From Chloroflexota bacterium (GTDB lineage: Bacteria > Chloroflexota > Anaerolineae > UBA2200): DNA of 64,000 nucleotides. The notes beneath the pieces are model-generated. The model ran no database searches, was not told where the DNA came from, and saw only the letters and a list, made by a program, of their open reading frames with translations. Below are positions 1-64,000 of this stretch, piece by piece. Numbering within the stretch: position 1 is the stretch's first letter; every line of letters begins with the position of its first letter. Position numbers and translations under genes: made by a program. The stretch spans positions 1 to 64,000 of the forward strand of contig JACIWW010000009.1 of NCBI GenBank assembly GCA_014360905.1, given 5' to 3'.

Positions 1-14
1 GCCAGATCGGCCAT
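1..14 (-). CDS. possible start of a leftward gene, cut by window edge
   Basis: Only the first few codons are visible (Met-Ala-Asp-Leu). The case rests on an ATG at 14-12 with a purine-rich AGGAGGAG ribosome site about ten bases upstream on the minus strand. No product can be inferred. The ribosome site lies in the arm of the inverted repeat at 19-70, so translation could be controlled by that hairpin. It could equally be chance. Confidence 0.3.
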
Positions 15-18
15 AGGC

Positions 19-70
19 GGTGCTCCTCCTGGTGCAGTTGTTTCCACAATTCTTTTACCACAGGAGCACC
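19..70. other. inverted repeat, hairpin with 9-bp stem
   Basis: GGTGCTCCT at 19-27 pairs exactly with AGGAGCACC at 62-70, with extra TGGT/ACCA pairing inside. Read on the plus strand it is followed by CCCCTTTT and could be a weak terminator. Read on the minus strand it covers the ribosome site of the putative gene starting at 14. Confidence 0.45.
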
Positions 71-290
71 CCCTTTTGTCAAAATCGCCTGTACCACCTG
101 GTAACGATCTGTTGGCGCAAGCGCACCCGAGTTTTGACAGTAACTGTGCACAATGCCAAAATTCACATCACTTGTTCGTAGTGAGCGCTTCAGCGCTCAC
201 TGAACGCACTGAAGTACGTACTACGAACTCGTTCGAATGAAGCGAAATGCTAAGCGCCGCACTTGCTCACCTACTGCACACCTCTTCACT
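71..290. other. gene-free upstream region with repeat
   Basis: No credible coding sequence on either strand. The only structure I see is the palindromic repeat at 175-227 and a short CGAAC/GTTCG palindrome just after it. Confidence 0.5.
175..227. repeat. dispersed palindromic repeat, copy A
   Basis: Two nested stems: outer TTCGTAGT (175-182) with ACTACGAA (220-227), inner AGTGAGCGC (180-188) with GCGCTCACT (193-201) around a TTCA loop. The core GTAGTRAGCGCTTCAGCGC recurs at 334-360, 1426-1444 and twice at 33204-33254, so this is a family and not a single hairpin. Confidence 0.75.
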
Positions 291-319
291 TTGACAACAA
301 CCATGTACTCCGCTACAAT
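291..319 (+). promoter_or_regulatory. sigma-70-type promoter for the GT-C gene
   Basis: TTGACA at 291-296, 17-nt spacer, TACAAT at 314-319. Transcription would start near 326, leaving a 5'UTR made almost entirely of repeat copy B. Confidence 0.7.
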
Positions 320-333
320 TTCATTGTGTCTAG

Positions 334-360
334 TTTTTAGCAAGCGCTTCAGCGCTAAAA
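334..360 (+). repeat. dispersed palindromic repeat, copy B, in a 5'UTR
   Basis: TTTTTAGCAAGCGCTTCAGCGCTAAAA can fold as AGCGC-TTCA-GCGCT or with TTTTAGC pairing to GCTAAAA. It ends exactly one base before the GTG start candidate at 361 and leaves no room for a Shine-Dalgarno sequence. Confidence 0.7.
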
Positions 361-2394
361 GTGTATGAAATGCATACCGCAAACCATCTTGCAAAACCAC
401 GCCGCGATCACCAGTTGCTCGTAGCCATCATATTTCTGGCTGCTGTCTTGCGCTTTTATCAACTGGACAGCCAGAGCCTGTGGTACGATGAGGGTTTTAG
501 CGTTGCTTTAGCCAAAGCATCTTGGGCCGAAGCTATTGCCTGGACAGCCCAAGATGTGCACCCACCCCTATATTACCTGTTGCTTCACCTTTGGATTCGC
601 CTATGCGGTGATCACGCATTCGCTGTGCGCACATTCTCCGCTCTGTGCGCTATTGCCACTTTGCCACTCATCTATGTCATGGGCAAGCGCATCCTGGGAC
701 AGACAGTTGGCCTGACTGCTGCCTTCCTTGCTACCTTTTCCCCACTGGGGCTCTATTATTCCCGTGAAACGCGCATGTACACCCTCGCTACATTCCTGAC
801 CCTCCTTGCGAGCTACCTGCTCCTGCGCATTACCGCAATACCTTGCCCTCGAAAGCAGCGCATCTTTTTATGGGGTGCCTACTTGCTCACATCGCTGGCA
901 GCAGCCTATGTCCATTACTTCGCTTTGCTTGTCCTCGTTGCACACGCTCTCTATTTTGGCGTGTGGTGGCTGTCGGTTGGATATCCCCCCTCCTACTTGC
1001 AAGAAGGGCTAGCGGTCCTGCTTTTGGGGATGGCGGGTTACAGCCCTTGGGTCTCGGTCCTCGTCAACCGCTACCTGTACGACACCGGTTACTGGGCAGC
1101 GAGCATGCCCTTCTTGGCCGCCTTGCGTCGTGTCCTCATCAGTCTCAGCGTTGGCGAGACCACGCCGGAGCATCTCGCCTGGCCTGTGACCATCGGCTAC
1201 CTCGTTTTGCTACTCATAAGTGCGCCACAACTCCGTCAAGCACAGACCAAATCTGGTGCGAGACACACGCTACTTTTCCTCTGGATGTACTTGATCGTGC
1301 CTGCCCTGCTGATTGCTTTCCTCTACTCGCACAAGCCGCGCATCAGCCCACGCCATTCCATGCTCCTCTCGCCTGCATTCCTCTTGCTCCTCAGCACCAC
1401 TCTCGTTCAGTTTGCAGCAAGCAAGTTTGTAGTAAGCGCTTCAGAACTCAGGGGGTCAGCATCAAGCGCTGCAACAGTTATAAGGCAAGCAATTAGCCTA
1501 TTGGTGGCATTCACAGCCATCTGCTTCGTATTGGCAACCTCTGGCTACGCTGCCTACAACCTTTTCTTCAACTCTGCCATGCGCCGACCAGATTTTCGTG
1601 GAGCCGTCTCCTATATCCGCGAGCACCGCAAGCCGGACGAGGCAGTCCTACTCATCTCTGGGCACATGTTCCCCGTCTTCGATTACTACTGCCCAGGCTG
1701 TGAGCGCTACCCTATCCCTGATGACCCACTGCTGCGGGTGGACCACATGGTAACCCTCCAAGTCATTGAACAGCTAAGTGCTATCACCACGGGGAAAAGC
1801 GGAGTGTGGCTGTTGCTCTGGCAGGATCATGTAGTAGATCCGCACCATTTCGTGTCCGATCTCTTGCTCAGGCAGGGCACGGAATTGCGCGTGCCCTCCT
1901 TCCATGGTGTTGGCTTGCGCCACATCCAATTATCTCCGGCGGCCAAGTTTGTCTGGGAATCCAACGTTGTCATGCTGGTCAACGCTCGCTGGCGGCATGG
2001 CATTACCCTGCTTGAGGCGCGTGTCAACCGCTTGACCTTTCACCATGGGGATACGCTTCAATTAACCCTCTTTTGGCGTGCTGATAACCCAATCAGCGAA
2101 TCGTACACGGTATTCACCCACGTGCAACGCCTTGAAGCACGCACCCAACACGATGGATACCCCGCCAACGACTCTCGACCAACGTACACCTGGCGTCCAG
2201 GGGAAGTCATCGAGGACCGCCACATGATCGAAATTCCGTCCTGGCTCCCTCCTGGGGAATACAACCTGATTGTTGGTTTGTACAACCGCTTTGTCGAGGG
2301 CATGCCCCGCTTGGGCGTGCTCGACGAACTGGGCAATGAAAAAGACTGTCTTGTCGTTCTGACGCAGGTAAACATTCTGCCAGATAGGTCATAA
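361..2394 (+). CDS. GT-C family membrane glycosyltransferase (ArnT/PMT-like, GT39 type)
   Basis: Predicted integral-membrane enzyme that transfers a sugar from a lipid-linked donor on the outer face of the membrane. The start is GTG at 361 or ATG at 370; neither has a ribosome site, because the UTR is a repeat. An N-terminal membrane helix (about residues 20-36) is followed by a first loop with YDEGFSVALA and, further on, DVHPPLYY, the acidic loop motif typical of this superfamily. Eight or more further hydrophobic helices follow up to about residue 405. The C-terminal ~270 residues are soluble and probably extracytoplasmic (a beta-rich segment near 560-650). Residues about 356-372 (SKFVVSASELRGSASS) are encoded by a copy of the dispersed repeat and sit in a loop between helices. 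Acceptor unknown. Confidence 0.8.
   Translation: MYEMHTANHLAKPRRDHQLLVAIIFLAAVLRFYQLDSQSLWYDEGFSVALAKASWAEAIAWTAQDVHPPLYYLLLHLWIRLCGDHAFAVRTFSALCAIATLPLIYVMGKRILGQTVGLTAAFLATFSPLGLYYSRETRMYTLATFLTLLASYLLLRITAIPCPRKQRIFLWGAYLLTSLAAAYVHYFALLVLVAHALYFGVWWLSVGYPPSYLQEGLAVLLLGMAGYSPWVSVLVNRYLYDTGYWAASMPFLAALRRVLISLSVGETTPEHLAWPVTIGYLVLLLISAPQLRQAQTKSGARHTLLFLWMYLIVPALLIAFLYSHKPRISPRHSMLLSPAFLLLLSTTLVQFAASKFVVSASELRGSASSAATVIRQAISLLVAFTAICFVLATSGYAAYNLFFNSAMRRPDFRGAVSYIREHRKPDEAVLLISGHMFPVFDYYCPGCERYPIPDDPLLRVDHMVTLQVIEQLSAITTGKSGVWLLLWQDHVVDPHHFVSDLLLRQGTELRVPSFHGVGLRHIQLSPAAKFVWESNVVMLVNARWRHGITLLEARVNRLTFHHGDTLQLTLFWRADNPISESYTVFTHVQRLEARTQHDGYPANDSRPTYTWRPGEVIEDRHMIEIPSWLPPGEYNLIVGLYNRFVEGMPRLGVLDELGNEKDCLVVLTQVNILPDRS
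1426..1444 (+). repeat. dispersed repeat copy C inside the GT-C gene
   Basis: TTTGTAGTAAGCGCTTCAG matches the 5' half of the repeat family seen at 175, 334 and 33233. Here it lies in frame inside the coding sequence and is followed by a further AGCGCT at 1465-1470. Confidence 0.6.
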
Positions 2395-2467
2395 ACACAA
2401 GGGCGTCCCTGCATTCAAGAGCCTTACTCAGCCCCGTGCGCGTGCTGATGGATGAACCACGTGCAGT

Positions 2468-2496
2468 TTGACAAGCAGTTCCATCCAATGTATTAT
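2468..2496 (+). promoter_or_regulatory. promoter-like sequence upstream of the decayed gene
   Basis: TTGACA at 2468-2473, 17-nt spacer, TATTAT at 2491-2496. It faces the signal-peptide remnant that follows. Confidence 0.5.
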
Positions 2497-3073
2497 TGCC
2501 CAAATATATTCTATTCATAAGTACCCTCCTAGGCGCACTTTGCCTGCTAGTTTTCCCGCTTTCCTGCCCCGACCCATACGAACCCAACCATAACTTCTCC
2601 GGGCAGGAAATGGCACTGGTTATCCACGGTCATGTATAATCTATACCATTCTGGCGGTCCAGGGTTGGCTGGCGTAACCATCCGCTGGGAGTGCATCACC
2701 TATCCCGACCAAGCAGACTAAACTGTGACAGATGACAATGGCTACTACGAATTTGACCCCCCATCCCTTTTCGGAGGCCCCAATCCCTGTAAAGGTTTCA
2801 GCATCATATCAGGGCTACATATTCGATCCACCCAGAGGCAATTGTATATGGTACCTTGGTGGCTATCAGGTGGTAGAAGCGAATTTCGTTGCCCTCCCGC
2901 ACACGCCAACACCAACCCCTGTTATCCACACGCCGACACCAACACTGACCCCCGTTCACACGCCAACCCACACGCCCACAAGCAATCGCCCGCCTCCGAG
3001 TCCTGCAGGACTGATCTCGCCTGAGCATTGTGCTTTGCTTCCTCTACACCGATCCATTGTTTCTTACCGCTAG
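2496..3073 (+). pseudogene. remnant of a secreted protein with carboxypeptidase-regulatory-like domain and Thr-Pro linker
   Basis: No single frame is open, but pieces in successive frames make one protein. First comes a signal peptide (KYILFISTLLGALCLLVFPL) running to VIHGHV and a stop near 2633. After a frame change comes SGGPGLAGVTIRWECIT, a stop at 2719-2721, then TVTDDNGYYEF, the hallmark of carboxypeptidase-regulatory-like or Cna-B repeats. After another frame change comes a stretch rich in Thr, Pro and His from about 2890 to 2990. At least three lesions are needed. The linker resembles those of the papain-like and subtilisin-like proteases elsewhere in this window. From 3073 to the pyr promoter at 3195 I see nothing. 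Confidence 0.6.
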
Positions 3074-3194
3074 TCGTAAAACAGTAGACCAGATGCAATC
3101 CAGTCCGATATTTGTCTATTCGCTGCCATTTGTTGACGGTCAAGACTCAACAACTTGCCCCAAAACTGAACTACATCCCCACATAATGCGTCAA

Positions 3195-3224
3195 TTGGAC
3201 AAATCCAGCACTTTGTGCTATACT
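3195..3224 (+). promoter_or_regulatory. promoter of the pyr operon
   Basis: TTGGAC at 3195-3200, 18-nt spacer, TATACT at 3219-3224. It lies about 200 nt before pyrC, leaving a leader that contains a small ORF and two terminators. Confidence 0.65.
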
Positions 3225-3270
3225 TTGCCAAAGTAGGCAATTCGCAGATCCAAACTGAAGGACTGAGCAC

Positions 3271-3438
3271 ATGCAATTGTTATACGTTTGCCATGTGCAT
3301 AGCATGAGGAGCAAAGGAGCACTCGTACGAGTGCTCTCTTTTTGCGTTTCCAACGAATTCACACCCTTCCTATCGGCGGACCCAGTGTCCGCCTTTTTTA
3401 TGCCTAGTCCCTGGGAGTGTAACTATGCCGATCGTTGA
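3271..3438 (+). CDS. putative 55-residue pyr operon leader peptide
   Basis: ATG at 3271 with AAGGA at 3258-3262, eight bases upstream. The frame stays open for 55 codons and ends at TGA 3436-3438, overlapping the first 14 bases of pyrC. It begins MQLLYVCHVHSMRSKG and ends WECNYADR. It runs straight through both intrinsic terminators (3317-3343, 3375-3399), so a ribosome following RNA polymerase closely would keep them unfolded. This geometry is that of the enterobacterial pyrBI leader, where low UTP slows polymerase in U-rich RNA and couples it to the ribosome. That it works this way here is inference. No homolog is recognised. Confidence 0.55.
   Translation: MQLLYVCHVHSMRSKGALVRVLSFCVSNEFTPFLSADPVSAFFMPSPWECNYADR
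3317..3343 (+). terminator. intrinsic terminator/pause hairpin 1 in the pyr leader
   Basis: Perfect 20-base palindrome at 3317-3336 (GAGCACTC stem, GTAC loop) followed by TCTTTTT. Flanking AAAG/CTTT can extend the stem. Confidence 0.75.
3375..3399 (+). terminator. intrinsic terminator 2 (attenuator) in the pyr leader
   Basis: GGCGGAC (3375-3381), loop CCAGT, GTCCGCC (3387-3393), then six T. It ends 25 bases before the pyrC start and lies downstream of the promoter at 3195, so it would stop transcription before the operon unless prevented. Confidence 0.8.
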
Positions 3439-4483
3439 ACTGCCCGGGCTCATTGATGCCCACGTGCATTTGCGCGATCCTGGAGGAACGCACAAAGAAG
3501 ACTTTTACACCGGCACCTGTGCCGCTCTGCACGGCGGGATAGTGGCTGTGCTCGACATGCCCAACAACATACCTCCCCTCACGGATACTTCAACCTTGGC
3601 CGAAAAGAAACGCCGCGCAGCAGAGAAAGCCGTCTGCGACTATGGCTTCTTCGTTGGGGCAAGCACGGACAATGCGGATGCCGTGGGTAACTTGCGCGAT
3701 GCAGTGGGATTGAAGATGTACCTGAACGAAAGTTATGGCCCCCTGCGTCTGGAGCAGCTTCCCTTGTTGATGAAACATTTCCAATCCTGGCCCAAAGGGC
3801 GCCCGATCGCAGTCCATGCCGAAGAGCATATGGTCGCCGTGGCCATTGCACTGGGTCAACTCTATGGACAACACGTTCACATTTGCCATCTCAGCCGACG
3901 GGCAGAGATGGAACTAGTGCGGAGAGCAAAAGAACGAGGATGGAAAGTAACCTGCGAGGTCACGCCTCACCACCTCTTCTTGAGCGAAGAAGACCAACGA
4001 GCACTCGGGGCATTGGCCTACATGAAACCAACCTTGGGCAGCGCTGAAGACCGCCAAGCCTTGTGGGACAACTTGGATATCATTGATGTGGTGGCAACCG
4101 ATCACGCGCCACATACTTTGGAAGAGAAAAAGAGCGCCCAGCCACCACCTGGCGTCCCAGGCTTGGAGACCATGCTCCCTCTCATGCTCACCGCTGTTGC
4201 TGAAGGGAGGCTTTCCCTGGATCGTCTGGTGTCTCTGACCAGCACCGGGCCAGCCAGAGTATATGGACTGCAGCCACAGCAGGACAGCCGGGTAGTAGTA
4301 GACACCGACGCCTGTTATGAGATTGACGCCTCCCATCTCTTCACCAAGTGCAGCTGGACCCCCTTTCAGGGCTGGCAAGTGAAGGGCCGTGTGCTCCGCA
4401 CCTATGTGCGGGGTACCTTAGCCTACGAAGAAGGGCGTATCCTGGTTGCGCCAGGTTATGGCATTCAGATAGGTTTGTACTAA
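3425..4483 (+). CDS. pyrC: dihydroorotase
   Basis: Third step of pyrimidine synthesis: reversible cyclisation of carbamoyl-aspartate to dihydroorotate. The metal site is visible: DAHVHLRDPG (His13, His15), a Lys in GLKMYLNES that fits the carboxylated metal-bridging lysine, HAEEH, HICHLS, and the C-terminal catalytic ATDHAPH. At 352 residues it matches the compact CAD-like type and not the longer 420-residue class. ATG at 3425 is preceded by GGGAG. First structural gene of the operon; 48 bases separate it from pyrB. Confidence 0.93.
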   Translation: MPIVELPGLIDAHVHLRDPGGTHKEDFYTGTCAALHGGIVAVLDMPNNIPPLTDTSTLAEKKRRAAEKAVCDYGFFVGASTDNADAVGNLRDAVGLKMYLNESYGPLRLEQLPLLMKHFQSWPKGRPIAVHAEEHMVAVAIALGQLYGQHVHICHLSRRAEMELVRRAKERGWKVTCEVTPHHLFLSEEDQRALGALAYMKPTLGSAEDRQALWDNLDIIDVVATDHAPHTLEEKKSAQPPPGVPGLETMLPLMLTAVAEGRLSLDRLVSLTSTGPARVYGLQPQQDSRVVVDTDACYEIDASHLFTKCSWTPFQGWQVKGRVLRTYVRGTLAYEEGRILVAPGYGIQIGLY

Positions 4484-4531
4484 CTCGCGCATTGCGCGTC
4501 GAGATGAATCCAATATAATTAGGAGGTAAGC

Positions 4532-5518
4532 ATGCAGAACAACGCAAAAATCTACGGACGCCGTGGAGCACTCTCTAACACCTCAGCGCGTGACTATTTC
4601 GTCGGCCGGGACATTCTATCCGTGAAGCAATTCGACCGCGATCGCTTGGAGTATTTGTTCGCGCTCGCGGAAGAGATGCGCATCCTGGTGCAACGAGAGG
4701 GCTCGTCTAACATCTTGCGCGGGCGCGTCTTGGCCTGCCTATTCTATGAGCCGAGCACACGCACTAGTTCCTCATTTGTCGCCGCGATGTCTCGGCTTGG
4801 GGGAAGTGTGATTCCCATCAACGAGGTGCGCTTCTCGTCGGTCATGAAAGGCGAGTCCCTACCCGATACCGTGCGCTCGCTGGAATGCTATGCCGATGCA
4901 ATTGTCCTGCGTCACCCTGAAGTTGGGTCGGCTCAAATCGCCGCCGACGCCGCGCATAAGCCGGTGATCAACGCAGGCGATGGCATCGGCGAGCACCCGA
5001 CACAGGCTTTGCTCGACATCTTCACCATCGAAGAAGAGTTAGGCGGGATTGATGGGCTTACGGTGGGCATGCTCGGAGACCTCAAATACGGTCGCACGGT
5101 CCACTCGTTAACCCGTCTGCTCAGCCTTTTCGATGTCAAATTGCGCTTTATCTCGCCCGATTCACTACGCCTGCCCAGAGAACTGATTGAGGAACTGGAC
5201 GCCACAGGCATCCCCTATCTGGAAACTGCGGATTTGAACAAAGTCATAGGTGAGTTGGATGTGCTTTATGTAACGCGAGTGCAAAAAGAACGCTTCGCCG
5301 ACCCAGCCGAGTATGAGAAAGTCAAAGACTACTATATTATCACACCAGACATCATGCGCCGTGCTAAGGAACGCATGATCCTCATGCATCCCCTGCCTCG
5401 GGTGGGGGAAATTGACCCGGAAGTGGATAAAGATCACCGTGCCGCATACTTCAGACAAATGGAAAACGGCATGTATATCCGCATGGCCCTGCTTGCAGCC
5501 GTGCTGGGCAAGGGATAG
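4532..5518 (+). CDS. pyrB: aspartate carbamoyltransferase catalytic subunit
   Basis: Condenses carbamoyl phosphate with aspartate. Carbamoyl-phosphate-binding [11 protein letters not shown] (about 73-83), the mobile-loop Lys in [12 protein letters not shown] (Lys106), EHPTQALLD (154-162) and the aspartate-domain [10 protein letters not shown] are all present. 328 residues is slightly longer than usual because of an N-terminal extension of about 20 residues. A strong ribosome site (AGGAGG) precedes ATG 4532. No regulatory subunit gene (pyrI) is seen in the window. Confidence 0.95.
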
Positions 5519-5537
5519 AGTGTAGAAAGGAGAACGG

Positions 5538-6983
5538 GTGCAGCCAAAAAAATCCTTTCTCGAAAAACTAAATGAACGCATCACAAAAGCCAATTCCCTT
5601 CTGTGCGTCGGCTTGGACCCAGATATGCGCCAATTACCCAAGCCCATGCGCCTTGCCGATGACCCCCTCTTTGCCTTCAACAAATGGCTTATCGAGCTGA
5701 CGGCGTCCTACGCCTGCGCCTTCAAAGTGAATAGCGCTTTTTACGAGGCAGAGGGTGCAAGTGGTTGGCAAACCTTGCAGCACACGATCGCCATCGTCCC
5801 ACCCGAAATACCGGTCATCCTGGATGCCAAGCGCGGCGATGTGGGGCCTTCATCCGAAGCCTATGCCAGAGCTGCTTTCGATGTGTTGGGCGCGGATGCC
5901 GTGACCGTGAATCCCTACTTGGGAGGCGATGCTCTGCTGCCCTTCATCAGCCGTCCACAGCATGGCGTGTTCGTGCTGTGCCATACATCGAATCCTGGTG
6001 CTGAGACAATTCAAGGAATGTCATGTCACGGGCGTGCCCTCTACGAACGCATCGCTGAGTTAGCACTGTCGTGGAACACGAACGGCAACGTGGGGCTGGT
6101 GGTGGGTGCCACTTACCCCAAAGCCCTGCGCCGATTGCGCGAACTCGCACCACAGATGGTATTCTTAGTACCCGGTCTGGGTGCACAGGGCGGCGATGTC
6201 CAGGCAGCCATAGACGCGGGATTGAACAGGAATGGGCGTGGCATGTTGCTTAGCGTATCGCGCGCAATCATCTACGATGCACGACCTGACCAGGCTGCAG
6301 CACGATGGCGGGATGCCATCAATGCCGCCTGTGCTGCCAGGCAGATTCGCCCCAGTGTCCCCAAGTTATCCTCGCACGACGAGTTGATACTTGCATTGCA
6401 CGAGGCAGGTTGCATCCAGTTTGGCACGTTTACATTGCATTCAGGCGAGATTTCGCCCATTTACATTGATTTGCGCCTGTTGGTCTCTTTTCCCTTGCTT
6501 TTGCAGCAAGTAGCCTATGCCCTAACCGCTTTGCTGCGCAACCTAGACCATGACCGCATCGCCGCCATTCCCTACGCCGCTCTGCCCATTGGCATAGCCG
6601 CGGCAATAGAACTAAATCGGCCACTGATCTACCCGCGTCGCGAAGCCAAGACGTATGGCACGCGACGCAGCATCGAAGGGCAGTTTACCCCCGGCGAGCA
6701 GGCGGTGGTGCTGGATGACCTCATTACTACCGGGGACAGTAAACTGGAAGCCATTGCAGCACTGCAATCAGCCGGCCTCCGTGTAAAAGACATCGTCGTG
6801 CTGATAGACCGAGAGCAAGGAGGAGCAGAACAACTCGCCCAGCAAGGCTATCGCGTGCACAGTGTTCTGAAATTGAGCCAGGTGCTGCAGGTGCTGGTTG
6901 CGCATGGACGCATTAGTTCAGAGCAGTACGAGCAAGTGTATAACTGGCTGGACAAAAGCCGTGGAGCAAAATCTTCTGGCTAA
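5538..6983 (+). CDS. pyrFE: bifunctional OMP decarboxylase / orotate phosphoribosyltransferase
   Basis: One chain for the last two steps to UMP. Residues 1-about 272 are a type-2 OMP decarboxylase with the catalytic DAKRGDVGPSSEAYA (Asp96, Lys98, Asp101). Residues about 280-481 are the phosphoribosyltransferase, with the PRPP loop VLDDLITTGDS (391-401). The order is decarboxylase first, opposite to the animal UMP synthase. GTG start at 5538 with GAAAGGAG upstream, 19 bases after pyrB. Fusion would keep orotate and OMP within one complex. Confidence 0.93.
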   Translation: MQPKKSFLEKLNERITKANSLLCVGLDPDMRQLPKPMRLADDPLFAFNKWLIELTASYACAFKVNSAFYEAEGASGWQTLQHTIAIVPPEIPVILDAKRGDVGPSSEAYARAAFDVLGADAVTVNPYLGGDALLPFISRPQHGVFVLCHTSNPGAETIQGMSCHGRALYERIAELALSWNTNGNVGLVVGATYPKALRRLRELAPQMVFLVPGLGAQGGDVQAAIDAGLNRNGRGMLLSVSRAIIYDARPDQAAARWRDAINAACAARQIRPSVPKLSSHDELILALHEAGCIQFGTFTLHSGEISPIYIDLRLLVSFPLLLQQVAYALTALLRNLDHDRIAAIPYAALPIGIAAAIELNRPLIYPRREAKTYGTRRSIEGQFTPGEQAVVLDDLITTGDSKLEAIAALQSAGLRVKDIVVLIDREQGGAEQLAQQGYRVHSVLKLSQVLQVLVAHGRISSEQYEQVYNWLDKSRGAKSSG

Positions 6984-7042
6984 GGCATGAAAATGTAACA
7001 TCCTTTCTATCTATAGGAGTGGGCATAAAAAAGGAACTAACG

Positions 7043-7972
7043 ATGAATTTATCTGTGCAACTATGCGGTGTGCCTCTTCCCAATCCGCTGATCCTCGCTT
7101 CAGGCATCCTTGGCACCCAGGCTGGGCTGCTGGTGCGCGTGGCGCGGGCTGGTGCAGGAGCCGTAACATCCAAATCGTGCAGCCTTCAGCCACGGGCAGG
7201 GCATCCCAATCCCACGGTGCTCGATTGGGGTGGGGGCTTGATCAATGCCATAGGATTGAGCAATCCCGGCGTCGAAGCACAAATCGCTGAACTGCGTGCG
7301 GCCAAGCAGCAGCTACGGACACTCGGCGTGCCTCTTATCGCCAGTGTTTTTGCTCATACGGTGAACGATTTCGTGGCAGTTGCGGAGCGCATGTGCCTGG
7401 CCGATCCCGACTTCCTGGAGATCAATATCTCCTGCCCCAATGTGGAAGCCGAATTTGGTCCCCCCTTTGCTGCCGACCCTCGCATGTCTGCAGCGGTCAC
7501 GAGCGCGGTCAAAGCCGTCGTCAACTGCCCCCTCATCGTCAAACTCTCCCCTAATGTGTCAGACATTGCCGCAATCGCGCGGGCAGTGGAGGATGCCGGT
7601 GCCGACGCCATCGCGGCTATCAATACCCTGGGTCCAGGCATGGTCATTGACATACATTCGGGTGCGCCCATACTCGCCAATAGGGTAGGCGGTGTCTCTG
7701 GCCCGGCGATTCGTCCCATTGCCGTGCGCTGTGTGTACGATATCTATGCGACAGTGCGCATCCCGGTCATCGGCATTGGCGGCGTAACCACTGGGCGCGA
7801 TGCACTGGAAATGATCCTGGCTGGAGCAACAGCAGTCGGCATTGGCTCAGCGCTTTATTACCGCGGTCTTGATGCCTTCCAACTTATCCGAAGCGAGATG
7901 GAAAATTTGATGGAAGAATGTAGCTATCGGAATCTGGATGAAATCAGAGGAATTGCCCATGAGCGACCATGA
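7043..7972 (+). CDS. pyrD: dihydroorotate dehydrogenase, class 1B catalytic subunit
   Basis: Oxidises dihydroorotate to orotate with FMN. Start set at ATG 7043, which has AAGGA eight bases upstream; the GTG at 7019 has its only purine run directly against it. N-terminus NPLILASGILG, catalytic-loop Cys in NISCPNVEAEFG, Lys in LIVKLSPNV, FMN-binding IGIGGVTTGRDALE and a C-terminal GSALYYRG are visible. The Cys base and the adjacent pyrK gene identify the NAD-linked class 1B and not the quinone-linked membrane class. The first 14 bases of pyrK overlap its 3' end. Confidence 0.93.
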   Translation: MNLSVQLCGVPLPNPLILASGILGTQAGLLVRVARAGAGAVTSKSCSLQPRAGHPNPTVLDWGGGLINAIGLSNPGVEAQIAELRAAKQQLRTLGVPLIASVFAHTVNDFVAVAERMCLADPDFLEINISCPNVEAEFGPPFAADPRMSAAVTSAVKAVVNCPLIVKLSPNVSDIAAIARAVEDAGADAIAAINTLGPGMVIDIHSGAPILANRVGGVSGPAIRPIAVRCVYDIYATVRIPVIGIGGVTTGRDALEMILAGATAVGIGSALYYRGLDAFQLIRSEMENLMEECSYRNLDEIRGIAHERP

Positions 7973-8801
7973 ACATGACCATCAAAACTCTAGCGTATAC
8001 CCTGAATACACAAAGGCCAGGGACATCCTCTCAAAAGCGGTAATGCTGCCGCGTCCGGCTCGTATCCGTCAAATTACACAAGAAAGCACGCGGGTAAAAA
8101 GTTTTGTCTTGGAGGACTGTGTCGAGTCCGTGCCGGGGCAATTCGTGATGATCTGGCAGCCCGGCTTGGATGAGAAGCCGTTCAGCCTAGCCAATGATGA
8201 CCCGCTCACGATTGTTGTAGCCCAAGTGGGTCCTTTCACGACCGCGCTACACAACTTGCAGGCAGGTAACTGGTTGTGGTGGCGTGGCCCTTTTGGACGC
8301 GGGTATACGCTGCCTGCCATATATCCCGCCGATTGTAGCGACAGCAAGCAGACACTGTTGCTCGTCGGCGGGGGGTACGGCGTAGCGCCGCTCGCCTTCT
8401 TGGCGCGACATGCAAGAGCAGCAGGTTGGCCAGTGACTGCCATTGTAGGCGCGCGGACCAAAGGGGACGTCATCCTGCAAGAGCGCTTCACGGATTTGGG
8501 CTGTCAAACGCTCATTTGCACCGATGACGGCTCTACCGGGCAGCAAGGAACGGCTGTGGATCTTGCTGAAAGATTTCTGCAGCAGGCTGAGCGGGACGAA
8601 ATCAGGATAGTCTATGGTTGTGGCCCCCACGCCATGTTGGAGGCATTGCGCGCCATTTGCTGCGAGCACGCCTTGCCATGCCAACTCAGTTACGAAGGCT
8701 TCATGAAGTGCGGCTTCGGCCTATGTGGGTCATGTGCCTGGCAGGGGCTGCTCATTTGCCGAGATGGCCCTGTTCTGGAGTGGTCCCCAAAGAAACCCTA
8801 A
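7959..8801 (+). CDS. pyrK: dihydroorotate dehydrogenase electron-transfer subunit
   Basis: FAD/2Fe-2S flavoprotein that passes electrons from PyrD to NAD. Start set at ATG 7959 because AGAGGAA lies eight bases upstream; an in-frame ATG at 7938 is further inside pyrD. It has the ferredoxin-reductase fold: FAD-binding KPFSLAN, nucleotide-binding LLVGGGYGVAPL, and the C-terminal cluster ligands in MKCGFGLCGSCAWQGLLIC (Cys-x4-Cys-x2-Cys, then one more Cys). Overlap with pyrD implies translational coupling. Last gene of the operon. Confidence 0.92.
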   Translation: MSDHEHDHQNSSVYPEYTKARDILSKAVMLPRPARIRQITQESTRVKSFVLEDCVESVPGQFVMIWQPGLDEKPFSLANDDPLTIVVAQVGPFTTALHNLQAGNWLWWRGPFGRGYTLPAIYPADCSDSKQTLLLVGGGYGVAPLAFLARHARAAGWPVTAIVGARTKGDVILQERFTDLGCQTLICTDDGSTGQQGTAVDLAERFLQQAERDEIRIVYGCGPHAMLEALRAICCEHALPCQLSYEGFMKCGFGLCGSCAWQGLLICRDGPVLEWSPKKP

Positions 8802-8823
8802 GGGGTTAGTTTGCACCCCTTAG
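8798..8823 (+). other. hairpin at the end of the pyr operon
   Basis: CTAAGGGGT (8798-8806) pairs perfectly with ACCCCTTAG (8815-8823) around the pyrK stop codon. No T run follows, so it is not a classical intrinsic terminator; it may stabilise the 3' end of the mRNA. Confidence 0.5.
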
Positions 8824-8940
8824 AGCGTGGGAGGGTGTTGAAAAACCATATGGCAGGGCTATCGCCCAGCCGCAAAGCAGAGATAGTTGCTTCTGCGATC
8901 AATCAGCGCACTACAGAACTGCCGCGTGCCTTCGCCTCCC

Positions 8941-8968
8941 TTGCCAAATCCCACATAATCATTATACT
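8941..8968 (+). promoter_or_regulatory. promoter of the permease/peptidase cluster
   Basis: TTGCCA at 8941-8946, 16-nt spacer, TATACT at 8963-8968, 26 bases before the ATG of the DppB-like gene. It suggests separate transcription from the pyr operon. Confidence 0.6.
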
Positions 8969-8994
8969 ATGCGACACAAAGGAGCATTCCATTC

Positions 8995-9912
8995 ATGACT
9001 CGTTTCTTTTTGCGTCGCCTAGGCTCGATTCTGCTCATCAGCCTGGCCATCATATTTTTCTGCGCCCTTGGACTGCAAATGATGCGTCAGCCATTTGTGG
9101 CGTCGCGTCAACACAGCACCAACGTGCTGATGCAAGCTGTCCGCGATACCCGATCCTTTATCCATGACATGTTCTCCGGCAACTTGGGCATGGTTCAGCG
9201 TGGCAGTGGCCGCACCCGCACCTTCGTGCCGGTAACGACGGTCCTGGCGGATACCTATGTGAAGAGCATGGGGCTGCTTCTCATTTCCCTGCTTTTCGCT
9301 GCTGTGCTAGGCATCGGCGCAGGTCTGCTCGCAGCCTATTGGGAAGGCTCTCCGCTGTCACTGGGGCTGCTCACCACCACTTTGCTCGGCATCTCCTTGC
9401 CTTCCTTCTTTACCGCGCTGCTGTTGCAAGTGCTCGAAATCACCTGGTATCAGCGCACTAGAGTGCGTCTGGTGCCGGTAGGAGGATTTGGCTGGGATGC
9501 ACATCTTATCCTGCCTGGGCTGGTGCTCGCGGCACGTCCGCTGGCGCAGGTAGCACGCATCACCTTCATCTCCCTGACCGAAGCTGCCCACCAAGACTAT
9601 GTGCGCACTGCCCACGCCAAGGGATTGCCCAAACGTCGGGTGTGGAGCGACCACGTGCTGCCAAACGCCGCCGTACCCATCCTCACCGCCTTGGGCGTCT
9701 CGTTGCGCTTTTCCTTGGGCAGTTTGCCCGTCGTGGAATACTTCTTCGGCTGGCCAGGACTGGGCGCTACACTACTGACCGCCATCCGCATGCGCCATAC
9801 GAACCTAGTTATCAGCATGGCCCTAGCACTCGGGCTGACATTTATGCTAATCAACCTATTGCTGGAACTAGCGTACCGCGTGCTCGATCCAAGAATAAGA
9901 AGCGAGGGGTAA
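8995..9912 (+). CDS. ABC transporter permease, DppB/OppB family
   Basis: 305-residue inner-membrane permease of the peptide/nickel family: N-terminal helix (RRLGSILLISLAIIFFC), a periplasmic loop, then five helices in the binding-protein-dependent transport fold. The EAA loop reads EAAHQDYVRTAHAKGL followed by HVLPNAAVPIL. ATG at 8995 has AAAGGAG about 11 bases upstream. Family members pair with a DppC-type permease, two ATPases and a lipoprotein receptor. The DppC partner is the next gene but no ATPase or receptor gene lies in this window. Confidence 0.88.
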   Translation: MTRFFLRRLGSILLISLAIIFFCALGLQMMRQPFVASRQHSTNVLMQAVRDTRSFIHDMFSGNLGMVQRGSGRTRTFVPVTTVLADTYVKSMGLLLISLLFAAVLGIGAGLLAAYWEGSPLSLGLLTTTLLGISLPSFFTALLLQVLEITWYQRTRVRLVPVGGFGWDAHLILPGLVLAARPLAQVARITFISLTEAAHQDYVRTAHAKGLPKRRVWSDHVLPNAAVPILTALGVSLRFSLGSLPVVEYFFGWPGLGATLLTAIRMRHTNLVISMALALGLTFMLINLLLELAYRVLDPRIRSEG

Positions 9913-9972
9913 AGAAAGATTGGAGCACGCTACCTATTTCCGCTTTTACGCTTTGCCTAGAAAAGGATAGAT

Positions 9973-12432
9973 TTGTTTGACCGTCTGAAACGCATCATAT
10001 CATCTGAACCCGACTTGACCTGGCTGGAGGCAGAAGGGCCCCAGATTGAATCGTTGCCAGAACCGCGTGCTGTCGAGCACCGACAGCCTCGCCCGCGCCT
10101 GGAAATAAACGGGCCACTGATCATCGGCAGCCTGATTGTATTCGCGTTGTTCCTCGTCGTGCTCTTTGGGCCACTTCTGGCACCGGAGAACCCGTACCTG
10201 GCTGGCCAGCGTAGCTCGATGGTCATAAACGGTCAGTTCACCACGCCGCCTTTTCCTCCTATGCCTGGCCTGCCACTGGGCACGGATGAGTGGGGACGCG
10301 ACATCCTCAGCATGTTGCTCTATGGTACGCGCAACACGTTGGTTGCTTGCCTGTTTATCGCCATGGCGCGCATCTTGCTTGGTTCTGCGCTAGGCATGCT
10401 CGCTGGTTGGAATGAGGGCGGACTGCTCGACCGCCTGGTCATGGGACTAGTGGAATGGACCACTGCCCTGCCGGCGCTGTTGACCGGCATGATCCTGATC
10501 CTCGCCCTCGGCATCCAGCGCGGCATTACCGTCTTCATCGTAGCCCTCTGTTTCGTTGGCTGGGCCGAGATCGCCCAATACATCCGCAGCGAGTTTATGG
10601 TCGTGCGCCGCAAGCCTTTCATCGAGGGGGCACGCGTTATCGGACTAGATGGACTAGGCATTGCCATTCGCCACATCCTGCCCAACGTCCTGCCGTCGTT
10701 GGTGGTCATCGCCGTGCTGGAGATGGGCGCCGTGCTCATGATTCTGGGCGAACTGAGCTTTATCGGCGTATTCATCGGCGGAGGCACCTGGGTACAAGTT
10801 GGTGACACCGCAGTGGTCAACATCCCCGACATCCCAGAATGGGGAGCAATGATGGCTGGCGCGCGCCAGTACGCCCGCAGCAAAACCTGGATGGTCTTTT
10901 ACCCGGCTCTGGCCTTCTTCCTGGCGGTGCTAGGCTTTAACTTGCTAGGCGAAGGCTTGCGGCGCATCGTGCAACAGCGCGGCGTCAGCACCGCCTTCAT
11001 CCTGAGCAAGCGCATGGTGCTCGTCATCGCCGCCATCACTCTTGCAACGGTGTATATCGTCACTCATGTCGGTCCTGCTCCCTCCTATGCTGGACTCGCG
11101 CAGCGTTTCGATGTCCAAAACGCACTGTCCCACCTGGAAGCATTGACCGTACCAGAAATGGAGGGGCGACTGCCTGGTACGCCAGGAGCAGATGCAGCAG
11201 CAGCCTATATTGCCCAGCAATTTGCTCGCCATGGGCTGGAAACAATCAAGCCGGGTTGGGACTTTTGCTTGCCTTGGACCACACAGGTGGTAACTCCAGT
11301 CACCCAACCACTGTTGGAGATGCTCGACAGCGCTGGACAAGCGCTGCATTCGTTCCGCTACCGTGTAGATTTCGGCGTGGACATCCGCGGCCACGGTGGA
11401 TCTGGAGAAGTGAATGCGCCAGTGGTCTTGCTCACTTTCGCCAAATCTTCATACAAGGCGGAGGAATTCGCAGAACTCGATCTGCGAGGTCGCATCGCGC
11501 TTTGGCTATCTAGCAATGCACCGCCTGGCTTCGTGGTAGAAGCGCTCATCCGCGGAGCTGTGGGCGTGGTCATCATTGACGAGGACATCGCTCCACGGCT
11601 GCAACTGGCACGCCAAGAGGCAGAGTATCTACGTCCGGTCGTCCTGCCCATTTTCCACATCAGCCCTGCCGCAGCCGATATTTTGCTTAGTCCAGATGGC
11701 CTGAGCATCGCAACGCTCCAAAAGACGTTGGCAGAAACAGATCCCGAAGCAGCACCGTGGACCGCATACGAACTGAGCCATCGCCTGCACATGCAACTGG
11801 AACTTTCCGCTCCCCATGAAGTAACGACAGATAACGTGCTCGCTGTATTCAGAGGTGCGGACGCCCAACTGAACAAGCAACTGGTCATTGTCTCTGCGCA
11901 TTACGATAGTGCGGGCCGCCAGCCGGATGGGACTGTGTTCCATAGTGCTAATGATGGCGCCTCAGGCATTGCGGTGATGCTCGAAATTCTGCGTCTGTGG
12001 ACGGAAACCGGTTTTCAGCCGCGCCGTACGATGCTCTTTGCCGCTTGGTCAGGCGGAGAATGGGAACACTCCGGTGCTCACGAATACCTTGCTGCCCAAG
12101 CACCCTATTCCATACTCAAGACCGTCGCCGTAGTGAACCTCGATGGCCTTGGCCGCGGTGGCAGCGAACTAATCGTCAGTGGTGACGAGAAACTGACCGA
12201 GCTTTTCCTACGCACTGCCGAAAGCAGTGGCATCCCGGCCAAAAGCAACACCATGCGCTATCATCCCTACTATACCGCCTTTTCAGCGCCAATGGTAGCA
12301 ATAGGCTGGAGTGATGACGGCCTGCCGGCAAGCGAAGACACCTTCGACCATATCAACCCATCTCAACTCAACGCTGCCGGCCAAGCAGTCAACCTAGCCC
12401 TGATCACCTTAAGCCGTGAATATGAGTATTAG
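9973..12432 (+). CDS. DppC-like ABC permease fused to a degenerate M28 peptidase domain
   Basis: 819 residues with an unusual architecture. Residues about 45-335 are a DppC/OppC permease: six helices, the family TDEWGRDILS motif and the EAA loop EGARVIGLDGLGIAIRHILP (219-238). An extra helix (MVLVIAAITLATVYIV, about 348-363) should put the rest outside the cell. Residues about 385-819 are an M28 aminopeptidase-like domain with a PA-like insert. Metal ligands His643, Asp661 and Glu696 and a later Asp (VVNLDG) are kept. The general-base Glu is Gly695 (SGGEWEH) and the last His ligand appears to be Pro785. It is therefore probably a non-catalytic peptide-binding domain. Start is TTG at 9973 with AGGA upstream. 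I inspected the frame and see no frameshift or stop at the junction. Confidence 0.85.
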   Translation: MFDRLKRIISSEPDLTWLEAEGPQIESLPEPRAVEHRQPRPRLEINGPLIIGSLIVFALFLVVLFGPLLAPENPYLAGQRSSMVINGQFTTPPFPPMPGLPLGTDEWGRDILSMLLYGTRNTLVACLFIAMARILLGSALGMLAGWNEGGLLDRLVMGLVEWTTALPALLTGMILILALGIQRGITVFIVALCFVGWAEIAQYIRSEFMVVRRKPFIEGARVIGLDGLGIAIRHILPNVLPSLVVIAVLEMGAVLMILGELSFIGVFIGGGTWVQVGDTAVVNIPDIPEWGAMMAGARQYARSKTWMVFYPALAFFLAVLGFNLLGEGLRRIVQQRGVSTAFILSKRMVLVIAAITLATVYIVTHVGPAPSYAGLAQRFDVQNALSHLEALTVPEMEGRLPGTPGADAAAAYIAQQFARHGLETIKPGWDFCLPWTTQVVTPVTQPLLEMLDSAGQALHSFRYRVDFGVDIRGHGGSGEVNAPVVLLTFAKSSYKAEEFAELDLRGRIALWLSSNAPPGFVVEALIRGAVGVVIIDEDIAPRLQLARQEAEYLRPVVLPIFHISPAAADILLSPDGLSIATLQKTLAETDPEAAPWTAYELSHRLHMQLELSAPHEVTTDNVLAVFRGADAQLNKQLVIVSAHYDSAGRQPDGTVFHSANDGASGIAVMLEILRLWTETGFQPRRTMLFAAWSGGEWEHSGAHEYLAAQAPYSILKTVAVVNLDGLGRGGSELIVSGDEKLTELFLRTAESSGIPAKSNTMRYHPYYTAFSAPMVAIGWSDDGLPASEDTFDHINPSQLNAAGQAVNLALITLSREYEY

Positions 12433-12463
12433 AGGAGGAAGCACGGACCATCAACGAATGCAC

Positions 12464-12506
12464 AACGAATAAACGAATCACAGCGCCCGCCATTCGTTTG
12501 TTCGTT
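12464..12506. repeat. palindromic repeat shared with 58749-58792
   Basis: AACGAATAAACGAAT (12464-12478) pairs with ATTCGTTTGTTCGTT (12492-12506) around a 13-base loop rich in G and C. A close relative lies at 58749-58792. It fills most of the gap between the permease-peptidase fusion and the propeller gene. Confidence 0.65.
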
Positions 12507-12537
12507 GCCCTATTCCTTGATGGCACCATACCCAACT

Positions 12538-13725
12538 ATGAGCGAACGGACACAGCAAATAATCTGGATAACCATGGCTCTTATGGCCATGTGCCTGAGC
12601 GCGGTGACCATCTGGCTCTTTGCCAAGAGCCTGCAGATGAGGCCAACCCAGGCCACATCGCCATACCTTATCGCGTACATCTCGGATCGCAACGGGAAGT
12701 ACCAAATATACCTCTGCGACCTGGAGGGACGCGAAATCACTTCGCCGATGCCATTTCAATCTGGCGATGTCCTTCCCGTTTGCGAGCCCCACCCACGGGC
12801 AGGCAGCGGAGGACCACGTATCGCCTTTATTCGCTTCGAAGCGCAGCTAGGAAGCATCAGCGCTACTGAAGTGGGCACACCCGGAAGCATCTATGTCGTC
12901 ACCTATGGTGAGAACAAAGCGACCAAGATCAGCGGCAAAGTACCGCGTATCCTCGCCGTGGCCCCCGCCTGGTCACCCGATGGCAAGGAACTCGCCTTCG
13001 CGGGCGTAGAAGATCTCAACGGAGATGGACAGTTCACCAAAGACGAAGCCGGAATCTACCTCTGCAACGTGGAAAGAGGCGGGGTTAGACGAGTGGCTAC
13101 CATTTACACCATTGGCACACGCCTTCAATGGTCGCCCGTGGAAGCCTCTCTGATCCTGCAAGCCGAGAAAACAAACGTGCCCCTGCCGGTGGCCCACCTC
13201 CTGGACCTGACCAGCGGGCAATTGATTACCAGAGATGACGCCACCATGACGGCTTGTTGGTCCCCAGATGGCCAATTCATTGCGCTCTACTCCCTTGCGG
13301 ATCGCAAGATTCACGTGCTCAGCAAGGATGGCAGCGAACAATACATGATAAACGCTCCAGGCGAGTTCCTGGTTGAGTTGCATTGGTTGCCTGCTAGAGC
13401 CAGCACTCGTGCTGAAGACAAAGGTTATCTCCTAGCAGTCGTGGCGTCATCACCTAGGTCCTATTCGGGTCAACTCTACCTCAGGCCTGCATCCCCCGGA
13501 AGTAGCGAGACGTGGAAAGCCCTTACTGCTGCTGAAGCCAGTGCTGCTTATCCCGCCGCATCGCCGGATGGCCGCTACTTGGCCTATACACTGATGGCCG
13601 CACACGGCCCCACGTCTATGAGTGTAGACCTCTATGTTCTGGAGCTGGATAAAGCCCAGCCTCGCCATCTGACCAGCGACCCAGGCTTCGAAGGATTCCC
13701 AACCTGGATACCAGTGGGGAAGTGA
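12538..13725 (+). CDS. membrane-anchored TolB-like beta-propeller protein
   Basis: About 395 residues: an N-terminal membrane helix (IIWITMALMAMCLSAVTIWL), then WD40-like/TolB propeller blades marked by WSPDGKELAFAG, WSPDGQFIALYS and SPDGRYLAYTL, presumably outside the membrane. Start is uncertain: ATG 12538, ATG 12520 and TTG 12505 are in frame and none has a good ribosome site; I prefer 12538. One segment (DLNGDGQFTKDE) resembles an EF-hand loop and may bind calcium. It lies between two peptidase-bearing genes, 33 bases before the next, so it may be a scaffold or substrate-binding partner. Function unproven. Confidence 0.75.
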   Translation: MSERTQQIIWITMALMAMCLSAVTIWLFAKSLQMRPTQATSPYLIAYISDRNGKYQIYLCDLEGREITSPMPFQSGDVLPVCEPHPRAGSGGPRIAFIRFEAQLGSISATEVGTPGSIYVVTYGENKATKISGKVPRILAVAPAWSPDGKELAFAGVEDLNGDGQFTKDEAGIYLCNVERGGVRRVATIYTIGTRLQWSPVEASLILQAEKTNVPLPVAHLLDLTSGQLITRDDATMTACWSPDGQFIALYSLADRKIHVLSKDGSEQYMINAPGEFLVELHWLPARASTRAEDKGYLLAVVASSPRSYSGQLYLRPASPGSSETWKALTAAEASAAYPAASPDGRYLAYTLMAAHGPTSMSVDLYVLELDKAQPRHLTSDPGFEGFPTWIPVGK

Positions 13726-13758
13726 TGAGTGATAAGGAATGAGTGATGAAAGTAATGC

Positions 13759-16700
13759 ATGAATAATTTCAGCGAACATTCAGCGCAACAGAGAAGCAGA
13801 TTGCCTAATCCCAGGTGGATACCTGTCGTTGCCATCTTTTTGATGCTCTGGGCAGTAGCCCTGGGTGTGTGGTGGTCACGGCTGCAAGGAACGCCCATCC
13901 TCACACATCTGCAGCCCACGCCAGCAGCAACTGCTGCGGCTCGCCTCACGCCTCAGCCTGGAGAGGCAGCCCAACCCATTCCCGAGAGCACACCGGTCAC
14001 GGTTCCTGTCGTACGCGAGGCCAAGCAAGTTGTCCGTGACGAGGATTGGATTACCCTGGCGAGATCTTTTCGCGTGGAACATGCCCTGTCCGACATTGCC
14101 GAACTCATCAGCCCGAAGTACGCTGGTCGGGCTGTCGGTTCCCCCGGGGGCAAACTGGCAAGCGAGTGGATTGCGGCCCGCTTTGCGGAATACGGGCTAC
14201 AGCCAGCAGGCGACAACGGCACCTATTTCCAAGAGTTTCCCGTTCCCTATGCTGAATTAACTGCCATGCCCACCTTCCAAATCGTGGATGAGCGCGGCCA
14301 AGTGGTCGCGGAGTACCATCTTCGCGACGACTACACCATCTGGCTGGGCGGCTATGCGGATGGAGGACAAGCCGAAGGGCCTGTGATCTGGGTCAGTGAT
14401 GGCAGGCACGAGGATTACAATGGGCTAAACGCTGAAGGTGCCATTGTGCTTTGCCGTTACAGATACCCAGTGGATGACGTGCTCCGTCAAGCGTTAGAGC
14501 ATGGTGCCAAGGCCGTGCTGCTGGCTCGTCCGGAGAGCACCAGCTTTCCAATGCGCCGACAGGCTCATCAGGGGCCACTGTTACCTCAGGGCATACCCAC
14601 ATTGATTGTCGGTCAGAGAGTACTACAAGGGCTACTAGCCGACAGTGGCATGACTCTGGAGGACCTGACAATCCAATATCAATGGCGTCCTCTATCCACC
14701 CGTGTGCGCCTTAATGTGCCCCTGCGCTACGAAAAAACCGCAACAGGGCGTAATGTGTTGGGCGTGCTTCCTGGCTCCGACCCGGATGGCACACAGCAAG
14801 TCTTCATCATCGGTGCTCACTACGACCACCTCGGCGCAGACCCCGATGGCACAGTCTGGGGTGGTGCCAATGACAATGCTTCCGGTGTTGCTGTCCTCCT
14901 GGAGATCGCACGGCTGTGGCAGGAGGTGGGTTACGTACCTCAGCGTACTGTGCTGTTCGCTGCTTGGGACGGCGAGGAGATTGGCCTCTATGGCTCCAAC
15001 TATTATGTCGAACACCCGCGCTATCCCTTGAAAAATACCGTAGGCATGCTGCAATTGGACATGGTGGGCGCAGGCAACGCCAAGTTGCTCATCGATGCCG
15101 GTGGCATTGTGGCAGATCAATCCCTCGTCGCCGCAGCACAGTTGGGCATTGAGGTAGAAACACAGTCCATGGGACGCAGCGATCATGCCCCCTTCGTCGG
15201 AGCAGGCGTGCCCGCAACGCTCTATATCTGGTGGGATGGGGTTGCTCCTGGGGTCATCTACCATGTCCCCGAAGACAACTTGGACAACATCGAACCAGAC
15301 AAACTACAAGCCGCAGGCCAACTGGCCCATTTGGTGCTGCTCCAGTTTAGCCATGAGCAAGAGAAACTGGAGGATTTGTTTGTCCAATACGAACAAGCGA
15401 TTGCGGCACGGGACGCGGATGCTCTGCATGCCATCACCTATGATCAGGATAGAGAGCTCTTGCTCTGGCAGGAAGACTGGCTGAAGGGCTTGACCCTCCG
15501 TCAGCCTGCCGAATTTAGCGCTACGGTAGGTTCAGCGTTAGTTGCGACAGATATCGCCACTGCGACGGTTACACTCCGCTATCGCTGGAAGCCCGAGCAT
15601 TCCCAGGCCATGGCCAGTTTTCCCGCTAAATGGGTGCGCGATGACCATCATTGGTACTACGGCGGCCCAGCATGGGACGCAGTGCAAGGTCAGCATACGC
15701 TTGTGCAGCACTTCCAGCAGCCTGACCTAGCCCAGAGCATAGCTCAGGAGGCTGATTCACTCTATGAATTCCTCGTAGATGAGGCTGATCTGGACCTGCC
15801 AGACCCGATCGTCGTGGGCTTCTACAGCCAACCTTTCCGCAGCGGTGACCTGGCATTGCCTGGTACAGGCAGTAAGTACTTGCTGCACGCCTTGCATGCC
15901 CCACCACCGGGCTATGATGAGGCACCAGGTTGGCCGCTGAGCGACGGCATCGCCCTAAGCGACCAGGCAAGCCTGCCCACGCTCCTCTTCGAGTTTGCCT
16001 TGCAGCATACGGGCTGGCCCACACAGACCACCAGTTGGCTAGCCCAGGGTTTGTCAGATTGCCGGCGCGCTATGAGCCCAATGCTCGAAGAACAGCTCCA
16101 AAGCGAGTATATACCGCTGCTCCTTCAGGCAAACCGCAGCGGTACGCTGTGGACTGCCCAGGAGATGCCCACCCGCTATCAGATCAGTCCCCCAGAAGGG
16201 AGACTGTGGGTTGCCCAGTCCTGGGCCATGGCTCACTATCTCCTGCAAACTCATGGCTGGACGGCACTGCGATACCCTACTGCAATCAATATGGAGAGTT
16301 GGCGCACCGCTCTTCTTGCCCCCTGGCAACTGGCTGCAGAGGGCATTGAGCAGACCCTTGCAGAACGCCGTAACGCCATTCTCGCCCGTGACCAAGCAGC
16401 TTTCTTGGCTACGGTTGACCCACAGAATACCACGCTTTACCAAGAAGAAACGCACTGGTTCGAAGACCTACTGGAGCATCCGGTAGCCGAATTTGCCTAC
16501 GAAAGCCAATTGCTGTCACTAACTGATCATCAGGCTACAATAAGACTCACTGCCAAATACAAACTGGCTGAGCCAGATGCATCCTCCATGAGCGTTACCT
16601 ACAATGCCCATTTTGTACACAAGGACAACCGTTGGCTCTACGCGGATGTTGCTTTCATGGAGCAGCGCAGCGAGCATTTTGTGCTCAAATACCAACACCC

Positions 16701-18678
16701 TGACCAAGGTCGTTATGCCACCACATTGCTCGATGAAGCAGAACGCGCCTACGACCTCGTCACTGCCGATTTGGACTTTTACCCCATTCAGCCCATCGAA
16801 ATCAAAGCCTATGACGACAACAGTACATTCCGCTATTCCATCTATCTGTCCATGCCCTATGCTCAGGGCTGGACGGAGCCTGGCGAGTCCATCAAGTTGG
16901 GCATTCCAGACTGGAGACAAAACGGATACAACGGCGTGGGGCGCATTATTGCGCACGAACTGACTCATACTGCCCTGTTTGCAAAAGGGGTTCAGCACGG
17001 GGGTGTGCACGAGGGTGCCGCGCAGTACGAAGCAACTCGCTACGATCCACAGTGGTTCAACCAGGAGGTACGCAAATGGCGCCGCCAAGTGTACGATTTG
17101 GTGCGCAGCAAGCGTCCTCTCACTCTAGCAGATTTGGACAACTGGCGCGAACTATCCAAGGATGATCTCCAGTTGCTCTACAGCGTGGGTTGGGACATTG
17201 TCAGTTATTTCCGGCAATGCTATGGCCGCGAAACCTTCCTGGAATGGCTGCGATTGCTGGGCACAGGCCTATCTTTCGGGGATGCCTTTGTCCGCACAAC
17301 CGGCACGACATTTGCCGATTTCGACGCAGCATGGCGCGAATCCGTCTTACGAGGGCACATCTCCCCACAACTCATTGCCCTGTCATCCGAATTTGATGGC
17401 GAACTTGCGCTGCAGCATGTCTATACACTGACTCAAGCAGCATGGACAGGGCGCGAGGCAGGAACCCTCGGCAACGATGCCGCTGCCCACTACATCGCCG
17501 AGCAATTTGCTGCATTGGGACTGCAACCCGCTGGGGATAACGGGACCTACTTCCAGACCTTTGCCTTCACTCAGACAGCACTGATAACTACACCCCAATT
17601 GACCTTGATAGGACAGGATGGCCAGACACATACCCTGCAGTACCGAGTGGATTTTCGCGAATTGTTAGGAGGATGCGCAGGAGGCGGTCAGGCGGGAAGC
17701 AGCATTGTGTATGTGAAGGATCTGAAGAACGAGAATATACAACTGGGTGGGCGAGTGGCGTTGGCCCGTGCTGGTCCAGACCCGTGGACAGATGCTGAGA
17801 ATGCCTTATCCCGTGGTGCTGGCGGGCTATTGCTCATCACCGACAAATGGCCCAAGGATATGTCCATCAAGACGGATGACATACACAGCCTGAGTACACC
17901 GACAATTCCGGTTTTTGAACTGACGAGGGAAGCCTTCGACTTGCTCCTTACTATCGCTGGCTATCGATCTGCGCAGCTTGAAAAGTCCCCGCCCGCTTTG
18001 CCCTTGCCCCTATCAGTGCGCATGTCCGTGCAAATAGAGAGCGCGCTGAGCAGTGCATCCAATGTCTTGGGCGTACTGCTTGGCAGTGACCCGGAACTTG
18101 CTGATGAAGTGCTGATCCTGGGAGCACACCTCGACCATGTCGGCATTCTGCCCGATGGCACGCTCTACCCCGGCGCCAATAATGACGCCAGCGGAGTCGC
18201 CGTCCTGCTGGAACTCGCCAGGCTCTGGCACGAAGCAGGCTACTACCCACGCCGCACTGTTCTGTTTGCTGCCTGGAACGCTGCTGAGCAGGGCTTGCTC
18301 GGCTCTAGGTATTATGTCGCGCATCCAGTTTATCCTCTGACCAGTACAGTGGCAGCCATTCAACTCGACATGGTTGGTCAGGGACGGGGCTATTACATCG
18401 GCGTCTATGCCGAGGAGCAACAGGATGCCATCATCCTGGCACATCTGGATAACGCCGCCACGCAGGTCGAGGGACGGTTAAACTTCAGCAAGTACGAAGG
18501 CAATAGCGATCACGAGACCTTCCATGCACTAGGCATCCCGGCGGTCAAGCTGTCCTGGGAGCGCCCCGATTACGTGCACATGCCTGGCGATACCCCAGAC
18601 CTGATAGACACCCGCAAACTACAAGCCACGGGACGTGTGCTTGCCCTAACCATCATGACCTTAGCGGATCATGAATAG
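13759..18678 (+). CDS. exported multi-peptidase: M28 / HExxH metallopeptidase / degenerate M28
   Basis: 1639 residues. A signal-anchor helix (IFLMLWAVALGVWW, about 23-36) is followed by a linker and M28 domain 1 (about 105-530) with a complete di-zinc site: His354, Asp372, general base Glu406, Glu407, Asp434, His502, and a PA-like insert. Residues about 540-1170 hold two related alpha/beta segments and a gluzincin site, HELTH (1066-1070) with HEGAAQ (Glu1085), as in peptidase-MA-like domains. M28 domain 2 (about 1190-1639) keeps His1457, Glu1510 and His1607, but the general base is Ala1509 and the bridging Asp is Asn1475, so it is probably inactive. Substrates are most likely peptides. Three protease-fold modules on one chain is unusual. 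Confidence 0.85.
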   Translation: MNNFSEHSAQQRSRLPNPRWIPVVAIFLMLWAVALGVWWSRLQGTPILTHLQPTPAATAAARLTPQPGEAAQPIPESTPVTVPVVREAKQVVRDEDWITLARSFRVEHALSDIAELISPKYAGRAVGSPGGKLASEWIAARFAEYGLQPAGDNGTYFQEFPVPYAELTAMPTFQIVDERGQVVAEYHLRDDYTIWLGGYADGGQAEGPVIWVSDGRHEDYNGLNAEGAIVLCRYRYPVDDVLRQALEHGAKAVLLARPESTSFPMRRQAHQGPLLPQGIPTLIVGQRVLQGLLADSGMTLEDLTIQYQWRPLSTRVRLNVPLRYEKTATGRNVLGVLPGSDPDGTQQVFIIGAHYDHLGADPDGTVWGGANDNASGVAVLLEIARLWQEVGYVPQRTVLFAAWDGEEIGLYGSNYYVEHPRYPLKNTVGMLQLDMVGAGNAKLLIDAGGIVADQSLVAAAQLGIEVETQSMGRSDHAPFVGAGVPATLYIWWDGVAPGVIYHVPEDNLDNIEPDKLQAAGQLAHLVLLQFSHEQEKLEDLFVQYEQAIAARDADALHAITYDQDRELLLWQEDWLKGLTLRQPAEFSATVGSALVATDIATATVTLRYRWKPEHSQAMASFPAKWVRDDHHWYYGGPAWDAVQGQHTLVQHFQQPDLAQSIAQEADSLYEFLVDEADLDLPDPIVVGFYSQPFRSGDLALPGTGSKYLLHALHAPPPGYDEAPGWPLSDGIALSDQASLPTLLFEFALQHTGWPTQTTSWLAQGLSDCRRAMSPMLEEQLQSEYIPLLLQANRSGTLWTAQEMPTRYQISPPEGRLWVAQSWAMAHYLLQTHGWTALRYPTAINMESWRTALLAPWQLAAEGIEQTLAERRNAILARDQAAFLATVDPQNTTLYQEETHWFEDLLEHPVAEFAYESQLLSLTDHQATIRLTAKYKLAEPDASSMSVTYNAHFVHKDNRWLYADVAFMEQRSEHFVLKYQHPDQGRYATTLLDEAERAYDLVTADLDFYPIQPIEIKAYDDNSTFRYSIYLSMPYAQGWTEPGESIKLGIPDWRQNGYNGVGRIIAHELTHTALFAKGVQHGGVHEGAAQYEATRYDPQWFNQEVRKWRRQVYDLVRSKRPLTLADLDNWRELSKDDLQLLYSVGWDIVSYFRQCYGRETFLEWLRLLGTGLSFGDAFVRTTGTTFADFDAAWRESVLRGHISPQLIALSSEFDGELALQHVYTLTQAAWTGREAGTLGNDAAAHYIAEQFAALGLQPAGDNGTYFQTFAFTQTALITTPQLTLIGQDGQTHTLQYRVDFRELLGGCAGGGQAGSSIVYVKDLKNENIQLGGRVALARAGPDPWTDAENALSRGAGGLLLITDKWPKDMSIKTDDIHSLSTPTIPVFELTREAFDLLLTIAGYRSAQLEKSPPALPLPLSVRMSVQIESALSSASNVLGVLLGSDPELADEVLILGAHLDHVGILPDGTLYPGANNDASGVAVLLELARLWHEAGYYPRRTVLFAAWNAAEQGLLGSRYYVAHPVYPLTSTVAAIQLDMVGQGRGYYIGVYAEEQQDAIILAHLDNAATQVEGRLNFSKYEGNSDHETFHALGIPAVKLSWERPDYVHMPGDTPDLIDTRKLQATGRVLALTIMTLADHE

Positions 18679-18686
18679 CCCCTACT

Positions 18687-18790
18687 AATCTTTCCTGACA
18701 GGAGAGATTGAATTCCCCTTTCCTAGTTTTTAGGAAAGAGATCCGGGGGGTGAGGCCCTTCCCTCTCCCCCAAATCCCTTTTGGGAAAGA
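18687..18790. repeat. hairpin-rich gap between convergent genes
   Basis: Three inverted repeats: AATCTTTCCT/AGGAGAGATT (18687-18709), CTTTCCTA/TAGGAAAG around GTTTT (18718-18738), and TCCCTTTTGGGA near 18775. GGGGGTGAGGCC occurs twice (about 18745 and 18796). These look like dispersed intergenic repeats and may act as a bidirectional terminator, though no classical T tract is present. Confidence 0.55.
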
Positions 18791-18793
18791 GGG

Positions 18794-20107
18794 TTAGGGG
18801 GTGAGGCCAAACACCGCATCCCCTGCCATGCCTGGCTTGATCAGTCCCTCTGGGTTGGGCAAACGCACCTTCACGGCATAAACAGTGTTGACTCGTTCCT
18901 CCTTGGTTGCTACGTTTCGCGGCGTGTACTGTGGCTGGTCAGAGATATACACCACCCTTCCCTCAAAGCGTCTTTGTGGGAAACTGTCCACCATCACATC
19001 AACTTTCTGCCCCAGATGCACCTCCCCCAGTCGGTGCTCCGGCACATAGACGACCAGATTCACTTCGTCCAAATCCGCTAGGGTCAATAAGGTGACCCCA
19101 GGCAATACTGTCTCACCCACATTGATCATGCGCGCTACCACAACTCCATTTACCGGCGCACGCAGGGTCAACCGCTCGAGTTGCATTTGAGCGAGCCGAA
19201 GTTGTGCCTGCGCCAATGCTAGATTTGCCTCGGCTACAGCCACTTCCTCTGCCGTTGCCCCAGCCAGCAAATCGTCCAATTCAGCCTGCCCTACCGCCAT
19301 TGCTGCCTCCGCCACGTGATACTTGCCTTTGGCAGCATTAGTTTTGGCCCGGTATGCAAGTGGCCTCTGCTGCATATCCTCTAGGTGCTGTACCACTGCC
19401 TTGGCAGCACGTTCATCCGCCTGGGCTGCCGCCAGCGCTGCCTCTGCCGCTTTCGCTTGAAGTTCCAATACCTGACGTTCAGTGCTGCCCCATTCAGCGT
19501 GATCAGCCTTGTATCGCGCACGATAATAATTTGCTTTAGCCTGTTCTACGTTCTGTTCAGCAAGCGCCAGTTGCGCCCTGGCTTCCAGAATTTGCTTCTG
19601 TAATTCCTGCAGCTCCTCCAGCTCGCGCTGTGCTGCCTGCCAAGCGACATATGCTTCATCCCGTTGCGCCTTTGCCATGGTCACCTGCGCTTGCTTGATA
19701 GACACTTCCTCGGCTTGTGGTTTGTTCCAGATCAACCCCAGATCAGCCTGTGCTGCCTTCACGGCAGCCTCAGCCTGGCGCACCGTCGCCTGTATAGATT
19801 GGCTATCCAACACAACCAGCATCTGCCCGACGCGCACCGCCTCTCCTGCTTGTACCCCTACCTGAACGACAGTCCCCTGGAATTCAGAAGCGATGCGCAC
19901 TTCATCCGCCTCAATCACCCCACTAACTTCCAAGGTATTCTTGGCTTGCGTGCGTCCGCTACTGGGAACTATCAAGGCAACAGCCCAAACGAATAGAAAA
20001 CCTGCCATCACCAGACATGCAGCACGCAACACGGAACACGCAACACGCAACACGGAGCACGCACTACGCAACACAAAAAACACCCTTCCCCTCACTTTAC
20101 TCCTCAC
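18794..20107 (-). CDS. HlyD-family periplasmic adaptor (second copy)
   Basis: Membrane-fusion subunit of an ABC exporter. N-terminal anchor (MAGFLFVWAVALIV), a biotinyl-lipoyl-like half-motif (VSGVIEADEVRIAS), a long Ala/Gln/Glu-rich coiled coil (about 110-300), the second half (LRAPVNGVVVARMINVGETV) and a beta-barrel (VDVMVDSFPQRRFEGRVVYI). The longest frame starts at GTG 20107, but its first 33 codons are a translation of short tandem repeats; ATG 20008 (404 residues) is a more natural start although it lacks a clear ribosome site. It follows a related adaptor by a few dozen bases, and both end with the same pattern (NVATKEERVNTVYAV versus NVASKEERVNTVYAV). Confidence 0.85.
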   Translation of the reverse strand: MRSKVRGRVFFVLRSACSVLRVACSVLRAACLVMAGFLFVWAVALIVPSSGRTQAKNTLEVSGVIEADEVRIASEFQGTVVQVGVQAGEAVRVGQMLVVLDSQSIQATVRQAEAAVKAAQADLGLIWNKPQAEEVSIKQAQVTMAKAQRDEAYVAWQAAQRELEELQELQKQILEARAQLALAEQNVEQAKANYYRARYKADHAEWGSTERQVLELQAKAAEAALAAAQADERAAKAVVQHLEDMQQRPLAYRAKTNAAKGKYHVAEAAMAVGQAELDDLLAGATAEEVAVAEANLALAQAQLRLAQMQLERLTLRAPVNGVVVARMINVGETVLPGVTLLTLADLDEVNLVVYVPEHRLGEVHLGQKVDVMVDSFPQRRFEGRVVYISDQPQYTPRNVATKEERVNTVYAVKVRLPNPEGLIKPGMAGDAVFGLTP

Positions 20108-20140
20108 TCCTTACTTCTCACTTCTCACTTCTCACTCTTC
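20022..20140. repeat. short tandem repeats between the two HlyD genes
   Basis: Two runs: degenerate CACGCAACACGG units at about 20022-20074, then CTCACTT/CTCACTC units at about 20091-20140, which encode the last codons of the upstream gene on the minus strand. On that strand the second run reads GAGTGAGAAGTGAG, rich in ribosome-site-like purines. A similar motif (GATGAGTGATAAGGAATGAG) precedes the gene at 13759. Confidence 0.6.
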
Positions 20141-21442
20141 AAACCTCGCATCTGCCGCCATGCCCGGCTTGAGCAGCCCCTCTTCATTGGACAACTGAAT
20201 CTCCACTGCATAAACGGTATTGACCCGCTCTTCTTTGCTAGCCACGTTGCGCGGGGTAAATTGAGCCTGGTCGGCAATGCGCACCACTTGCCCCTCGAAA
20301 ACACGCCCGGGATAAGCATATACACTCACCCGCACTTTCTGGTTGAGCGCGATCTCGCCTAGGCGGTTCTCAGGCACATACACCGTCAGCTGCACCTGCG
20401 TCAGGTCTGCTAGCGAAAGCATATTGCCTCCCGGTGCAACTACTTCGCCCACATGAACCGCGCGAGAGAGGACAACCCCATCTATTGGCGCCACGATGAC
20501 CATCTGTTTCCTTTGAGCCAGCAACGCATCCAATGCTGCGCGCGCCTGCTCCACTCGCGCACGGGCAGCAGCCAATTGTTCTTCCGTAGCACCTGCCTCG
20601 TAAGCGCGCAGTTGCGCCTCTGCTAGTTCTACTGCCGCTTGGGCTTCTGTAACCGCTGCCTTGGCGGTGGCCACCTGTGCCTCCAACTGCACTGGATTCT
20701 CTAGCACAGTGCGCCAGTAGGACAAGCGCGCCTTGGCTTTTTCCAGATTGGCACTGGCGGCATTAACCCCTGCCCATGACTGCCACCAATCATAGGGTGC
20801 CAACTGCAACTCCTGTGGAAGTTTGGGCGGCGGTACGGGATACGACCAATTGTGTATCTGATCCTCGGAGTACTCCATCACATTCTTGGCCACCTCTGCC
20901 GCATCCTTCAAAGCCACCGCGCTTTCTAGGCGATGCTGGGCAGCATCAATCTGAATCTCACTGATAGCAACTTGCATCTTCAACTCCTGTGGATCATCCC
21001 GCAGCGCCTGAGCATCCGCGAGCCCCTGTAATGCCGCCTCATACGCTGCTTTTGCCTGTGCCACACGCGCTTTTGCCGCCGCAATCGCACCAGGCCTTGC
21101 CCCTGCTTCTATTTGTCTCAGCGCCGCCTGGGCCACCTCCACTTGAGCACGCACAACCTCAATCTGGCCATCTAACAGGCTCGTATCCAACGCTACCAAC
21201 TCTTGCCCTACTGCTACCACATCGCCTTCGTTGACTGCAATGGACGCAACTCGCCCTCCATAGAGCGATGAGATGGCAATCTCTTCTGCCGCAATTACTC
21301 CGGATGCCTCCATGACCCCAGGCGCTGATCGCATCAACAACCCCGCATCTAAGGATGCCCTGCCTTGCAAGATGACCACCACGAACACGGCCAACAGAGC
21401 CAAGATCAATAAACTAACGATTCTGCGCTTACGCTGGGTCAT
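20132..21442 (-). CDS. HlyD-family periplasmic adaptor (first copy)
   Basis: 436 residues from ATG 21442, chosen because GGGAGG lies about nine bases upstream; a longer frame from 21490 lacks such a site. N-terminal helix (IVSLLILALLAVFVVVIL), lipoyl-like half-motif (ASGVIAAEEIAISSLYGGRV), a coiled coil longer than in the downstream copy (about 90-310, broken by a Pro/Trp-rich segment near 215), then IVAPIDGVVLSRAVHVGEV and a barrel domain. It would bridge the ABC permease to the outside or to an outer component. It follows the second ATPase gene by 55 bases in the same operon. Confidence 0.87.
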   Translation of the reverse strand: MTQRKRRIVSLLILALLAVFVVVILQGRASLDAGLLMRSAPGVMEASGVIAAEEIAISSLYGGRVASIAVNEGDVVAVGQELVALDTSLLDGQIEVVRAQVEVAQAALRQIEAGARPGAIAAAKARVAQAKAAYEAALQGLADAQALRDDPQELKMQVAISEIQIDAAQHRLESAVALKDAAEVAKNVMEYSEDQIHNWSYPVPPPKLPQELQLAPYDWWQSWAGVNAASANLEKAKARLSYWRTVLENPVQLEAQVATAKAAVTEAQAAVELAEAQLRAYEAGATEEQLAAARARVEQARAALDALLAQRKQMVIVAPIDGVVLSRAVHVGEVVAPGGNMLSLADLTQVQLTVYVPENRLGEIALNQKVRVSVYAYPGRVFEGQVVRIADQAQFTPRNVASKEERVNTVYAVEIQLSNEEGLLKPGMAADARFEE

Positions 21443-21497
21443 ACAAACATCCTCCCTGCTCATGATATCTACAAGCCATCCTCTTCTCACTCTTCTC

Positions 21498-22463
21498 TCA
21501 AAGTATCACAACTGGCTTTCGCTTTTTGCGCATGTTCGCAATAAATACATCCTCTAGCGAAGGCGCAATCCAATCTATGCTTTGCACGACAATGCCTTTC
21601 GCCTGAAGCAAAGAAGCAATGGCAGGCATTGCTTCCCTGGCATCTTCCACCACTGCATGTACTAACGCACCATAAAGCGCCACTTCATCGAGCGGCAATA
21701 AGCCTTGTTGTTGGGCTCCACGAAGCACTCGCATAGCAGCTTCGGCATCGCTACAAGCGATCTCTACGACTTGCCCGCGCATTTGATTGGCTTTCAGGTC
21801 AAATGGAGAGCCCAAAGCGATCAACTTCCCCTCGCTGATGAAGCCGACGCGTTGACAATGCTCCGCCTCATCCATGTAATGCGTAGTGACAAAGACAGTG
21901 GTGCCTTGCCTGGCTAAATTATAGATGAGTTCCCAAAAAGCACGCCTTGACAGTGGGTCCACACCTGCAGTTGGCTCATCCAGGAACACCAGCGCTGGTT
22001 TGTGGACGATGGCACAACCTAGCGCTAGGCGTTGCCGCCAGCCTCCAGAGAGATTTGCTGTCAGTTCGTTCTCCCGCCCCTGTAACCCTGCCATAGCCAC
22101 GATTTCTTTTCCCCGCCGCTCGAGTTCCTGGGCACTTAGTCCATACACCCGCCCATAAAACTGGATGTTCTCTGCTACAGTCAAATCTCGGTACAATGTG
22201 AACAACTGCGACATATACCCGACATGAGCCTGCATTGCTTTCGCCTCCCTGGCTACGTTATATCCCAACACCTCAGCCTTGCCACTCGTGGGAGGCAACA
22301 AACCCAACAGCACACGGATCGTAGTCGTCTTTCCCGCACCATTCGGTCCCAGGAAGCCAAACACCTCCCCACGCCACACGGTAAAGCTGATGTCGTTCAC
22401 TGCTGTGAACGCCCCAAAGCGCTTGGTCAAGTTCTCCACAACGATGGCAGGAGTTATGTTCAT
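21498..22463 (-). CDS. ABC-2 exporter ATPase (second)
   Basis: Nucleotide-binding subunit with Walker A GPNGAGKTTT, Q-loop region MSQLFTLYRDLTVAENI, signature LSGGWRQRLALG, Walker B ALVFLDEPTAGVD and switch THYMDEAEHC. The start is ATG 22463: an AAGGAG lies at the right distance, and it overlaps the previous ATPase stop as ATGA. The C-terminal ~90 residues (DLKANQMRGQVVEI onward) are the extension typical of drug-type or YbhF-like ATPases. Confidence 0.9.
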   Translation of the reverse strand: MNITPAIVVENLTKRFGAFTAVNDISFTVWRGEVFGFLGPNGAGKTTTIRVLLGLLPPTSGKAEVLGYNVAREAKAMQAHVGYMSQLFTLYRDLTVAENIQFYGRVYGLSAQELERRGKEIVAMAGLQGRENELTANLSGGWRQRLALGCAIVHKPALVFLDEPTAGVDPLSRRAFWELIYNLARQGTTVFVTTHYMDEAEHCQRVGFISEGKLIALGSPFDLKANQMRGQVVEIACSDAEAAMRVLRGAQQQGLLPLDEVALYGALVHAVVEDAREAMPAIASLLQAKGIVVQSIDWIAPSLEDVFIANMRKKRKPVVIL

Positions 22464-23428
22464 GGACATGCTCCTTCGCTAGTTGTTCGCTGGCGCTTGA
22501 TCAGGAATACAAAGACTTGTTCCATGCGTGGGGCAATCCGCCGCAGGCCACTGACCGTAATACCTTGTGCTGCCAACGCTGCTTCTATCTGCGGTATCCG
22601 TCGAGCAGCATCATCCACAAAAACATGCAGCAAATCGCCATAGGTCTGAACTTCCAGCACGCCATCCAATGGGGTGATGATATCCCTTCCCACATACAGC
22701 ATAGACGGCCGCAATTCGATCAGCTCTCCGGGCGCCATGCGCTTGATATCCTCTGGCGTGCCACAGGCAATCAAACGTCCCTCGTGCAACAATCCAACAC
22801 GGTGACAACGTTCGGCTTCATCCATATATGGTGTGCAAACGAAGATGGTCAGCCCCCTTTCCGCACGCAAATCGGACAACAGATTCCAGAATTCGCGCCT
22901 GGAGACTGGATCAACGCCAAGTGTAGGCTCATCGAGAAACACAATCTCCGGTTGGTGCACCAGCATACAGGTCAGAGCCAGTTTTTTCTTCATCCCGCCA
23001 GACAGATGCGCCGCTAAACGCCCCTGAAACTCTTCCAAGCGTGCAAAGCGCAGCAAGCGCGGGATGCGCTCTTGCTCTTGTGCCTGTGTCAATCCATGCA
23101 CGCTGGCGAAAAACTGCAAGTTTTCCAACACAGTCATGTCGCCATAGAGAGCAAACTGCTGGGGCATATAGCCAGCTCGCAGATGTATCTGCGAGAATTC
23201 CCTGACGGTATCGAAACCGGCCACTTTGGCCTCCCCTCGATCGGGGAGCAAGAGCCCATTGAGCAAGCGCAAAGTGGTCGTCTTCCCCGCTCCATCTGCT
23301 CCGAGCAAGCCAAACGTCTCACCGCGCTGCACCTCAATGCTTAATCCGTCCACCGCGCGGTTTTTTACTTTCCCGCGGCCAACAAAAGTCTTGCACAGAT
23401 TGTGAGTTTCGACCATAGGCTCGCTCAT
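22460..23428 (-). CDS. ABC-2 exporter ATPase (first)
   Basis: 322 residues from ATG 23428 (MSEPMVETHNLCKTF); a longer frame to 23494 would run into the permease gene. Walker A GADGAGKTTTLRLL, signature LSGGMKKKLALTC, Walker B EIVFLDEPTLGVD, switch CTPYMDEAERC, where a Pro follows the Thr of the switch in place of the usual His, a change also known in some exporter half-ATPases. It is translationally coupled (ATGA) to the second ATPase. The two are probably a heterodimer, equivalent to the halves of the fused YbhF ATPase. Confidence 0.88.
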   Translation of the reverse strand: MSEPMVETHNLCKTFVGRGKVKNRAVDGLSIEVQRGETFGLLGADGAGKTTTLRLLNGLLLPDRGEAKVAGFDTVREFSQIHLRAGYMPQQFALYGDMTVLENLQFFASVHGLTQAQEQERIPRLLRFARLEEFQGRLAAHLSGGMKKKLALTCMLVHQPEIVFLDEPTLGVDPVSRREFWNLLSDLRAERGLTIFVCTPYMDEAERCHRVGLLHEGRLIACGTPEDIKRMAPGELIELRPSMLYVGRDIITPLDGVLEVQTYGDLLHVFVDDAARRIPQIEAALAAQGITVSGLRRIAPRMEQVFVFLIKRQRTTSEGACP

Positions 23429-23453
23429 AATAGTGCCGCCATTTGTTGACTGA

Positions 23454-24584
23454 TTACTCCAGCCTCTCCTTGAACGCAGCCTGGCTGAGCCCAAAGACGA
23501 TCAGCCCGTAAATCACCAAGATCAATACTTGTTGCCGGAAGAAATAGAAACCGACGCCTTTGGTCATAATGCCACGCGAAATCTGCAGAAAATGGGTGAT
23601 TGGCAACAGGTCGCCTGCCAACTGTACGAGCTTAGGCATCATCGAACGTGGGAAAACATAGCCGGAGAGCATCACGCCCGGCAATAGGATCAGCGCTGAA
23701 AGTTGCTGCGCTTGCCGTTGGTTCATGGACACGGTGCTGACCAGGATACCCAAGCCGAGCGAGGAAAAAACAAATAGCAGCGACATCAGGAAATAGAGTC
23801 CCAAACTGCCCTTAAAAGGCACGTCGAACCAAAACACACCCAAAGCCAAAATGGTGCCCATGTTGATGAAGGCGATAACCACGTTCGGCAAAATTTTGCC
23901 TAGCATCAATTCCCAAGGCCTTATTGGCGTGACCAGAATCTGCTCTATCGTCCCCAGTTCGCGCTCGCGCACGATGGCCATCGCCGTAAGCATCACCGTT
24001 TGCTGCTGCAAGATCAAGCCGATCATGCCCGGCACCATGAAAACGAGGCTGCGGATGTCTGGATTGTACAGCACACGCGTGCGTACATCCAGGGGAGCAA
24101 GGGAAGAACCACTCTGCAGTCCAGAGCGTTCCAATTTCTCCGTCAACAATGTAACCGCATGAGCCTGACCCACCGTGACCGCCGCATTGAAAGCTGACTG
24201 CACCGTCATGGCATCGGAGCCATCCACTACAATAAGTGCTTGCGCATTACCGCGTTCGATAGCAGCTGCAAAGCGCGGCGGAATGACAATGGCCACACGC
24301 GCCCGCCCCTCATCAATGGCTCTGATTGCTTCGGCTTCGCTTTCTACATAGTATTGAATATCAAAGAAGCCAGAGGTCTCCATCGCTTCCAGGAACTTCC
24401 AACTGTACTGATCCCGGCTATTGTCCACCACCACTGTTGGAATATGGTCCACCTGGGTCTCTACAGCATACCCAAACAGAAAAAGGAGCACAATGGGCAA
24501 AATGAGCACAATAGCCAAGGTGCGCCGATCGCGCACCGTCTGAGTGAATTCCTTGCGGATGATCGCACGCAGCCTTTGCCACAT
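23454..24584 (-). CDS. ABC-2 type transporter permease
   Basis: About 376 residues from ATG 24584, with AAGGAGGGGG just upstream; the frame to 24677 would overlap the TetR gene. N-terminal helix (TLAIVLILPIVLLFLFGYAV), a large extracytoplasmic domain (about 40-170), then five helices and the family motif RERELGTIEQILVTPIRPWE. This fits YhhJ/YbhS/YbhR-type permeases. It is the only permease in the operon although there are two ATPases, so it is likely to homodimerise. Substrate unknown; multidrug or lipid-like compounds are the usual range of relatives. Confidence 0.88.
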   Translation of the reverse strand: MWQRLRAIIRKEFTQTVRDRRTLAIVLILPIVLLFLFGYAVETQVDHIPTVVVDNSRDQYSWKFLEAMETSGFFDIQYYVESEAEAIRAIDEGRARVAIVIPPRFAAAIERGNAQALIVVDGSDAMTVQSAFNAAVTVGQAHAVTLLTEKLERSGLQSGSSLAPLDVRTRVLYNPDIRSLVFMVPGMIGLILQQQTVMLTAMAIVRERELGTIEQILVTPIRPWELMLGKILPNVVIAFINMGTILALGVFWFDVPFKGSLGLYFLMSLLFVFSSLGLGILVSTVSMNQRQAQQLSALILLPGVMLSGYVFPRSMMPKLVQLAGDLLPITHFLQISRGIMTKGVGFYFFRQQVLILVIYGLIVFGLSQAAFKERLE

Positions 24585-24594
24585 AGCCCCCTCC

Positions 24595-25209
24595 TTATAC
24601 CTTGAGACCCTGAAGCAATACGCTGACCAGCAATTCGGCCTGTTGGTGGCGTTGCTCTGGTGAAGGCATGGGTTCAATGCCCTGTATGTAGGGCATAGTC
24701 AGATAAATCACCATCCCCATCACCATGCGTGCGACAATGTGCACATCACAAATGCGGATTGCACCCGCCGCCATCCGCGCCTGCAAATAGTTTTCGACTT
24801 CTGCGATCAACCCCCTCGCGCCGGGAAGAAGATATCCATGAAAACCATAGCCTTGATCCCAAAGCGCGGTCAGCAGCCCCTTGATCACCACTGCGTTTTC
24901 CGCAATAGTAGCCAGCACCTCTTCTACCGCCTTCACGATCACCGCGCGGTCATCTCCATTGGCAGATGGTTTTGGGACGATGGCCGCGAGTTTGTCCTGT
25001 ATCATTTGCGCCAGAGCCATGAGCAATTGCTGCTTGCTGGCAAAGTAGTTGTAGATGGTGCCCTCGGACACCTCTGCCTCCTGAGCGATTTCGCGCGTGG
25101 TTGCTTTCTCAAAGCCTTTGCGTGCGAAAATAGAGGCAGCAGCCTCGAGAATGCATCGTCTTCGCTCTGAAATACGCCGAGCCCGTCGCTCATCACCTTT
25201 GTTGCCCAT
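24595..25209 (-). CDS. TetR-family transcriptional regulator
   Basis: 204 residues from ATG 25209, with GGAGGG six bases upstream. N-terminal helix-turn-helix: ILEAAASIFARKGFEKATTR and IAQEAEVSEGTIYNYFASK (about residues 18-58). The C-terminal ligand domain is not diagnostic. It is first in the leftward operon, ten bases before the permease. The near-perfect palindrome at 25241-25260, lying against its -10 element, indicates autorepression and control of the whole exporter by a bound ligand. Confidence 0.9.
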   Translation of the reverse strand: MGNKGDERRARRISERRRCILEAAASIFARKGFEKATTREIAQEAEVSEGTIYNYFASKQQLLMALAQMIQDKLAAIVPKPSANGDDRAVIVKAVEEVLATIAENAVVIKGLLTALWDQGYGFHGYLLPGARGLIAEVENYLQARMAAGAIRICDVHIVARMVMGMVIYLTMPYIQGIEPMPSPEQRHQQAELLVSVLLQGLKV

Positions 25210-25240
25210 ATAACCCTCCTCGACAGGCAAACGCCAAATA

Positions 25241-25260
25241 TTGAGTGAGTGCTCACTCAA
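25241..25260. promoter_or_regulatory. probable TetR operator
   Basis: TTGAGTGA, centre GTGC, TCACTCAA: eight-base perfect arms. It sits between the -10 element (25260-25265 on the minus strand) and the TetR start, where repressor binding would block transcription. Confidence 0.75.
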
Positions 25261-25287
25261 ATATACACCTTTGCGCTTTTTTGTCAA
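25260..25287 (-). promoter_or_regulatory. promoter of the TetR/ABC exporter operon
   Basis: On the minus strand TTGACA (25287-25282), 16-nt spacer, TATATT (25265-25260), touching the operator. Confidence 0.75.
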
Positions 25288-25367
25288 ATCGTGCACACTG
25301 TACCATTCGTGGAGATCTCGCTTGGCTTAAAGTGCCAAGAAACAGGGACTTATCAAAACTATCCAAT

Positions 25368-25396
25368 TTGACCACATCGCTCCAATGGGCTATAAT
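25368..25396 (+). promoter_or_regulatory. promoter of the papain-like protease gene
   Basis: TTGACC at 25368-25373, 17-nt spacer, TATAAT at 25391-25396; about 115 nt of leader follow. The leader holds an open 35-codon frame (25404-25511) without a ribosome site, which I do not call. Confidence 0.7.
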
Positions 25397-25521
25397 GAGT
25401 TCATGATCGCCCATTTGGATCATATCCCAATGCACATCGTACAGCGCAAAACAATCTGGCAGCGCTATGGAGAACTCTTCAGCCTGAATGCTCCTCAAAT
25501 TCGCTTATGAAAGGATAGATT

Positions 25522-28500
25522 ATGATTCGTCGCTTCGTGATCCTCTCACTCGCTCTCCTATGCCTTTCCCTGCTATGGATTCTATTGCCAGGGCAGGCTT
25601 TTGGCTACGTGCCTGCTGACATTCAAGCACCACAGCCATCTACTTCAGATAGCCGCCCGGTGTTGCAGAAAGCACCCACACGTCAACTGCCTGCACAAAT
25701 GCCTCCCTCGCGTACCGGCTACCTACCACCATCGCTCGACTTGAGCCATTTGAAGGGAAATAGACTACCATTAGAAGCCAGAGCACTATCCCTGCCCACT
25801 AGGTGGGACTGGCGTGAACAGGGTAAGGTCACGCCGGTAAAAGATCAGCAAGCGTGCAAAGCCTGTTATGCTTTCGCTGCCGTTGGCAACTTGGAATCCC
25901 GTATGCTCATTGATGGAGCTGGCCTCTATGACTTTTCGGAGAACAATGCCAAAGAATGCAATTGGGAAGCAGTGAACGACATCGGTGGCAGTTGTTTGGG
26001 CGGAAATGCTCTCATGGTGACCAATCTGTTCTCCCAAAAGGGAAGCGTCGAGGAATCATGCGACCCGTATATGGATTTCCAAACCGACTGCAATCTCTCC
26101 TGCCCCTATCAGAAAACGCTATCGGATTGGAGTATCATAAGTGGCGAAGTTCTTCCCGATGCCAATGTATTGAAATGGTATCTCTACAATTACGGTCCGT
26201 TGCAGACTACCATGTACGCAGGCTTCGGCGGAGATAATTGGGAAATCGAATTCTCGAATTACGATGGCTCCTACACTTTGTATTACCCAGGAACAGAGCC
26301 ACCTAACCACAGCGTCCTGATCGTTGGTTGGGATGACACACTTGTTCCCCGCGATCGTCCCAGCCTACGAGGCGGCTGGATTGTGAAGAACAGTTGGGGC
26401 TCGGCAGGTTGGGGCGGCACTTGCGGCTACGGCTCCGAGCGTGGATACTTCACCATTGCCTATGGCTCAGCCAGCATTGGGATGAATTCCTCCTTTATTC
26501 AAGGGTGGCAGAACTATGACCCTGCAGGGCAGCTTTTATACTATGATGATGCCGGCTGGAATGAAGCCTGGGGGTATGGCAGTACAACCGCCTGGGCCTT
26601 GTGCAAATTCATCCCCGCCAGCGATACTTGGGCCAGGAGCATCGAATTCTGGACAACCGATGCAACTACCGATGTAGACCTCTATCTCTATGACACGTTC
26701 GATGGTGATAGGTTAAGCAATCTGCTCTATAGTAGAGAGAACCTGTTCTTCACCGAGGCGGGATACCATTCGGTGCACATCATACCACCTCTCCGTCTAA
26801 CGGGCACCAATGACATAGTGGCGGTCGCCAAGTTCACCAATGCCGACTACGCTTACCCGGTGGCAGTTGACGCTCAGGGACCTTCAGAAATAGGCCGCAC
26901 TTATCTGAGCTTCAATGGCCAAGACGGATGGTGGGAAGATGCGGGGCGGGCAGGCGCTGATGTGGGCATCCGCCTGCGCACTTCAGCGCAACCTGGTGTA
27001 TATCTCGTGCTGGTTCCGCTTGCCTCCTCTGTTGCGAAGGACCAAATTTTCACCGTGGATATCCAGATTGCCGCTGGTGCCGAGCAGATCATCGTTGCGA
27101 TGTTGTACCTCGATTTCAATCCGCTGTATTTGCAAGTAGTAGATGCTAGCGGGAACCCCGCGAGTGCTATTGAAGTCAATGAGGACTACTTTGACTATGT
27201 TACGAAGAATTCTGCAAACAACACCACAGGCCAGATAGATTTGTGGGCAGGTGTTGGTGTGACCAAAGAGCCACCGAGTGGCACCTTTCGTGTGGCGACG
27301 ATACGCTTCAAAGCACTGTGGGGCACCGGCGGATTGAGCACGCCATTGACCTTTGTTTCGCGTAATGGTGATCCACCAATGGTATATAACCTGAATGGCG
27401 ATGAAGTGCTGACAGGGGTGCAAAACGGCACAGTGACTATCAGCGGCCCAACTCCACCCGTGCCTGGAACCTTTCAGGATCCTTTGCCCATTGGTTGTGG
27501 GCAATCAACCTCAGACGATAACGCAAACTACCCAGCCAACATAAGCGATTATGGGGAATGCGGCTCTGATTTCAATGCGTCCGAAGTGGTGTATAAACTG
27601 AGCATTGACACGCCAACGACATTGAACATCACCTTGACCACAACGGCAGAGCTAGCGATGTTCCTGCTTTCTGAACCCGATCCCAACACTTGCTTCGATA
27701 TGGGCGCGTACATCGAGAGGGATGTCCTTCCAGGTACGTATTACCTGGTCGTTGATGGTCTAGAAACGGGCGACTATGCCATTGACGTCCAGTGCCGTGC
27801 TTGGCAAACGCCCACGCCAACTGAACCATTGACGCCAACGCCAACCGAAACACTTACGCCGACACCAACTCATACACCAACTTCAACGCCAACGAATACA
27901 CCCACACCAACTCCTACCCAAACACCAACTCGTACTGTTACACCTACACCAACCAGCACTCCTATTCGTTTCAAACTTTACCTGCCATTGGTGAGGGGAG
28001 GTTCTGGCATCTTGCTGACGCCTACTCCGACAGCTACGGCGACACGCACGCCAACCCAAACGGCTACTCCCACTTCAACCAACACACGGACTGCTACTCC
28101 TACGCCCACAACTGGGCCATCGCCGACTCCGACCGCCACCCCTGCCGGGACTTTCGAAGATCCAATCCCGGTTGCTTGCGAGGGCTTCTACAGCAACAAT
28201 ACCGCTGGGCATCGGGCAGTCATCAATGACTATGGTAACTGCGGCACAGGACAAGTCGGCCCGGAGGTCATCTACACGTTGCAACTCGATTCCCCATTGG
28301 CTCGCCTCGAGATAAGCCTTGGTGCATCGGCAGACCTGAGGATCTTTCTCTTCATCGGAGACAGTCCGGCCAATTGCTTTGCCGTAGTCAGCCCAGGGCT
28401 TGCACGTATACTTTATGATATACCGCGGGGCACGTACTATCTAGCCGTTGATGGCCCCACAGCCGGCAGGTACAGCATGGCCATCCATTGCACACCATTA

Positions 28501-28575
28501 ACAGTGCACCTGTCGAGCCCTGGCGGCATTGCCTCTGTGCCTTGGCTCTTGCTAGAGCGCCCCTTGAGCAACTAA
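25522..28575 (+). CDS. secreted papain-family (C1A) cysteine protease with cohesin-like and PPC-like domains
   Basis: 1017 residues. Signal peptide (about 1-28), a short propeptide, then a papain domain with oxyanion Gln109, catalytic Cys115 (QQACKACYAFA), His263 (PNHSVLIVGW) and Asn290 (VKNSWGSAGWGG), so it should be active. Then comes a jelly-roll-like segment (about 345-490), a cohesin-like domain (about 492-640; FTVDIQIAAGAEQIIV), and two PPC-type domains (about 650-760 and 870-1000; PGTYYLVVDG and RGTYYLAVDG) separated by Thr-Pro linkers. Between them lies KLYLPLVRGG (about 818-827), a signature more often found at the very C-terminus. ATG 25522 has AAAGGA upstream. It probably digests proteins or binds to a surface outside the cell. 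Confidence 0.88.
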   Translation: MIRRFVILSLALLCLSLLWILLPGQAFGYVPADIQAPQPSTSDSRPVLQKAPTRQLPAQMPPSRTGYLPPSLDLSHLKGNRLPLEARALSLPTRWDWREQGKVTPVKDQQACKACYAFAAVGNLESRMLIDGAGLYDFSENNAKECNWEAVNDIGGSCLGGNALMVTNLFSQKGSVEESCDPYMDFQTDCNLSCPYQKTLSDWSIISGEVLPDANVLKWYLYNYGPLQTTMYAGFGGDNWEIEFSNYDGSYTLYYPGTEPPNHSVLIVGWDDTLVPRDRPSLRGGWIVKNSWGSAGWGGTCGYGSERGYFTIAYGSASIGMNSSFIQGWQNYDPAGQLLYYDDAGWNEAWGYGSTTAWALCKFIPASDTWARSIEFWTTDATTDVDLYLYDTFDGDRLSNLLYSRENLFFTEAGYHSVHIIPPLRLTGTNDIVAVAKFTNADYAYPVAVDAQGPSEIGRTYLSFNGQDGWWEDAGRAGADVGIRLRTSAQPGVYLVLVPLASSVAKDQIFTVDIQIAAGAEQIIVAMLYLDFNPLYLQVVDASGNPASAIEVNEDYFDYVTKNSANNTTGQIDLWAGVGVTKEPPSGTFRVATIRFKALWGTGGLSTPLTFVSRNGDPPMVYNLNGDEVLTGVQNGTVTISGPTPPVPGTFQDPLPIGCGQSTSDDNANYPANISDYGECGSDFNASEVVYKLSIDTPTTLNITLTTTAELAMFLLSEPDPNTCFDMGAYIERDVLPGTYYLVVDGLETGDYAIDVQCRAWQTPTPTEPLTPTPTETLTPTPTHTPTSTPTNTPTPTPTQTPTRTVTPTPTSTPIRFKLYLPLVRGGSGILLTPTPTATATRTPTQTATPTSTNTRTATPTPTTGPSPTPTATPAGTFEDPIPVACEGFYSNNTAGHRAVINDYGNCGTGQVGPEVIYTLQLDSPLARLEISLGASADLRIFLFIGDSPANCFAVVSPGLARILYDIPRGTYYLAVDGPTAGRYSMAIHCTPLTVHLSSPGGIASVPWLLLERPLSN

Positions 28576-28632
28576 AGAAGGGGCAAGGCCGCAGGCAATT
28601 GCCCTGAGCCTTATACATGCTTGGGAGGGAGA

Positions 28633-29550
28633 ATGAACAGAGACGAGGCCAAGATCATTGTGAACCCCGTCGCCTCAGGAGGCAAAGTAGGCAAAGCATG
28701 GCCACGCATTCAGCAAGTGCTTGCACAAGGGGGTTTGCAGTTTATCGCTGAGTTGACTCAGCACCCAGGACATGCCACGGAAATCGCGCGCCAGGCTATC
28801 GAGGCTGGTTTCTGCTATATTATCTGCGTTGGCGGCGATGGCACAGTAAACGAAGTGGTCAATGGCTTGGTTGTGAAAGGGCATGTACCTCCTGACGTAG
28901 TGCTCAGCATCATCCCTGGTGGTACAGGTTCGGACTTTACCCGCATTCTTGGCTTTGCGCGCGATCCAGCGCAGTTCTGCCGTGTCGCACTAGGCCACAA
29001 CACTCGCCTTGTGGACATGGGTGAGATCCGCTGTTTCCGCGATGGGAAACCCATCACCCGCTATTTTGTCAATGTCGCCGGACTCGGTTTCGATAGCGAG
29101 GTTTGCGCCCGTGTCAATCGTATGAGCAAGCGCGTGGGTGGCACAATCCCCTACCTGACCGGTTTGGTCACCACGCTGTTCTCGTACACCAACAAAGATG
29201 TACAACTTACCTTCGACGGCGAACGCCGAGAAGGACGCTTCAACTCCGTGATCATCTGCAATGGGCAATACTTCGGCGGGGGCATGTGGATCGGTCCAAA
29301 AGCGGCCGCAGATGACGGTATCTTCGACATCGTAGTCCTGAAAGACCTCAACAAACTAGAGTTCTTAATCAACGTTCCCCGCGTCTACAAAGGCACCCAT
29401 TTGACTCATCCCAAGGTGGAATCCTTTCAGGCCAAAGAAGTGCATGTGGAAGCCAGACAACGCATGTTTATTCAGGCAGAAGGCGAACTTGTTGGCGAAG
29501 CACCAGCCACCTTTCGCATCCTACCCGCTGCCTTGAACCTGCGCGTTTAG
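28633..29550 (+). CDS. diacylglycerol-kinase-family lipid kinase (YegS/BmrU-like)
   Basis: 305 residues from ATG 28633, after GGGAGGGAGA; an in-frame TTG at 28621 lies inside that purine run. The DAGK catalytic domain shows KIIVNPVASGGK near the N-terminus, ICVGGDGTVNEVVNGL and IPGGTGSDFTR, the nucleotide-binding core. The C-terminal half is the beta-sandwich of this family. It phosphorylates a lipid, possibly diacylglycerol or an undecaprenol-like alcohol; the substrate cannot be told from sequence. Next to a phosphatase-fold membrane enzyme and glycan genes, a role in lipid carrier recycling is possible. Confidence 0.88.
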   Translation: MNRDEAKIIVNPVASGGKVGKAWPRIQQVLAQGGLQFIAELTQHPGHATEIARQAIEAGFCYIICVGGDGTVNEVVNGLVVKGHVPPDVVLSIIPGGTGSDFTRILGFARDPAQFCRVALGHNTRLVDMGEIRCFRDGKPITRYFVNVAGLGFDSEVCARVNRMSKRVGGTIPYLTGLVTTLFSYTNKDVQLTFDGERREGRFNSVIICNGQYFGGGMWIGPKAAADDGIFDIVVLKDLNKLEFLINVPRVYKGTHLTHPKVESFQAKEVHVEARQRMFIQAEGELVGEAPATFRILPAALNLRV

Positions 29551-29577
29551 TCATTCAGGACTTGTGCCGGAGATGAC

Positions 29578-31308
29578 ATGCGCAAAGCAGTCCTGATAGT
29601 GCTCAGCTTGCTCCTATTATGTGCTGCGGGTGTTGCATCCTACAAGTGGATCAATGCCTTGGTCCTCTCTATGCATGGCTATCGCTCCCCCTTGAAAGGC
29701 AATCTAGCGCTCAACGAAGATAACACCCGTCCAGTTACCTCACAAGTCGTGGTAGTTATGGTAGACGGATTGAACTATAACGCCTCATTTCAAATGCCCT
29801 ACCTGAACAGTCTGCGGCTTCGCGGTGCACATGCCAGGATGCTCGGTTACTCCCCATCGAACCTGCAAACCGCATGGACCACCCTCCTCAGCGGCGCCAG
29901 CCCCGAGCTCAACGATGCCCCGCTTTTCGACCGTAGTTACGAAGTGATTACGCCCATTGCCGTAGACCATATTTTTGCCGTATTGCGCCGCGCTGGCCTC
30001 TCTGCCGGCATTGCTGGCTTCTATTGGTGGGAAAAACTAGTGCCACCTGAATTTCTTTATGTAAAATACTATGTGGACAGCGAGGATGATGCAGGAGATC
30101 GCCAAGTCGTGGAGCGTGCCATCACGTTCCTGCACGAATTCCACCCCAACTTCCTGCTAGTGAACTTGCGTCAGGTTGATGTGGCTGGGCTACAGTATGG
30201 CGCCAATAGCGATGAATACCGACAGGCCATGCTCCGCTGCGATGAATACATCCACACCCTGGCAACAAACATGAATTTACAGCAAAGTGTGCTGATCATC
30301 CTCTCCAGCCACGGCCACCTCGACGAAGGCGGCTATGGCGGCAACGAAACAATTGTCCTCAACACGCCATTTGTCATCGTTGGACAAAACATAGTAACTG
30401 GCGATCGCGGCGTTCTGTCTCAGACTGATCTCGCCCCCACTGTTGCTGCCTTGTTGGGTGCGCCCATGCCCAACATCGCTCAGGGTCTTGTGCGGACAGA
30501 AATACTGAAGATGGAGCTTGTGGACAAGGCGGAGAAATGGCTCGCTCTTGCCCATCAAAGATATCGCTTGAGTAGCATGTACCTCTATAGCATAGGCCAG
30601 GGTTTGCTCAGTGAAACCGTCCAAGGGGATATGCTCGTCGCATATAGCTCACTGCAGGTAAAGAACTATGAAAGCGCTGCCCAATTGGCTTCGCTATCCG
30701 TAAAGCAAGCGGATTTCGAAATGATGCGGGCACGTCGTGCGCGTCTGTGGAAAGAAAGAACCAAACGCGCCGTTCCCCTTGCCTTTTTCATCTTGCTCCC
30801 TCTGTGGCTTACATGGCGGAAGCGAAGTTGGCGCACGGTCTGGATTTTTTTGGCATCCCTTCTCGCTGCTGCACTGTACCATGTCTTGTTTCTACGTCAA
30901 GGCAACGTCTATTCTTTCAGCCGCATCCCCGCCGAGGGACTGGCAGGCACGCTGCAGCCGAGCCTTAGGCGGGCGGCTCTCTGCTTGGCTATAGGGGGGC
31001 TGATCGTGGTCTGGCGCACCTGGCATGAGCGCGAACGCTCTGGCTTCGCCGTAGCCCTCTCCAGTTATGGCTATGCGCTCTTGCAACTGTATTTTATCGG
31101 CCTCTTGCTGGGTGCATGTACCCTGTGGAATGGGCTATACTTCACCTGGTATGTGCCCCATTTGACCATTGCATATATACAATTTGTAACCCTAATGCAG
31201 GCCATGCTCATCGCGGTCTTGTCCATCGCCCTGCCCATTCCCGTCTTGATCCTGCAAAAAGCACTCCTGGCCCTCACCGACAGGCTCACAAGAAGACGGC
31301 ACACGTGA
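29578..31308 (+). CDS. alkaline-phosphatase-superfamily membrane enzyme
   Basis: 576 residues. An N-terminal signal anchor (VLIVLSLLLLCAAGVAS) is followed by an alkaline-phosphatase/phosphodiesterase domain with metal-site VVVMVDGLNYN, NLQTAWTTLLSGASPE in the nucleophile position, LVNLRQVDVAGLQYG and ILSSHGHLDEGGYGG. The C-terminal part, from about 395, has five or six hydrophobic helices. The catalytic domain should be outside the cell. Likely hydrolyses or transfers phosphate (or phospho-alcohols) on surface glycolipids. It follows the lipid kinase by 27 bases and may be cotranscribed with it. Confidence 0.8.
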   Translation: MRKAVLIVLSLLLLCAAGVASYKWINALVLSMHGYRSPLKGNLALNEDNTRPVTSQVVVVMVDGLNYNASFQMPYLNSLRLRGAHARMLGYSPSNLQTAWTTLLSGASPELNDAPLFDRSYEVITPIAVDHIFAVLRRAGLSAGIAGFYWWEKLVPPEFLYVKYYVDSEDDAGDRQVVERAITFLHEFHPNFLLVNLRQVDVAGLQYGANSDEYRQAMLRCDEYIHTLATNMNLQQSVLIILSSHGHLDEGGYGGNETIVLNTPFVIVGQNIVTGDRGVLSQTDLAPTVAALLGAPMPNIAQGLVRTEILKMELVDKAEKWLALAHQRYRLSSMYLYSIGQGLLSETVQGDMLVAYSSLQVKNYESAAQLASLSVKQADFEMMRARRARLWKERTKRAVPLAFFILLPLWLTWRKRSWRTVWIFLASLLAAALYHVLFLRQGNVYSFSRIPAEGLAGTLQPSLRRAALCLAIGGLIVVWRTWHERERSGFAVALSSYGYALLQLYFIGLLLGACTLWNGLYFTWYVPHLTIAYIQFVTLMQAMLIAVLSIALPIPVLILQKALLALTDRLTRRRHT

Positions 31309-31319
31309 GCCATGTGCCA

Positions 31320-31360
31320 TTCCATATTGTGCAAGCATCTGTGTATAATGGTATAATGCA
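31320..31360 (+). promoter_or_regulatory. possible promoter and palindrome before rmlD
   Basis: Two overlapping TATAAT boxes (about 31341 and 31350), with the perfect palindrome ATAATGCATTAT overlapping the second. The -35 match is poor (TTCCAT at 18 nt from the first box). Confidence 0.4.
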
Positions 31361-31392
31361 TTATGCATCACCTATCCCATCCGGAGGCACAA

Positions 31393-32220
31393 ATGCGCAT
31401 TGTAATTACTGGTAGCGCTGGACAATTGGGGCAGGCCCTGCAGCATGTACTGCATGGCGAAGATCTGTTCCTTCTCGACTTGCCTGAATACGACATCACC
31501 AACTATGCCCAAGTGCGACGCGCCATCACTTCGTTCCGCCCACAAGTAGTCATTCATGCTGCCGCTTTCACCGATGTAGATGGCTGCGAATTAAATCCCG
31601 AGACAGCCTACCGCGTGAATGCCTTGGGCACACAGAATGTCGCCCTATCTTGCCAGAGTTGCGATGCGGCTATGGTCTATATCAGCACCGATTACGTCTT
31701 CGATGGCACAAAGAGCGAGCCATACTGGGAATGGGACCGCCCCAATCCACAGAGCGTCTATGCACGTTCCAAATTGGCAGGCGAGTACTACACCCAAACC
31801 CTCCTGTGCAAGTTTTACATCGTGCGCACGGCTTGGCTATACAGCCGCACGGGCAAGAATTTTGTCAAAACAGTGCTGCGCCTGGCCGATGAGCACGACG
31901 AACTGCACTTTGTAACGGATGAGGTTGGCTCGCCCACTTACGCTCCTGACCTGGCCGAGGCACTGCATCGTCTGATTGCTCATCCTCTCTATGGCATTTA
32001 CCATCTCACCAACGCTGGCGTGTGCTCGCGCTACGAGTGGGCAAAAGCGATTCTGGAACTGGCTGGCCGTCCAGACTATCCCATTTTCCCTACCCAAGGC
32101 TACGTGCGCCCAGCCAAAGTACCTGCGCGGTGTGAACTGCGCAATTTCTGTGCAGCCACTCAGCTCGGCATCACCCTACGCCATTGGCGAGAGGCATTGG
32201 CAGATTATTTTCATGGCTGA
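31393..32220 (+). CDS. rfbD: dTDP-4-dehydrorhamnose reductase (RmlD-like)
   Basis: 275 residues from ATG 31393, with GGAGG seven bases upstream; an in-frame ATG at 31363 lacks one. Rossmann NAD(P) site TGSAGQLGQAL, short-chain-dehydrogenase YARSK, and the family signature STDYVFDG. Final reduction in making dTDP-L-rhamnose for cell-surface polymers. No rmlA, rmlB or rmlC is visible here; those steps must be elsewhere. It overlaps the next glycosyltransferase by eight bases. Confidence 0.88.
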   Translation: MRIVITGSAGQLGQALQHVLHGEDLFLLDLPEYDITNYAQVRRAITSFRPQVVIHAAAFTDVDGCELNPETAYRVNALGTQNVALSCQSCDAAMVYISTDYVFDGTKSEPYWEWDRPNPQSVYARSKLAGEYYTQTLLCKFYIVRTAWLYSRTGKNFVKTVLRLADEHDELHFVTDEVGSPTYAPDLAEALHRLIAHPLYGIYHLTNAGVCSRYEWAKAILELAGRPDYPIFPTQGYVRPAKVPARCELRNFCAATQLGITLRHWREALADYFHG

Positions 32221-33163
32221 GCACTTCTCCATCATCATCCCCAGTTGGAATGGCATGCATTTACTACCTGCTTGTCTCGACTCGCTGCGAGCACAGACGT
32301 ACCGAGACTTTGAGGTGCTCGTCGTGGACAATGCTTCGACCGATGATACGGTAGGCGTGGTGCGGCGCGCTTACCCGGAAGTAAGGCTTATCTCTCTGTC
32401 GGAGAACCGCGGCTTCACCGGCGCGGTCAATGCAGGTATAGCGCAGTCCCGTGGCTCGCTTATTGCCTTGCTGAACCAGGACGTAGAAGCGGATCCATAC
32501 TGGCTAGAGGAAATCGCCCGCGTTGCCCATGCCCATCCAGAGGCAGGAGCCATTGCCTGCAAGATCATGCTCTACGACCAGCGCGATCATTTTCACTCAG
32601 CCGGAGATGGCTATCGTCGCGATGGCATCCCAGTCAATCGTGGGGTCTGGGAAAAGGACGTGGGACAGTACGATAGCGAATGCATGGTGTTTTCCGCCTG
32701 TGGCGGTGCCGCTGTATATCGCCGCAGCGTCCTGGATGAAATCGGATGGTTCGATGAAAGTTTCTTCATGTACTGCGAAGATGTGGACCTGGCCTGGCGC
32801 CAGCAATTGGCCGGCTGGCCCACCATCTACGCTCCTCGCGCCGTTGCTTTCCATCACCTGAGCGCCAGTGGCGGTGGCGTGACCGCTAGTTACTATACAG
32901 GTCGCAACACCATCTACGTCATTGCGAAAAACGTGCCAGGCCCTCTGCTGCGCAAATACTGGCCAGCCATGCTCGCCGCTCAATGGCGCATTGCCAAGGA
33001 TGCCTTGCGCTCCTGGCGTGGCGCAGCAGCAAGGGCACGGCTGCGTGGACAGTGGGCCGGCTTGCTGACTTGGTCGCGCATGCTGGGCAAACGACGCGCC
33101 ATACAACGCTTGCGCCGCGTTTCCATCGCATACTTAGAAAGCCTGTTGGATGTGGTTGACTAA
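32213..33163 (+). CDS. glycosyltransferase family 2 (rhamnosyltransferase-like)
   Basis: 316 residues from ATG 32213, overlapping the rmlD stop; the longer frame to 31976 lies inside rmlD and is not used. GT-A fold: FSIIIPSWNGMHLLPACLDS, VVDNASTDDT, SENRGFTGAVNAGI, LNQDVEADPYW (donor-metal region) and EIGWFDESFFMYCEDVDLAW. The last pattern (FMYCEDVDL) is typical of rhamnosyltransferase-like GT2 enzymes. Coupled translation with RmlD supports rhamnose as donor sugar, which is inference. Confidence 0.85.
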   Translation: MAEHFSIIIPSWNGMHLLPACLDSLRAQTYRDFEVLVVDNASTDDTVGVVRRAYPEVRLISLSENRGFTGAVNAGIAQSRGSLIALLNQDVEADPYWLEEIARVAHAHPEAGAIACKIMLYDQRDHFHSAGDGYRRDGIPVNRGVWEKDVGQYDSECMVFSACGGAAVYRRSVLDEIGWFDESFFMYCEDVDLAWRQQLAGWPTIYAPRAVAFHHLSASGGGVTASYYTGRNTIYVIAKNVPGPLLRKYWPAMLAAQWRIAKDALRSWRGAAARARLRGQWAGLLTWSRMLGKRRAIQRLRRVSIAYLESLLDVVD

Positions 33164-33184
33164 CTGTTGCTTCCCTGCTATCAT
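33156..33184 (+). promoter_or_regulatory. promoter upstream of the DPG-synthase-like gene
   Basis: TTGACT at 33156-33161, 17-nt spacer, TATCAT at 33179-33184. The predicted 5'UTR (about 90 nt) contains two copies of the dispersed repeat. Confidence 0.6.
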
Positions 33185-33203
33185 ATATAGAAACTCAGCA
33201 AAG

Positions 33204-33254
33204 TTTATAGCAAGCGCTCGAGCAGTCTGATGTTTGTAGTAAGCGCGTCAGCGC
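33204..33254 (+). repeat. dispersed palindromic repeat, copies D1 and D2
   Basis: TTTATAGCAAGCGCTCGAGC (33204-33223) and TTTGTAGTAAGCGCGTCAGC (33233-33252) are diverged tandem copies of the family at 175, 334 and 1426. Like copy B, they lie between a promoter and a glycosyltransferase gene. Confidence 0.65.
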
Positions 33255-33281
33255 ATTGAAACCCAACATAACCACGGTCAA

Positions 33282-34103
33282 ATGGAGCATACCACGAACA
33301 GCCAATATCAGGACACACGCAAATCCGAAACGACAGAACCCACGGCCGTCCCGTACTTGAGCATTGTCATCCCAACTTGGAACGAGGCAAAGCGCCTGCC
33401 CCAAACATTGCAGAAAATCATCTCCTATCTGCAGGGCAAAGGCTATCCTGCTGAGATCATTGTCGTGGACGATGGCAGCACGGACAGCACGGTGCAGGTG
33501 GCACAGGAATTTGTCCAAAAAAGCCCTTTTGTCCGCCTAATCCGCAACGACCATCGGGGCAAGGCCTATGCAGTCCGCACGGGGATGCTGACAGCCAATG
33601 GACAGTACATCCTCTTCACCGATGCCGATGGAGCCACCCCCATCGAGGAAGTGGACAAGCTCCTGCCTCGCCTGGAACAGGGCTATGACGTGGCCATTGG
33701 CTCGCGCGAGGGCGCAGAGGCCAAACGCTTCCATGAACCCTGGTATCGCCACCTCATGGGGCGAGTCTTTAACTTCATCGTGCGCCTTCTCGCCTTGCCT
33801 GGCATACAGGACACTCAATGCGGCTTCAAAGCCTTCCGTCGCGCAGCAGCTCACGACCTGTTTGAGCACATGCAGCTCTATGGTCCCAAGGCTGGCGTCG
33901 TCAAAGGCGCCGTGCTCACCGGCTTTGACGTGGAGATCCTATTTCTGGCCCGTAAATGGGGCTACGAGATCGCCGAAGTCCCTGTGTACTGGTACTATGG
34001 CACGGAAAGCAAAGTCCATCCCCTGAGGGATTCATGGCGCAACTTGCGCGATGTCCTACGCGTGCGCTGGAACGACATCCGGGGCTATTATGAGCGCCGT
34101 TAG
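33282..34103 (+). CDS. polyprenyl-phosphate glycosyltransferase (dolichyl-phosphate-glucose-synthase-like GT2)
   Basis: 273 residues. GT-A core: LSIVIPTWNEAKRLPQTL, IIVVDDGSTDST, HRGKAYAVRTGM, ILFTDADGATP, then IGSREGAEAKR and the conserved TQCGFKAFRR. These match the ALG5/DPG synthase group, which loads a sugar on a polyprenyl phosphate for later use outside the membrane. No clear ribosome site before ATG 33282. It overlaps the next gene, a GT-C enzyme, by 14 bases. A carrier-loading enzyme next to a GT-C enzyme that uses lipid-linked sugar makes functional sense. Confidence 0.88.
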   Translation: MEHTTNSQYQDTRKSETTEPTAVPYLSIVIPTWNEAKRLPQTLQKIISYLQGKGYPAEIIVVDDGSTDSTVQVAQEFVQKSPFVRLIRNDHRGKAYAVRTGMLTANGQYILFTDADGATPIEEVDKLLPRLEQGYDVAIGSREGAEAKRFHEPWYRHLMGRVFNFIVRLLALPGIQDTQCGFKAFRRAAAHDLFEHMQLYGPKAGVVKGAVLTGFDVEILFLARKWGYEIAEVPVYWYYGTESKVHPLRDSWRNLRDVLRVRWNDIRGYYERR

Positions 34104-35634
34104 CCATTCTGACCTGTCAAAAGATGACTGGCCTATAGCACGGAACAAGTCCATCCATCCCTTCTTCCTCTTGATCCTGCTCTTTTACCTTGCTGTGGCC
34201 ACTCTCTATGCCTGGCAGACGCCCAAATGGCAAGCTCCCGATGAGCCGGCTCATTTCAACTATATCCAGTATGTCGCAGAGCAGCACCAATTCCCCGTAC
34301 TGCAGCCAGGCGATTATCCCGCTCAATATCTAGAGGAGATCAAGACAAACAAGTTCCCGCCGCACATGTCCATCGCCCCCATCCGCTACGAATTCCACCA
34401 GCCTCCCCTGTACTACGTGCTGGCAGCTATCCTGTACCGCCTTACAGCAGGCCTGCCCTTCGCGGCACAGTTCCTAGCGTTGCGGCTCTTTTCCGTCGCT
34501 ACAGGGGCAGGCATACTATTGGTTACATACTGCCTGATCCAGGCTATCTTCCCCCGCAGCCTATTCATTCCCTTGGCTGCCACAGCCTTCGTCGCCGTTG
34601 TGCCCATGCACTTAGCCATAACCGCCGCGATGAACAACGATGCCCTGGCTGAGCTTCTCATGCTGTTGATGCTATACCTGTCCGTGCGTACCATCCAGGA
34701 AGGGCTTGCACCCAGACGCGCTTTGCTCACCGGCATCCTGCTAGGACTAGTGCTTCTGACTAAGACTACGATTTACCTGCTGGCCATAGGCGCAGTTGTT
34801 ATGTCCATTCTGTGGCAGCAGGAATCCCCATGCGCACTTTCCGTCACAAAACCGCTGGCGAAAGGGCGCTACCTGCTATATGTGTTCGCACTCGCCCTGC
34901 TCATCGCTGCGCCATGGTTTGTGCGCAACGCATTGCTCTATGGCGGAATGGACATCCTGGGGTGGCAACGGCATGACGCCATCGTAGCAGGACAGTTGCG
35001 CACTGCAGAGCTGTGGGCGCAAATAGGGCCGCTGTCCTTTGCTCAGCGCTTCATCCGCACGACCTTCAACAGCTTTTGGGCTCAATTTGGCTGGATGGGT
35101 GTGCCCGTTGACGAGCGTATCTACTTAGCGCTGGCGCTGTTCACGGCCGTGATCGGAATCGGCTGTGTCCTCTTCCTCATCCGGCTGAGACAAGGACAAA
35201 TAGAATTGACCCCAGTTCAAAAAAACGCATTGCTGTTGATGGCGGTCGTCGCTTTGCTCAGCACTTTGACCTATTTTGCCTATAACCTCAAGTTCGTACA
35301 GCATCAAGGTCGTTATCTGTTCACCGCTGTGGGTGCACTGTCCCTGGGAGCAGCCCTTGGCCTGCAAGAACTGTTGCGGCCATCAACTGCGCGCTGGTTG
35401 ACCATTGTTTTGCTGTTGATCAGCTTGCTTCTGCTCATTCAAGGACTGCTGAGTGGGGATATGCACAAGTGGACTCTGGCCGTGCTCGCGCCGGCCATTG
35501 CCTTTTTCGCTGCCGCTGGCTGGTTGCCCACCCGTTGGCAATGGCTGCCGCCCGTGCTGCTCTACACGGCATTCCTTGGTTTGGACTTGCTCTGTCTGTT
35601 TCGTTATATTATCCCTGCACTGAAAATAGCATGA
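34090..35634 (+). CDS. GT-C family membrane glycosyltransferase
   Basis: 514 residues from ATG 34090 (MSAVSHSDLS), overlapping the previous stop. N-terminal helix (FFLLILLFYLAVATLYAW) and then APDEPAHFNYIQYVAEQ, the acidic first-loop motif of this superfamily, followed by FHQPPLYYVLAA. About 11 further helices run to the C-terminus. It probably takes the polyprenyl-phosphate sugar made by the preceding enzyme. Acceptor unknown; protein or glycolipid are both possible. Confidence 0.82.
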   Translation: MSAVSHSDLSKDDWPIARNKSIHPFFLLILLFYLAVATLYAWQTPKWQAPDEPAHFNYIQYVAEQHQFPVLQPGDYPAQYLEEIKTNKFPPHMSIAPIRYEFHQPPLYYVLAAILYRLTAGLPFAAQFLALRLFSVATGAGILLVTYCLIQAIFPRSLFIPLAATAFVAVVPMHLAITAAMNNDALAELLMLLMLYLSVRTIQEGLAPRRALLTGILLGLVLLTKTTIYLLAIGAVVMSILWQQESPCALSVTKPLAKGRYLLYVFALALLIAAPWFVRNALLYGGMDILGWQRHDAIVAGQLRTAELWAQIGPLSFAQRFIRTTFNSFWAQFGWMGVPVDERIYLALALFTAVIGIGCVLFLIRLRQGQIELTPVQKNALLLMAVVALLSTLTYFAYNLKFVQHQGRYLFTAVGALSLGAALGLQELLRPSTARWLTIVLLLISLLLLIQGLLSGDMHKWTLAVLAPAIAFFAAAGWLPTRWQWLPPVLLYTAFLGLDLLCLFRYIIPALKIA

Positions 35635-35676
35635 TCCTATGTGCGTCAGCACGCTCTGGCTAGAAAGGAGGCGATG

Positions 35677-36624
35677 ATGGAAAGCGACATCTGTGTCTTT
35701 AGCGGAAGCGCACACCGTGAATTGGCTGAGGAAATTTGTTCCCTGCGTGGCATACCTCTGAGCCCTTCGGTCACCCGTCATTTTCACAATGACAACCTCT
35801 ACGTCCAATTACAAGAGCCTGTGCGCGAGCGCGATGTTTTCATCATCCAACCCTTCTACCCACCCCCGGTGAGCGACCGCGTTCTCGAACTGCTCCTGAT
35901 GCTCGACGCTGCCCGTTCTGCTTCGGCCAAGCGCGTTACCGCCGTTATACCCTATTACTCTTATAGCCGCTCCGACAAGAAGGATGAGCCGCGCATCTCC
36001 ATCGCTGGTCGGCTCATCGCAGACCTGCTCGTTACCGCTGGCGCACAGCGCATCTTGACCATGACCCTGCATTCCCCACAGGTACATGGCTTCTTCAGCG
36101 TGCCCACGGATCACCTCAGTTCCATGCCGGTATTTGCCAGCTACTTCCGTGATAAAGACCTAACCGACACAGTGATCGTCACTCCAGACATCGGGCACGC
36201 CAAAAGAGCTGCTGAACTAGCGCGGGAATTGCACTTGCCTGTGGCTGCTGTCAGTAAGAAGCGCATTGATGACACCACGGTAGTAACAGAAGGGCTGATT
36301 GGCGAAGTGCGCGGCAAGAAAGTCATCCTCATTGATGATGAAATCGCCGTAGGCACATCCATGATCGAAGCAATCAAACTGTTGCGCAACTATGGCGTGG
36401 AACAAGCCACACTTGTCTGCACTCACGGCATCTTCTGCGGCCCAGCGATCGAGAACTTCAAAGCCATGCCTGAAATCAAATCCATCGTTACCACGAACAC
36501 CGTCCCCATCCCGCCAGAGAAGCGCATCCCTTGTATGGAAATCCTATCCGTAGCTCCGCTCTTCGCCGAGGCCATCCGCCGCATCCACGAGGGAGAAACC
36601 ATGCAACCCCTCTTCGCATATTAG
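35677..36624 (+). CDS. prs: ribose-phosphate diphosphokinase (PRPP synthetase)
   Basis: 315 residues from ATG 35677, five bases after AAGGAGG; an adjacent ATG at 35674 is too close. Makes PRPP for nucleotide, His and Trp synthesis. CVFSGSAHRELAEEI, a flexible catalytic loop (YYSYSRSDKKDEPRIS), TLHSPQVHGFF and the PRPP-binding VILIDDEIAVGTSM are visible. The loop and PRPP motif differ in detail from the enterobacterial enzyme (SDKKDEP, DDEIAVGTS), as in other class I variants. PRPP is also the co-substrate of the PyrFE fusion at 5.5 kb. Confidence 0.88.
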   Translation: MESDICVFSGSAHRELAEEICSLRGIPLSPSVTRHFHNDNLYVQLQEPVRERDVFIIQPFYPPPVSDRVLELLLMLDAARSASAKRVTAVIPYYSYSRSDKKDEPRISIAGRLIADLLVTAGAQRILTMTLHSPQVHGFFSVPTDHLSSMPVFASYFRDKDLTDTVIVTPDIGHAKRAAELARELHLPVAAVSKKRIDDTTVVTEGLIGEVRGKKVILIDDEIAVGTSMIEAIKLLRNYGVEQATLVCTHGIFCGPAIENFKAMPEIKSIVTTNTVPIPPEKRIPCMEILSVAPLFAEAIRRIHEGETMQPLFAY

Positions 36625-36628
36625 CGCA

Positions 36629-38176
36629 ATGAAATGGGCAGCGATCGCAGCAACAAAGCGCATATTGGCTCTTGAGCAGGGAGCAGCCATCAAAGATTGG
36701 GGTGGCAAGCTCCCTATTGCTCTGCTCTACCCCAATACGTACTACGTGGGCATGTCCAGCCTAGCCATGCATGCCCTCTATTACATGCTGAATACACGTC
36801 CCGACATTGTCTGCGAACGCGTCTTCTGCGGTTACCGGCGGCTGCAATGCATGCCCGCTCCACTCTCCCTGGAAACCCAACGACCGCTGAACGAATTTGC
36901 TGTTATCGCAGTTTCGTTCTCCTTCGAACTGGATTATCTCAACTTTGTCGCATTGCTGCACAGCAGCAGCATTCCTCCATCAGCCGCCGAACGCGACGAG
37001 AGTTTCCCTCTCCTGCTTGCCGGGGGGCCTGCTGTGTCGGCCAATCCCGAGCCTTTGGCTGAACTGTGCGATGCGTTCGTCATTGGTGAAGTAGAGGAGA
37101 TTCTGCCTCGCCTCCTGGATGCGCTGCACATAGGCATCACGGGCTGCCGAGCCGCATTGCTGCAAGTGCTGAGCGAGATACCTGGCGTGTACGTGCCAAC
37201 CAAGCGGGATGCCAGTCCTCCCGCACTCCGTATCCAACGCCAATGGGTGCGCAACCTCGACCTCTACCCGACCCATACGCGCATCTTCACCCATGCCACC
37301 GAGTTTGGCGACATGCACCTGATGGAGATTGCCCGAGGTTGTGGACGGGGCTGCCGCTTTTGTCTGGCAGGCTGTCTGTACCGACCGCCCCGTGAGCGCA
37401 GTGCGGCAAACCTGCTCGAACAGGCGCGCTGGGGGCAGAGATTCCGCACCAAAGTCGGCTTAGTCAGCGCCGCAGTATCCGATTATGCACAAATTGAGGA
37501 ACTGGTGAGCGGTTTGCAAGACATGGGCATGCAGCTCTCTGTGTCTTCGCTGCGTGTTGACCCACTGCCCGAAGCGCTGCTCGCAGCACTGGCAGCCAGT
37601 GGCTCTCGTACCCTCACGATAGCGCCTGAAGCAGGTTCGGAGCGACTGCGCAGAGCCATCAACAAAAGGATCCCCACCCAGGACATCTTTTATGCTACGG
37701 AGCAAGCCTCGCGCTATGGATTCAGTGAATTGAAGCTGTACTTCATGGTGGGGCTTCCTGGCGAAGAGGAGGAAGATATACAGGCCATTGTCTCACTGGT
37801 GCAGCAAGTGAGCACTGCCTTTCGCGGGCGTGTCCTAGTCAGTGTTGCACCCTTTGTGCCCAAAGCCCACACGCCTTTCGAACGGCAGGCTATGGCCCCC
37901 ACCACTACACTGCAACGCCGCCTGCGCTGGCTCCAGAACGCCTTACAGGACATCAACGTGCGCATGGCATCGGAGAGCCTGGCTTGGGCTACGGTACAAG
38001 CCGTGCTGGCACGTGGCGACCGGCGACTTGGCGCGGTCTTGGCTTCCTTACACGCGCCATCGCTGTCCGATTGGAAAAGAGCCTTGTCCGAACATGGCTT
38101 GCAGAGCGAGCACTACACCCGTGCGCGCCAAGCCGATGAACCTCTACCATGGAGCTTTATCCGCATGCAGCCATAA
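36629..38176 (+). CDS. radical SAM protein of the YgiQ/TIGR03960-like group
   Basis: 515 residues. The N-terminal part (PIALLYPNTYYVGMSSLAMH, LLAGGPAVSANPEP, IGEVEEILPRLLDAL) resembles B12-binding-like domains without an obvious cobalamin His motif. The radical SAM core has MEIARGCGRGCRFC, with the Cys-x3-Cys-x2-Cys cluster ligands, then TIAPEAGSERLRRAINK and LYFMVGLPGEEEEDI. ATG 36629 follows prs by four bases with no ribosome site, so it may be translated by re-initiation. The reaction is not known. Confidence 0.8.
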   Translation: MKWAAIAATKRILALEQGAAIKDWGGKLPIALLYPNTYYVGMSSLAMHALYYMLNTRPDIVCERVFCGYRRLQCMPAPLSLETQRPLNEFAVIAVSFSFELDYLNFVALLHSSSIPPSAAERDESFPLLLAGGPAVSANPEPLAELCDAFVIGEVEEILPRLLDALHIGITGCRAALLQVLSEIPGVYVPTKRDASPPALRIQRQWVRNLDLYPTHTRIFTHATEFGDMHLMEIARGCGRGCRFCLAGCLYRPPRERSAANLLEQARWGQRFRTKVGLVSAAVSDYAQIEELVSGLQDMGMQLSVSSLRVDPLPEALLAALAASGSRTLTIAPEAGSERLRRAINKRIPTQDIFYATEQASRYGFSELKLYFMVGLPGEEEEDIQAIVSLVQQVSTAFRGRVLVSVAPFVPKAHTPFERQAMAPTTTLQRRLRWLQNALQDINVRMASESLAWATVQAVLARGDRRLGAVLASLHAPSLSDWKRALSEHGLQSEHYTRARQADEPLPWSFIRMQP

Positions 38177-38231
38177 CACACGCCTTCCGTTTTCCTATGC
38201 ACTTTCTCACACAGGAGCATTAATAGAAACC

Positions 38232-39251
38232 ATGACCCTAACCGAAGAAACCATCCGCTATCTACCCAAAATTGAACTGCACGTGCATCTCGACACATCC
38301 GTTCGCCCGCAAACAGTGCGCGAACTGGGCGAAGAACAGGGCATTGACCTGCCAGACGACCTGGAGGCAGCGCTCATCGCACCCCCTATTTGTGAAAACC
38401 TGGCTGATTATCTGACGCGCGTAGTGACAGCGCTGCAAGTGCTGCAGACAGCCCCTGCTCTGGAGCGTGTGGCCTACGAACTGGTACAGGATATGGCAGC
38501 AGAGCACATCGTCTATGCCGAGATCCGCTATGCCCCTCAGTTATGCATACGACGCGGCCTTTCCATGCAACAAGTCATTGATGCCGTCGCAGCAGGGCTT
38601 CAGGCAGCTCGCACGGACTTTGGCGTACGCACGGGACAAATCATCTGCTGCCTGCGCCATGACCCATCGGCACTGAGCCACGAAGTAGCCCAGTATGCCA
38701 TCCAAAACTGGTGCCCGGGCAAAGTAGTAGGGCTGGACCTGGCTGCTGATGAAGCGGAACACAGTGGCTTTCCTCACCGTACCGCCTTCCGCCTGGCACG
38801 CGGCGTGGGCATGCCACGTACTGTCCACGCTGGTGAAGCTGCTGGAGCAGAGAGCATCCGCGAAGCCATCCATCTGCTGAGGGCGCAGCGTCTAGGCCAT
38901 GGCGTCCATCTGGAAGAAGACCCCACGCTGTTCGCCCCGGTGCGGGAAAACCACATCAGCCTGGAGATGTGCCCCACCAGCAACGTGCAAACACGCGCCG
39001 TGAACAGTTTAGCCGAGCATCCTATTGACCGTTACCTGAAACTTGGCCTGCCCGTTACCGTGAATACCGATGGCCGCACTACTTCCAACACCACGCTGAC
39101 CCAGGAGTATGGAAAACTAGTCAGGCAATTTGGTTGGGGTTTGTCAGAAATTCAGCATACCGTGCTGACTGCCGCACGCAGCACCTTCGCCAGCGAAGAA
39201 GAAAGACAAGAATTATGTCGCATCATCCTCGACCAGTGGCCGCAAGCATGA
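38232..39251 (+). CDS. add: adenosine deaminase
   Basis: 339 residues from ATG 38232; the longer frame back to 37842 lies inside the radical SAM gene. Hydrolyses adenosine to inosine. Metal site: LPKIELHVHLD (His17, His19), VHAGEAAGAES (His and catalytic Glu), LGHGVHLEED, EMCPTSNVQT and VTVNTDGRTTSNTTLTQEY. The usual Asp-Asp of NTDDP is Asp-Gly here; the first, metal-binding Asp is kept, and this resembles the subgroup with NTDNR. Its stop overlaps the start of the next gene as ATGA. Confidence 0.88.
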   Translation: MTLTEETIRYLPKIELHVHLDTSVRPQTVRELGEEQGIDLPDDLEAALIAPPICENLADYLTRVVTALQVLQTAPALERVAYELVQDMAAEHIVYAEIRYAPQLCIRRGLSMQQVIDAVAAGLQAARTDFGVRTGQIICCLRHDPSALSHEVAQYAIQNWCPGKVVGLDLAADEAEHSGFPHRTAFRLARGVGMPRTVHAGEAAGAESIREAIHLLRAQRLGHGVHLEEDPTLFAPVRENHISLEMCPTSNVQTRAVNSLAEHPIDRYLKLGLPVTVNTDGRTTSNTTLTQEYGKLVRQFGWGLSEIQHTVLTAARSTFASEEERQELCRIILDQWPQA

Positions 39252-40030
39252 TTCGACGCATAGCAAACAGCATCGTCTTCTATCAATTTGCTTCCTTGAC
39301 CCACTACGAAGAACTATTGCACGCTGTCTTCACACGCATAGGCGGGACCAGCCAAGGCTCATTCCAGAGCCTCAACGTGGGGCATTTCATCGGGGATGAT
39401 GACACAGCCGTGCAGTCCAACCATGAGCGCATCTTCCAGACCTTGGGCATCAAAGCGGACACCGTCGTTACTGCCCGCCAAGTGCATGGCGAACACGTAG
39501 CCGTCGTCGGTGCTGCCCAGTGGGGGACCATCATGCCGGCAACCGATAGCCTCGTCAGTGCGGAGCGCGGCACTGCCCTCTTGCTGCGCTTTGCTGATTG
39601 CGTGCCGTTGATGCTCTACGATCCATCACGCCACGCCATTGGCTTGGTGCATGTCGGCTGGCGCGGCCTATTTGCTGACGTAGTGTTGAATACCGTGGCA
39701 GCATTGCGGCAGGCATTTGCCTGCAACCCATGCCATCTCGTTGCCGGCATCGGCCCAGCCATCGGCCCTTGCTGCTATGAAGTCGGTCCTGAAGTGGTGG
39801 CGCAAGTCGAGCAAGCCTTTGGGGCTGGCAGCGACCTCCTGCTACCCCAGCCAAATGGAACAGTCCATTTCGACTTGCCTGGGGCAGTGCGTCGGCAGTT
39901 ACAAGACCTAGGCGTGACACAAATCGAGGATAGCGGACTGTGCACCAGTTGCCACACCGCCGAATTCTTCTCCCATCGTGCGGAGCATGGCCGTACCGGT
40001 CGCTTCGCCGCCATGTTGGCTCTACGCTGA
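39248..40030 (+). CDS. pgeF: PgeF/YfiH-family multicopper polyphenol oxidoreductase-like protein (laccase domain)
   Basis: 260 residues from ATG 39248, overlapping add by four bases; the longer frame to 39134 is inside add. Metal-site patterns of the DUF152 fold: VVTARQVHGEHVAVV (His), LRFADCVPLMLYDP (Cys) and LVHVGWRGLFADVV (His). Family members include peptidoglycan-editing factors and, in animals, FAMIN, with adenosine deaminase and purine nucleoside phosphorylase activities. Coupling to adenosine deaminase favours a nucleoside role over a cell-wall one, which is inference. Confidence 0.85.
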   Translation: MIRRIANSIVFYQFASLTHYEELLHAVFTRIGGTSQGSFQSLNVGHFIGDDDTAVQSNHERIFQTLGIKADTVVTARQVHGEHVAVVGAAQWGTIMPATDSLVSAERGTALLLRFADCVPLMLYDPSRHAIGLVHVGWRGLFADVVLNTVAALRQAFACNPCHLVAGIGPAIGPCCYEVGPEVVAQVEQAFGAGSDLLLPQPNGTVHFDLPGAVRRQLQDLGVTQIEDSGLCTSCHTAEFFSHRAEHGRTGRFAAMLALR

Positions 40031-40043
40031 TGTCCCTCTGCTT

Positions 40044-40072
40044 TTGACGCATCTTCATTCCTGCCTTATAAT
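40044..40072 (+). promoter_or_regulatory. promoter before the unknown 153-residue gene
   Basis: TTGACG at 40044-40049, 17-nt spacer, TATAAT at 40067-40072. The leader to the ATG at 40234 is about 155 nt and contains a small ORF. Confidence 0.7.
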
Positions 40073-40101
40073 AACGAAAATTAGGAGCATCTTGACAACC
40101 A

Positions 40102-40194
40102 ATGCACATAGTTGCAGAGCAAATTGAATTCCACACACGTGTCCTTCCAGCAGGAGAAACGGATTGCGTAAAACATTATGTAGCGAGTCGTTAG
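40102..40194 (+). CDS. possible 30-residue leader ORF
   Basis: ATG 40102 to TAG 40192-40194 encodes MHIVAEQIEFHTRVLP and 14 further residues. It lies between the promoter at 40044 and the gene at 40234. The only ribosome-like site (AGGAG at 40084) is 13 bases away. It may be chance. Confidence 0.25.
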   Translation: MHIVAEQIEFHTRVLPAGETDCVKHYVASR

Positions 40195-40233
40195 CAACCG
40201 TAGTTTTGGAGGCCATAAGGAGGGCCAGCCAAT

Positions 40234-40695
40234 ATGGAAACTCAAATGAATAAGATTGTGCAAGGCATGACCCAGATCAACCTGCTCATCGTGCAGTTAG
40301 GCGACTACTACATGTCCCATCCCACTCCCCAGAACGAGATACTCCTCAAGGTCTCGCTGTTCCTAGGGGCTTACAACGCGGCCCTCGACTATCTTGTGCG
40401 CGCACCTTCTTTTGGCGAGGCAGAGATCAACGATCTCATCGAGATCCTTCAGCCCCATGACCCTGATGAGGCAGCCCTCCTGCAGCAAATTCTCCCTCAG
40501 CTTCAAGCCGTCGTCCTGCCCGAACATCGCCAGGAACTCCGACAGGCGTATGCTAACCGACTGATGAAGTCCCTGAACATGAACTTTGATCTAGGCAGAC
40601 AGTTGCTGCGTGCCAGAGAGATGAGAGACCAGGGCGCGTCCGATGCGGAAATCGAACACGCTATCAAGTCCGCCATGCCGGACAATCCGTTCTAA
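40234..40695 (+). CDS. uncharacterised 153-residue helical protein
   Basis: I do not recognise this family. ATG 40234 has AAGGAGG about ten bases upstream; a second ATG at 40249 is possible. No signal peptide or membrane helix. The sequence looks mostly helical and acidic in the middle (INDLIEILQPHDPDEAALLQ), with a basic Arg-rich end (RQLLRAREMRDQGASDAEI). It starts 200 bases after pgeF with its own promoter and ends about 100 bases before the flavodiiron protein gene. Confidence 0.7.
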   Translation: METQMNKIVQGMTQINLLIVQLGDYYMSHPTPQNEILLKVSLFLGAYNAALDYLVRAPSFGEAEINDLIEILQPHDPDEAALLQQILPQLQAVVLPEHRQELRQAYANRLMKSLNMNFDLGRQLLRAREMRDQGASDAEIEHAIKSAMPDNPF

Positions 40696-40801
40696 GTGAA
40701 CAAATATGAATAGCCAGTCCGACTCAAATGGATTTTCGTCCGAGTTGGAGAGCAGGCCTGGCTTCGCTATTAGATCAACTATGTGCAATAGGAGGCACAT
40801 A

Positions 40802-41977
40802 ATGAAAGCAAGAAAGATAAGGGAGAATCTGTATTGGATGGGAGCTGTTGATTGGGACCGCCGGCTCTTTGATTCCTTGATTCCCCTGCCCGACGGGACC
40901 AGTTACAACGCCTATCTAGTCCAAGGAAGAGATAAAGTAGCACTGCTGGACACTGTTGACCCGACAATGACGCACATCCTCATGCACCAGTTAGAAAACG
41001 TGCCACGCCTGGACTATGTCGTCGCACACCACGCCGAGCAAGATCACTCCGGAGCCATCCCCCACGTCCTGGATAAATACGAGAACGCCCAAGTCGTTAC
41101 CACGCCCAAGGGCAAGGGAATGCTTGTGGATCTCCTCTGCATTCCAGAAGAAAGAATCCTCACCATGGAAGACGGTGAGACTCTATCATTGGGTGGTAGG
41201 ACACTGGAGTTCATTCATACGCCTTGGGTCCACTGGCCAGAGACGATGGTGACCTACCTGCCGGAGGAGCGCATTCTGTTCACCTGCGATTTCTTTGGTT
41301 CGCACCTCGCCACGACTGACCTGTACGTCACCGATGAGTGGCGCGTCTATGAAGCAGCCAAACGCTACTATGCAGAGATCATGATGCCCTTCCGCAAGGT
41401 CATCCGCAAGAATCTGGAGAAGATTGAGGGGCGTGATATTGACCTGATTGCCCCCAGCCACGGCCCAATCTACGACCGTCCGTCTTTTATCCTGGATGCA
41501 TACCGAGATTGGGTTTCAGAAAAGCCTAAGAATATCGTGGTCTTGCCTTACGTCTCCATGCATGGCAGTACTAGGAGGATGGTGGAACACTTGGTCGGTG
41601 CACTGGCTGAACGAGGCATCACGGTACACCAGTTCGATCTGGCCGCCACCGACATCGGCAAGTTGGCCATTGCCCTGGTGGACGCTGCCACCATGGTCAT
41701 CGGCACACCCACGGTGCACATCGGTCCACATCCCAATGTATTCTACGCTGCCTATCTAGCCAACGCACTGCGACCCAAACTGAAATTCGCGACCATCATT
41801 GGTTCTTACGGCTGGAGCAGCAAGGTTATCGAACAAATTGCCGTCTTGATCCCCAACCTGGAGGTCGAGGTTCTGGATCCTGTCCTATGTAAGGGATTCC
41901 CCAGGGAAGCAGATTTTCAGGCTTTGGATAGACTGGCAGCCACTATTGCGGACAAACACCGAGGTCTGAACCTATAA
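40802..41977 (+). CDS. A-type flavoprotein / flavodiiron protein
   Basis: 391 residues from ATG 40802, with AGGAGG six bases upstream; the longer frame to 40706 has none. Reduces O2 (or NO) to protect anaerobic metabolism, using electrons from rubredoxin or a similar carrier. N-terminal metallo-beta-lactamase-like domain with the diiron ligands HHAEQDHSG (His77, Glu79, Asp81, His82), His144 (TPWVHWPE), Asp163 (TCDFFGSH) and APSHGPIY. A flavodoxin domain (from about residue 245) shows VVLPYVSMHGSTRRM for FMN binding. No rubredoxin gene is adjacent. Supports an anaerobic or microaerophilic host. Confidence 0.92.
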   Translation: MKARKIRENLYWMGAVDWDRRLFDSLIPLPDGTSYNAYLVQGRDKVALLDTVDPTMTHILMHQLENVPRLDYVVAHHAEQDHSGAIPHVLDKYENAQVVTTPKGKGMLVDLLCIPEERILTMEDGETLSLGGRTLEFIHTPWVHWPETMVTYLPEERILFTCDFFGSHLATTDLYVTDEWRVYEAAKRYYAEIMMPFRKVIRKNLEKIEGRDIDLIAPSHGPIYDRPSFILDAYRDWVSEKPKNIVVLPYVSMHGSTRRMVEHLVGALAERGITVHQFDLAATDIGKLAIALVDAATMVIGTPTVHIGPHPNVFYAAYLANALRPKLKFATIIGSYGWSSKVIEQIAVLIPNLEVEVLDPVLCKGFPREADFQALDRLAATIADKHRGLNL

Positions 41978-41982
41978 AGCAA

Positions 41983-42009
41983 TAGGGGCGCGGTTCCATC
42001 GCACCCCTA
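41983..42009 (+). other. hairpin after the flavodiiron gene
   Basis: TAGGGGCGCG (41983-41992) pairs with CGCACCCCTA (42000-42009) with one mismatch and a 7-base loop. No T tract follows, so it is only a possible transcription end. Confidence 0.45.
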
Positions 42010-42047
42010 GAGAAGCAAGCAGCCATTTCTGAGCGAGGAAACGTCCT

Positions 42048-43037
42048 ATGATCCGTATTCTATCCCGTCAAGATGTACAACGTGCCGTAACTATGGCTGA
42101 AGCCATTGATGCAGTCCAAACAGCCTATATCCAACTATCGCAGGGCGAAGCCACTGTTCCCGTGCGTCTAGCACTTCACGTACCAAAGCAAGAAGGTGTC
42201 GTCCTGTACATGCCGGCTTACCTGGCGCGTACAGATGGTCTGGGTGCCAAAATTGCGACTGTGTTCCCTTATAACATCAAAATGGGTTTGCCAACCATCC
42301 ATGCTCTTGTCATCGTTAACGATGCCCAAACTGGCGCACCCATAGCCGTGATAGAAGGGGGATACCTGACTGCCCTGCGCACCGGTGCTGCTTCAGGAGT
42401 AGCCACTCGTTTGCTGGCTCGCCCTGATGCCCGCGTAGTCGCCATCTTTGGTGCAGGAACACAGGGACGAACCCAGTTGGAAGGAGTCTGCGCGGTGCGC
42501 GATATCCAAGAGGTCTGGGTCTATGACCTCAATCCCCAGGCTGTCCAACGTTTCATCGCTGAGATGTCCACACGTGGTGGACACATCCCTTCTCACATCC
42601 GCACCGCCTCCTCGCCATATGAAGCGGTGCGCGAGGCTGACATCATCTGCACCGCCACCACGAGCAAAACTCCCCTCTTTGACGATGCCCATCTAAAACC
42701 CGGTGTGCATATCAACGGCATTGGTGCTTTTACCCCGGAGATGCAAGAGATTCCTGCTGCGACCGTCCAACGCGCACGGGTTATCGTGGATAACGTAGAT
42801 GCCTGCCTGGCTGAAGCCGGCGATTTGATTATCCCTCTGAACCAGGGGCTGATCACTCGCGAGCATCTCGCCGCCGAGATCGGACAGGTGGCGGCGGGTA
42901 TTCGCCCTGGTCGGACGGATCCCCAGCAGATTACCTTTTTCAAATCGGTGGGCAATGCGGTGCAGGACATTTCTGTGGCGCAACTGATCCTACAACGCGC
43001 CGCTGAATTAGGCCTGGGTATCGAGGTGGTGCTATAA
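42048..43037 (+). CDS. ornithine cyclodeaminase / mu-crystallin family protein
   Basis: 329 residues from ATG 42048, with GAGGAAA upstream. The fold of ornithine cyclodeaminase, alanine dehydrogenase and pyrroline-2-carboxylate reductase. N-terminal substrate region (MAEAIDAVQTAYIQLSQGEA, Lys in GAKIATVFP), EGGYLTALRTGAASGVAT, the NAD site VVAIFGAGTQGRTQL and GAFTPEMQEIP. The exact substrate cannot be read from sequence. Followed by proC, so a link to proline from ornithine is plausible. Confidence 0.85.
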   Translation: MIRILSRQDVQRAVTMAEAIDAVQTAYIQLSQGEATVPVRLALHVPKQEGVVLYMPAYLARTDGLGAKIATVFPYNIKMGLPTIHALVIVNDAQTGAPIAVIEGGYLTALRTGAASGVATRLLARPDARVVAIFGAGTQGRTQLEGVCAVRDIQEVWVYDLNPQAVQRFIAEMSTRGGHIPSHIRTASSPYEAVREADIICTATTSKTPLFDDAHLKPGVHINGIGAFTPEMQEIPAATVQRARVIVDNVDACLAEAGDLIIPLNQGLITREHLAAEIGQVAAGIRPGRTDPQQITFFKSVGNAVQDISVAQLILQRAAELGLGIEVVL

Positions 43038-43249
43038 TGTACCTCGCTATATCCATTTCGCATCTCGAGGCCAAATGTGACACCTGGTAAAAAACCACCG
43101 CATCTATCAGGATTGATACCTGGTCTATTTATCGCAAGTCTCTGCCTTGAACGAAGCAGATCTGCATCATGGTCATCGCGGGGGAGACCGCTATTCAGCA
43201 CAATGCTGTGCCAATGGATGCCAAACACTACAAATAGGGGTACAGAAAG
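43038..43249 (+). other. 212-bp leader/intergenic region before proC
   Basis: A TATAAT (43033-43038) overlaps the stop of the previous gene but has no -35 partner at a good distance. Small inverted repeats (GCGG/CCGC, GCACA/TGTGC) are present. No coding sequence seen. Confidence 0.3.
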
Positions 43250-44074
43250 ATGCTGAACAATTCCAACCTCGCCTTCATCGGCAGCGGCATAATGGCTGAG
43301 GCCATGATCAAAGGAATCTTGACCCAGAAGTTGCTCTCGCCTGACCGCATCATCGCCAGCGGCCCGCGTGCAGAGCGTGGCCGTGAACTCCAGGAACGCT
43401 ACGGCATAAGAGGAACCACTGCCAACCGAGAAGCCGCCGCACAAGCGGACATCGTTATTCTGTCGGTCAAACCCCAGGTTTTGCCCAAAGTCCTCGGAGA
43501 ACTGCAAGGGCATATCCCACCCAGAAGCCTTGTGTTGTCCATCGTCGCGGGAGCCAGGATCAATACCATTCGGTGTGGGCTATCCCACGATGCCATTGTG
43601 CGTTCCATGCCCAATACTCCGGCGCAAGTAGGAGCGGGCATGACAGTCTGGACCGCCTCACAACAGGTCAGCGCAGAGCAGCGGGCTCAGGCACGATCCA
43701 TCCTTGCTGCACTAGGCGAAGAACTGTATGTCGAAGATGAGGACTACTTGGATATGGCCACCGCCCTCAGTGGCACTGGCCCTGCTTATGTCTTCCTGTT
43801 CATGGAGGCGCTTATAGACGCCGGTGTGCACCTTGGCTTTTCGCGGCGTGTTGCTCAGCAACTCGTACAACAGACGGTCCTAGGCTCAGCGCTATTTGCT
43901 AAAATGTCGCAAATGCATCCTGCTGAACTGAGGAACATGGTTACTTCTCCGGGCGGAACCTCAGCCGAAGCACTATACCAACTGGAGAAAGGCGGGTTGC
44001 GCACCGTCGTATCGCGTGCTGTGTGGGCTGCTTACCAGAAATCACGCATTTTGGGAGGAGTGAACGAAGCATGA
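43250..44074 (+). CDS. proC: pyrroline-5-carboxylate reductase
   Basis: Last step of proline synthesis. 274 residues, usual length. NADP Rossmann motif AFIGSGIMAEAMIKG at the N-terminus, VILSVKPQV, VRSMPNTPAQVGAGM and the C-terminal signature (ALSGTGPAYVFLFMEALID, then VTSPGGTSAEALYQLEKGG). ATG 43250 is preceded by a purine run (ACAGAAAG). The stop overlaps the next start as ATGA. Confidence 0.94.
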   Translation: MLNNSNLAFIGSGIMAEAMIKGILTQKLLSPDRIIASGPRAERGRELQERYGIRGTTANREAAAQADIVILSVKPQVLPKVLGELQGHIPPRSLVLSIVAGARINTIRCGLSHDAIVRSMPNTPAQVGAGMTVWTASQQVSAEQRAQARSILAALGEELYVEDEDYLDMATALSGTGPAYVFLFMEALIDAGVHLGFSRRVAQQLVQQTVLGSALFAKMSQMHPAELRNMVTSPGGTSAEALYQLEKGGLRTVVSRAVWAAYQKSRILGGVNEA

Positions 44075-44325
44075 TAAGCCTATATCGCCTCATAAACATG
44101 GTCTTCTGGGTGCTTGACTTGGCCATTCTCCTGCGTGTGCTCTTTTCTTGGATCAATGCTGATCCAAGCAATGTGCTCGTGCGGCTCGTCTATCAGATCA
44201 CAGAACCAATCCTGGTTCCCTTGCGGCGTTTGATCCCGCCTGTTGCCGGCCTGGACGTCACGCCCATCATAGCACTCGTCCTACTCGAGTTGCTGCAGCG
44301 TTTCATCACTTCGCTCATCTTTTGA
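44071..44325 (+). CDS. YggT-family membrane protein
   Basis: 84 residues from ATG 44071, overlapping proC by four bases, with GGGAGGAG about ten bases upstream. Two hydrophobic helices (LINMVFWVLDLAILLRVLFS and VTPIIALVLLELLQRFI) around RLIPPVAGLDVTP, the pattern of YggT/YlmG. The family is linked to membrane organisation or division and often sits beside proC-like genes and DUF167, as here. Confidence 0.88.
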   Translation: MISLYRLINMVFWVLDLAILLRVLFSWINADPSNVLVRLVYQITEPILVPLRRLIPPVAGLDVTPIIALVLLELLQRFITSLIF

Positions 44326-44387
44326 GCGCTGCTCACCTCTCATGCTGAACACAGCGAAGCATGAACCATATGGGCAGGACGCTCACA

Positions 44388-44705
44388 ATGAGCAAGGAGA
44401 CTCTAGGGCAAATCATTCGCGAAAGCCAACAAGGCGTCATCGTGGCCGTTCACGTGGTGCCACGCTCGCCCAGGGATGAAATCGCTGGCACATATGGCAA
44501 TGCGCTGCGCATACGCCTAAAGGCGCCACCCGTGGAAGGCGCCGCCAATGCTGCCCTGCTTGCCTTTATGGCGCAGGTGCTGGACATCCCCCGACGTCAG
44601 GTAAAAATCCTCTCCGGACAAACCTCCAGACACAAACTCCTGGTCATCTCCAACCTGACCAAAGATCAGGTCCAGCAAAAACTAATCCCAAACCTCCCCC
44701 ACTGA
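44388..44705 (+). CDS. DUF167 (YggU) family protein
   Basis: 105 residues from ATG 44388 (AGGA eight bases upstream); ATG 44361 and 44370 are alternatives. VVPRSPRDEIAG, LRIRLKAPPVEGAANAAL and VKILSGQTSRHKLLVI are the conserved blocks of this small alpha/beta family. Molecular function is not known. Conserved neighbourhood with yggT and proC. Confidence 0.87.
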   Translation: MSKETLGQIIRESQQGVIVAVHVVPRSPRDEIAGTYGNALRIRLKAPPVEGAANAALLAFMAQVLDIPRRQVKILSGQTSRHKLLVISNLTKDQVQQKLIPNLPH

Positions 44706-44744
44706 CCCACCTACCTCACGCCTTCCGTTTTCCGTTTTTACATC

Positions 44745-46871
44745 TTATCCCTTCTCATTCCAAACCGGCCTTTGCTCCAAAGCAGGGCTCAGCGTCAGGT
44801 TGTCCTTCTCCGTCCCATCCGGTCTGATGGAGAAGATATCCCACCCTCCATCGCGGCTGGAGTAGTACAATAGCCTCGTGCCACGCCTGGCCCACGCTGG
44901 CCCGTGCTCGTTTGAGTAGGGGTCGTTGGTGATATTGCGCTGCTCCGAACCATCGAGGGACATGAGGTAGATTTCCATGTTGCCATCGCGGTAGCTCTCG
45001 AATGCAATCAGAGTCCCATCCGGAGACCAGGCTGGAGAAGAATCCGTGGCTTCGTCCTCCGTGAGGCGTTGCAATCCTGAGCCATCGCGGTTCATCACAT
45101 AAATCTCCCAATTGCCATCGCGGTTCGATTGGAAGGCGATCTTTTGCCCATCTGGAGACCAGCATGGCGCATAGTCCGCTGCCGTGTTCCGCGTCAAACG
45201 CTGCACATTTGACCCATCAGCCTCCATGACATAGATCTCCCAGTTGCCATCGCGATAGGAAGCAAAGGCGATGTGCTTCCCGTCTGGCGACCAGGAAGGC
45301 GTCCAATCCTCGGAGGGATGTTGCGTGAGGTTGACCTGCTGCGTGCCATCTGCCTTCATCACATAGATTTCCTTGTTGCCCTCCCGATCCGAAACGAAGG
45401 CAATGTATTTGCCATCCGGCGACCAGGTCGGAGCCATATCGTTCGCTGGGTCATCGGTCAAACACCGGGGATCGGACCCATCCCCACGCATCACCCAGAT
45501 GTCCCACGTTGCATCTGGATTGCTCTTGGCCATGTAGGCAATGCGTTCCAAAGCAGGTCCAATCTCCAAAGTGGCGCGCGTGGCGAATGGAAGAGGAGTA
45601 GCGGTGGGCGACGTTCCCATAATCATCCGCTCAGCCGTACCGCGCATGTTCCACAACATAACCACACCGATCACCAGTGCCAAACCAGCCAGCCATAATG
45701 CAATGGTGCTCCATTGGAAAGCAGGCCAGGGACCGGAACGCCGCGCCGCCAAGGTGAATTGCCTTCCCTTCCCTGTCAAAAGCAGCGGATATGTTTTCTC
45801 CTTGCCTATCCAGAGGCGAAACAAATCTAAACTGAAGCGGTAACTGTCCGCGCTAAGACGCTGCAGGATACCCCTGGCCAATAGCTCAGCCACACCCCTT
45901 TCGAACACCGCATCAGACAATTCCAATCCCTTTTGTTGGGCCGCATCGTGCCAATCTCGTTGCATGACAACCCCGTGACGCCCTCGCAACTCGTTTGCAA
46001 GAGCGACTAGAATCTTGGCTTCGGGCGAGCAACTCTCCCACATGCGCTTCATGACTGCCTCGCCAGCAGCCAGCACATCCGGTATAGCCTTTTCCACGTC
46101 GTGCAATCCCAAACGCCCTCTGCCTGAACGAGCCTCAAACAGCACATAACCAAAGAGCTGCACAAAATAAGGATGGCCTGAAGTCAATTGCCAGATGCGA
46201 CGCGCTGCCTCAAACTCATAGCTCATCTGGCTTTGGACTGGCTTCAGCAGCAACCTCTCGGTTTCATCCAAACTCAGCCCCTCTAACTCAAACGAGGGCA
46301 ACGACGACAACGCCACATTGTTAAAGACCCCGGCCTCTGGCCTGACTCCCTCGATGGCTAGGACACAATGCAGAGCGGGCATGGCATTCATCCACTCCTG
46401 CCAACGCGCTACCCACTCCATGCCCGCCTCGCCGCTCAGGTCAACCACGGACAGGCCATCGGTCAGGATCACTACTTTGCGCCCCTGCATGGCACTGGAA
46501 GAGGGAACAGCGCCTTCTCCTGTCGCGCTTCCATTGCCACCATCGGACGAGCCAAGAGCCGCCTGCTCCGACGCTTTGCCCAGTTCCCCCTCCACCTTAG
46601 CCCGGAATTCCTGGATCGCCTTCTCTGCACTGCCATCCTTGGGCCAACTCAGATTCACGTATACCGGGACGAAATCAGGAGCCAGTTCCTTGGCCAACTG
46701 CCAAAGAAAAGAGGTCCGGCCCATACGCGTCGGTCCATAGACCAGGACAAGCCGCCGTCCCCTTTTCAGCGTCTGTACGACTCCCGCCAATGCCTCGTAG
46801 CGACCAACAGAGAGGTCACCCTCCGTCAGCGGGCGTTCCACAACGTATGGATTGCCTAAAGCCATCATCAT
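44745..46871 (-). CDS. P-loop ATPase fused to a TolB-like propeller, membrane-anchored
   Basis: 708 residues. N-terminal STAND/AAA-type ATPase (about 8-380): NPYVVERPLTEGDLSVGR, then the P-loop GPTRMGRTS (46-54), where the usual Lys is Arg52, and VVILTDGLSVVDLSG in the Walker B area. A membrane helix (IALWLAGLALVIGVVMLW, about 395-412) is followed by about six WD40-like blades with WSPDGKYIAFVSDR and EIYVMKADG motifs. The ATPase should be inside and the propeller outside. Three ATGs in a row begin the frame (46871, 46868, 46865); the third best fits the AGG upstream. Perhaps an envelope sensor; function unknown. Confidence 0.82.
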   Translation of the reverse strand: MMMALGNPYVVERPLTEGDLSVGRYEALAGVVQTLKRGRRLVLVYGPTRMGRTSFLWQLAKELAPDFVPVYVNLSWPKDGSAEKAIQEFRAKVEGELGKASEQAALGSSDGGNGSATGEGAVPSSSAMQGRKVVILTDGLSVVDLSGEAGMEWVARWQEWMNAMPALHCVLAIEGVRPEAGVFNNVALSSLPSFELEGLSLDETERLLLKPVQSQMSYEFEAARRIWQLTSGHPYFVQLFGYVLFEARSGRGRLGLHDVEKAIPDVLAAGEAVMKRMWESCSPEAKILVALANELRGRHGVVMQRDWHDAAQQKGLELSDAVFERGVAELLARGILQRLSADSYRFSLDLFRLWIGKEKTYPLLLTGKGRQFTLAARRSGPWPAFQWSTIALWLAGLALVIGVVMLWNMRGTAERMIMGTSPTATPLPFATRATLEIGPALERIAYMAKSNPDATWDIWVMRGDGSDPRCLTDDPANDMAPTWSPDGKYIAFVSDREGNKEIYVMKADGTQQVNLTQHPSEDWTPSWSPDGKHIAFASYRDGNWEIYVMEADGSNVQRLTRNTAADYAPCWSPDGQKIAFQSNRDGNWEIYVMNRDGSGLQRLTEDEATDSSPAWSPDGTLIAFESYRDGNMEIYLMSLDGSEQRNITNDPYSNEHGPAWARRGTRLLYYSSRDGGWDIFSIRPDGTEKDNLTLSPALEQRPVWNEKG

Positions 46872-46883
46872 CCTATCACGGGT

Positions 46884-48089
46884 TCAAATGATCATGCACT
46901 CTGCAGAAATGCACGTGCCTTCCTCGATAAATCGCTCGTAGCGGAAGGGGTTTCGGGCATTGGCAGCAGGATCGAGGATCAGATCCACCAGCAGCCTTGC
47001 CCCACCTGCGCTGGCCATGATGCCATGTCCGGCATACCCAAGGTTGAAATACAACCCAGGAATGTCTGGGCATGGCCCGATAATCGGCTTGTTGTCCGGT
47101 GTACAAGTGTATTGCCCTGCGCTCAGGAACACATTCTCGCGCGTCAACTTCTCGGCCACCTCCTGCCAAAACGGCACAAGTCGGGATACGCCGTCCAGGA
47201 CAACAGCCGGAAATGTCCAATCTGTAGGCACCTGCTCCATCGGTTCGCTCGGCTCTTCAGGCAAGGCCCAACCCAGCGCTGCCCCTCCCACCTCTGGCCG
47301 CCAATAGGGCCCCATATCCGCATCAATGTGCATCGGGGCATCGCGCGGCACAATAGGGAGATTCCCTATCACGACCTTCTGCCGGCGCAGGTTGGTCAGG
47401 GGTAGCTGTAACCCCACCCAGGAAGCCACGACCCCCGAAAATGGCCCAGCGGCAATCACGGCGCAACGAGTTGCGATTTCTCCACGCGTTGTCATCACCG
47501 CTGCCACCCCCTGCCCATCCAAGCGAATGCCTGTAGCCTCTGTGCGCAGGGCAAAAAATGCGCTGCTGCCCTTGGCAAAACCATAGGTCAATTCATGAGC
47601 GGATAGCCATCCATCCTTGGCCCGAAAAGTCGCTGCCAACACATCAGGCCCTACGTAAGGAAACCGTCGTCTCACCTCGTCCCCTTCGAGAAACTCCACA
47701 TCCAGCAACCCGATGCGGTGTTGATGCTCCACCCGTTTCCTCAGCAATTCCACCCTGTGCTCTTCCATGGTCAAGAACAGATAGCCTTGCTGATGAATAT
47801 GGATGTCGCAATCCGGGACGCCCACCACATCGGGAAAATTCTCGAACACTGCGATGCTTTCCTGCATCATTTTCACGTTCTCAGGCTCATCAAACTGCGC
47901 CCGGAAGCACTCTTCCGAGGCCGCCGTAGTCAATGTCCCAAGGCCATCCCTGCGTTCCAGAACCACGGTATCAAACCCTGCCCGAGTGGCATAGAACGCC
48001 GTCGCACAACCAATGATCCCCCCACCAATGACGACGACATCCGCTGAACGCGGAAATTCATCTTTCTGCGGCACAATGATTCGATGCAT
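46884..48089 (-). CDS. FAD-dependent oxidoreductase (DAO family, sarcosine-oxidase-beta-like)
   Basis: 401 residues; GGAGG lies seven bases before ATG 48089. Rossmann FAD motif VVVIGGGIIGCATAFYATRA at about 19-38, TLTTAASEECFRAQF, and the C-terminal INLGY-like LYFNLGYAGHGIMASAGGAR. It probably oxidises an N-methylated or secondary amino acid with O2 or a carrier; the substrate is not known. It is followed by the ATPase-propeller gene 12 bases on. Confidence 0.87.
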   Translation of the reverse strand: MHRIIVPQKDEFPRSADVVVIGGGIIGCATAFYATRAGFDTVVLERRDGLGTLTTAASEECFRAQFDEPENVKMMQESIAVFENFPDVVGVPDCDIHIHQQGYLFLTMEEHRVELLRKRVEHQHRIGLLDVEFLEGDEVRRRFPYVGPDVLAATFRAKDGWLSAHELTYGFAKGSSAFFALRTEATGIRLDGQGVAAVMTTRGEIATRCAVIAAGPFSGVVASWVGLQLPLTNLRRQKVVIGNLPIVPRDAPMHIDADMGPYWRPEVGGAALGWALPEEPSEPMEQVPTDWTFPAVVLDGVSRLVPFWQEVAEKLTRENVFLSAGQYTCTPDNKPIIGPCPDIPGLYFNLGYAGHGIMASAGGARLLVDLILDPAANARNPFRYERFIEEGTCISAECMII

Positions 48090-48107
48090 CTTTTTACCTC
48101 CACGTAA

Positions 48108-48129
48108 TCATTTACCCCGTCGTAAATGA
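48108..48129. other. hairpin in the 5'UTR of the FAD oxidoreductase gene
   Basis: TCATTTAC / GTAAATGA perfect 8-bp stem with a CCCGTC loop, just upstream of the ribosome site (48094-48098). It could be an operator or an RNA control element. Confidence 0.45.
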
Positions 48130-48144
48130 ACCGGGATTTACCAA

Positions 48145-48169
48145 CAAGCCAGGCTTTTCTGCTGGCTTG
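48145..48169 (-). other. hairpin after the zinc-ribbon gene
   Basis: CAAGCCAG / CTGGCTTG perfect 8-bp stem, 9-base loop, immediately downstream of the stop at 48173 on the minus strand. No T tract, so termination is uncertain. Confidence 0.45.
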
Positions 48170-48172
48170 ATT

Positions 48173-48880
48173 TCATCCTTCCACAACCAGGATTCGCCCA
48201 CAATTCGTGCAGGTGACCAACTCCTGACCCCGCCGCACTATTTGTGCTTTGCTGGTTGGTACCATCACACGGCAGCCCTGGCACATCTGATCCACCATCA
48301 AGACAACTGCCCGTCCACCCTTCTTGCGCAGCAATTCCTCGTACAGTGCACGCGTAGCCGGCTCCAGGCATGCTATCAGCGTTGCCCGCTGTTTCTTCGC
48401 TGTGGCGATCCTGCCGCGCAACTGCTTAATTTGCTGCGACAAGTGCTCTTGATCCGCCTGCCACTTAGCCTCAACCGCTTTCCATCGTGCTTGCGATTCA
48501 CGAACTTGCTTCTCCAAATCGTCAACGCGGGTCATGGCCACCAGGACATCGTCCTCCAACTTTTGCTGCGCACGCTTCAGGTTTTCTTGATCCTGCTGCA
48601 GCCCACGCAGCTCTTTGGGATTGGTCACCTGCCCTCCGTACAAACGCTGTTCGGTTGCAGCGAGTTTCTCGGTAAGCCGATGCAGGTCGAACTCCAAATC
48701 GCGGAGCCGGCTGCGCCAATTGCCCAATTCTTGATTCGCCTGTTCATAAGCCTTGCGTGTCGCAATCAGTTCTGCGCTCTCCCCAAGCATTGCCTCGGCC
48801 TCGCGCAGTTTGCTCGATCGCTCAGCAAGCTCCGTGTCCAGAAGTTGCAATTGGTACAGCGTATGCCCCGCTTTGACCAT
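48173..48880 (-). CDS. coiled-coil protein with C-terminal C4 zinc ribbon (COG1579-like)
   Basis: 235 residues from ATG 48880, which shares one base with the rhomboid stop (TAATG). About 170 residues of heptad-rich coiled coil (ELAERSSKLREAEAMLGESA through QIKQLRGRIATAKKQRATL) are followed by a zinc ribbon with CQGC and CTNCGRILV. Members occur next to many different genes and the function is unknown; some are thought to act in RNA or DNA processing. Confidence 0.85.
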   Translation of the reverse strand: MVKAGHTLYQLQLLDTELAERSSKLREAEAMLGESAELIATRKAYEQANQELGNWRSRLRDLEFDLHRLTEKLAATEQRLYGGQVTNPKELRGLQQDQENLKRAQQKLEDDVLVAMTRVDDLEKQVRESQARWKAVEAKWQADQEHLSQQIKQLRGRIATAKKQRATLIACLEPATRALYEELLRKKGGRAVVLMVDQMCQGCRVMVPTSKAQIVRRGQELVTCTNCGRILVVEG

Positions 48881-49542
48881 TATTCCCACCACCGCTTTCG
48901 TCTGAACAAACCCACCAACGCCACGCCAGCAAGGAATCCCCCGATATGCGCAAACCACGCCACGCCTCCTGTGGCTTGCATGCCCAGGGACAAGACCCCG
49001 CTCAGCAACTGCGTCACAATCCACAATCCAAGCACGATCAACGCTGGCATCCTGACCAGGCGCATGAAGTACCCAAACAGGATCAATGTCTCAACCTCTG
49101 CATGGGGATAGAGCATCAAATAAGCCCCCAGCACTCCCGAGATAGCACCGCTTGCCCCAACCATGGGAACCGTGGAAGTCGTATCCATCAGCACCTGCCC
49201 CACAGCCGCTCCCACGCCACACAACAGGTAGAAAATCAGAAAGCGCAAAGGCCCAAGCGCTGCCTCGATATTGTCGCCAAAGATCCACAGATAGAGCATG
49301 TTGCCTGCCAGATGCATGAAACCTCCATGCAGAAACATGGAAGTGAACACGGTCAGAATCGCAGTGAAATCGAGCTGGGCCAACCGATAGGGCACCAAAC
49401 CCCAGGTATTAACCAGCGCCTCAAGTGCTCTGGCAGAGGGCAACGTGAACTCATAGAGAAAGACCAGCACATTGAAGAAGATAATGCCAAGCGTAACAAA
49501 CGGGAAGCGACGTCTGGGGTTGATATCGCGTAATGGAATCAT
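48880..49542 (-). CDS. rhomboid-family intramembrane serine protease
   Basis: 220 residues from ATG 49542 (MIPLRDINP), placed six bases after GGAGG; 49557 is too far upstream. Six hydrophobic helices. The catalytic dyad is Ser in MVGASGAISGVLG and His in WFAHIGGFLAG. Also LVNTWGLVPYRLAQ and GGFMHLAGNMLYLWIFGDN, with the conserved His-Asn pair. It cleaves membrane proteins within the bilayer. Substrate unknown. Confidence 0.92.
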   Translation of the reverse strand: MIPLRDINPRRRFPFVTLGIIFFNVLVFLYEFTLPSARALEALVNTWGLVPYRLAQLDFTAILTVFTSMFLHGGFMHLAGNMLYLWIFGDNIEAALGPLRFLIFYLLCGVGAAVGQVLMDTTSTVPMVGASGAISGVLGAYLMLYPHAEVETLILFGYFMRLVRMPALIVLGLWIVTQLLSGVLSLGMQATGGVAWFAHIGGFLAGVALVGLFRRKRWWE

Positions 49543-49624
49543 GGACATCCTCCACAAAACCGTTTTCGTCTCAATTGTACCACAACCGCGTCAAAAAACG
49601 AAAACAATGCTACCGAACTAACTC

Positions 49625-49653
49625 TTGACAAATCGCCTAACCCCCGCTAAATT
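49625..49653 (+). promoter_or_regulatory. promoter of the miaB-like gene
   Basis: TTGACA at 49625-49630, 17-nt spacer, TAAATT at 49648-49653. The ATG at 49661 begins seven bases further on, so the mRNA would be leaderless. Confidence 0.7.
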
Positions 49654-49660
49654 ACGCTCT

Positions 49661-50926
49661 ATGAAACGCTACTATCTCTGGACCATCGGCTGCCAGATGA
49701 ACGATTCCGACGCCATGCGCATTGAACATGGCTTAGCGGAGATGGGATTCAGTCCAATCCCACAACCCACCGAAGCAGACTTGGTGATCCTGCTTACCTG
49801 CGTCGTGCGCCAAAGCGCTGAAGATAAAGTGGTTGGTCGGTTGAGTTCCCTGAAGCACCTGCGGCGCAGCAACCCGCGCGCTTGTATCGTGGTCATGGGC
49901 TGCTTCGTCGACAACGAACAAACCCTGTCTGCTCGCTTCCCCTACGTGGACGCCTTCTTCAAACCCTCGGACATCGAGGGGCTGCTCCAATTCGCCCGCC
50001 AGTCCCTGGCTGCCGTACCAGAGCCACAGGCATATCCCCTTGCTCTGCCGGTTTGCGCCTACGTCCCTATCTCCTATGGCTGCGACCACCACTGCACCTA
50101 CTGCATCGTGCGCCTGCGCCGTGGCAGACAACGCAGCCGCCTCCTGCCGGAGATTGTCGCCGAGGTATGCGGGCTGGTGCAAAATGGCGTGCGCGAGGTC
50201 TCCCTACTGGGACAAAACGTGGATGCCTATGGACAGGATCTGCCTCCTGGTGCACCAGATTTGGCCGATGTCCTCGTTGCCCTCGAAGAAATACCAGAAC
50301 TCTGGCGCATCCGCTTTCTCACCTCCCATCCCGGCGACATGAGCCAGAAATTGATCGAAACCGTGGCCAATTCCGCCAAGGTCTGCCCCCATTTTGAACT
50401 GCCCGTGCAGTCCGGTGACGACCTCATCCTGCAACGCATGGGTCGCCACTACACAGTGGCGCAATACCGTAGCCTGATCGCCGCCATTCGTGAGCGTATA
50501 CCAAGCTGCAGCATCGCCACCGATGTCATCGTGGGTTTCCCCGGCGAAAGCAACGCACAATTCCAAGCCACTTGCGATCTGATAGCGTCTTTGCGCTTTG
50601 ACGCCGTGCATATCGCCAAGTATTCCCCACGACCGGGGACGCCCGCCGCACGCTTGCCCGATGACGTGCCGCCCGAGGAAAAAGAAAGACGGCGCGCTTT
50701 GCTGGAAGAACTGCAGACCCAAATCTCCAGCGAAATCAACGCTGCCCTGCTGGGACAATGCGTAGAAGTGCTGGTCGAGGAACAGCATCGTGGCCGATGG
50801 AGAGGGCGCACTGTAACCAATAAGTTAGTTTTTTTCGCGGACGCTGCTGACCGCCGTGGCCAGTTGGTAACGGTGGAGATCACGCATACTGGCCCCTGGT
50901 CCCTCCTGGGCAGGATTGTGCGCTAG
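49661..50926 (+). CDS. miaB: tRNA (N6-isopentenyl adenosine-C2)-methylthiotransferase-like radical SAM enzyme
   Basis: 421 residues from ATG 49661; the in-frame upstream start at 49625 overlaps the promoter. N-terminal methylthiotransferase domain with WTIGCQMNDSDAMRIEHGL and LTCVVRQSAEDKV, radical SAM ligands YGCDHHCTYCIV (Cys-x3-Cys-x2-Cys), SLLGQNVDAYG, LPVQSGDD and TDVIVGFPGES, and a C-terminal TRAM domain (about 360-421). Adds a methylthio group to A37 of tRNAs reading U-starting codons; MiaB versus MtaB-like specificity is not fully decided, but GCQMN and LGQNV favour MiaB. Confidence 0.9.
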   Translation: MKRYYLWTIGCQMNDSDAMRIEHGLAEMGFSPIPQPTEADLVILLTCVVRQSAEDKVVGRLSSLKHLRRSNPRACIVVMGCFVDNEQTLSARFPYVDAFFKPSDIEGLLQFARQSLAAVPEPQAYPLALPVCAYVPISYGCDHHCTYCIVRLRRGRQRSRLLPEIVAEVCGLVQNGVREVSLLGQNVDAYGQDLPPGAPDLADVLVALEEIPELWRIRFLTSHPGDMSQKLIETVANSAKVCPHFELPVQSGDDLILQRMGRHYTVAQYRSLIAAIRERIPSCSIATDVIVGFPGESNAQFQATCDLIASLRFDAVHIAKYSPRPGTPAARLPDDVPPEEKERRRALLEELQTQISSEINAALLGQCVEVLVEEQHRGRWRGRTVTNKLVFFADAADRRGQLVTVEITHTGPWSLLGRIVR

Positions 50927-50934
50927 CGCTACCC

Positions 50935-50952
50935 AAGAAAACCAGGTTTCTT
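50935..50952 (+). other. short hairpin after miaB
   Basis: AAGAAA / TTTCTT around ACCAGG. A related AAACCAGG/CCTGGTTT hairpin is at 55985-56013. Weak terminator at best. Confidence 0.35.
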
Positions 50953-50958
50953 TCCCAT

Positions 50959-50987
50959 TTGCACCTGCTTTCTGCTTCCGATATAAT
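50959..50987 (+). promoter_or_regulatory. promoter of the ebsC-like gene
   Basis: TTGCAC at 50959-50964, 17-nt spacer, TATAAT at 50982-50987. Confidence 0.65.
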
Positions 50988-51047
50988 CCAGTAGTTGAAA
51001 AAGCCATGCCTACTGCTCGGGCAATGCAACGGAGGTCAGAGCCGGCT

Positions 51048-51545
51048 ATGAAACAGAAAACCAACTCCATGCGCTTTTTGGAAGCGAGAAAGATCCCTTA
51101 CGAGGCGCATGAATTCTCGCCCGAGATCCGTTCCGCCGAGGAAGTAGCTCAAGTCCTCCACCTGCCAGTCAGCCAAGTGTACAAGACGCTCGTAGTCGTC
51201 CGGGAACGGGGACGCCCCTTGTTGGTCATGGTACCCGGAGACAAGTCCTTGGATTTGAAACTGCTGGCCAAGCAGGTCGGGGAGAAAAAATTACGCATGG
51301 CGACGCACAGAGAAGCAGAAGCGCTCACCGGGCTCCAAGTGGGAGGCATCTCGGCACTCAGCCTCCTGCACAAGGGCTTTGAGATCTACGCTGATGCTGC
51401 GATCCTGGGCTTGTCCAAAGTGTGTATCAGTGCTGGCTGTCGTGGCATTAATCTCAGTTTGAGCCCCCGTGATCTGCTCCAGGTCACCGGGGCACGCCTG
51501 GTCAACCTGGAAGAATTGGGGGAAGAAAAGGAGGTAACGCTATGA
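51048..51545 (+). CDS. ybaK: YbaK/EbsC-family Cys-tRNA(Pro) deacylase
   Basis: 165 residues from ATG 51048, the start that gives the usual family length; in-frame ATGs at 51006 and 51024 are closer to the promoter. Hydrolyses mischarged Cys-tRNA(Pro). [23 protein letters not shown] (the catalytic Lys region), [27 protein letters not shown] and [15 protein letters not shown] follow the family pattern. It overlaps the next gene as ATGA. Confidence 0.88.
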
Positions 51546-52333
51546 GTAGGGCATCCAGTATGAGAAGGAAGGCTCCGCTCAAGAGTTATATTATTGATAT
51601 GGATGGCGTCATCGTCTCAGGGAATACCGTGATTCCCGGGGCCGAAGATTTTATTAACCGACTCATCAGCCGTGGACACAAATTCCTCATCCTGACCAAC
51701 AACCCCATTTACACCCCGCTAGACCTGCAGCATCGCCTGCAAGCACTGGGGCTCAACATCCCTGCCAAGCGGTTCTTCACCTCGGCCATGGCCACGGCGC
51801 AATTCCTGCACTCACAGCGTCCCAGGGGCACTGCCTTCGTCATCGGCGAAAGCGGACTGACCAGCGCCTTGCACGAGATTGGCTACATCCTCACTGAGCA
51901 CAACCCAGATTATGTCGTGTTGGGCGAGACGACCGCCTATAGTTATGACAAAATCACGCAAGCGGTGCGCTTGGTCGCTGCAGGAGCACGCTTTATCGCC
52001 ACGAACCCAGACGTCAGTGGCCCAGCCGAGGGAGGCATCGCTCCTGCCTGTGGCGCCATGGCTGCCGTTATCGAGAAAGCAACAGGCGTCCAGCCCTACT
52101 TCATCGGCAAGCCGAATCCATTAATGATGCGCAACGCCCTGCGCTACCTGCAGGAACACTCCGAAAACACCATCATGGTTGGCGACCGCATGGACACGGA
52201 CATTATCGCTGGCATCGAGAGCGGCATGGAAACCATCCTCGTTCTGAGCGGCGTCACCAAACGCGAGGACATAGACCGCTACCCCTACCGCCCTACCCAC
52301 ATCCTTCCTTCAGTCGCCGAAATCGAACTCTAA
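51542..52333 (+). CDS. HAD-IIA family phosphatase (NagD-like)
   Basis: 263 residues from ATG 51542, with AAAGGAGG upstream. HAD motifs: [27 protein letters not shown] and [12 protein letters not shown] and [15 protein letters not shown]. The C2 cap domain between motifs II and III (about residues 80-190) is typical of NagD, AraL and phosphoglycolate or p-nitrophenyl phosphatases. Substrate not determined. Confidence 0.9.
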
Positions 52334-52382
52334 AGCCACTCCCCGTCCTTTCCGGAGAGAAGGGCTGAGGGCGAAGCTGGGA

Positions 52383-53552
52383 TCAGGATGCGAGGCTACC
52401 TGCCCCTGCGCTAGCCTCGCACACGTAAATCTCCGGCATCACTCCCATTTCTTTCCGATAACCCTCTGCCACCTGCTGTGCAAAGGCCGCCGTTGCTTCC
52501 GTTCGCACCAGATTCACCGTGCATCCCCCAAAGCCTGCGCCGGTCATCCGCGCTCCCAGGCAGCCCGGGGTTGCATGGGCTAACTCGACCATGCAGTCCA
52601 ATTCTCGGCAACTCACCTCATAGTCGTTGCGCAGGCTGACATGGGATTGATCCATCAGCCGACCGAATTCTGCCACTCGCCCTGCCCGCAGCACGGCGAC
52701 AGCTTGCAGCGTGCGCTCGTTTTCGCTAACTACATGGGCACAGCGCTTGCGCACAACGGGCGGCAAAGACTGACCATAGCGTGCCAGGTCCTGGCTGCTC
52801 ACATCCCGCAATGCCTTTATCCTGGGCAAATACTGCCTCAAGATGGCCACGCCCTGCTCGCATTCCTGCCGCCGTGCATTGTACTCTGAATCCACCAGGC
52901 CGCGGCGCTTCATCGTATCGCAAACCACTATCGCAACCCTCGCTGGCAGGGGCACTAACTCGTAGCCCAGGCTGCGGCAATCGATCAGCAGGGCATGGTT
53001 GCGCTGTCCCAACACTGCAATGAACTGATCCATGATGCCACATTTCATGCCTACGAACTCGTTCTCCGCTCGTTGACAGAGCAAAGCCAATGCCACTGGC
53101 GCGATGTCCAAATGGCACAGGTCGCGAAAAGTTACCGCCGTAGCCACCTCGATGGCGGCCGAAGAGGAAAGCCCAGAACCAATCGGCACATTCCCCGCAA
53201 CTACGGCATCCATGCCTCGCAGCGCAAAGCCATCTCGCTGCAGCATCAAAGCCACTCCGCGCACATAATTGCTCCAGGGCGCAGACGGCTCAGGCACAAT
53301 GTCGTCCAGCGAGAACTCGCTGCCCTGTTGGAAATGGAGCGACCACAGCCTGACCTGCCGATCCTCCCGCGCCCGCGCCGCGAGCACTACTTGGCGGTCA
53401 ATGGCCACCGGCAACACAAAGCCATCGTTGTAATCGGTGTGTTCGCCAATGAGATTGACCCGACCTGGCGCCTGAAAAATGCGCGGTGGTGCGCCAGGAA
53501 AACGCCGTGCAAAAGCCTCCTGCACCTCTCGGTAGAGATCTTGTACGCTCAT
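52383..53552 (-). CDS. galK: galactokinase
   Basis: 389 residues from ATG 53552, nine bases after GGAGGAGG; the longer frame to 53846 runs into the divergent subtilase. Phosphorylates galactose to galactose-1-phosphate. Galactokinase signature GRVNLIGEHTDYNDG, GHMP loop NVPIGSGLSSSAA, and the third motif RMTGAGFGGCTV. Convergent with the NagD-like gene. The galU gene 3 kb downstream on the other strand provides UDP-glucose for the same pathway, but galT and galE are not seen here. Confidence 0.93.
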   Translation of the reverse strand: MSVQDLYREVQEAFARRFPGAPPRIFQAPGRVNLIGEHTDYNDGFVLPVAIDRQVVLAARAREDRQVRLWSLHFQQGSEFSLDDIVPEPSAPWSNYVRGVALMLQRDGFALRGMDAVVAGNVPIGSGLSSSAAIEVATAVTFRDLCHLDIAPVALALLCQRAENEFVGMKCGIMDQFIAVLGQRNHALLIDCRSLGYELVPLPARVAIVVCDTMKRRGLVDSEYNARRQECEQGVAILRQYLPRIKALRDVSSQDLARYGQSLPPVVRKRCAHVVSENERTLQAVAVLRAGRVAEFGRLMDQSHVSLRNDYEVSCRELDCMVELAHATPGCLGARMTGAGFGGCTVNLVRTEATAAFAQQVAEGYRKEMGVMPEIYVCEASAGAGSLAS

Positions 53553-53593
53553 GCCGCAATGCCTCCTCCTGCAATGGCCTGTGCCTGCCGCAA

Positions 53594-53622
53594 AGCATAC
53601 CACAGCGATGATAGAATGGCAA
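53594..53622 (-). promoter_or_regulatory. promoter of galK
   Basis: On the minus strand TTGCCA (53622-53617), 17-nt spacer, TATGCT (53599-53594). Its start region lies between galK and the divergent subtilase promoter. Confidence 0.6.
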
Positions 53623-53654
53623 GTATGTCTATTCGTCACGACCCTGCCCACCAT

Positions 53655-53683
53655 TTGGACAGTATCCAGTTTACAGTTAGAAT
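53655..53683 (+). promoter_or_regulatory. promoter of the subtilase gene
   Basis: TTGGAC at 53655-53660, 17-nt spacer, TAGAAT at 53678-53683. The ATG at 53694 lies ten bases downstream, so the mRNA would have almost no leader. Confidence 0.6.
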
Positions 53684-53693
53684 ACACTTGCCC

Positions 53694-55961
53694 ATGGATA
53701 AGAGCCGCGTGAATTCTAGACCTCTGATTCAGCGAAATATCCCGCACTGGCAGCCCAGCAGGCTGTATCCGATCCTTTTGTTCATCCTGGTCCTGCTTGG
53801 CAGCGTTGCGTCTCCGCTGCTCCATGCCCAAGAGCCCGAAGACCACTACGTCCTGGACTCCACGCTGCGCTTGCTACGCTCCATGCGTGCCGCAGGGAAT
53901 GCCCCACCTCGCCTGCGCGACCTCCTGCAGTCCGAAAAGGTGGAAGTGAGCATCCGCTTCCGCTCCGGTCTTTGGCAACCCAACCTAGCGCAGATGGAGA
54001 AGCAACTCGGTGTTGAGTTCGCACGTGCGCAGGGCAAAATCGCTCGCATCGGCACGATATACGGAGCACGCGTGCCTTGGGATGCGCTGGAGCGACTGGC
54101 TACGTGGCCGGGAGTGGAGCGCGTAGATTCCACCTGGAAACCCGCCGTCGCATCTGCACTGGACGTGAGCATTCCCGAGATCCGCGCCAATCAAGTTTGG
54201 AATTTGCTCGACGCCAGTGGTTGGCCATTGACCGGCCGCGGAGTTACCATCGCCGTTTTCGATACGGGGGTGGACTTCTTTCACCCTGACCTGTGGCGCG
54301 CCGATGGCGGGACATATTCCTGGCTGGATGTGAACAGCAATGGAGCCTTCGATCCTGGTGTTGATGCGGTTGACCTCAACCGCAATGGTTCAGCGGAGGC
54401 TATAGAACTGCTCAATTTCGTGGACGCCGCCTCTTTCTCAAGCGACAACATCCCCGGTACCAACGATAGCACCTTTCACGCTGCCACAGACTGGCTGTAC
54501 AACGATGCCAACGGCAATAGCCAAAGGGATTTTGGCCCCTTGCGCGGGTTTGTGGAGAGCGACCCAACCTATGGCGAACGCCTCTTCTTGCTCAACGACA
54601 GCAACGGCAACGGCACAGTAGACATCGGAGAGGTGTTGCTCGCCTTGGGCTCCTGCAAAGTACAAAAAGTGCTTGGCCCAAACGGCAGCGAATACACCCG
54701 TGGTGTAAACCTAATCGAAGCCCCGCCTGACCGGGATGGCCATGGCACCCAAGTATGCAGCATCTTGTCGGGCGGCATTCCCGGATTGCGTCGCTACGTC
54801 GGCGTAGCGCCGGATGCCAAGCTGCTGATGGCGAATCGGGAGAAGAACGACCACAACACCTACATCCAGTGGGCTGAGGAAAATGGCGCTCAGGTCATGC
54901 TCTATGCATTTGGCAGTTGGATTCAGGAATTCATGGATGGTTCGTCCAATCTAGAGCGAGCGCTCGATATTGAAGCAGCCAAGGGCATCATCCAGGTCGC
55001 GGCTGCTGGCAATCTCGCTGAAAGCCGCAAACATGCACAGCGCATTCTGAGTGGCACTGCACAAGATAATATACGCTTCGCCGTCCCTCCTGGTCTGGGC
55101 TTGAAGGAAGCCTACCTAAGCATCCTTTGGCGTGCTCCACTGGATGCAGTGAGCGTGCAACTTGTTACACCGTCCGGCACCACCGTGCCCCTGCCAGGGA
55201 ATAGCACCTTCGTGCTCGCCGATGGCCACTACATCTACAGTGCGTGCGATCGCTCTACCGCTACCTCTCGCTTCGACATCTGGATACAACGCAGTAACAC
55301 CTATATTGCATCAGGTAACTGGACCTTGCGCCTGCGAAACCATACCACCTCTTGGGTCAATGTCCATGCCTACGTAGCAGATGACGTCTCCAACTGGGAA
55401 GGCGGCATCACCTTCCTAGACTACGTGGATGCAACGTGCACGGTGACCTCACCAGGAACTGCAAACAGCGCCATCACTGTAGCCTCCTACAGCACGCGCG
55501 CTAGAGAAGGCACCACCCTTCCCGGGGCATTGTCCCCCTTCAGCAGCCGAGGTCCGCGCATTGATGGCGAATGGATTATGGATGTAGCTGCTCCCGGGCA
55601 CTATTCGGACATCGCCTGTGCCAGTTCCAAAGACGTTGCCGGTGCAACCTTCGGACAATACGCCTGGTTCGGTGGAACAAGCGCAGCAGCCCCCCACGTC
55701 GCCGGAGCCGTTGCTCTCCTGCTGCAGAAGAACCTATCACTCGGTTCGGCGCAGATGATGCAACTGCTGCAGAGCACAGCACGGCAAGACGCCTACACCG
55801 GCGTCAGAAACGAAAACTGGGGCTATGGCAAACTGGACGTCTTTGCCGCATTGAACGCCATCCCAACGCCCACGCTCACACCTACCCCTACGCTGACTCC
55901 CACCATCACGCCCACTCCACGTGCCCGTCTCTTCCTGCCCCTGATCATGCGCGGATTTTGA
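53694..55961 (+). CDS. secreted subtilisin-family (S8) serine protease
   Basis: 755 residues from ATG 53694, which fits the promoter at 53655; ATG 53625 is also in frame. Signal peptide (LYPILLFILVLLGSVASPLLHA, residues about 24-45 in two pieces), an inhibitor-like prodomain (to about 150), then catalytic Asp190 (IAVFDTGVD), His350 (RDGHGTQVCSI) and Ser663 (FGGTSAAAPHVAGAV). Between Asp and His lies an insert with three EF-hand-like loops (DVNSNGAFD, DLNRNGSAE, NDSNGNGTVD) that may bind calcium. It ends in a Thr-Pro linker and ARLFLPLIMRGF, a signature shared with the papain-like protease at 25.5 kb. Extracellular protein degradation. Confidence 0.9.
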   Translation: MDKSRVNSRPLIQRNIPHWQPSRLYPILLFILVLLGSVASPLLHAQEPEDHYVLDSTLRLLRSMRAAGNAPPRLRDLLQSEKVEVSIRFRSGLWQPNLAQMEKQLGVEFARAQGKIARIGTIYGARVPWDALERLATWPGVERVDSTWKPAVASALDVSIPEIRANQVWNLLDASGWPLTGRGVTIAVFDTGVDFFHPDLWRADGGTYSWLDVNSNGAFDPGVDAVDLNRNGSAEAIELLNFVDAASFSSDNIPGTNDSTFHAATDWLYNDANGNSQRDFGPLRGFVESDPTYGERLFLLNDSNGNGTVDIGEVLLALGSCKVQKVLGPNGSEYTRGVNLIEAPPDRDGHGTQVCSILSGGIPGLRRYVGVAPDAKLLMANREKNDHNTYIQWAEENGAQVMLYAFGSWIQEFMDGSSNLERALDIEAAKGIIQVAAAGNLAESRKHAQRILSGTAQDNIRFAVPPGLGLKEAYLSILWRAPLDAVSVQLVTPSGTTVPLPGNSTFVLADGHYIYSACDRSTATSRFDIWIQRSNTYIASGNWTLRLRNHTTSWVNVHAYVADDVSNWEGGITFLDYVDATCTVTSPGTANSAITVASYSTRAREGTTLPGALSPFSSRGPRIDGEWIMDVAAPGHYSDIACASSKDVAGATFGQYAWFGGTSAAAPHVAGAVALLLQKNLSLGSAQMMQLLQSTARQDAYTGVRNENWGYGKLDVFAALNAIPTPTLTPTPTLTPTITPTPRARLFLPLIMRGF

Positions 55962-55984
55962 CCCTATTGGGCAGATGAGCAAAG

Positions 55985-56013
55985 AAACCAGGCCTGTGGG
56001 CAAAACCTGGTTT
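55985..56013 (+). terminator. hairpin after the subtilase gene
   Basis: AAACCAGG (55985-55992) pairs with CCTGGTTT (56006-56013) just after the stop. The TTT at the end of the stem and ATT beyond form only a weak T tract. Confidence 0.4.
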
Positions 56014-56049
56014 ATTCATGGTCCTGTTGGGCCAATGGTCCCTGTTCAC

Positions 56050-56078
56050 TTGCCTACCCAGCGACTTTGCGTTACAAT
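56050..56078 (+). promoter_or_regulatory. promoter of galU
   Basis: TTGCCT at 56050-56055, 17-nt spacer, TACAAT at 56073-56078, 38 bases before the ATG. Confidence 0.6.
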
Positions 56079-56116
56079 ACGCCTACGCTCCACAAGACCG
56101 TGAGAAAGGAAGAATA

Positions 56117-57043
56117 ATGAAAGTCCAGGACGTTTACAAAGCGGTGATCCCCGTGGGTGGCCTGGGGACACGCCTCTTGCCTGCCACGAAGGTATTGCCC
56201 AAGGAATTGCTGCCGGTGGGACGTCGCCCTATGGTCCAGTATGTCGTCGAGGAGATGCGCGCCGCCGGCTTGGAGAACATCTGCTTCGTCACTGGTCGCA
56301 GGAAGACGCTCATTCAGGAGCATTTCGACCACGACCCCGAACTAGTGCGTCACCTCCAAGACCGTGGCCTCGATGAACTCTTGGCCGAACTGGCTTACCT
56401 GGAATCTGGCCTGCATCTCACCTACATTCGGCAGAGCGGGCCACAAGGTCTGGCAGATGCGTTGAGCCTGGCTGAGGATTTTGTCGCAGGACAACCTTTT
56501 GTGCTCGCTCTGGGAGATTCCATCATCTGCGAGGCAGAAATGGGTTCCTTGCTGCGCAAGATGATCGAGGAACACCTCGAACGAGATGCCGCGGCGACGA
56601 TAGCGGTCGAGAATGTGCCTCCCGAAAAAACCAAACCGTACACCTTTGTATGCCCTCAGGAGGGTACAACGACCAAAAACAAGACATTTGACATCGCCGA
56701 ACTGAGCGACAAGCCCCAGCCCAACCAGACCACAGGCAATTGGGCCATAGCAGCGCGCTTTGTCTTCAGTCCAGATATTTTCGCTGCGGTCCGCCGCTCC
56801 AGACCAGCCCGCAGCGGTGAACTGCGCCTGATTGATGCCATTCGCATCTTGTTGCGCCAAGGGAAGAAGGTGCAAGCAGTGCCTCTTTTGCCCGGTCAAC
56901 GACGCCACGACATCGGCAGTTTTGGCGGCTACTTCCGTGCCTTCCTGGAATTCGCTCTCATGGATCGCTACTTTGGCGACGAGGTACGCCGTTATCTGAA
57001 AGAAGTGCTGACGAGGGAAGATGACTGGCCCCACGAGGATTGA
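56117..57043 (+). CDS. galU: UTP-glucose-1-phosphate uridylyltransferase
   Basis: 308 residues from ATG 56117, with AAAGGAAG upstream. Makes UDP-glucose. Nucleotide-binding GGLGTRLLPATKVLPKELLP near residue 14, then PMVQYVVEEMRAAGLENICF, LALGDSIICEAE and LPGQRRHDIGSFGGYFRAFL. A supplier for galactose metabolism and glucosyl transfer, fitting the DPG-synthase-like and galK genes nearby. Confidence 0.92.
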   Translation: MKVQDVYKAVIPVGGLGTRLLPATKVLPKELLPVGRRPMVQYVVEEMRAAGLENICFVTGRRKTLIQEHFDHDPELVRHLQDRGLDELLAELAYLESGLHLTYIRQSGPQGLADALSLAEDFVAGQPFVLALGDSIICEAEMGSLLRKMIEEHLERDAAATIAVENVPPEKTKPYTFVCPQEGTTTKNKTFDIAELSDKPQPNQTTGNWAIAARFVFSPDIFAAVRRSRPARSGELRLIDAIRILLRQGKKVQAVPLLPGQRRHDIGSFGGYFRAFLEFALMDRYFGDEVRRYLKEVLTREDDWPHED

Positions 57044-57050
57044 GAATTAT

Positions 57051-58121
57051 ATGGATATCGCACAACAACTGGCTATGGAAATTCACTCTGTTTTCGCTGT
57101 AGAAGCCCTCACCACCGAGCTGGATGGGCGAACTATCAGATTGCAAGGGCAACTTCTCACTGACTCTGAGACAGCGTACGCACATATTGCCGAACGTTTC
57201 AAAATCTATGGATACACCCCACTGTTGCGCAAACAAAAGGATCGCTTCGTAGTGAGTGCCGTGCCCATCGTCTTCAGCGCTAAACCAACCTGGGACTATG
57301 GCGCTATCGTGCTCTTTGGACTGACCGTCCTTTCCGTGCTCTATGCCGGTGCCCTCATGCAAGCGCCCGACTTCACCTGGCCACTGCTGCATCCTCTAGC
57401 CGGATTGCCCTTTGCCTTTGGACTGCTCACCGTCCTCGTCGCGCACGAATTGGGGCATTACCTGACCGCACGCCGCCTGGGTGTGGCCACAAGCCTGCCC
57501 TACTTCATTCCCATGCCGCTGCACTTTTTTGGCACCATGGGCGCCATCATCCGCACGCGGGCTCCTATGCGCAATCGCCGTCAGGTGCTGGCTCTCGGCG
57601 CTGCTGGCCCCCTCGCCGGACTCATCGTAGCCATCCCTATCCTCGTCTTCGGCCTGATGCAATCGCAAGTGCTACCCATCCCCAAGCGCCCTGGTATCAT
57701 TATAGAAGGCAACTTCTTGCTCTACGCTCTACTGAAATTTCTGGTGTTTGGACGATTCCTTCCCAGCCATGGCTACGACGTCTTCTTGCATCCGACCGCT
57801 TTTGGAGCATGGGCCGCTCTGCTCGTCACTGGCTTGAACCTGATACCTGCAGGGCAATTGGATGGGGGGCATGTTTCCTACGCTTTGCTGGGCAACAAGG
57901 CGCGCTGGCTGAGCCGTCTGGCCGTTATCGCTGCGCTGGTGTTGGGCATGCTCTGGTCTGGTTGGCTTCTGTTCGCTTTGCTCCTCCTAGTGCTTGGACA
58001 GCGCCACGCGGAGCCTTTGGATGATGTGACCTCGCTCACGACCAAAGAGAAACTTTTTGCTATTTTTATGTTGCTGGTATTCATCATGCTTTTCACTCCC
58101 GTACCATTGACCGTTCAGTAA
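57051..58121 (+). CDS. site-2 protease family (M50) membrane metalloprotease
   Basis: 356 residues from ATG 57051; ATG 57021, inside galU, is an alternative. Zinc site HELGH (132-136) in a membrane helix and the distal NLIPAGQLDGGH. Four to six other helices, plus an N-terminal domain (about 1-75) before the membrane part. Homologs release membrane-bound regulators by cleavage within the bilayer. Catalytic residues are complete. Substrate unknown. Confidence 0.9.
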   Translation: MDIAQQLAMEIHSVFAVEALTTELDGRTIRLQGQLLTDSETAYAHIAERFKIYGYTPLLRKQKDRFVVSAVPIVFSAKPTWDYGAIVLFGLTVLSVLYAGALMQAPDFTWPLLHPLAGLPFAFGLLTVLVAHELGHYLTARRLGVATSLPYFIPMPLHFFGTMGAIIRTRAPMRNRRQVLALGAAGPLAGLIVAIPILVFGLMQSQVLPIPKRPGIIIEGNFLLYALLKFLVFGRFLPSHGYDVFLHPTAFGAWAALLVTGLNLIPAGQLDGGHVSYALLGNKARWLSRLAVIAALVLGMLWSGWLLFALLLLVLGQRHAEPLDDVTSLTTKEKLFAIFMLLVFIMLFTPVPLTVQ

Positions 58122-58190
58122 GGGATCGTGTGAGTGCGCAAGCCGAGCGAGTGCCAAAAAGCATCGCTCGCTGTGCAAAGGAGCACGAGC

Positions 58191-58526
58191 ATGATTTACA
58201 AAAGAGCCTCGACGGATCCGAACAAAATCATCGTGAGGTTCGAATTGCCTTCCGCTATCTGGGCTGATTCCGTCCACCTGGTGGGCGATTTCAATAATTG
58301 GAATGAATCTTCGCATCCCATGATCCGTGACCGGGATGAAGGCACCTGGTACATCGTCCTTGAACTCGAGCGGGGAAAGGAGTATCAATTCCGTTACCTG
58401 GTCAACGGACGCGAATGGCACAACGATTGGAAGGCAGACAAATACGTGCCCAACCTTTACGGCGGCACAAATTCGGTCGTGTGCGCCGAACTACCACCAG
58501 CAGATGAGAGCGTGGCCGGGGAATGA
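58191..58526 (+). CDS. stand-alone CBM48/isoamylase-N-like domain protein
   Basis: 111 residues from ATG 58191 (AAAGGAG ten bases upstream). Almost the whole protein is one glycogen-binding-like domain: VHLVGDFNNWNESSHPMIRD, WYIVLELERGKEYQFRYLV and a C-terminal strand. No catalytic domain is present. It could regulate or target enzymes of glycogen metabolism, as in AMPK beta subunits. A hairpin overlaps the stop codon and an intrinsic terminator follows. Confidence 0.8.
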   Translation: MIYKRASTDPNKIIVRFELPSAIWADSVHLVGDFNNWNESSHPMIRDRDEGTWYIVLELERGKEYQFRYLVNGREWHNDWKADKYVPNLYGGTNSVVCAELPPADESVAGE

Positions 58527-58535
58527 ATTCCCCGG
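58516..58535. other. palindrome over the CBM48 gene stop
   Basis: CCGGGGAAT-GA-ATTCCCCGG, nine-base perfect arms. Confidence 0.6.
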
Positions 58536-58546
58536 TTGAATGTGAG

Positions 58547-58573
58547 AAGCCCATGAAGGGGCTTGGCTTTTTT
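58547..58573 (+). terminator. intrinsic terminator after the CBM48 gene
   Basis: AAGCCC (58547-58552) with GGGCTT (58559-58564), then GGC and six T (58568-58573). AAGCC can also pair with the later GGCTT next to the T run. Confidence 0.65.
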
Positions 58574-58574
58574 A

Positions 58575-58597
58575 GCCAGGGATTTCCAATCCCTGGC
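58575..58597. other. perfect 10-bp hairpin
   Basis: GCCAGGGATT-TCC-AATCCCTGGC. Directly follows the terminator. Confidence 0.6.
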
Positions 58598-58706
58598 ATC
58601 TGCCCCGCGTGGGCAACAGCCCGCGCCTGGAGCATGGCTCATGCGCGCCCATGCCTACTCTCACTGCTGGAAACGCAGAGGGCATTGGAAAAGAGGGCGG
58701 CTAGAA

Positions 58707-58807
58707 AAGCCACCCCATGGGCTGCGCTCGCAAGGACAGAATGTGCAAAACGAGCGAACGAATCGCCGGCGCAGCCCATTCGTTTATTCGTTCCCCAGCG
58801 GTGGCTT
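58707..58807. repeat. compound inverted-repeat element with pseudoknot topology
   Basis: Outer arms AAGCCACC (58707-58714) and GGTGGCTT (58800-58807). Inside, GGGCTGCGC (58719-58727) pairs with GCGCAGCCC (58769-58777), and AACGAGCGAACGAAT (58749-58763) with ATTCGTTTATTCGTT (58778-58792). The last two stems are interleaved, so both can form only as a pseudoknot. The second hairpin is a relative of the repeat at 12464-12506. Confidence 0.6.
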
Positions 58808-58828
58808 GCAATAACAGGGAGGAAACAT

Positions 58829-58892
58829 CATTGCGAGGGTACTTCGCTCGAAGCAATCGAAATGCCTCAAGACCTCAACTGCCCTCGCAATG
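58829..58892. repeat. CATTGCGAGGG inverted repeat
   Basis: CATTGCGAGGG (58829-58839) and CCCTCGCAATG (58882-58892), perfect 11-bp arms, with GAAGCAATC between. This resembles the dispersed GCGAGG...AAGCAATC repeats seen in many bacterial genomes. Confidence 0.7.
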
Positions 58893-58905
58893 AGAAAGAT
58901 CTGAT

Positions 58906-59505
58906 CTACTCTAGATTAGCATGGCGAGTCATCATGCTCTCGTTACTCTGACCCAAGCGCTCCGCCAGCCTTGCTATCACACAGTCGAGCACGATGAGCA
59001 TCGCCTGCTCCAGGATGGTGGCCAGGGGCAACTTGCTTTTCTGTTCCATGCTCACCTTAGGCGTTTCCCCAGGGACGAGGAGCGTGTGCTCCGCCAGTTG
59101 ACTGAGTGTCGAACCGGAGCGCGAGACAACCGCAGCGACTTTCGCCCCAAGTTGTCGCGCCTTGCGTGCCGGGGTCAATGCCCCTGCCGTCTCCCCACTG
59201 CCTGAGCATGCCACCAGCAAATCCCCAGCGCCGATGGCCGGTGTCGTCACATCGCCGACGACATGCACGGTCAAACCCAGTTGCATCAGGCGCAGTGCAA
59301 ACATCCTCATGAGCAATCCGGATCGGCCCTGCCCGACAACGAAAATCCGTCGCGCGGCGAGGATCAGGTCGCAAAGCCCCTCTACCTCCGTGCCTTGCAC
59401 TCTTGATAGAACCCCCTGGAGCTCTTCTAGATCGGTGCGCAGCCACCCATTCCAATCCATCGCATCCCTCAATTCCGGTCTGCTGTTTGCTTTGTGATAA
59501 ACCAT
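58906..59505 (-). CDS. SIS-domain sugar isomerase (6-phospho-3-hexuloisomerase-like)
   Basis: 199 residues, the usual length. Single SIS domain: IFVVGQGRSGLLMRMFALRL, DLLVACSGSGETAGAL and AAVVSRSGSTLSQLAEHTLL. Closest in outline to HxlB-type enzymes, which interconvert 3-hexulose-6-phosphate and fructose-6-phosphate. No HxlA aldolase is adjacent, so it may act on another sugar phosphate. ATG 59505 has no strong ribosome site. Last gene of the leftward cluster, nine bases after the aminotransferase. Confidence 0.85.
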   Translation of the reverse strand: MVYHKANSRPELRDAMDWNGWLRTDLEELQGVLSRVQGTEVEGLCDLILAARRIFVVGQGRSGLLMRMFALRLMQLGLTVHVVGDVTTPAIGAGDLLVACSGSGETAGALTPARKARQLGAKVAAVVSRSGSTLSQLAEHTLLVPGETPKVSMEQKSKLPLATILEQAMLIVLDCVIARLAERLGQSNESMMTRHANLE

Positions 59506-59514
59506 TGTGGCTCG

Positions 59515-60837
59515 CTAGGGCGATAGCATGGCCGTGATTTCCTCGAATACCTCCAGCACCCGCTCCACCTGTGCATCGGTGATCATAAAAGGAGGCTTGA
59601 TCTTGAGCACATTGCCCAGCCCCATGTAGCGCGATTCGCCAAACAAGACACCACGCTTGAGCGCCTCGTCCACGAAGCGATTCGTCTCTTCAATAGCGGG
59701 CTCTTTCGTCTTGCGGTTGCGCACGAGTTCGACTCCGAGCATCAAGCCCGGCCCGCGGATATCGCCAATGAGTTCATACTTGTTCTGCATCTCGCGCAAG
59801 CGCTGGGTGATGTACGCCCCCACCCTTGCCGCCCGCTGTGGCAGTTGCTCTTCCTGCAGGATCTGCAACGTCACCACTCCCGCAGCCATCGCCACTGGGA
59901 AGTGACTGAAGGTGAAGGAGTGATCTCCGGGCCCAAAGCCATCCAAATCGTCCCGCACCAATGTGCCTGCCAGTGGGAACCCACCGCCAATGGACTTGCC
60001 AAAGGTGAGGATGTCTGGCACGACACCGTAAAAATCCGCGGCGAACATGGCACCAACGCGCCCGAAAGCGGTCTGAATTTCGTCCCAGATCAACAACATG
60101 CCATAGTCATCGCAAATTTTGCGTATTTCATGATAGTACTCGCGCGGATAATCAATCATCCCACCGCTGCCCTGCACCGGCTCCATTATCAGAGCGGCCG
60201 GCTCGCCATCTATGGCGAGCTCAATCAACTGGCGCAGAAACTTGGCGCACTCCAGCCCACATTCGGGATAGGTGCGCTCAAAGTAACAGCGGTAGCAATA
60301 GGCGTGAGGAAAACGGACCGCATTCTCCATATAGTTCAGGAACCTGTTATTGGGATGAGGCCAACTGAGCGCCATCGTAGCCAGCGTGCGTCCCGCATAG
60401 CCAAGCCATGGCGTCAGAAAGTAGCGTCGCCCAGGGCAGTTGCGGATGGCCAGCTTGATCGCTCCTTCGTTCGCCAGCGAACCATGCAGGCAAAAGTTTA
60501 CTTTCTTCAGATTGCCCGGCGCAATATCCGTCAAGCGCTTGCACAACAAGAACTTGGGAATCGTGCCAAAACCGGTCCGCACGTGTGTGGCGTGCTTGAT
60601 CTGCTCGGTTACAGCCGCAATTACTTTGGGATGGCACGCGCCAATGCCCAGGCTCCAGGCTTGTGACGTGCAGTCAATGTATTCCCGCCCCTCGGTATCG
60701 GTGAAGGTAGCACCCTTCTGATCCACGATGGTGATGGGTTTGCCTGTGGCCACACTGCCGCCAGCCAGAGCCCTGTACCCTGCGACTAGATCCTCTTCCG
60801 TATACGGTCCAAAGAATTCTTCCATGTATTTGCTCAT
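59515..60837 (-). CDS. class III pyridoxal-phosphate aminotransferase
   Basis: 440 residues from ATG 60837 (MSKYMEEFFG), with GGAGGGAAAAGG upstream; the longer frame to 60909 lacks this. Class III pattern: LLIWDEIQTAFGRVG (PLP-ring Asp), DILTFGKSIGGGFPL (Schiff-base Lys), EGREYIDCTSQAWSLGIG and HGSLANEGAIKLAIR. A segment with Cys clusters (YCYRCYFERTYPECGLEC) at about 195-215 is uncommon. It could transaminate a beta-alanine-, GABA- or amino-sugar-like compound. Between a dehydrogenase and a sugar isomerase in one operon, an amino sugar or amino alcohol substrate is plausible but unproven. Confidence 0.88.
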   Translation of the reverse strand: MSKYMEEFFGPYTEEDLVAGYRALAGGSVATGKPITIVDQKGATFTDTEGREYIDCTSQAWSLGIGACHPKVIAAVTEQIKHATHVRTGFGTIPKFLLCKRLTDIAPGNLKKVNFCLHGSLANEGAIKLAIRNCPGRRYFLTPWLGYAGRTLATMALSWPHPNNRFLNYMENAVRFPHAYCYRCYFERTYPECGLECAKFLRQLIELAIDGEPAALIMEPVQGSGGMIDYPREYYHEIRKICDDYGMLLIWDEIQTAFGRVGAMFAADFYGVVPDILTFGKSIGGGFPLAGTLVRDDLDGFGPGDHSFTFSHFPVAMAAGVVTLQILQEEQLPQRAARVGAYITQRLREMQNKYELIGDIRGPGLMLGVELVRNRKTKEPAIEETNRFVDEALKRGVLFGESRYMGLGNVLKIKPPFMITDAQVERVLEVFEEITAMLSP

Positions 60838-60851
60838 CCTTTTCCCTCCAG

Positions 60852-60865
60852 ATTCATGCATGAAT
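60852..60865. promoter_or_regulatory. palindrome before the aminotransferase gene
   Basis: ATTCATGCATGAAT, a perfect 14-base palindrome just upstream of the ribosome site. Candidate operator. Confidence 0.4.
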
Positions 60866-60912
60866 TTACTGCTATCATCAGCAATACATGCTGACTTTTC
60901 GTGAACCAACTT

Positions 60913-61977
60913 CTATTCCCCAGCATTGCTGCCCATGTCCACCAACACCCTCAGGGCAGCTTTGCCGGCCATCAATTGATAGCCGTCCAGTATCTGTGCC
61001 AAGGGCACGCGGTAAGTAACCAGTCCCTCCAGCGGTAGCCCTTGCGCGATGTCCAACGCTTCCCGGAATTCTGCTACGGTGCAGTTAAAAGTCCCAATGA
61101 CCGCCAATTCACCATAATGAATTAAGTTTGGCTCAATCTCAACTGTGCTGCCGCGAGGCACACCGCCAAAAACCACCAGACGGCCACCTCCGCGCACCAA
61201 AGGCAACCCATCCTGAAGAGCCTGGGCATTGGGCACGGAGACCATGACCAGATCAGCGCCCATGCCTTCAGTCTCATCGCGCACTATTTGCAGCAATGGC
61301 TCTATATGCGTGTTCACCGTGATTTGTGCCCCCCAACGTCGCGCCTGAGCCAGGCGCTCATCGTGATGCCCCGCACAGATCACCTTGCCGGCGCCTAGAT
61401 GACTTGCTAAGGCTACCTGGATAAGCCCTAGCGCTCCATCGCCAATGATGACCACAGTTTCCCCTTTTTGCAGCCGCCCATGCGTGCGTAGACCCCGCAA
61501 GCACGTCCCCACTGGCTCGATCAGCGCAGCCTTCTCGTAAGACATCCCTGCGGGGATGGGTACTACTCCACCTTGCGCCACAAGCTCGGCAGGAATCAAC
61601 ACATATTCGGCTTGCGCCCCATTCTGCGTCGTCCCAAAATCAAGCATATTCACACACAGGGTAGGCGAACCCCGCTGGCAATAGAAACAATGCCCACAGG
61701 CAGTAGCGGGAGCTACTGTAACCCGATCGCCAGGCTGCAATCCCCTGACTCCGCTACCTACCTCTGCCACCTGCCCGGCAAATTCGTGGCCTAGCACGCG
61801 CGGGATGGGGAAATTCCCTGGCGGAGAGCCGCGCTGATAACTGCGCGAGTCGGAACCGCAGATGCCACAATAACGAACCCGCATCAGGACTTCCCCTGCC
61901 ACAGGGACAGGCTTCGGCACCCGCTCGACGCGGATGTCGCCCTTGCCATAATACATCGCCGCCATCATCGTCGCCAT
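60913..61977 (-). CDS. zinc-dependent alcohol/polyol dehydrogenase (MDR family)
   Basis: 354 residues from ATG 61977, eight bases after GAGGAG. Medium-chain dehydrogenase: catalytic-zinc YCGICGSDSRSY and VLGHEFAGQV, structural zinc CGHCFYCQRGSPTLC with all four Cys, and NAD site VVIIGDGALGLIQVAL. The pattern IEPVGTCLRGLR is like sorbitol or threonine dehydrogenases. It probably oxidises a sugar alcohol or an aldose-derived hydroxyl. Between the DeoR gene and the aminotransferase in the same direction. Confidence 0.9.
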   Translation of the reverse strand: MATMMAAMYYGKGDIRVERVPKPVPVAGEVLMRVRYCGICGSDSRSYQRGSPPGNFPIPRVLGHEFAGQVAEVGSGVRGLQPGDRVTVAPATACGHCFYCQRGSPTLCVNMLDFGTTQNGAQAEYVLIPAELVAQGGVVPIPAGMSYEKAALIEPVGTCLRGLRTHGRLQKGETVVIIGDGALGLIQVALASHLGAGKVICAGHHDERLAQARRWGAQITVNTHIEPLLQIVRDETEGMGADLVMVSVPNAQALQDGLPLVRGGGRLVVFGGVPRGSTVEIEPNLIHYGELAVIGTFNCTVAEFREALDIAQGLPLEGLVTYRVPLAQILDGYQLMAGKAALRVLVDMGSNAGE

Positions 61978-62016
61978 CGCTTTCACTCCTCATCTATTAC
62001 TCCAAATGACTTTCCA

Positions 62017-62868
62017 TTACGTATGAACAATGTCCGGCAGTTCAATCGCCCCTGGTAGCGAAAAGGTATCAGTAGCCGGCCTTACCGTGATCACCTCAAT
62101 GCCAAGTTCCTCCAAGGCATTTTTCATCTCGGGCGAGATCCCTGTATCCGTAATGACTCGGTGCAATAGGGTCACGGGACCAGCAATAGATGGTGCTACA
62201 CGTCCAAATTTGCTGTGATCGGCAAGGAGGATTACCTCTGCAGACAATTCCATCATCAAGCGCTTCAACACCGCCTGTTCGATTAGGCTGTTGGACAAAC
62301 CATCCGCTATCGTGATTCCCGTTGTGCCCATAAAAGCCTTGTTGGGGCGAAAACGGCGCAGCATTTCTTCCGCCAGGGGCCCAATCAGAAAATGATCTCC
62401 ATGACCAAACTCGCCATCCATGGCCGGCGCAACTGTACCGCCGGTAGAGATAAGCGTAATGCCAGGCGAATCGCACAATTGATCTAAAACACGCAGCGAG
62501 TTGGTGATCACGGTGATATTGCGCCTATTTTTCAGGGCTGCAGCAAGTTGCGCTGTAGTCGTTCCGGCATCAATGACGATCGTCTCACCCTCCTGCACCA
62601 TTTCTGCCGCGGTGCGTCCAATGGCCACCTTCTCCGCCACATGCAATTGTTCGCGCTGGCTATAGTGGATATCCCGCGTCAGCATGCCATGCACGCTGAC
62701 CGCCCCGCCATGTGTCCGCTGGCAGAGTCCCATCTTCTCCAGGCGGATCAAATCACGGCGCACCGTCATCTCCGAAACGCCCAGCATTTCGCTCAGGCTG
62801 CTGATGGATACAGCGTGCTGAACGCGCAATTGTTCATTGATCCGTTGTAAGCGCTGCTCGGCAATCAT
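62017..62868 (-). CDS. DeoR-family transcriptional regulator
   Basis: 283 residues from ATG 62868 (MIAEQRLQRI), with GGAG upstream; ATG 62889 and TTG 62913 are alternatives. N-terminal helix-turn-helix SISSLSEMLGVSEMTVRRDL and RLEKMGLCQRTHGGAVSV, then a DeoR effector domain (IVIDAGTTTAQLAAAL, ADGLSNSLIEQAVLKR, LLADHSKFGR) for sugar-phosphate binding. It probably represses the cluster that follows, including itself; its promoter at 62961 faces left. Confidence 0.9.
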   Translation of the reverse strand: MIAEQRLQRINEQLRVQHAVSISSLSEMLGVSEMTVRRDLIRLEKMGLCQRTHGGAVSVHGMLTRDIHYSQREQLHVAEKVAIGRTAAEMVQEGETIVIDAGTTTAQLAAALKNRRNITVITNSLRVLDQLCDSPGITLISTGGTVAPAMDGEFGHGDHFLIGPLAEEMLRRFRPNKAFMGTTGITIADGLSNSLIEQAVLKRLMMELSAEVILLADHSKFGRVAPSIAGPVTLLHRVITDTGISPEMKNALEELGIEVITVRPATDTFSLPGAIELPDIVHT

Positions 62869-62960
62869 TTTCGTGCTCTCCAAGCGCATCTTTCCCAGCA
62901 GTGTTTTGTCCAAGAAATGAGAATGGCTTCTCTGATGCCTCTCTATTACATTCCACCCTC

Positions 62961-62989
62961 ATCATAGCACAAAAACGCTATTTTGTCAA
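62961..62989 (-). promoter_or_regulatory. promoter of the leftward DeoR/catabolic operon
   Basis: On the minus strand TTGACA (62989-62984), 17-nt spacer, TATGAT (62966-62961). Confidence 0.75.
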
Positions 62990-63119
62990 GATTTGATAAT
63001 TTCTGTCATTTTTTGTTATTTTCTAAATAACCTATCTAAACAGGGCCAATGGTTTATGGAAACAAACAAAAAGTATTTCCTAATCAAACATATTGGGTTA
63101 CAAAATTGCTCAAAACATC

Positions 63120-63148
63120 TTGACAAATGATACAAAATATGCTATAAT
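63120..63148 (+). promoter_or_regulatory. promoter of the rightward DeoR gene
   Basis: TTGACA at 63120-63125, 17-nt spacer, TATAAT at 63143-63148: a full consensus match. Confidence 0.85.
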
Positions 63149-63181
63149 TACAAAAGTAATGAGTACTTACGGTCTTGTATC

Positions 63182-63216
63182 GAGCAACTAGGTTATCCCT
63201 CTTGACCTGATTGCTC
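63182..63216 (+). other. leader hairpin of the rightward DeoR gene
   Basis: GAGCAA (63182-63187) with TTGCTC (63211-63216), and AGGT with ACCT inside. A competing CTAGG/CCTAG pairing is possible. No T tract; could be an RNA control element. Confidence 0.4.
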
Positions 63217-63273
63217 CTAGGGCAGGATTTAACACCCGCTGAGGGGGAATTATCTGTGGTACTGGGGACAGCA

Positions 63274-64000
63274 ATGGAGCTTTCTACTGAGGTTCGTAGA
63301 GCACAGATCGTCCAATGGGCCAATGTCGAGGGCTGGGTCAGTGTCACCGAACTAGCCGATCATTTCCATATTTCAGAAGTTTCCATTCGCCGCGACCTGG
63401 AGGAGCTGGAGAAACAGGGCTTTTTGAAGCGTGTGCGCGGCGGTGCACTGCCCGTTACCAGCCATTACCGGGACGACGTCTATGCACAGCGTGCCGCCAG
63501 CAATGTGGAACAAAAGCGCCGCATTGCCCGTGCTGCTGCTACGCTCATCCAGCCCAACGATCGCATCATCCTCGACTCTGGTTCCACTGTCGCTGAATTA
63601 GCCCGGCTCATCCCCATCCTAGTCCCCCTTGGTCAACATCTCCGCATCATCACCGGCTCATTGCCGGTTGTCGAAGCCTTGACGCCCTACCCGCAAATTC
63701 AGTTGCTCGTTCTCGGTGGAATCTATCTGCACCAATACCGTACGGTTGTCGGTCCCCAAACCCTAGCCAGTCTGCAGGGACTGCATGTGGACAAAATGTT
63801 CCTCGGTTCAGATGGGCTGACCTTGGAGACGGGAACTACCACCGCCAATGTCCTGGAAGCAGAGGTAACTCAGGCCATGGCCCGCGCTGCGGATACCGTC
63901 ATTGTGCTCGCTGACTCTTCCAAAATCAACCAACAAGGTTTCACTACCGTCATGCCATTGCAGGATATAGACATCCTGATTACGGATACTGATGCGCCAG
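63274..64000 (+). CDS. DeoR-family transcriptional regulator, 3' end cut by window
   Basis: Open to the right edge (about 242 residues visible). ATG 63274 follows GGGGA; GTG 63256 with GAGGGGG is an alternative. Helix-turn-helix VSVTELADHFHISEVSIRRD and LEKQGFLKRVRGGALPVTS at about 22-65, then the DeoR sensor domain with IILDSGSTVAELARLI, HVDKMFLGSDGLTLETG and VIVLADSSKINQQGF, a DeoR C-terminal block. Homologous to the leftward DeoR at 62017 but clearly diverged. It probably begins another sugar operon beyond the window. Confidence 0.9.
   Translation, partial: MELSTEVRRAQIVQWANVEGWVSVTELADHFHISEVSIRRDLEELEKQGFLKRVRGGALPVTSHYRDDVYAQRAASNVEQKRRIARAAATLIQPNDRIILDSGSTVAELARLIPILVPLGQHLRIITGSLPVVEALTPYPQIQLLVLGGIYLHQYRTVVGPQTLASLQGLHVDKMFLGSDGLTLETGTTTANVLEAEVTQAMARAADTVIVLADSSKINQQGFTTVMPLQDIDILITDTDAP

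Follow-up and report, generated by a model that had tools for sequence, protein, structure and literature searches.

Many Anaerolineae seem to carry a peptide-uptake channel to which a dead peptidase is attached in place of a binding protein. In the window, i.e., the whole stretch of 64,000 nucleotides analysed here, a DppC-type permease continues through an additional membrane helix into an extracytoplasmic M28-fold domain devoid of essential catalytic residues. Peptide importers normally use a separate binding protein, and type I ABC importers are thought to need such a protein, of the Venus-flytrap type, both for specificity and for switching of the ATPase. The chances are about even that the present system is an importer of peptides in which a tethered pseudo-peptidase has taken over from the soluble binding protein, with ATPases that are shared from elsewhere. 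A built-in peptide receptor had been suggested in the first-pass annotation of this DNA; the suggestion is strengthened by the loss of the scoop from the partner subunit DppB and by the retention of its ATPase-docking residues, and it still competes with real rivals.

Architecture of the fusion protein

The fusion gene (9973-12432; this and the other features of the operon lie on the + strand) is one uninterrupted frame of 819 aa with a TTG start and an AAAAGGA-like ribosome site ahead. Two Pfam domains are recognized in the product, BPD_transp_1 at residues 137-336 (62.9 bits, cut-off 26.4) and Peptidase_M28 at residues 621-750 (79.9 bits, cut-off 21.3). The AlphaFold2 model, based on 56 homologs (mean pLDDT 85.3, pTM 0.80), contains seven helices of membrane length (47-69, 111-146, 151-179, 185-212, 227-263, 305-336, and 346-364) followed by a large alpha/beta ectodomain. 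Frame, domains, and helices thus agree with the earlier description of a single chain that joins a DppC permease to an M28 domain through an additional helix.

The permease part (10105..10992, residues 45-340) comprises the first six helices and matches the E. coli DppC chain 8z1v_B with an E value of 3e-31. The BPD_transp_1 domain, the EAA coupling helix, and the six transmembrane helices of an OppC/DppC-type permease are all present, and residues E218, A220, G224, H234, P237, and N238 are conserved. The coupling helix corresponds to residues 213-226 and is located between helices 4 and 5. As the coupling helices of E. coli DppBC lie on the cytoplasmic side (PMC12136057), helix 7 must lead outwards. 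In line with this orientation, the inner end of helix 7 is rich in Arg and Lys and the outer end is not, so that the external location of the M28 domain, originally deduced from the helix count, is corroborated. The helix that takes the chain outside (TM7, 11008..11064, residues 346-364) was found as a hydrophobic stretch at this place in 57/59 fusions.

The extracytoplasmic part (11071..12429, residues 367-819) is a PA-like plus M28-fold pseudo-peptidase domain, as indicated by Pfam, AlphaFold2, and fold matches. A Z score of ~32 links its fold to those of the M28 aminopeptidases 1amp and 2ek8, and one of ~29 to that of transferrin receptor 1 (TfR1), which is among the closest solved structures both by sequence and by fold. 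No substrate-binding protein domain was detected by Pfam in the fusion, and the M28-fold matches span the whole ectodomain (367-819). No usable placement of the M28 domain relative to the pore could be taken from the models, which counts against the receptor reading.

Loss of the active site and selection on the dead domain

An M28 peptidase possesses a general-base Glu and five metal ligands (His, Asp, Glu, Asp, and His). These six positions were aligned against the intact domain of the neighbouring peptidase, taken as reference, and seven unrelated M28 peptidases. The fusion of the window retains His643, Asp657, Glu696, and Asp724, whereas the general base is replaced by Gly695 (12055..12057) and the last metal-ligand His by Pro785 (12325..12327), the same substitutions that had been read earlier from a comparison with the neighbouring gene. 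It had also been proposed to look for the fusion in other Chloroflexota and to align its M28 domains: the fusion recurs, and 22/22 domains of the subfamily to which the window belongs (type A, see below) lack both the base and the last His. All six catalytic residues are present in 0/59 fused M28 domains, as compared to 7/7 canonical M28s. Further ligand losses differ between branches of the fused domains. Because relatives of the window protein do not retain its four ligands throughout, the ability to bind metal is not conserved.

Despite these losses, the ectodomain is under purifying selection, with dN/dS values of 0.06-0.24, from which it follows that the dead domain is used; pseudogene decay is ruled out by the same values. 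The window and its two nearest relatives give 0.10 and 0.10, and the value of 0.24 comes from the most diverged pair, in which synonymous sites are near saturation. The conserved residues of the ectodomain (His474-Gly-Gly, Asp645, Glu671, and Arg685) alone outline no peptide pocket, which also counts against the receptor reading.

Distribution, subfamilies, and origin

Within the genus and family to which the window belongs, four other genomes have full-length matches with 82-61% identity, and matches to the fusion at 54-48% identity extend to more families of the same class. When 396 genomes of the class were searched with a profile, 79 matched at E <= 1e-60, and in about 69 genomes a match spans the junction between permease and M28 domain. 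Among 400 genomes sampled from the phylum, two of another Chloroflexota class were found to bear the fusion as well. A GTDB scan gave 74 loci, and all the fused loci in it are Chloroflexota MAGs; records bearing the fusion include Anaerolineae/Chloroflexi MAGs such as Anaerolineales bacterium UBA2200. In the same scan, none of 41 M28 hits outside Chloroflexota (Aminicenantes, Acidobacteria, Gemmatimonadetes, Planctomycetes, and others) is fused to a permease, and plasmid records gave only permease matches without the fusion. A sequencing or assembly error joining two genes, which would have undone the original observation, is ruled out by the recurrence of the fusion in dozens of independent genomes. 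One type A fusion gene (L153:6693-8159) has a TAA stop within the M28 part and is either a broken gene or an assembly error.

Two subfamilies can be distinguished. Type A, which includes the window, consists mostly of proteins of ~820-860 aa with DppB encoded by a separate upstream gene. Type B, the larger subfamily, joins DppB, DppC, and M28 in one chain of ~1180-1490 aa, and some of its members carry an N-terminal LolD/MacB-like ATPase domain or another extension. Two type B genes were observed in tandem at L176:688-4371 and 4600-8262 (1227 and 1220 aa). In the DppC tree, all fused DppC domains form one clade against canonical DppC (100% SH-aLRT), and type A forms a clade with 96% support. 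In the M28 tree, the fused domains form a group of their own (90%), separate from the M28 domains of the tandem peptidase described below. On these trees, the DppC part of the fusion is of one origin and the fused M28 domain probably is too, a single origin of the fusion being the simplest reading.

The DppB partner and the rebuilt outer face

The putative membrane partner of the fusion is a DppB-type permease (8995..9912, 305 aa), with a BPD_transp_1 score of 115 bits and phmmer matches to DppB/OppB chains of known structure at E 6e-36 to 4e-23. Its gene precedes the fusion at almost every type A locus. The DppB of E. coli DppABCDF bears a scoop motif, located between TM1 and a short helix, which docks the binding protein DppA by filling its cleft; deletion of this scoop impairs transport (PMC12136057). 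The corresponding stretch of the window's DppB, from TM1 to the GNLG motif (9085..9177), lacks the scoop region and is ~16 residues shorter in an alignment with four canonical DppBs of the same genome. The PGDP and LGLDxPxxxQY scoop motifs occur in 0/21 type A DppBs and 0/32 type B DppB domains, as against 6/6 canonical DppBs (the four of the window's genome and two from relatives). Given that E. coli DppB without its scoop transports poorly, another seal must be assumed for this family, a point against the importer reading.

The opposite face of DppB is preserved. Its coupling helix (9595..9666) holds the ATPase-docking residues D201, T205, K209, H220, and N224, spaced as D235, T239, K243, H254, and N258 of E. 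coli DppB (PMC12136057), and this D-T-K-H-N pattern is retained in 21/21 type A and 31/32 type B DppBs. Loss of the dock for the binding protein together with retention of the dock for the ATPase is the pattern that would be expected of a transporter with a built-in receptor.

The outer face of the DppC part is modified as well. Between TM5 and TM6, an extra segment of ~15-19 residues (10777..10833) was recognized in alignments with E. coli DppC and the canonical DppCs of the genome, and AlphaFold2 models it as a beta hairpin with strands at 271-276 and 280-285. This loop measures 22-32 residues in fusions (43/59 measured) versus 8 in canonical DppCs. Scoop loss, DppC hairpin, and ectodomain co-occur.

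Operon and surface peptidase

Four genes follow one another on one strand with gaps of 33-72 bases, i.e., DppB, the fusion, a membrane-anchored PD40/TolB-like beta-propeller (12505..13725; PD40, 60 bits), and a membrane-anchored tandem M28 - MA - M28 peptidase recognized by Pfam (13759..18678). Most type A loci show this gene order, and in most of them the propeller is likewise conserved beside the fusion. The tandem peptidase has an intact first M28 domain in 15/15 genomes and a degenerate last one in 15/15, an active/dead M28 pair within one chain; its middle domain retains HExxH in only about half. According to Pfam, no binding-protein gene (SBP_bac_5) is present in the operon across the type A loci compared, and the SBP_bac_5 genes of the window's genome are located on other contigs, most of them beside other DppBC pairs. 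Upstream of the operon lie genes read by eye as pyrimidine biosynthesis, and farther downstream an unrelated ABC-2/HlyD exporter. The window also encodes a papain-family (C1) protease of 1017 aa with a lectin-like domain (25522-28575), a relative of which, with a cohesin domain, adjoins the same operon in L023. In one relative a heliorhodopsin gene (L026:12871-13665; Pfam, 337 bits) lies just downstream of the tandem peptidase.

The presence of this peptidase after the fusion in most type A loci raises the question of whether the dead M28 domain is a dock, pairing with the intact M28 domain of the anchored peptidase and holding that active enzyme at the permease mouth so that products are released beside the pore. 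M28 proteins often dimerise, and two structural neighbours of the ectodomain, TfR1 and glutamate carboxypeptidase II, are both dimeric. Nevertheless, no peptidase neighbour is conserved in type B, which is the larger subfamily, and scoop loss would be left unexplained because a binding protein would remain necessary. A docking role is therefore regarded as unlikely, albeit the most serious of the competing explanations.

ATPases and the direction of transport

No ATPase gene is linked to the operon in the type A loci compared, which counts against the importer reading. In the window's genome, oligo_HPY ATPases occur in only two pairs, both on contig C18, whereas five other DppBC sets are present; at least two sets of binding protein and DppBC lack an adjoining oligo_HPY ATPase. 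Five other DppBC sets with only two ATPase pairs make the sharing of DppD/DppF-type ATPases with other Dpp systems of the genome plausible. The c8 ATPases near some loci were considered as partners and rejected, as they resemble the ATPases of the ABC-2 exporter that lies near the operon in the window and is unrelated to it.

Type B contributes a further observation against import. In 6/6 ATPase-bearing fusions seen, Walker A or the LSGGQ signature has been lost, and most of these genes adjoin HlyD and MacB-FtsX genes. Such chains, which combine pseudo-ATPase, permeases, and pseudo-peptidase, are found at L034:8669-12997, L036:8893-13215, and L038:5930-10297 and in L030, L031, and L156. Exporters need no binding protein, and a system that exports peptides or small molecules, or that acts as a sensor, with an ectodomain gating release or sensing extracellular ligands, would account for the lack of both binding protein and scoop, as well as for LolD/MacB-type domains beside genes of export machines. 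On the other hand, the permeases have their matches among peptide/nickel importers, the ATPase domains of the fusions are degenerate, and the surface peptidases of type A operons suit nutrient uptake. Export or sensing is thus considered improbable.

Cap and residual enzyme

The joint occurrence of scoop loss, hairpin, and ectodomain would also suit a purely structural role without a ligand, as a cap or plug closing the outer face where the scoop has been lost, and the catalytic pocket indeed varies even inside type A. Maintenance of a 450-residue PA plus M28 fold under the selection reported above would be a costly way to make a plug, however, and, if the binding protein is absent, specificity must reside somewhere; a cap accordingly has a rather slim chance of being the whole explanation. 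An enzyme of reduced or altered activity, using the 4/6 positions kept in the window protein, is very improbable, as the general base and last His are gone throughout type A and relatives lose further, different ligands.

Proposed mechanism and significance

In the receptor reading, DppB and the DppC-pseudoM28 fusion would together make up the transmembrane portion of a peptide importer of the type I ABC kind that works without any soluble substrate-binding protein. The anchored peptidase encoded nearby, which has one intact M28 domain, may trim peptides on the outside of the cell. Held over the pore by TM7, the dead M28 domain would capture peptides in the former exopeptidase substrate cleft without cutting them and hand them to the DppBC channel, and ATP hydrolysis would be provided by the DppD/DppF-type ATPases encoded elsewhere. 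The existence of pseudo-M28 receptors in other systems, such as TfR1, is counted in favour of this reading. Likewise, one type B fusion gene overlaps at its end with a gene for an M32 carboxypeptidase (L040:12619-14250), an arrangement that suits peptide uptake and is counted in favour of the same reading.

A more general proposal, to be taken as tentative and somewhat short of an even chance, is that these proteins represent a class of ABC peptide importers in which both the soluble binding protein and the loop for its docking have been dropped and a fused dead exopeptidase serves as receptor, one subfamily being fed by an active paralogous peptidase of the operon. If true, this would constitute a second way to build the receptor and trigger of type I ABC importers, parallel to the pseudo-peptidase receptors of eukaryotes, and would bear on protein feeding by uncultured Anaerolineae. 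The receptor reading predicts that the ectodomain binds peptides and that the ATPase is stimulated without a binding protein.

Comparison with known systems

In the open-licence literature, no earlier account was found of an ABC permease that carries a pseudo-M28 domain, and NCBIfam has no model for the fusion, all of its permease matches being below cut-off. The receptor design is absent from the literature and family libraries searched, and this variant of the Opp/Dpp permease seems to be new. The loss of the DppB scoop, the kept ATPase-docking residues, and the outer hairpin of DppC are new observations of this analysis.

The DppABCDF/OppABCDF systems (E. coli 8z1v-8z1z, 8z21) share with the window system the DppB/DppC folds, the coupling helices, and the ATPase-docking residues. 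The window system differs from them in having no binding protein in the operon and no DppB scoop, so that the locus lacks two elements of a complete Opp/Dpp system, and in the additional DppC hairpin, TM7, and C-terminal pseudo-M28 domain. GlnPQ is an importer in which substrate-binding domains are fused to the membrane subunit (PMC8025302). The likeness lies in a receptor, here a candidate one, tethered to the permease on the outer face; the receptors of GlnPQ are ordinary substrate-binding (Venus-flytrap) domains, whereas the candidate receptor described here has an exopeptidase fold. M28 aminopeptidases (1amp, 2ek8, and BSAP 6hc6) have the same fold and most of the sequence motifs, but the fusion is without the general base and last His and is joined to a permease. 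Finally, in TfR1, nicastrin, and nicalin, an M28-like fold on a membrane anchor serves recognition or assembly and not peptidase activity, and a substrate pocket has been proposed in the M28-like protein nicastrin (PMC2647162). These three proteins differ from the fusion in being eukaryotic and in standing outside ABC transporters.
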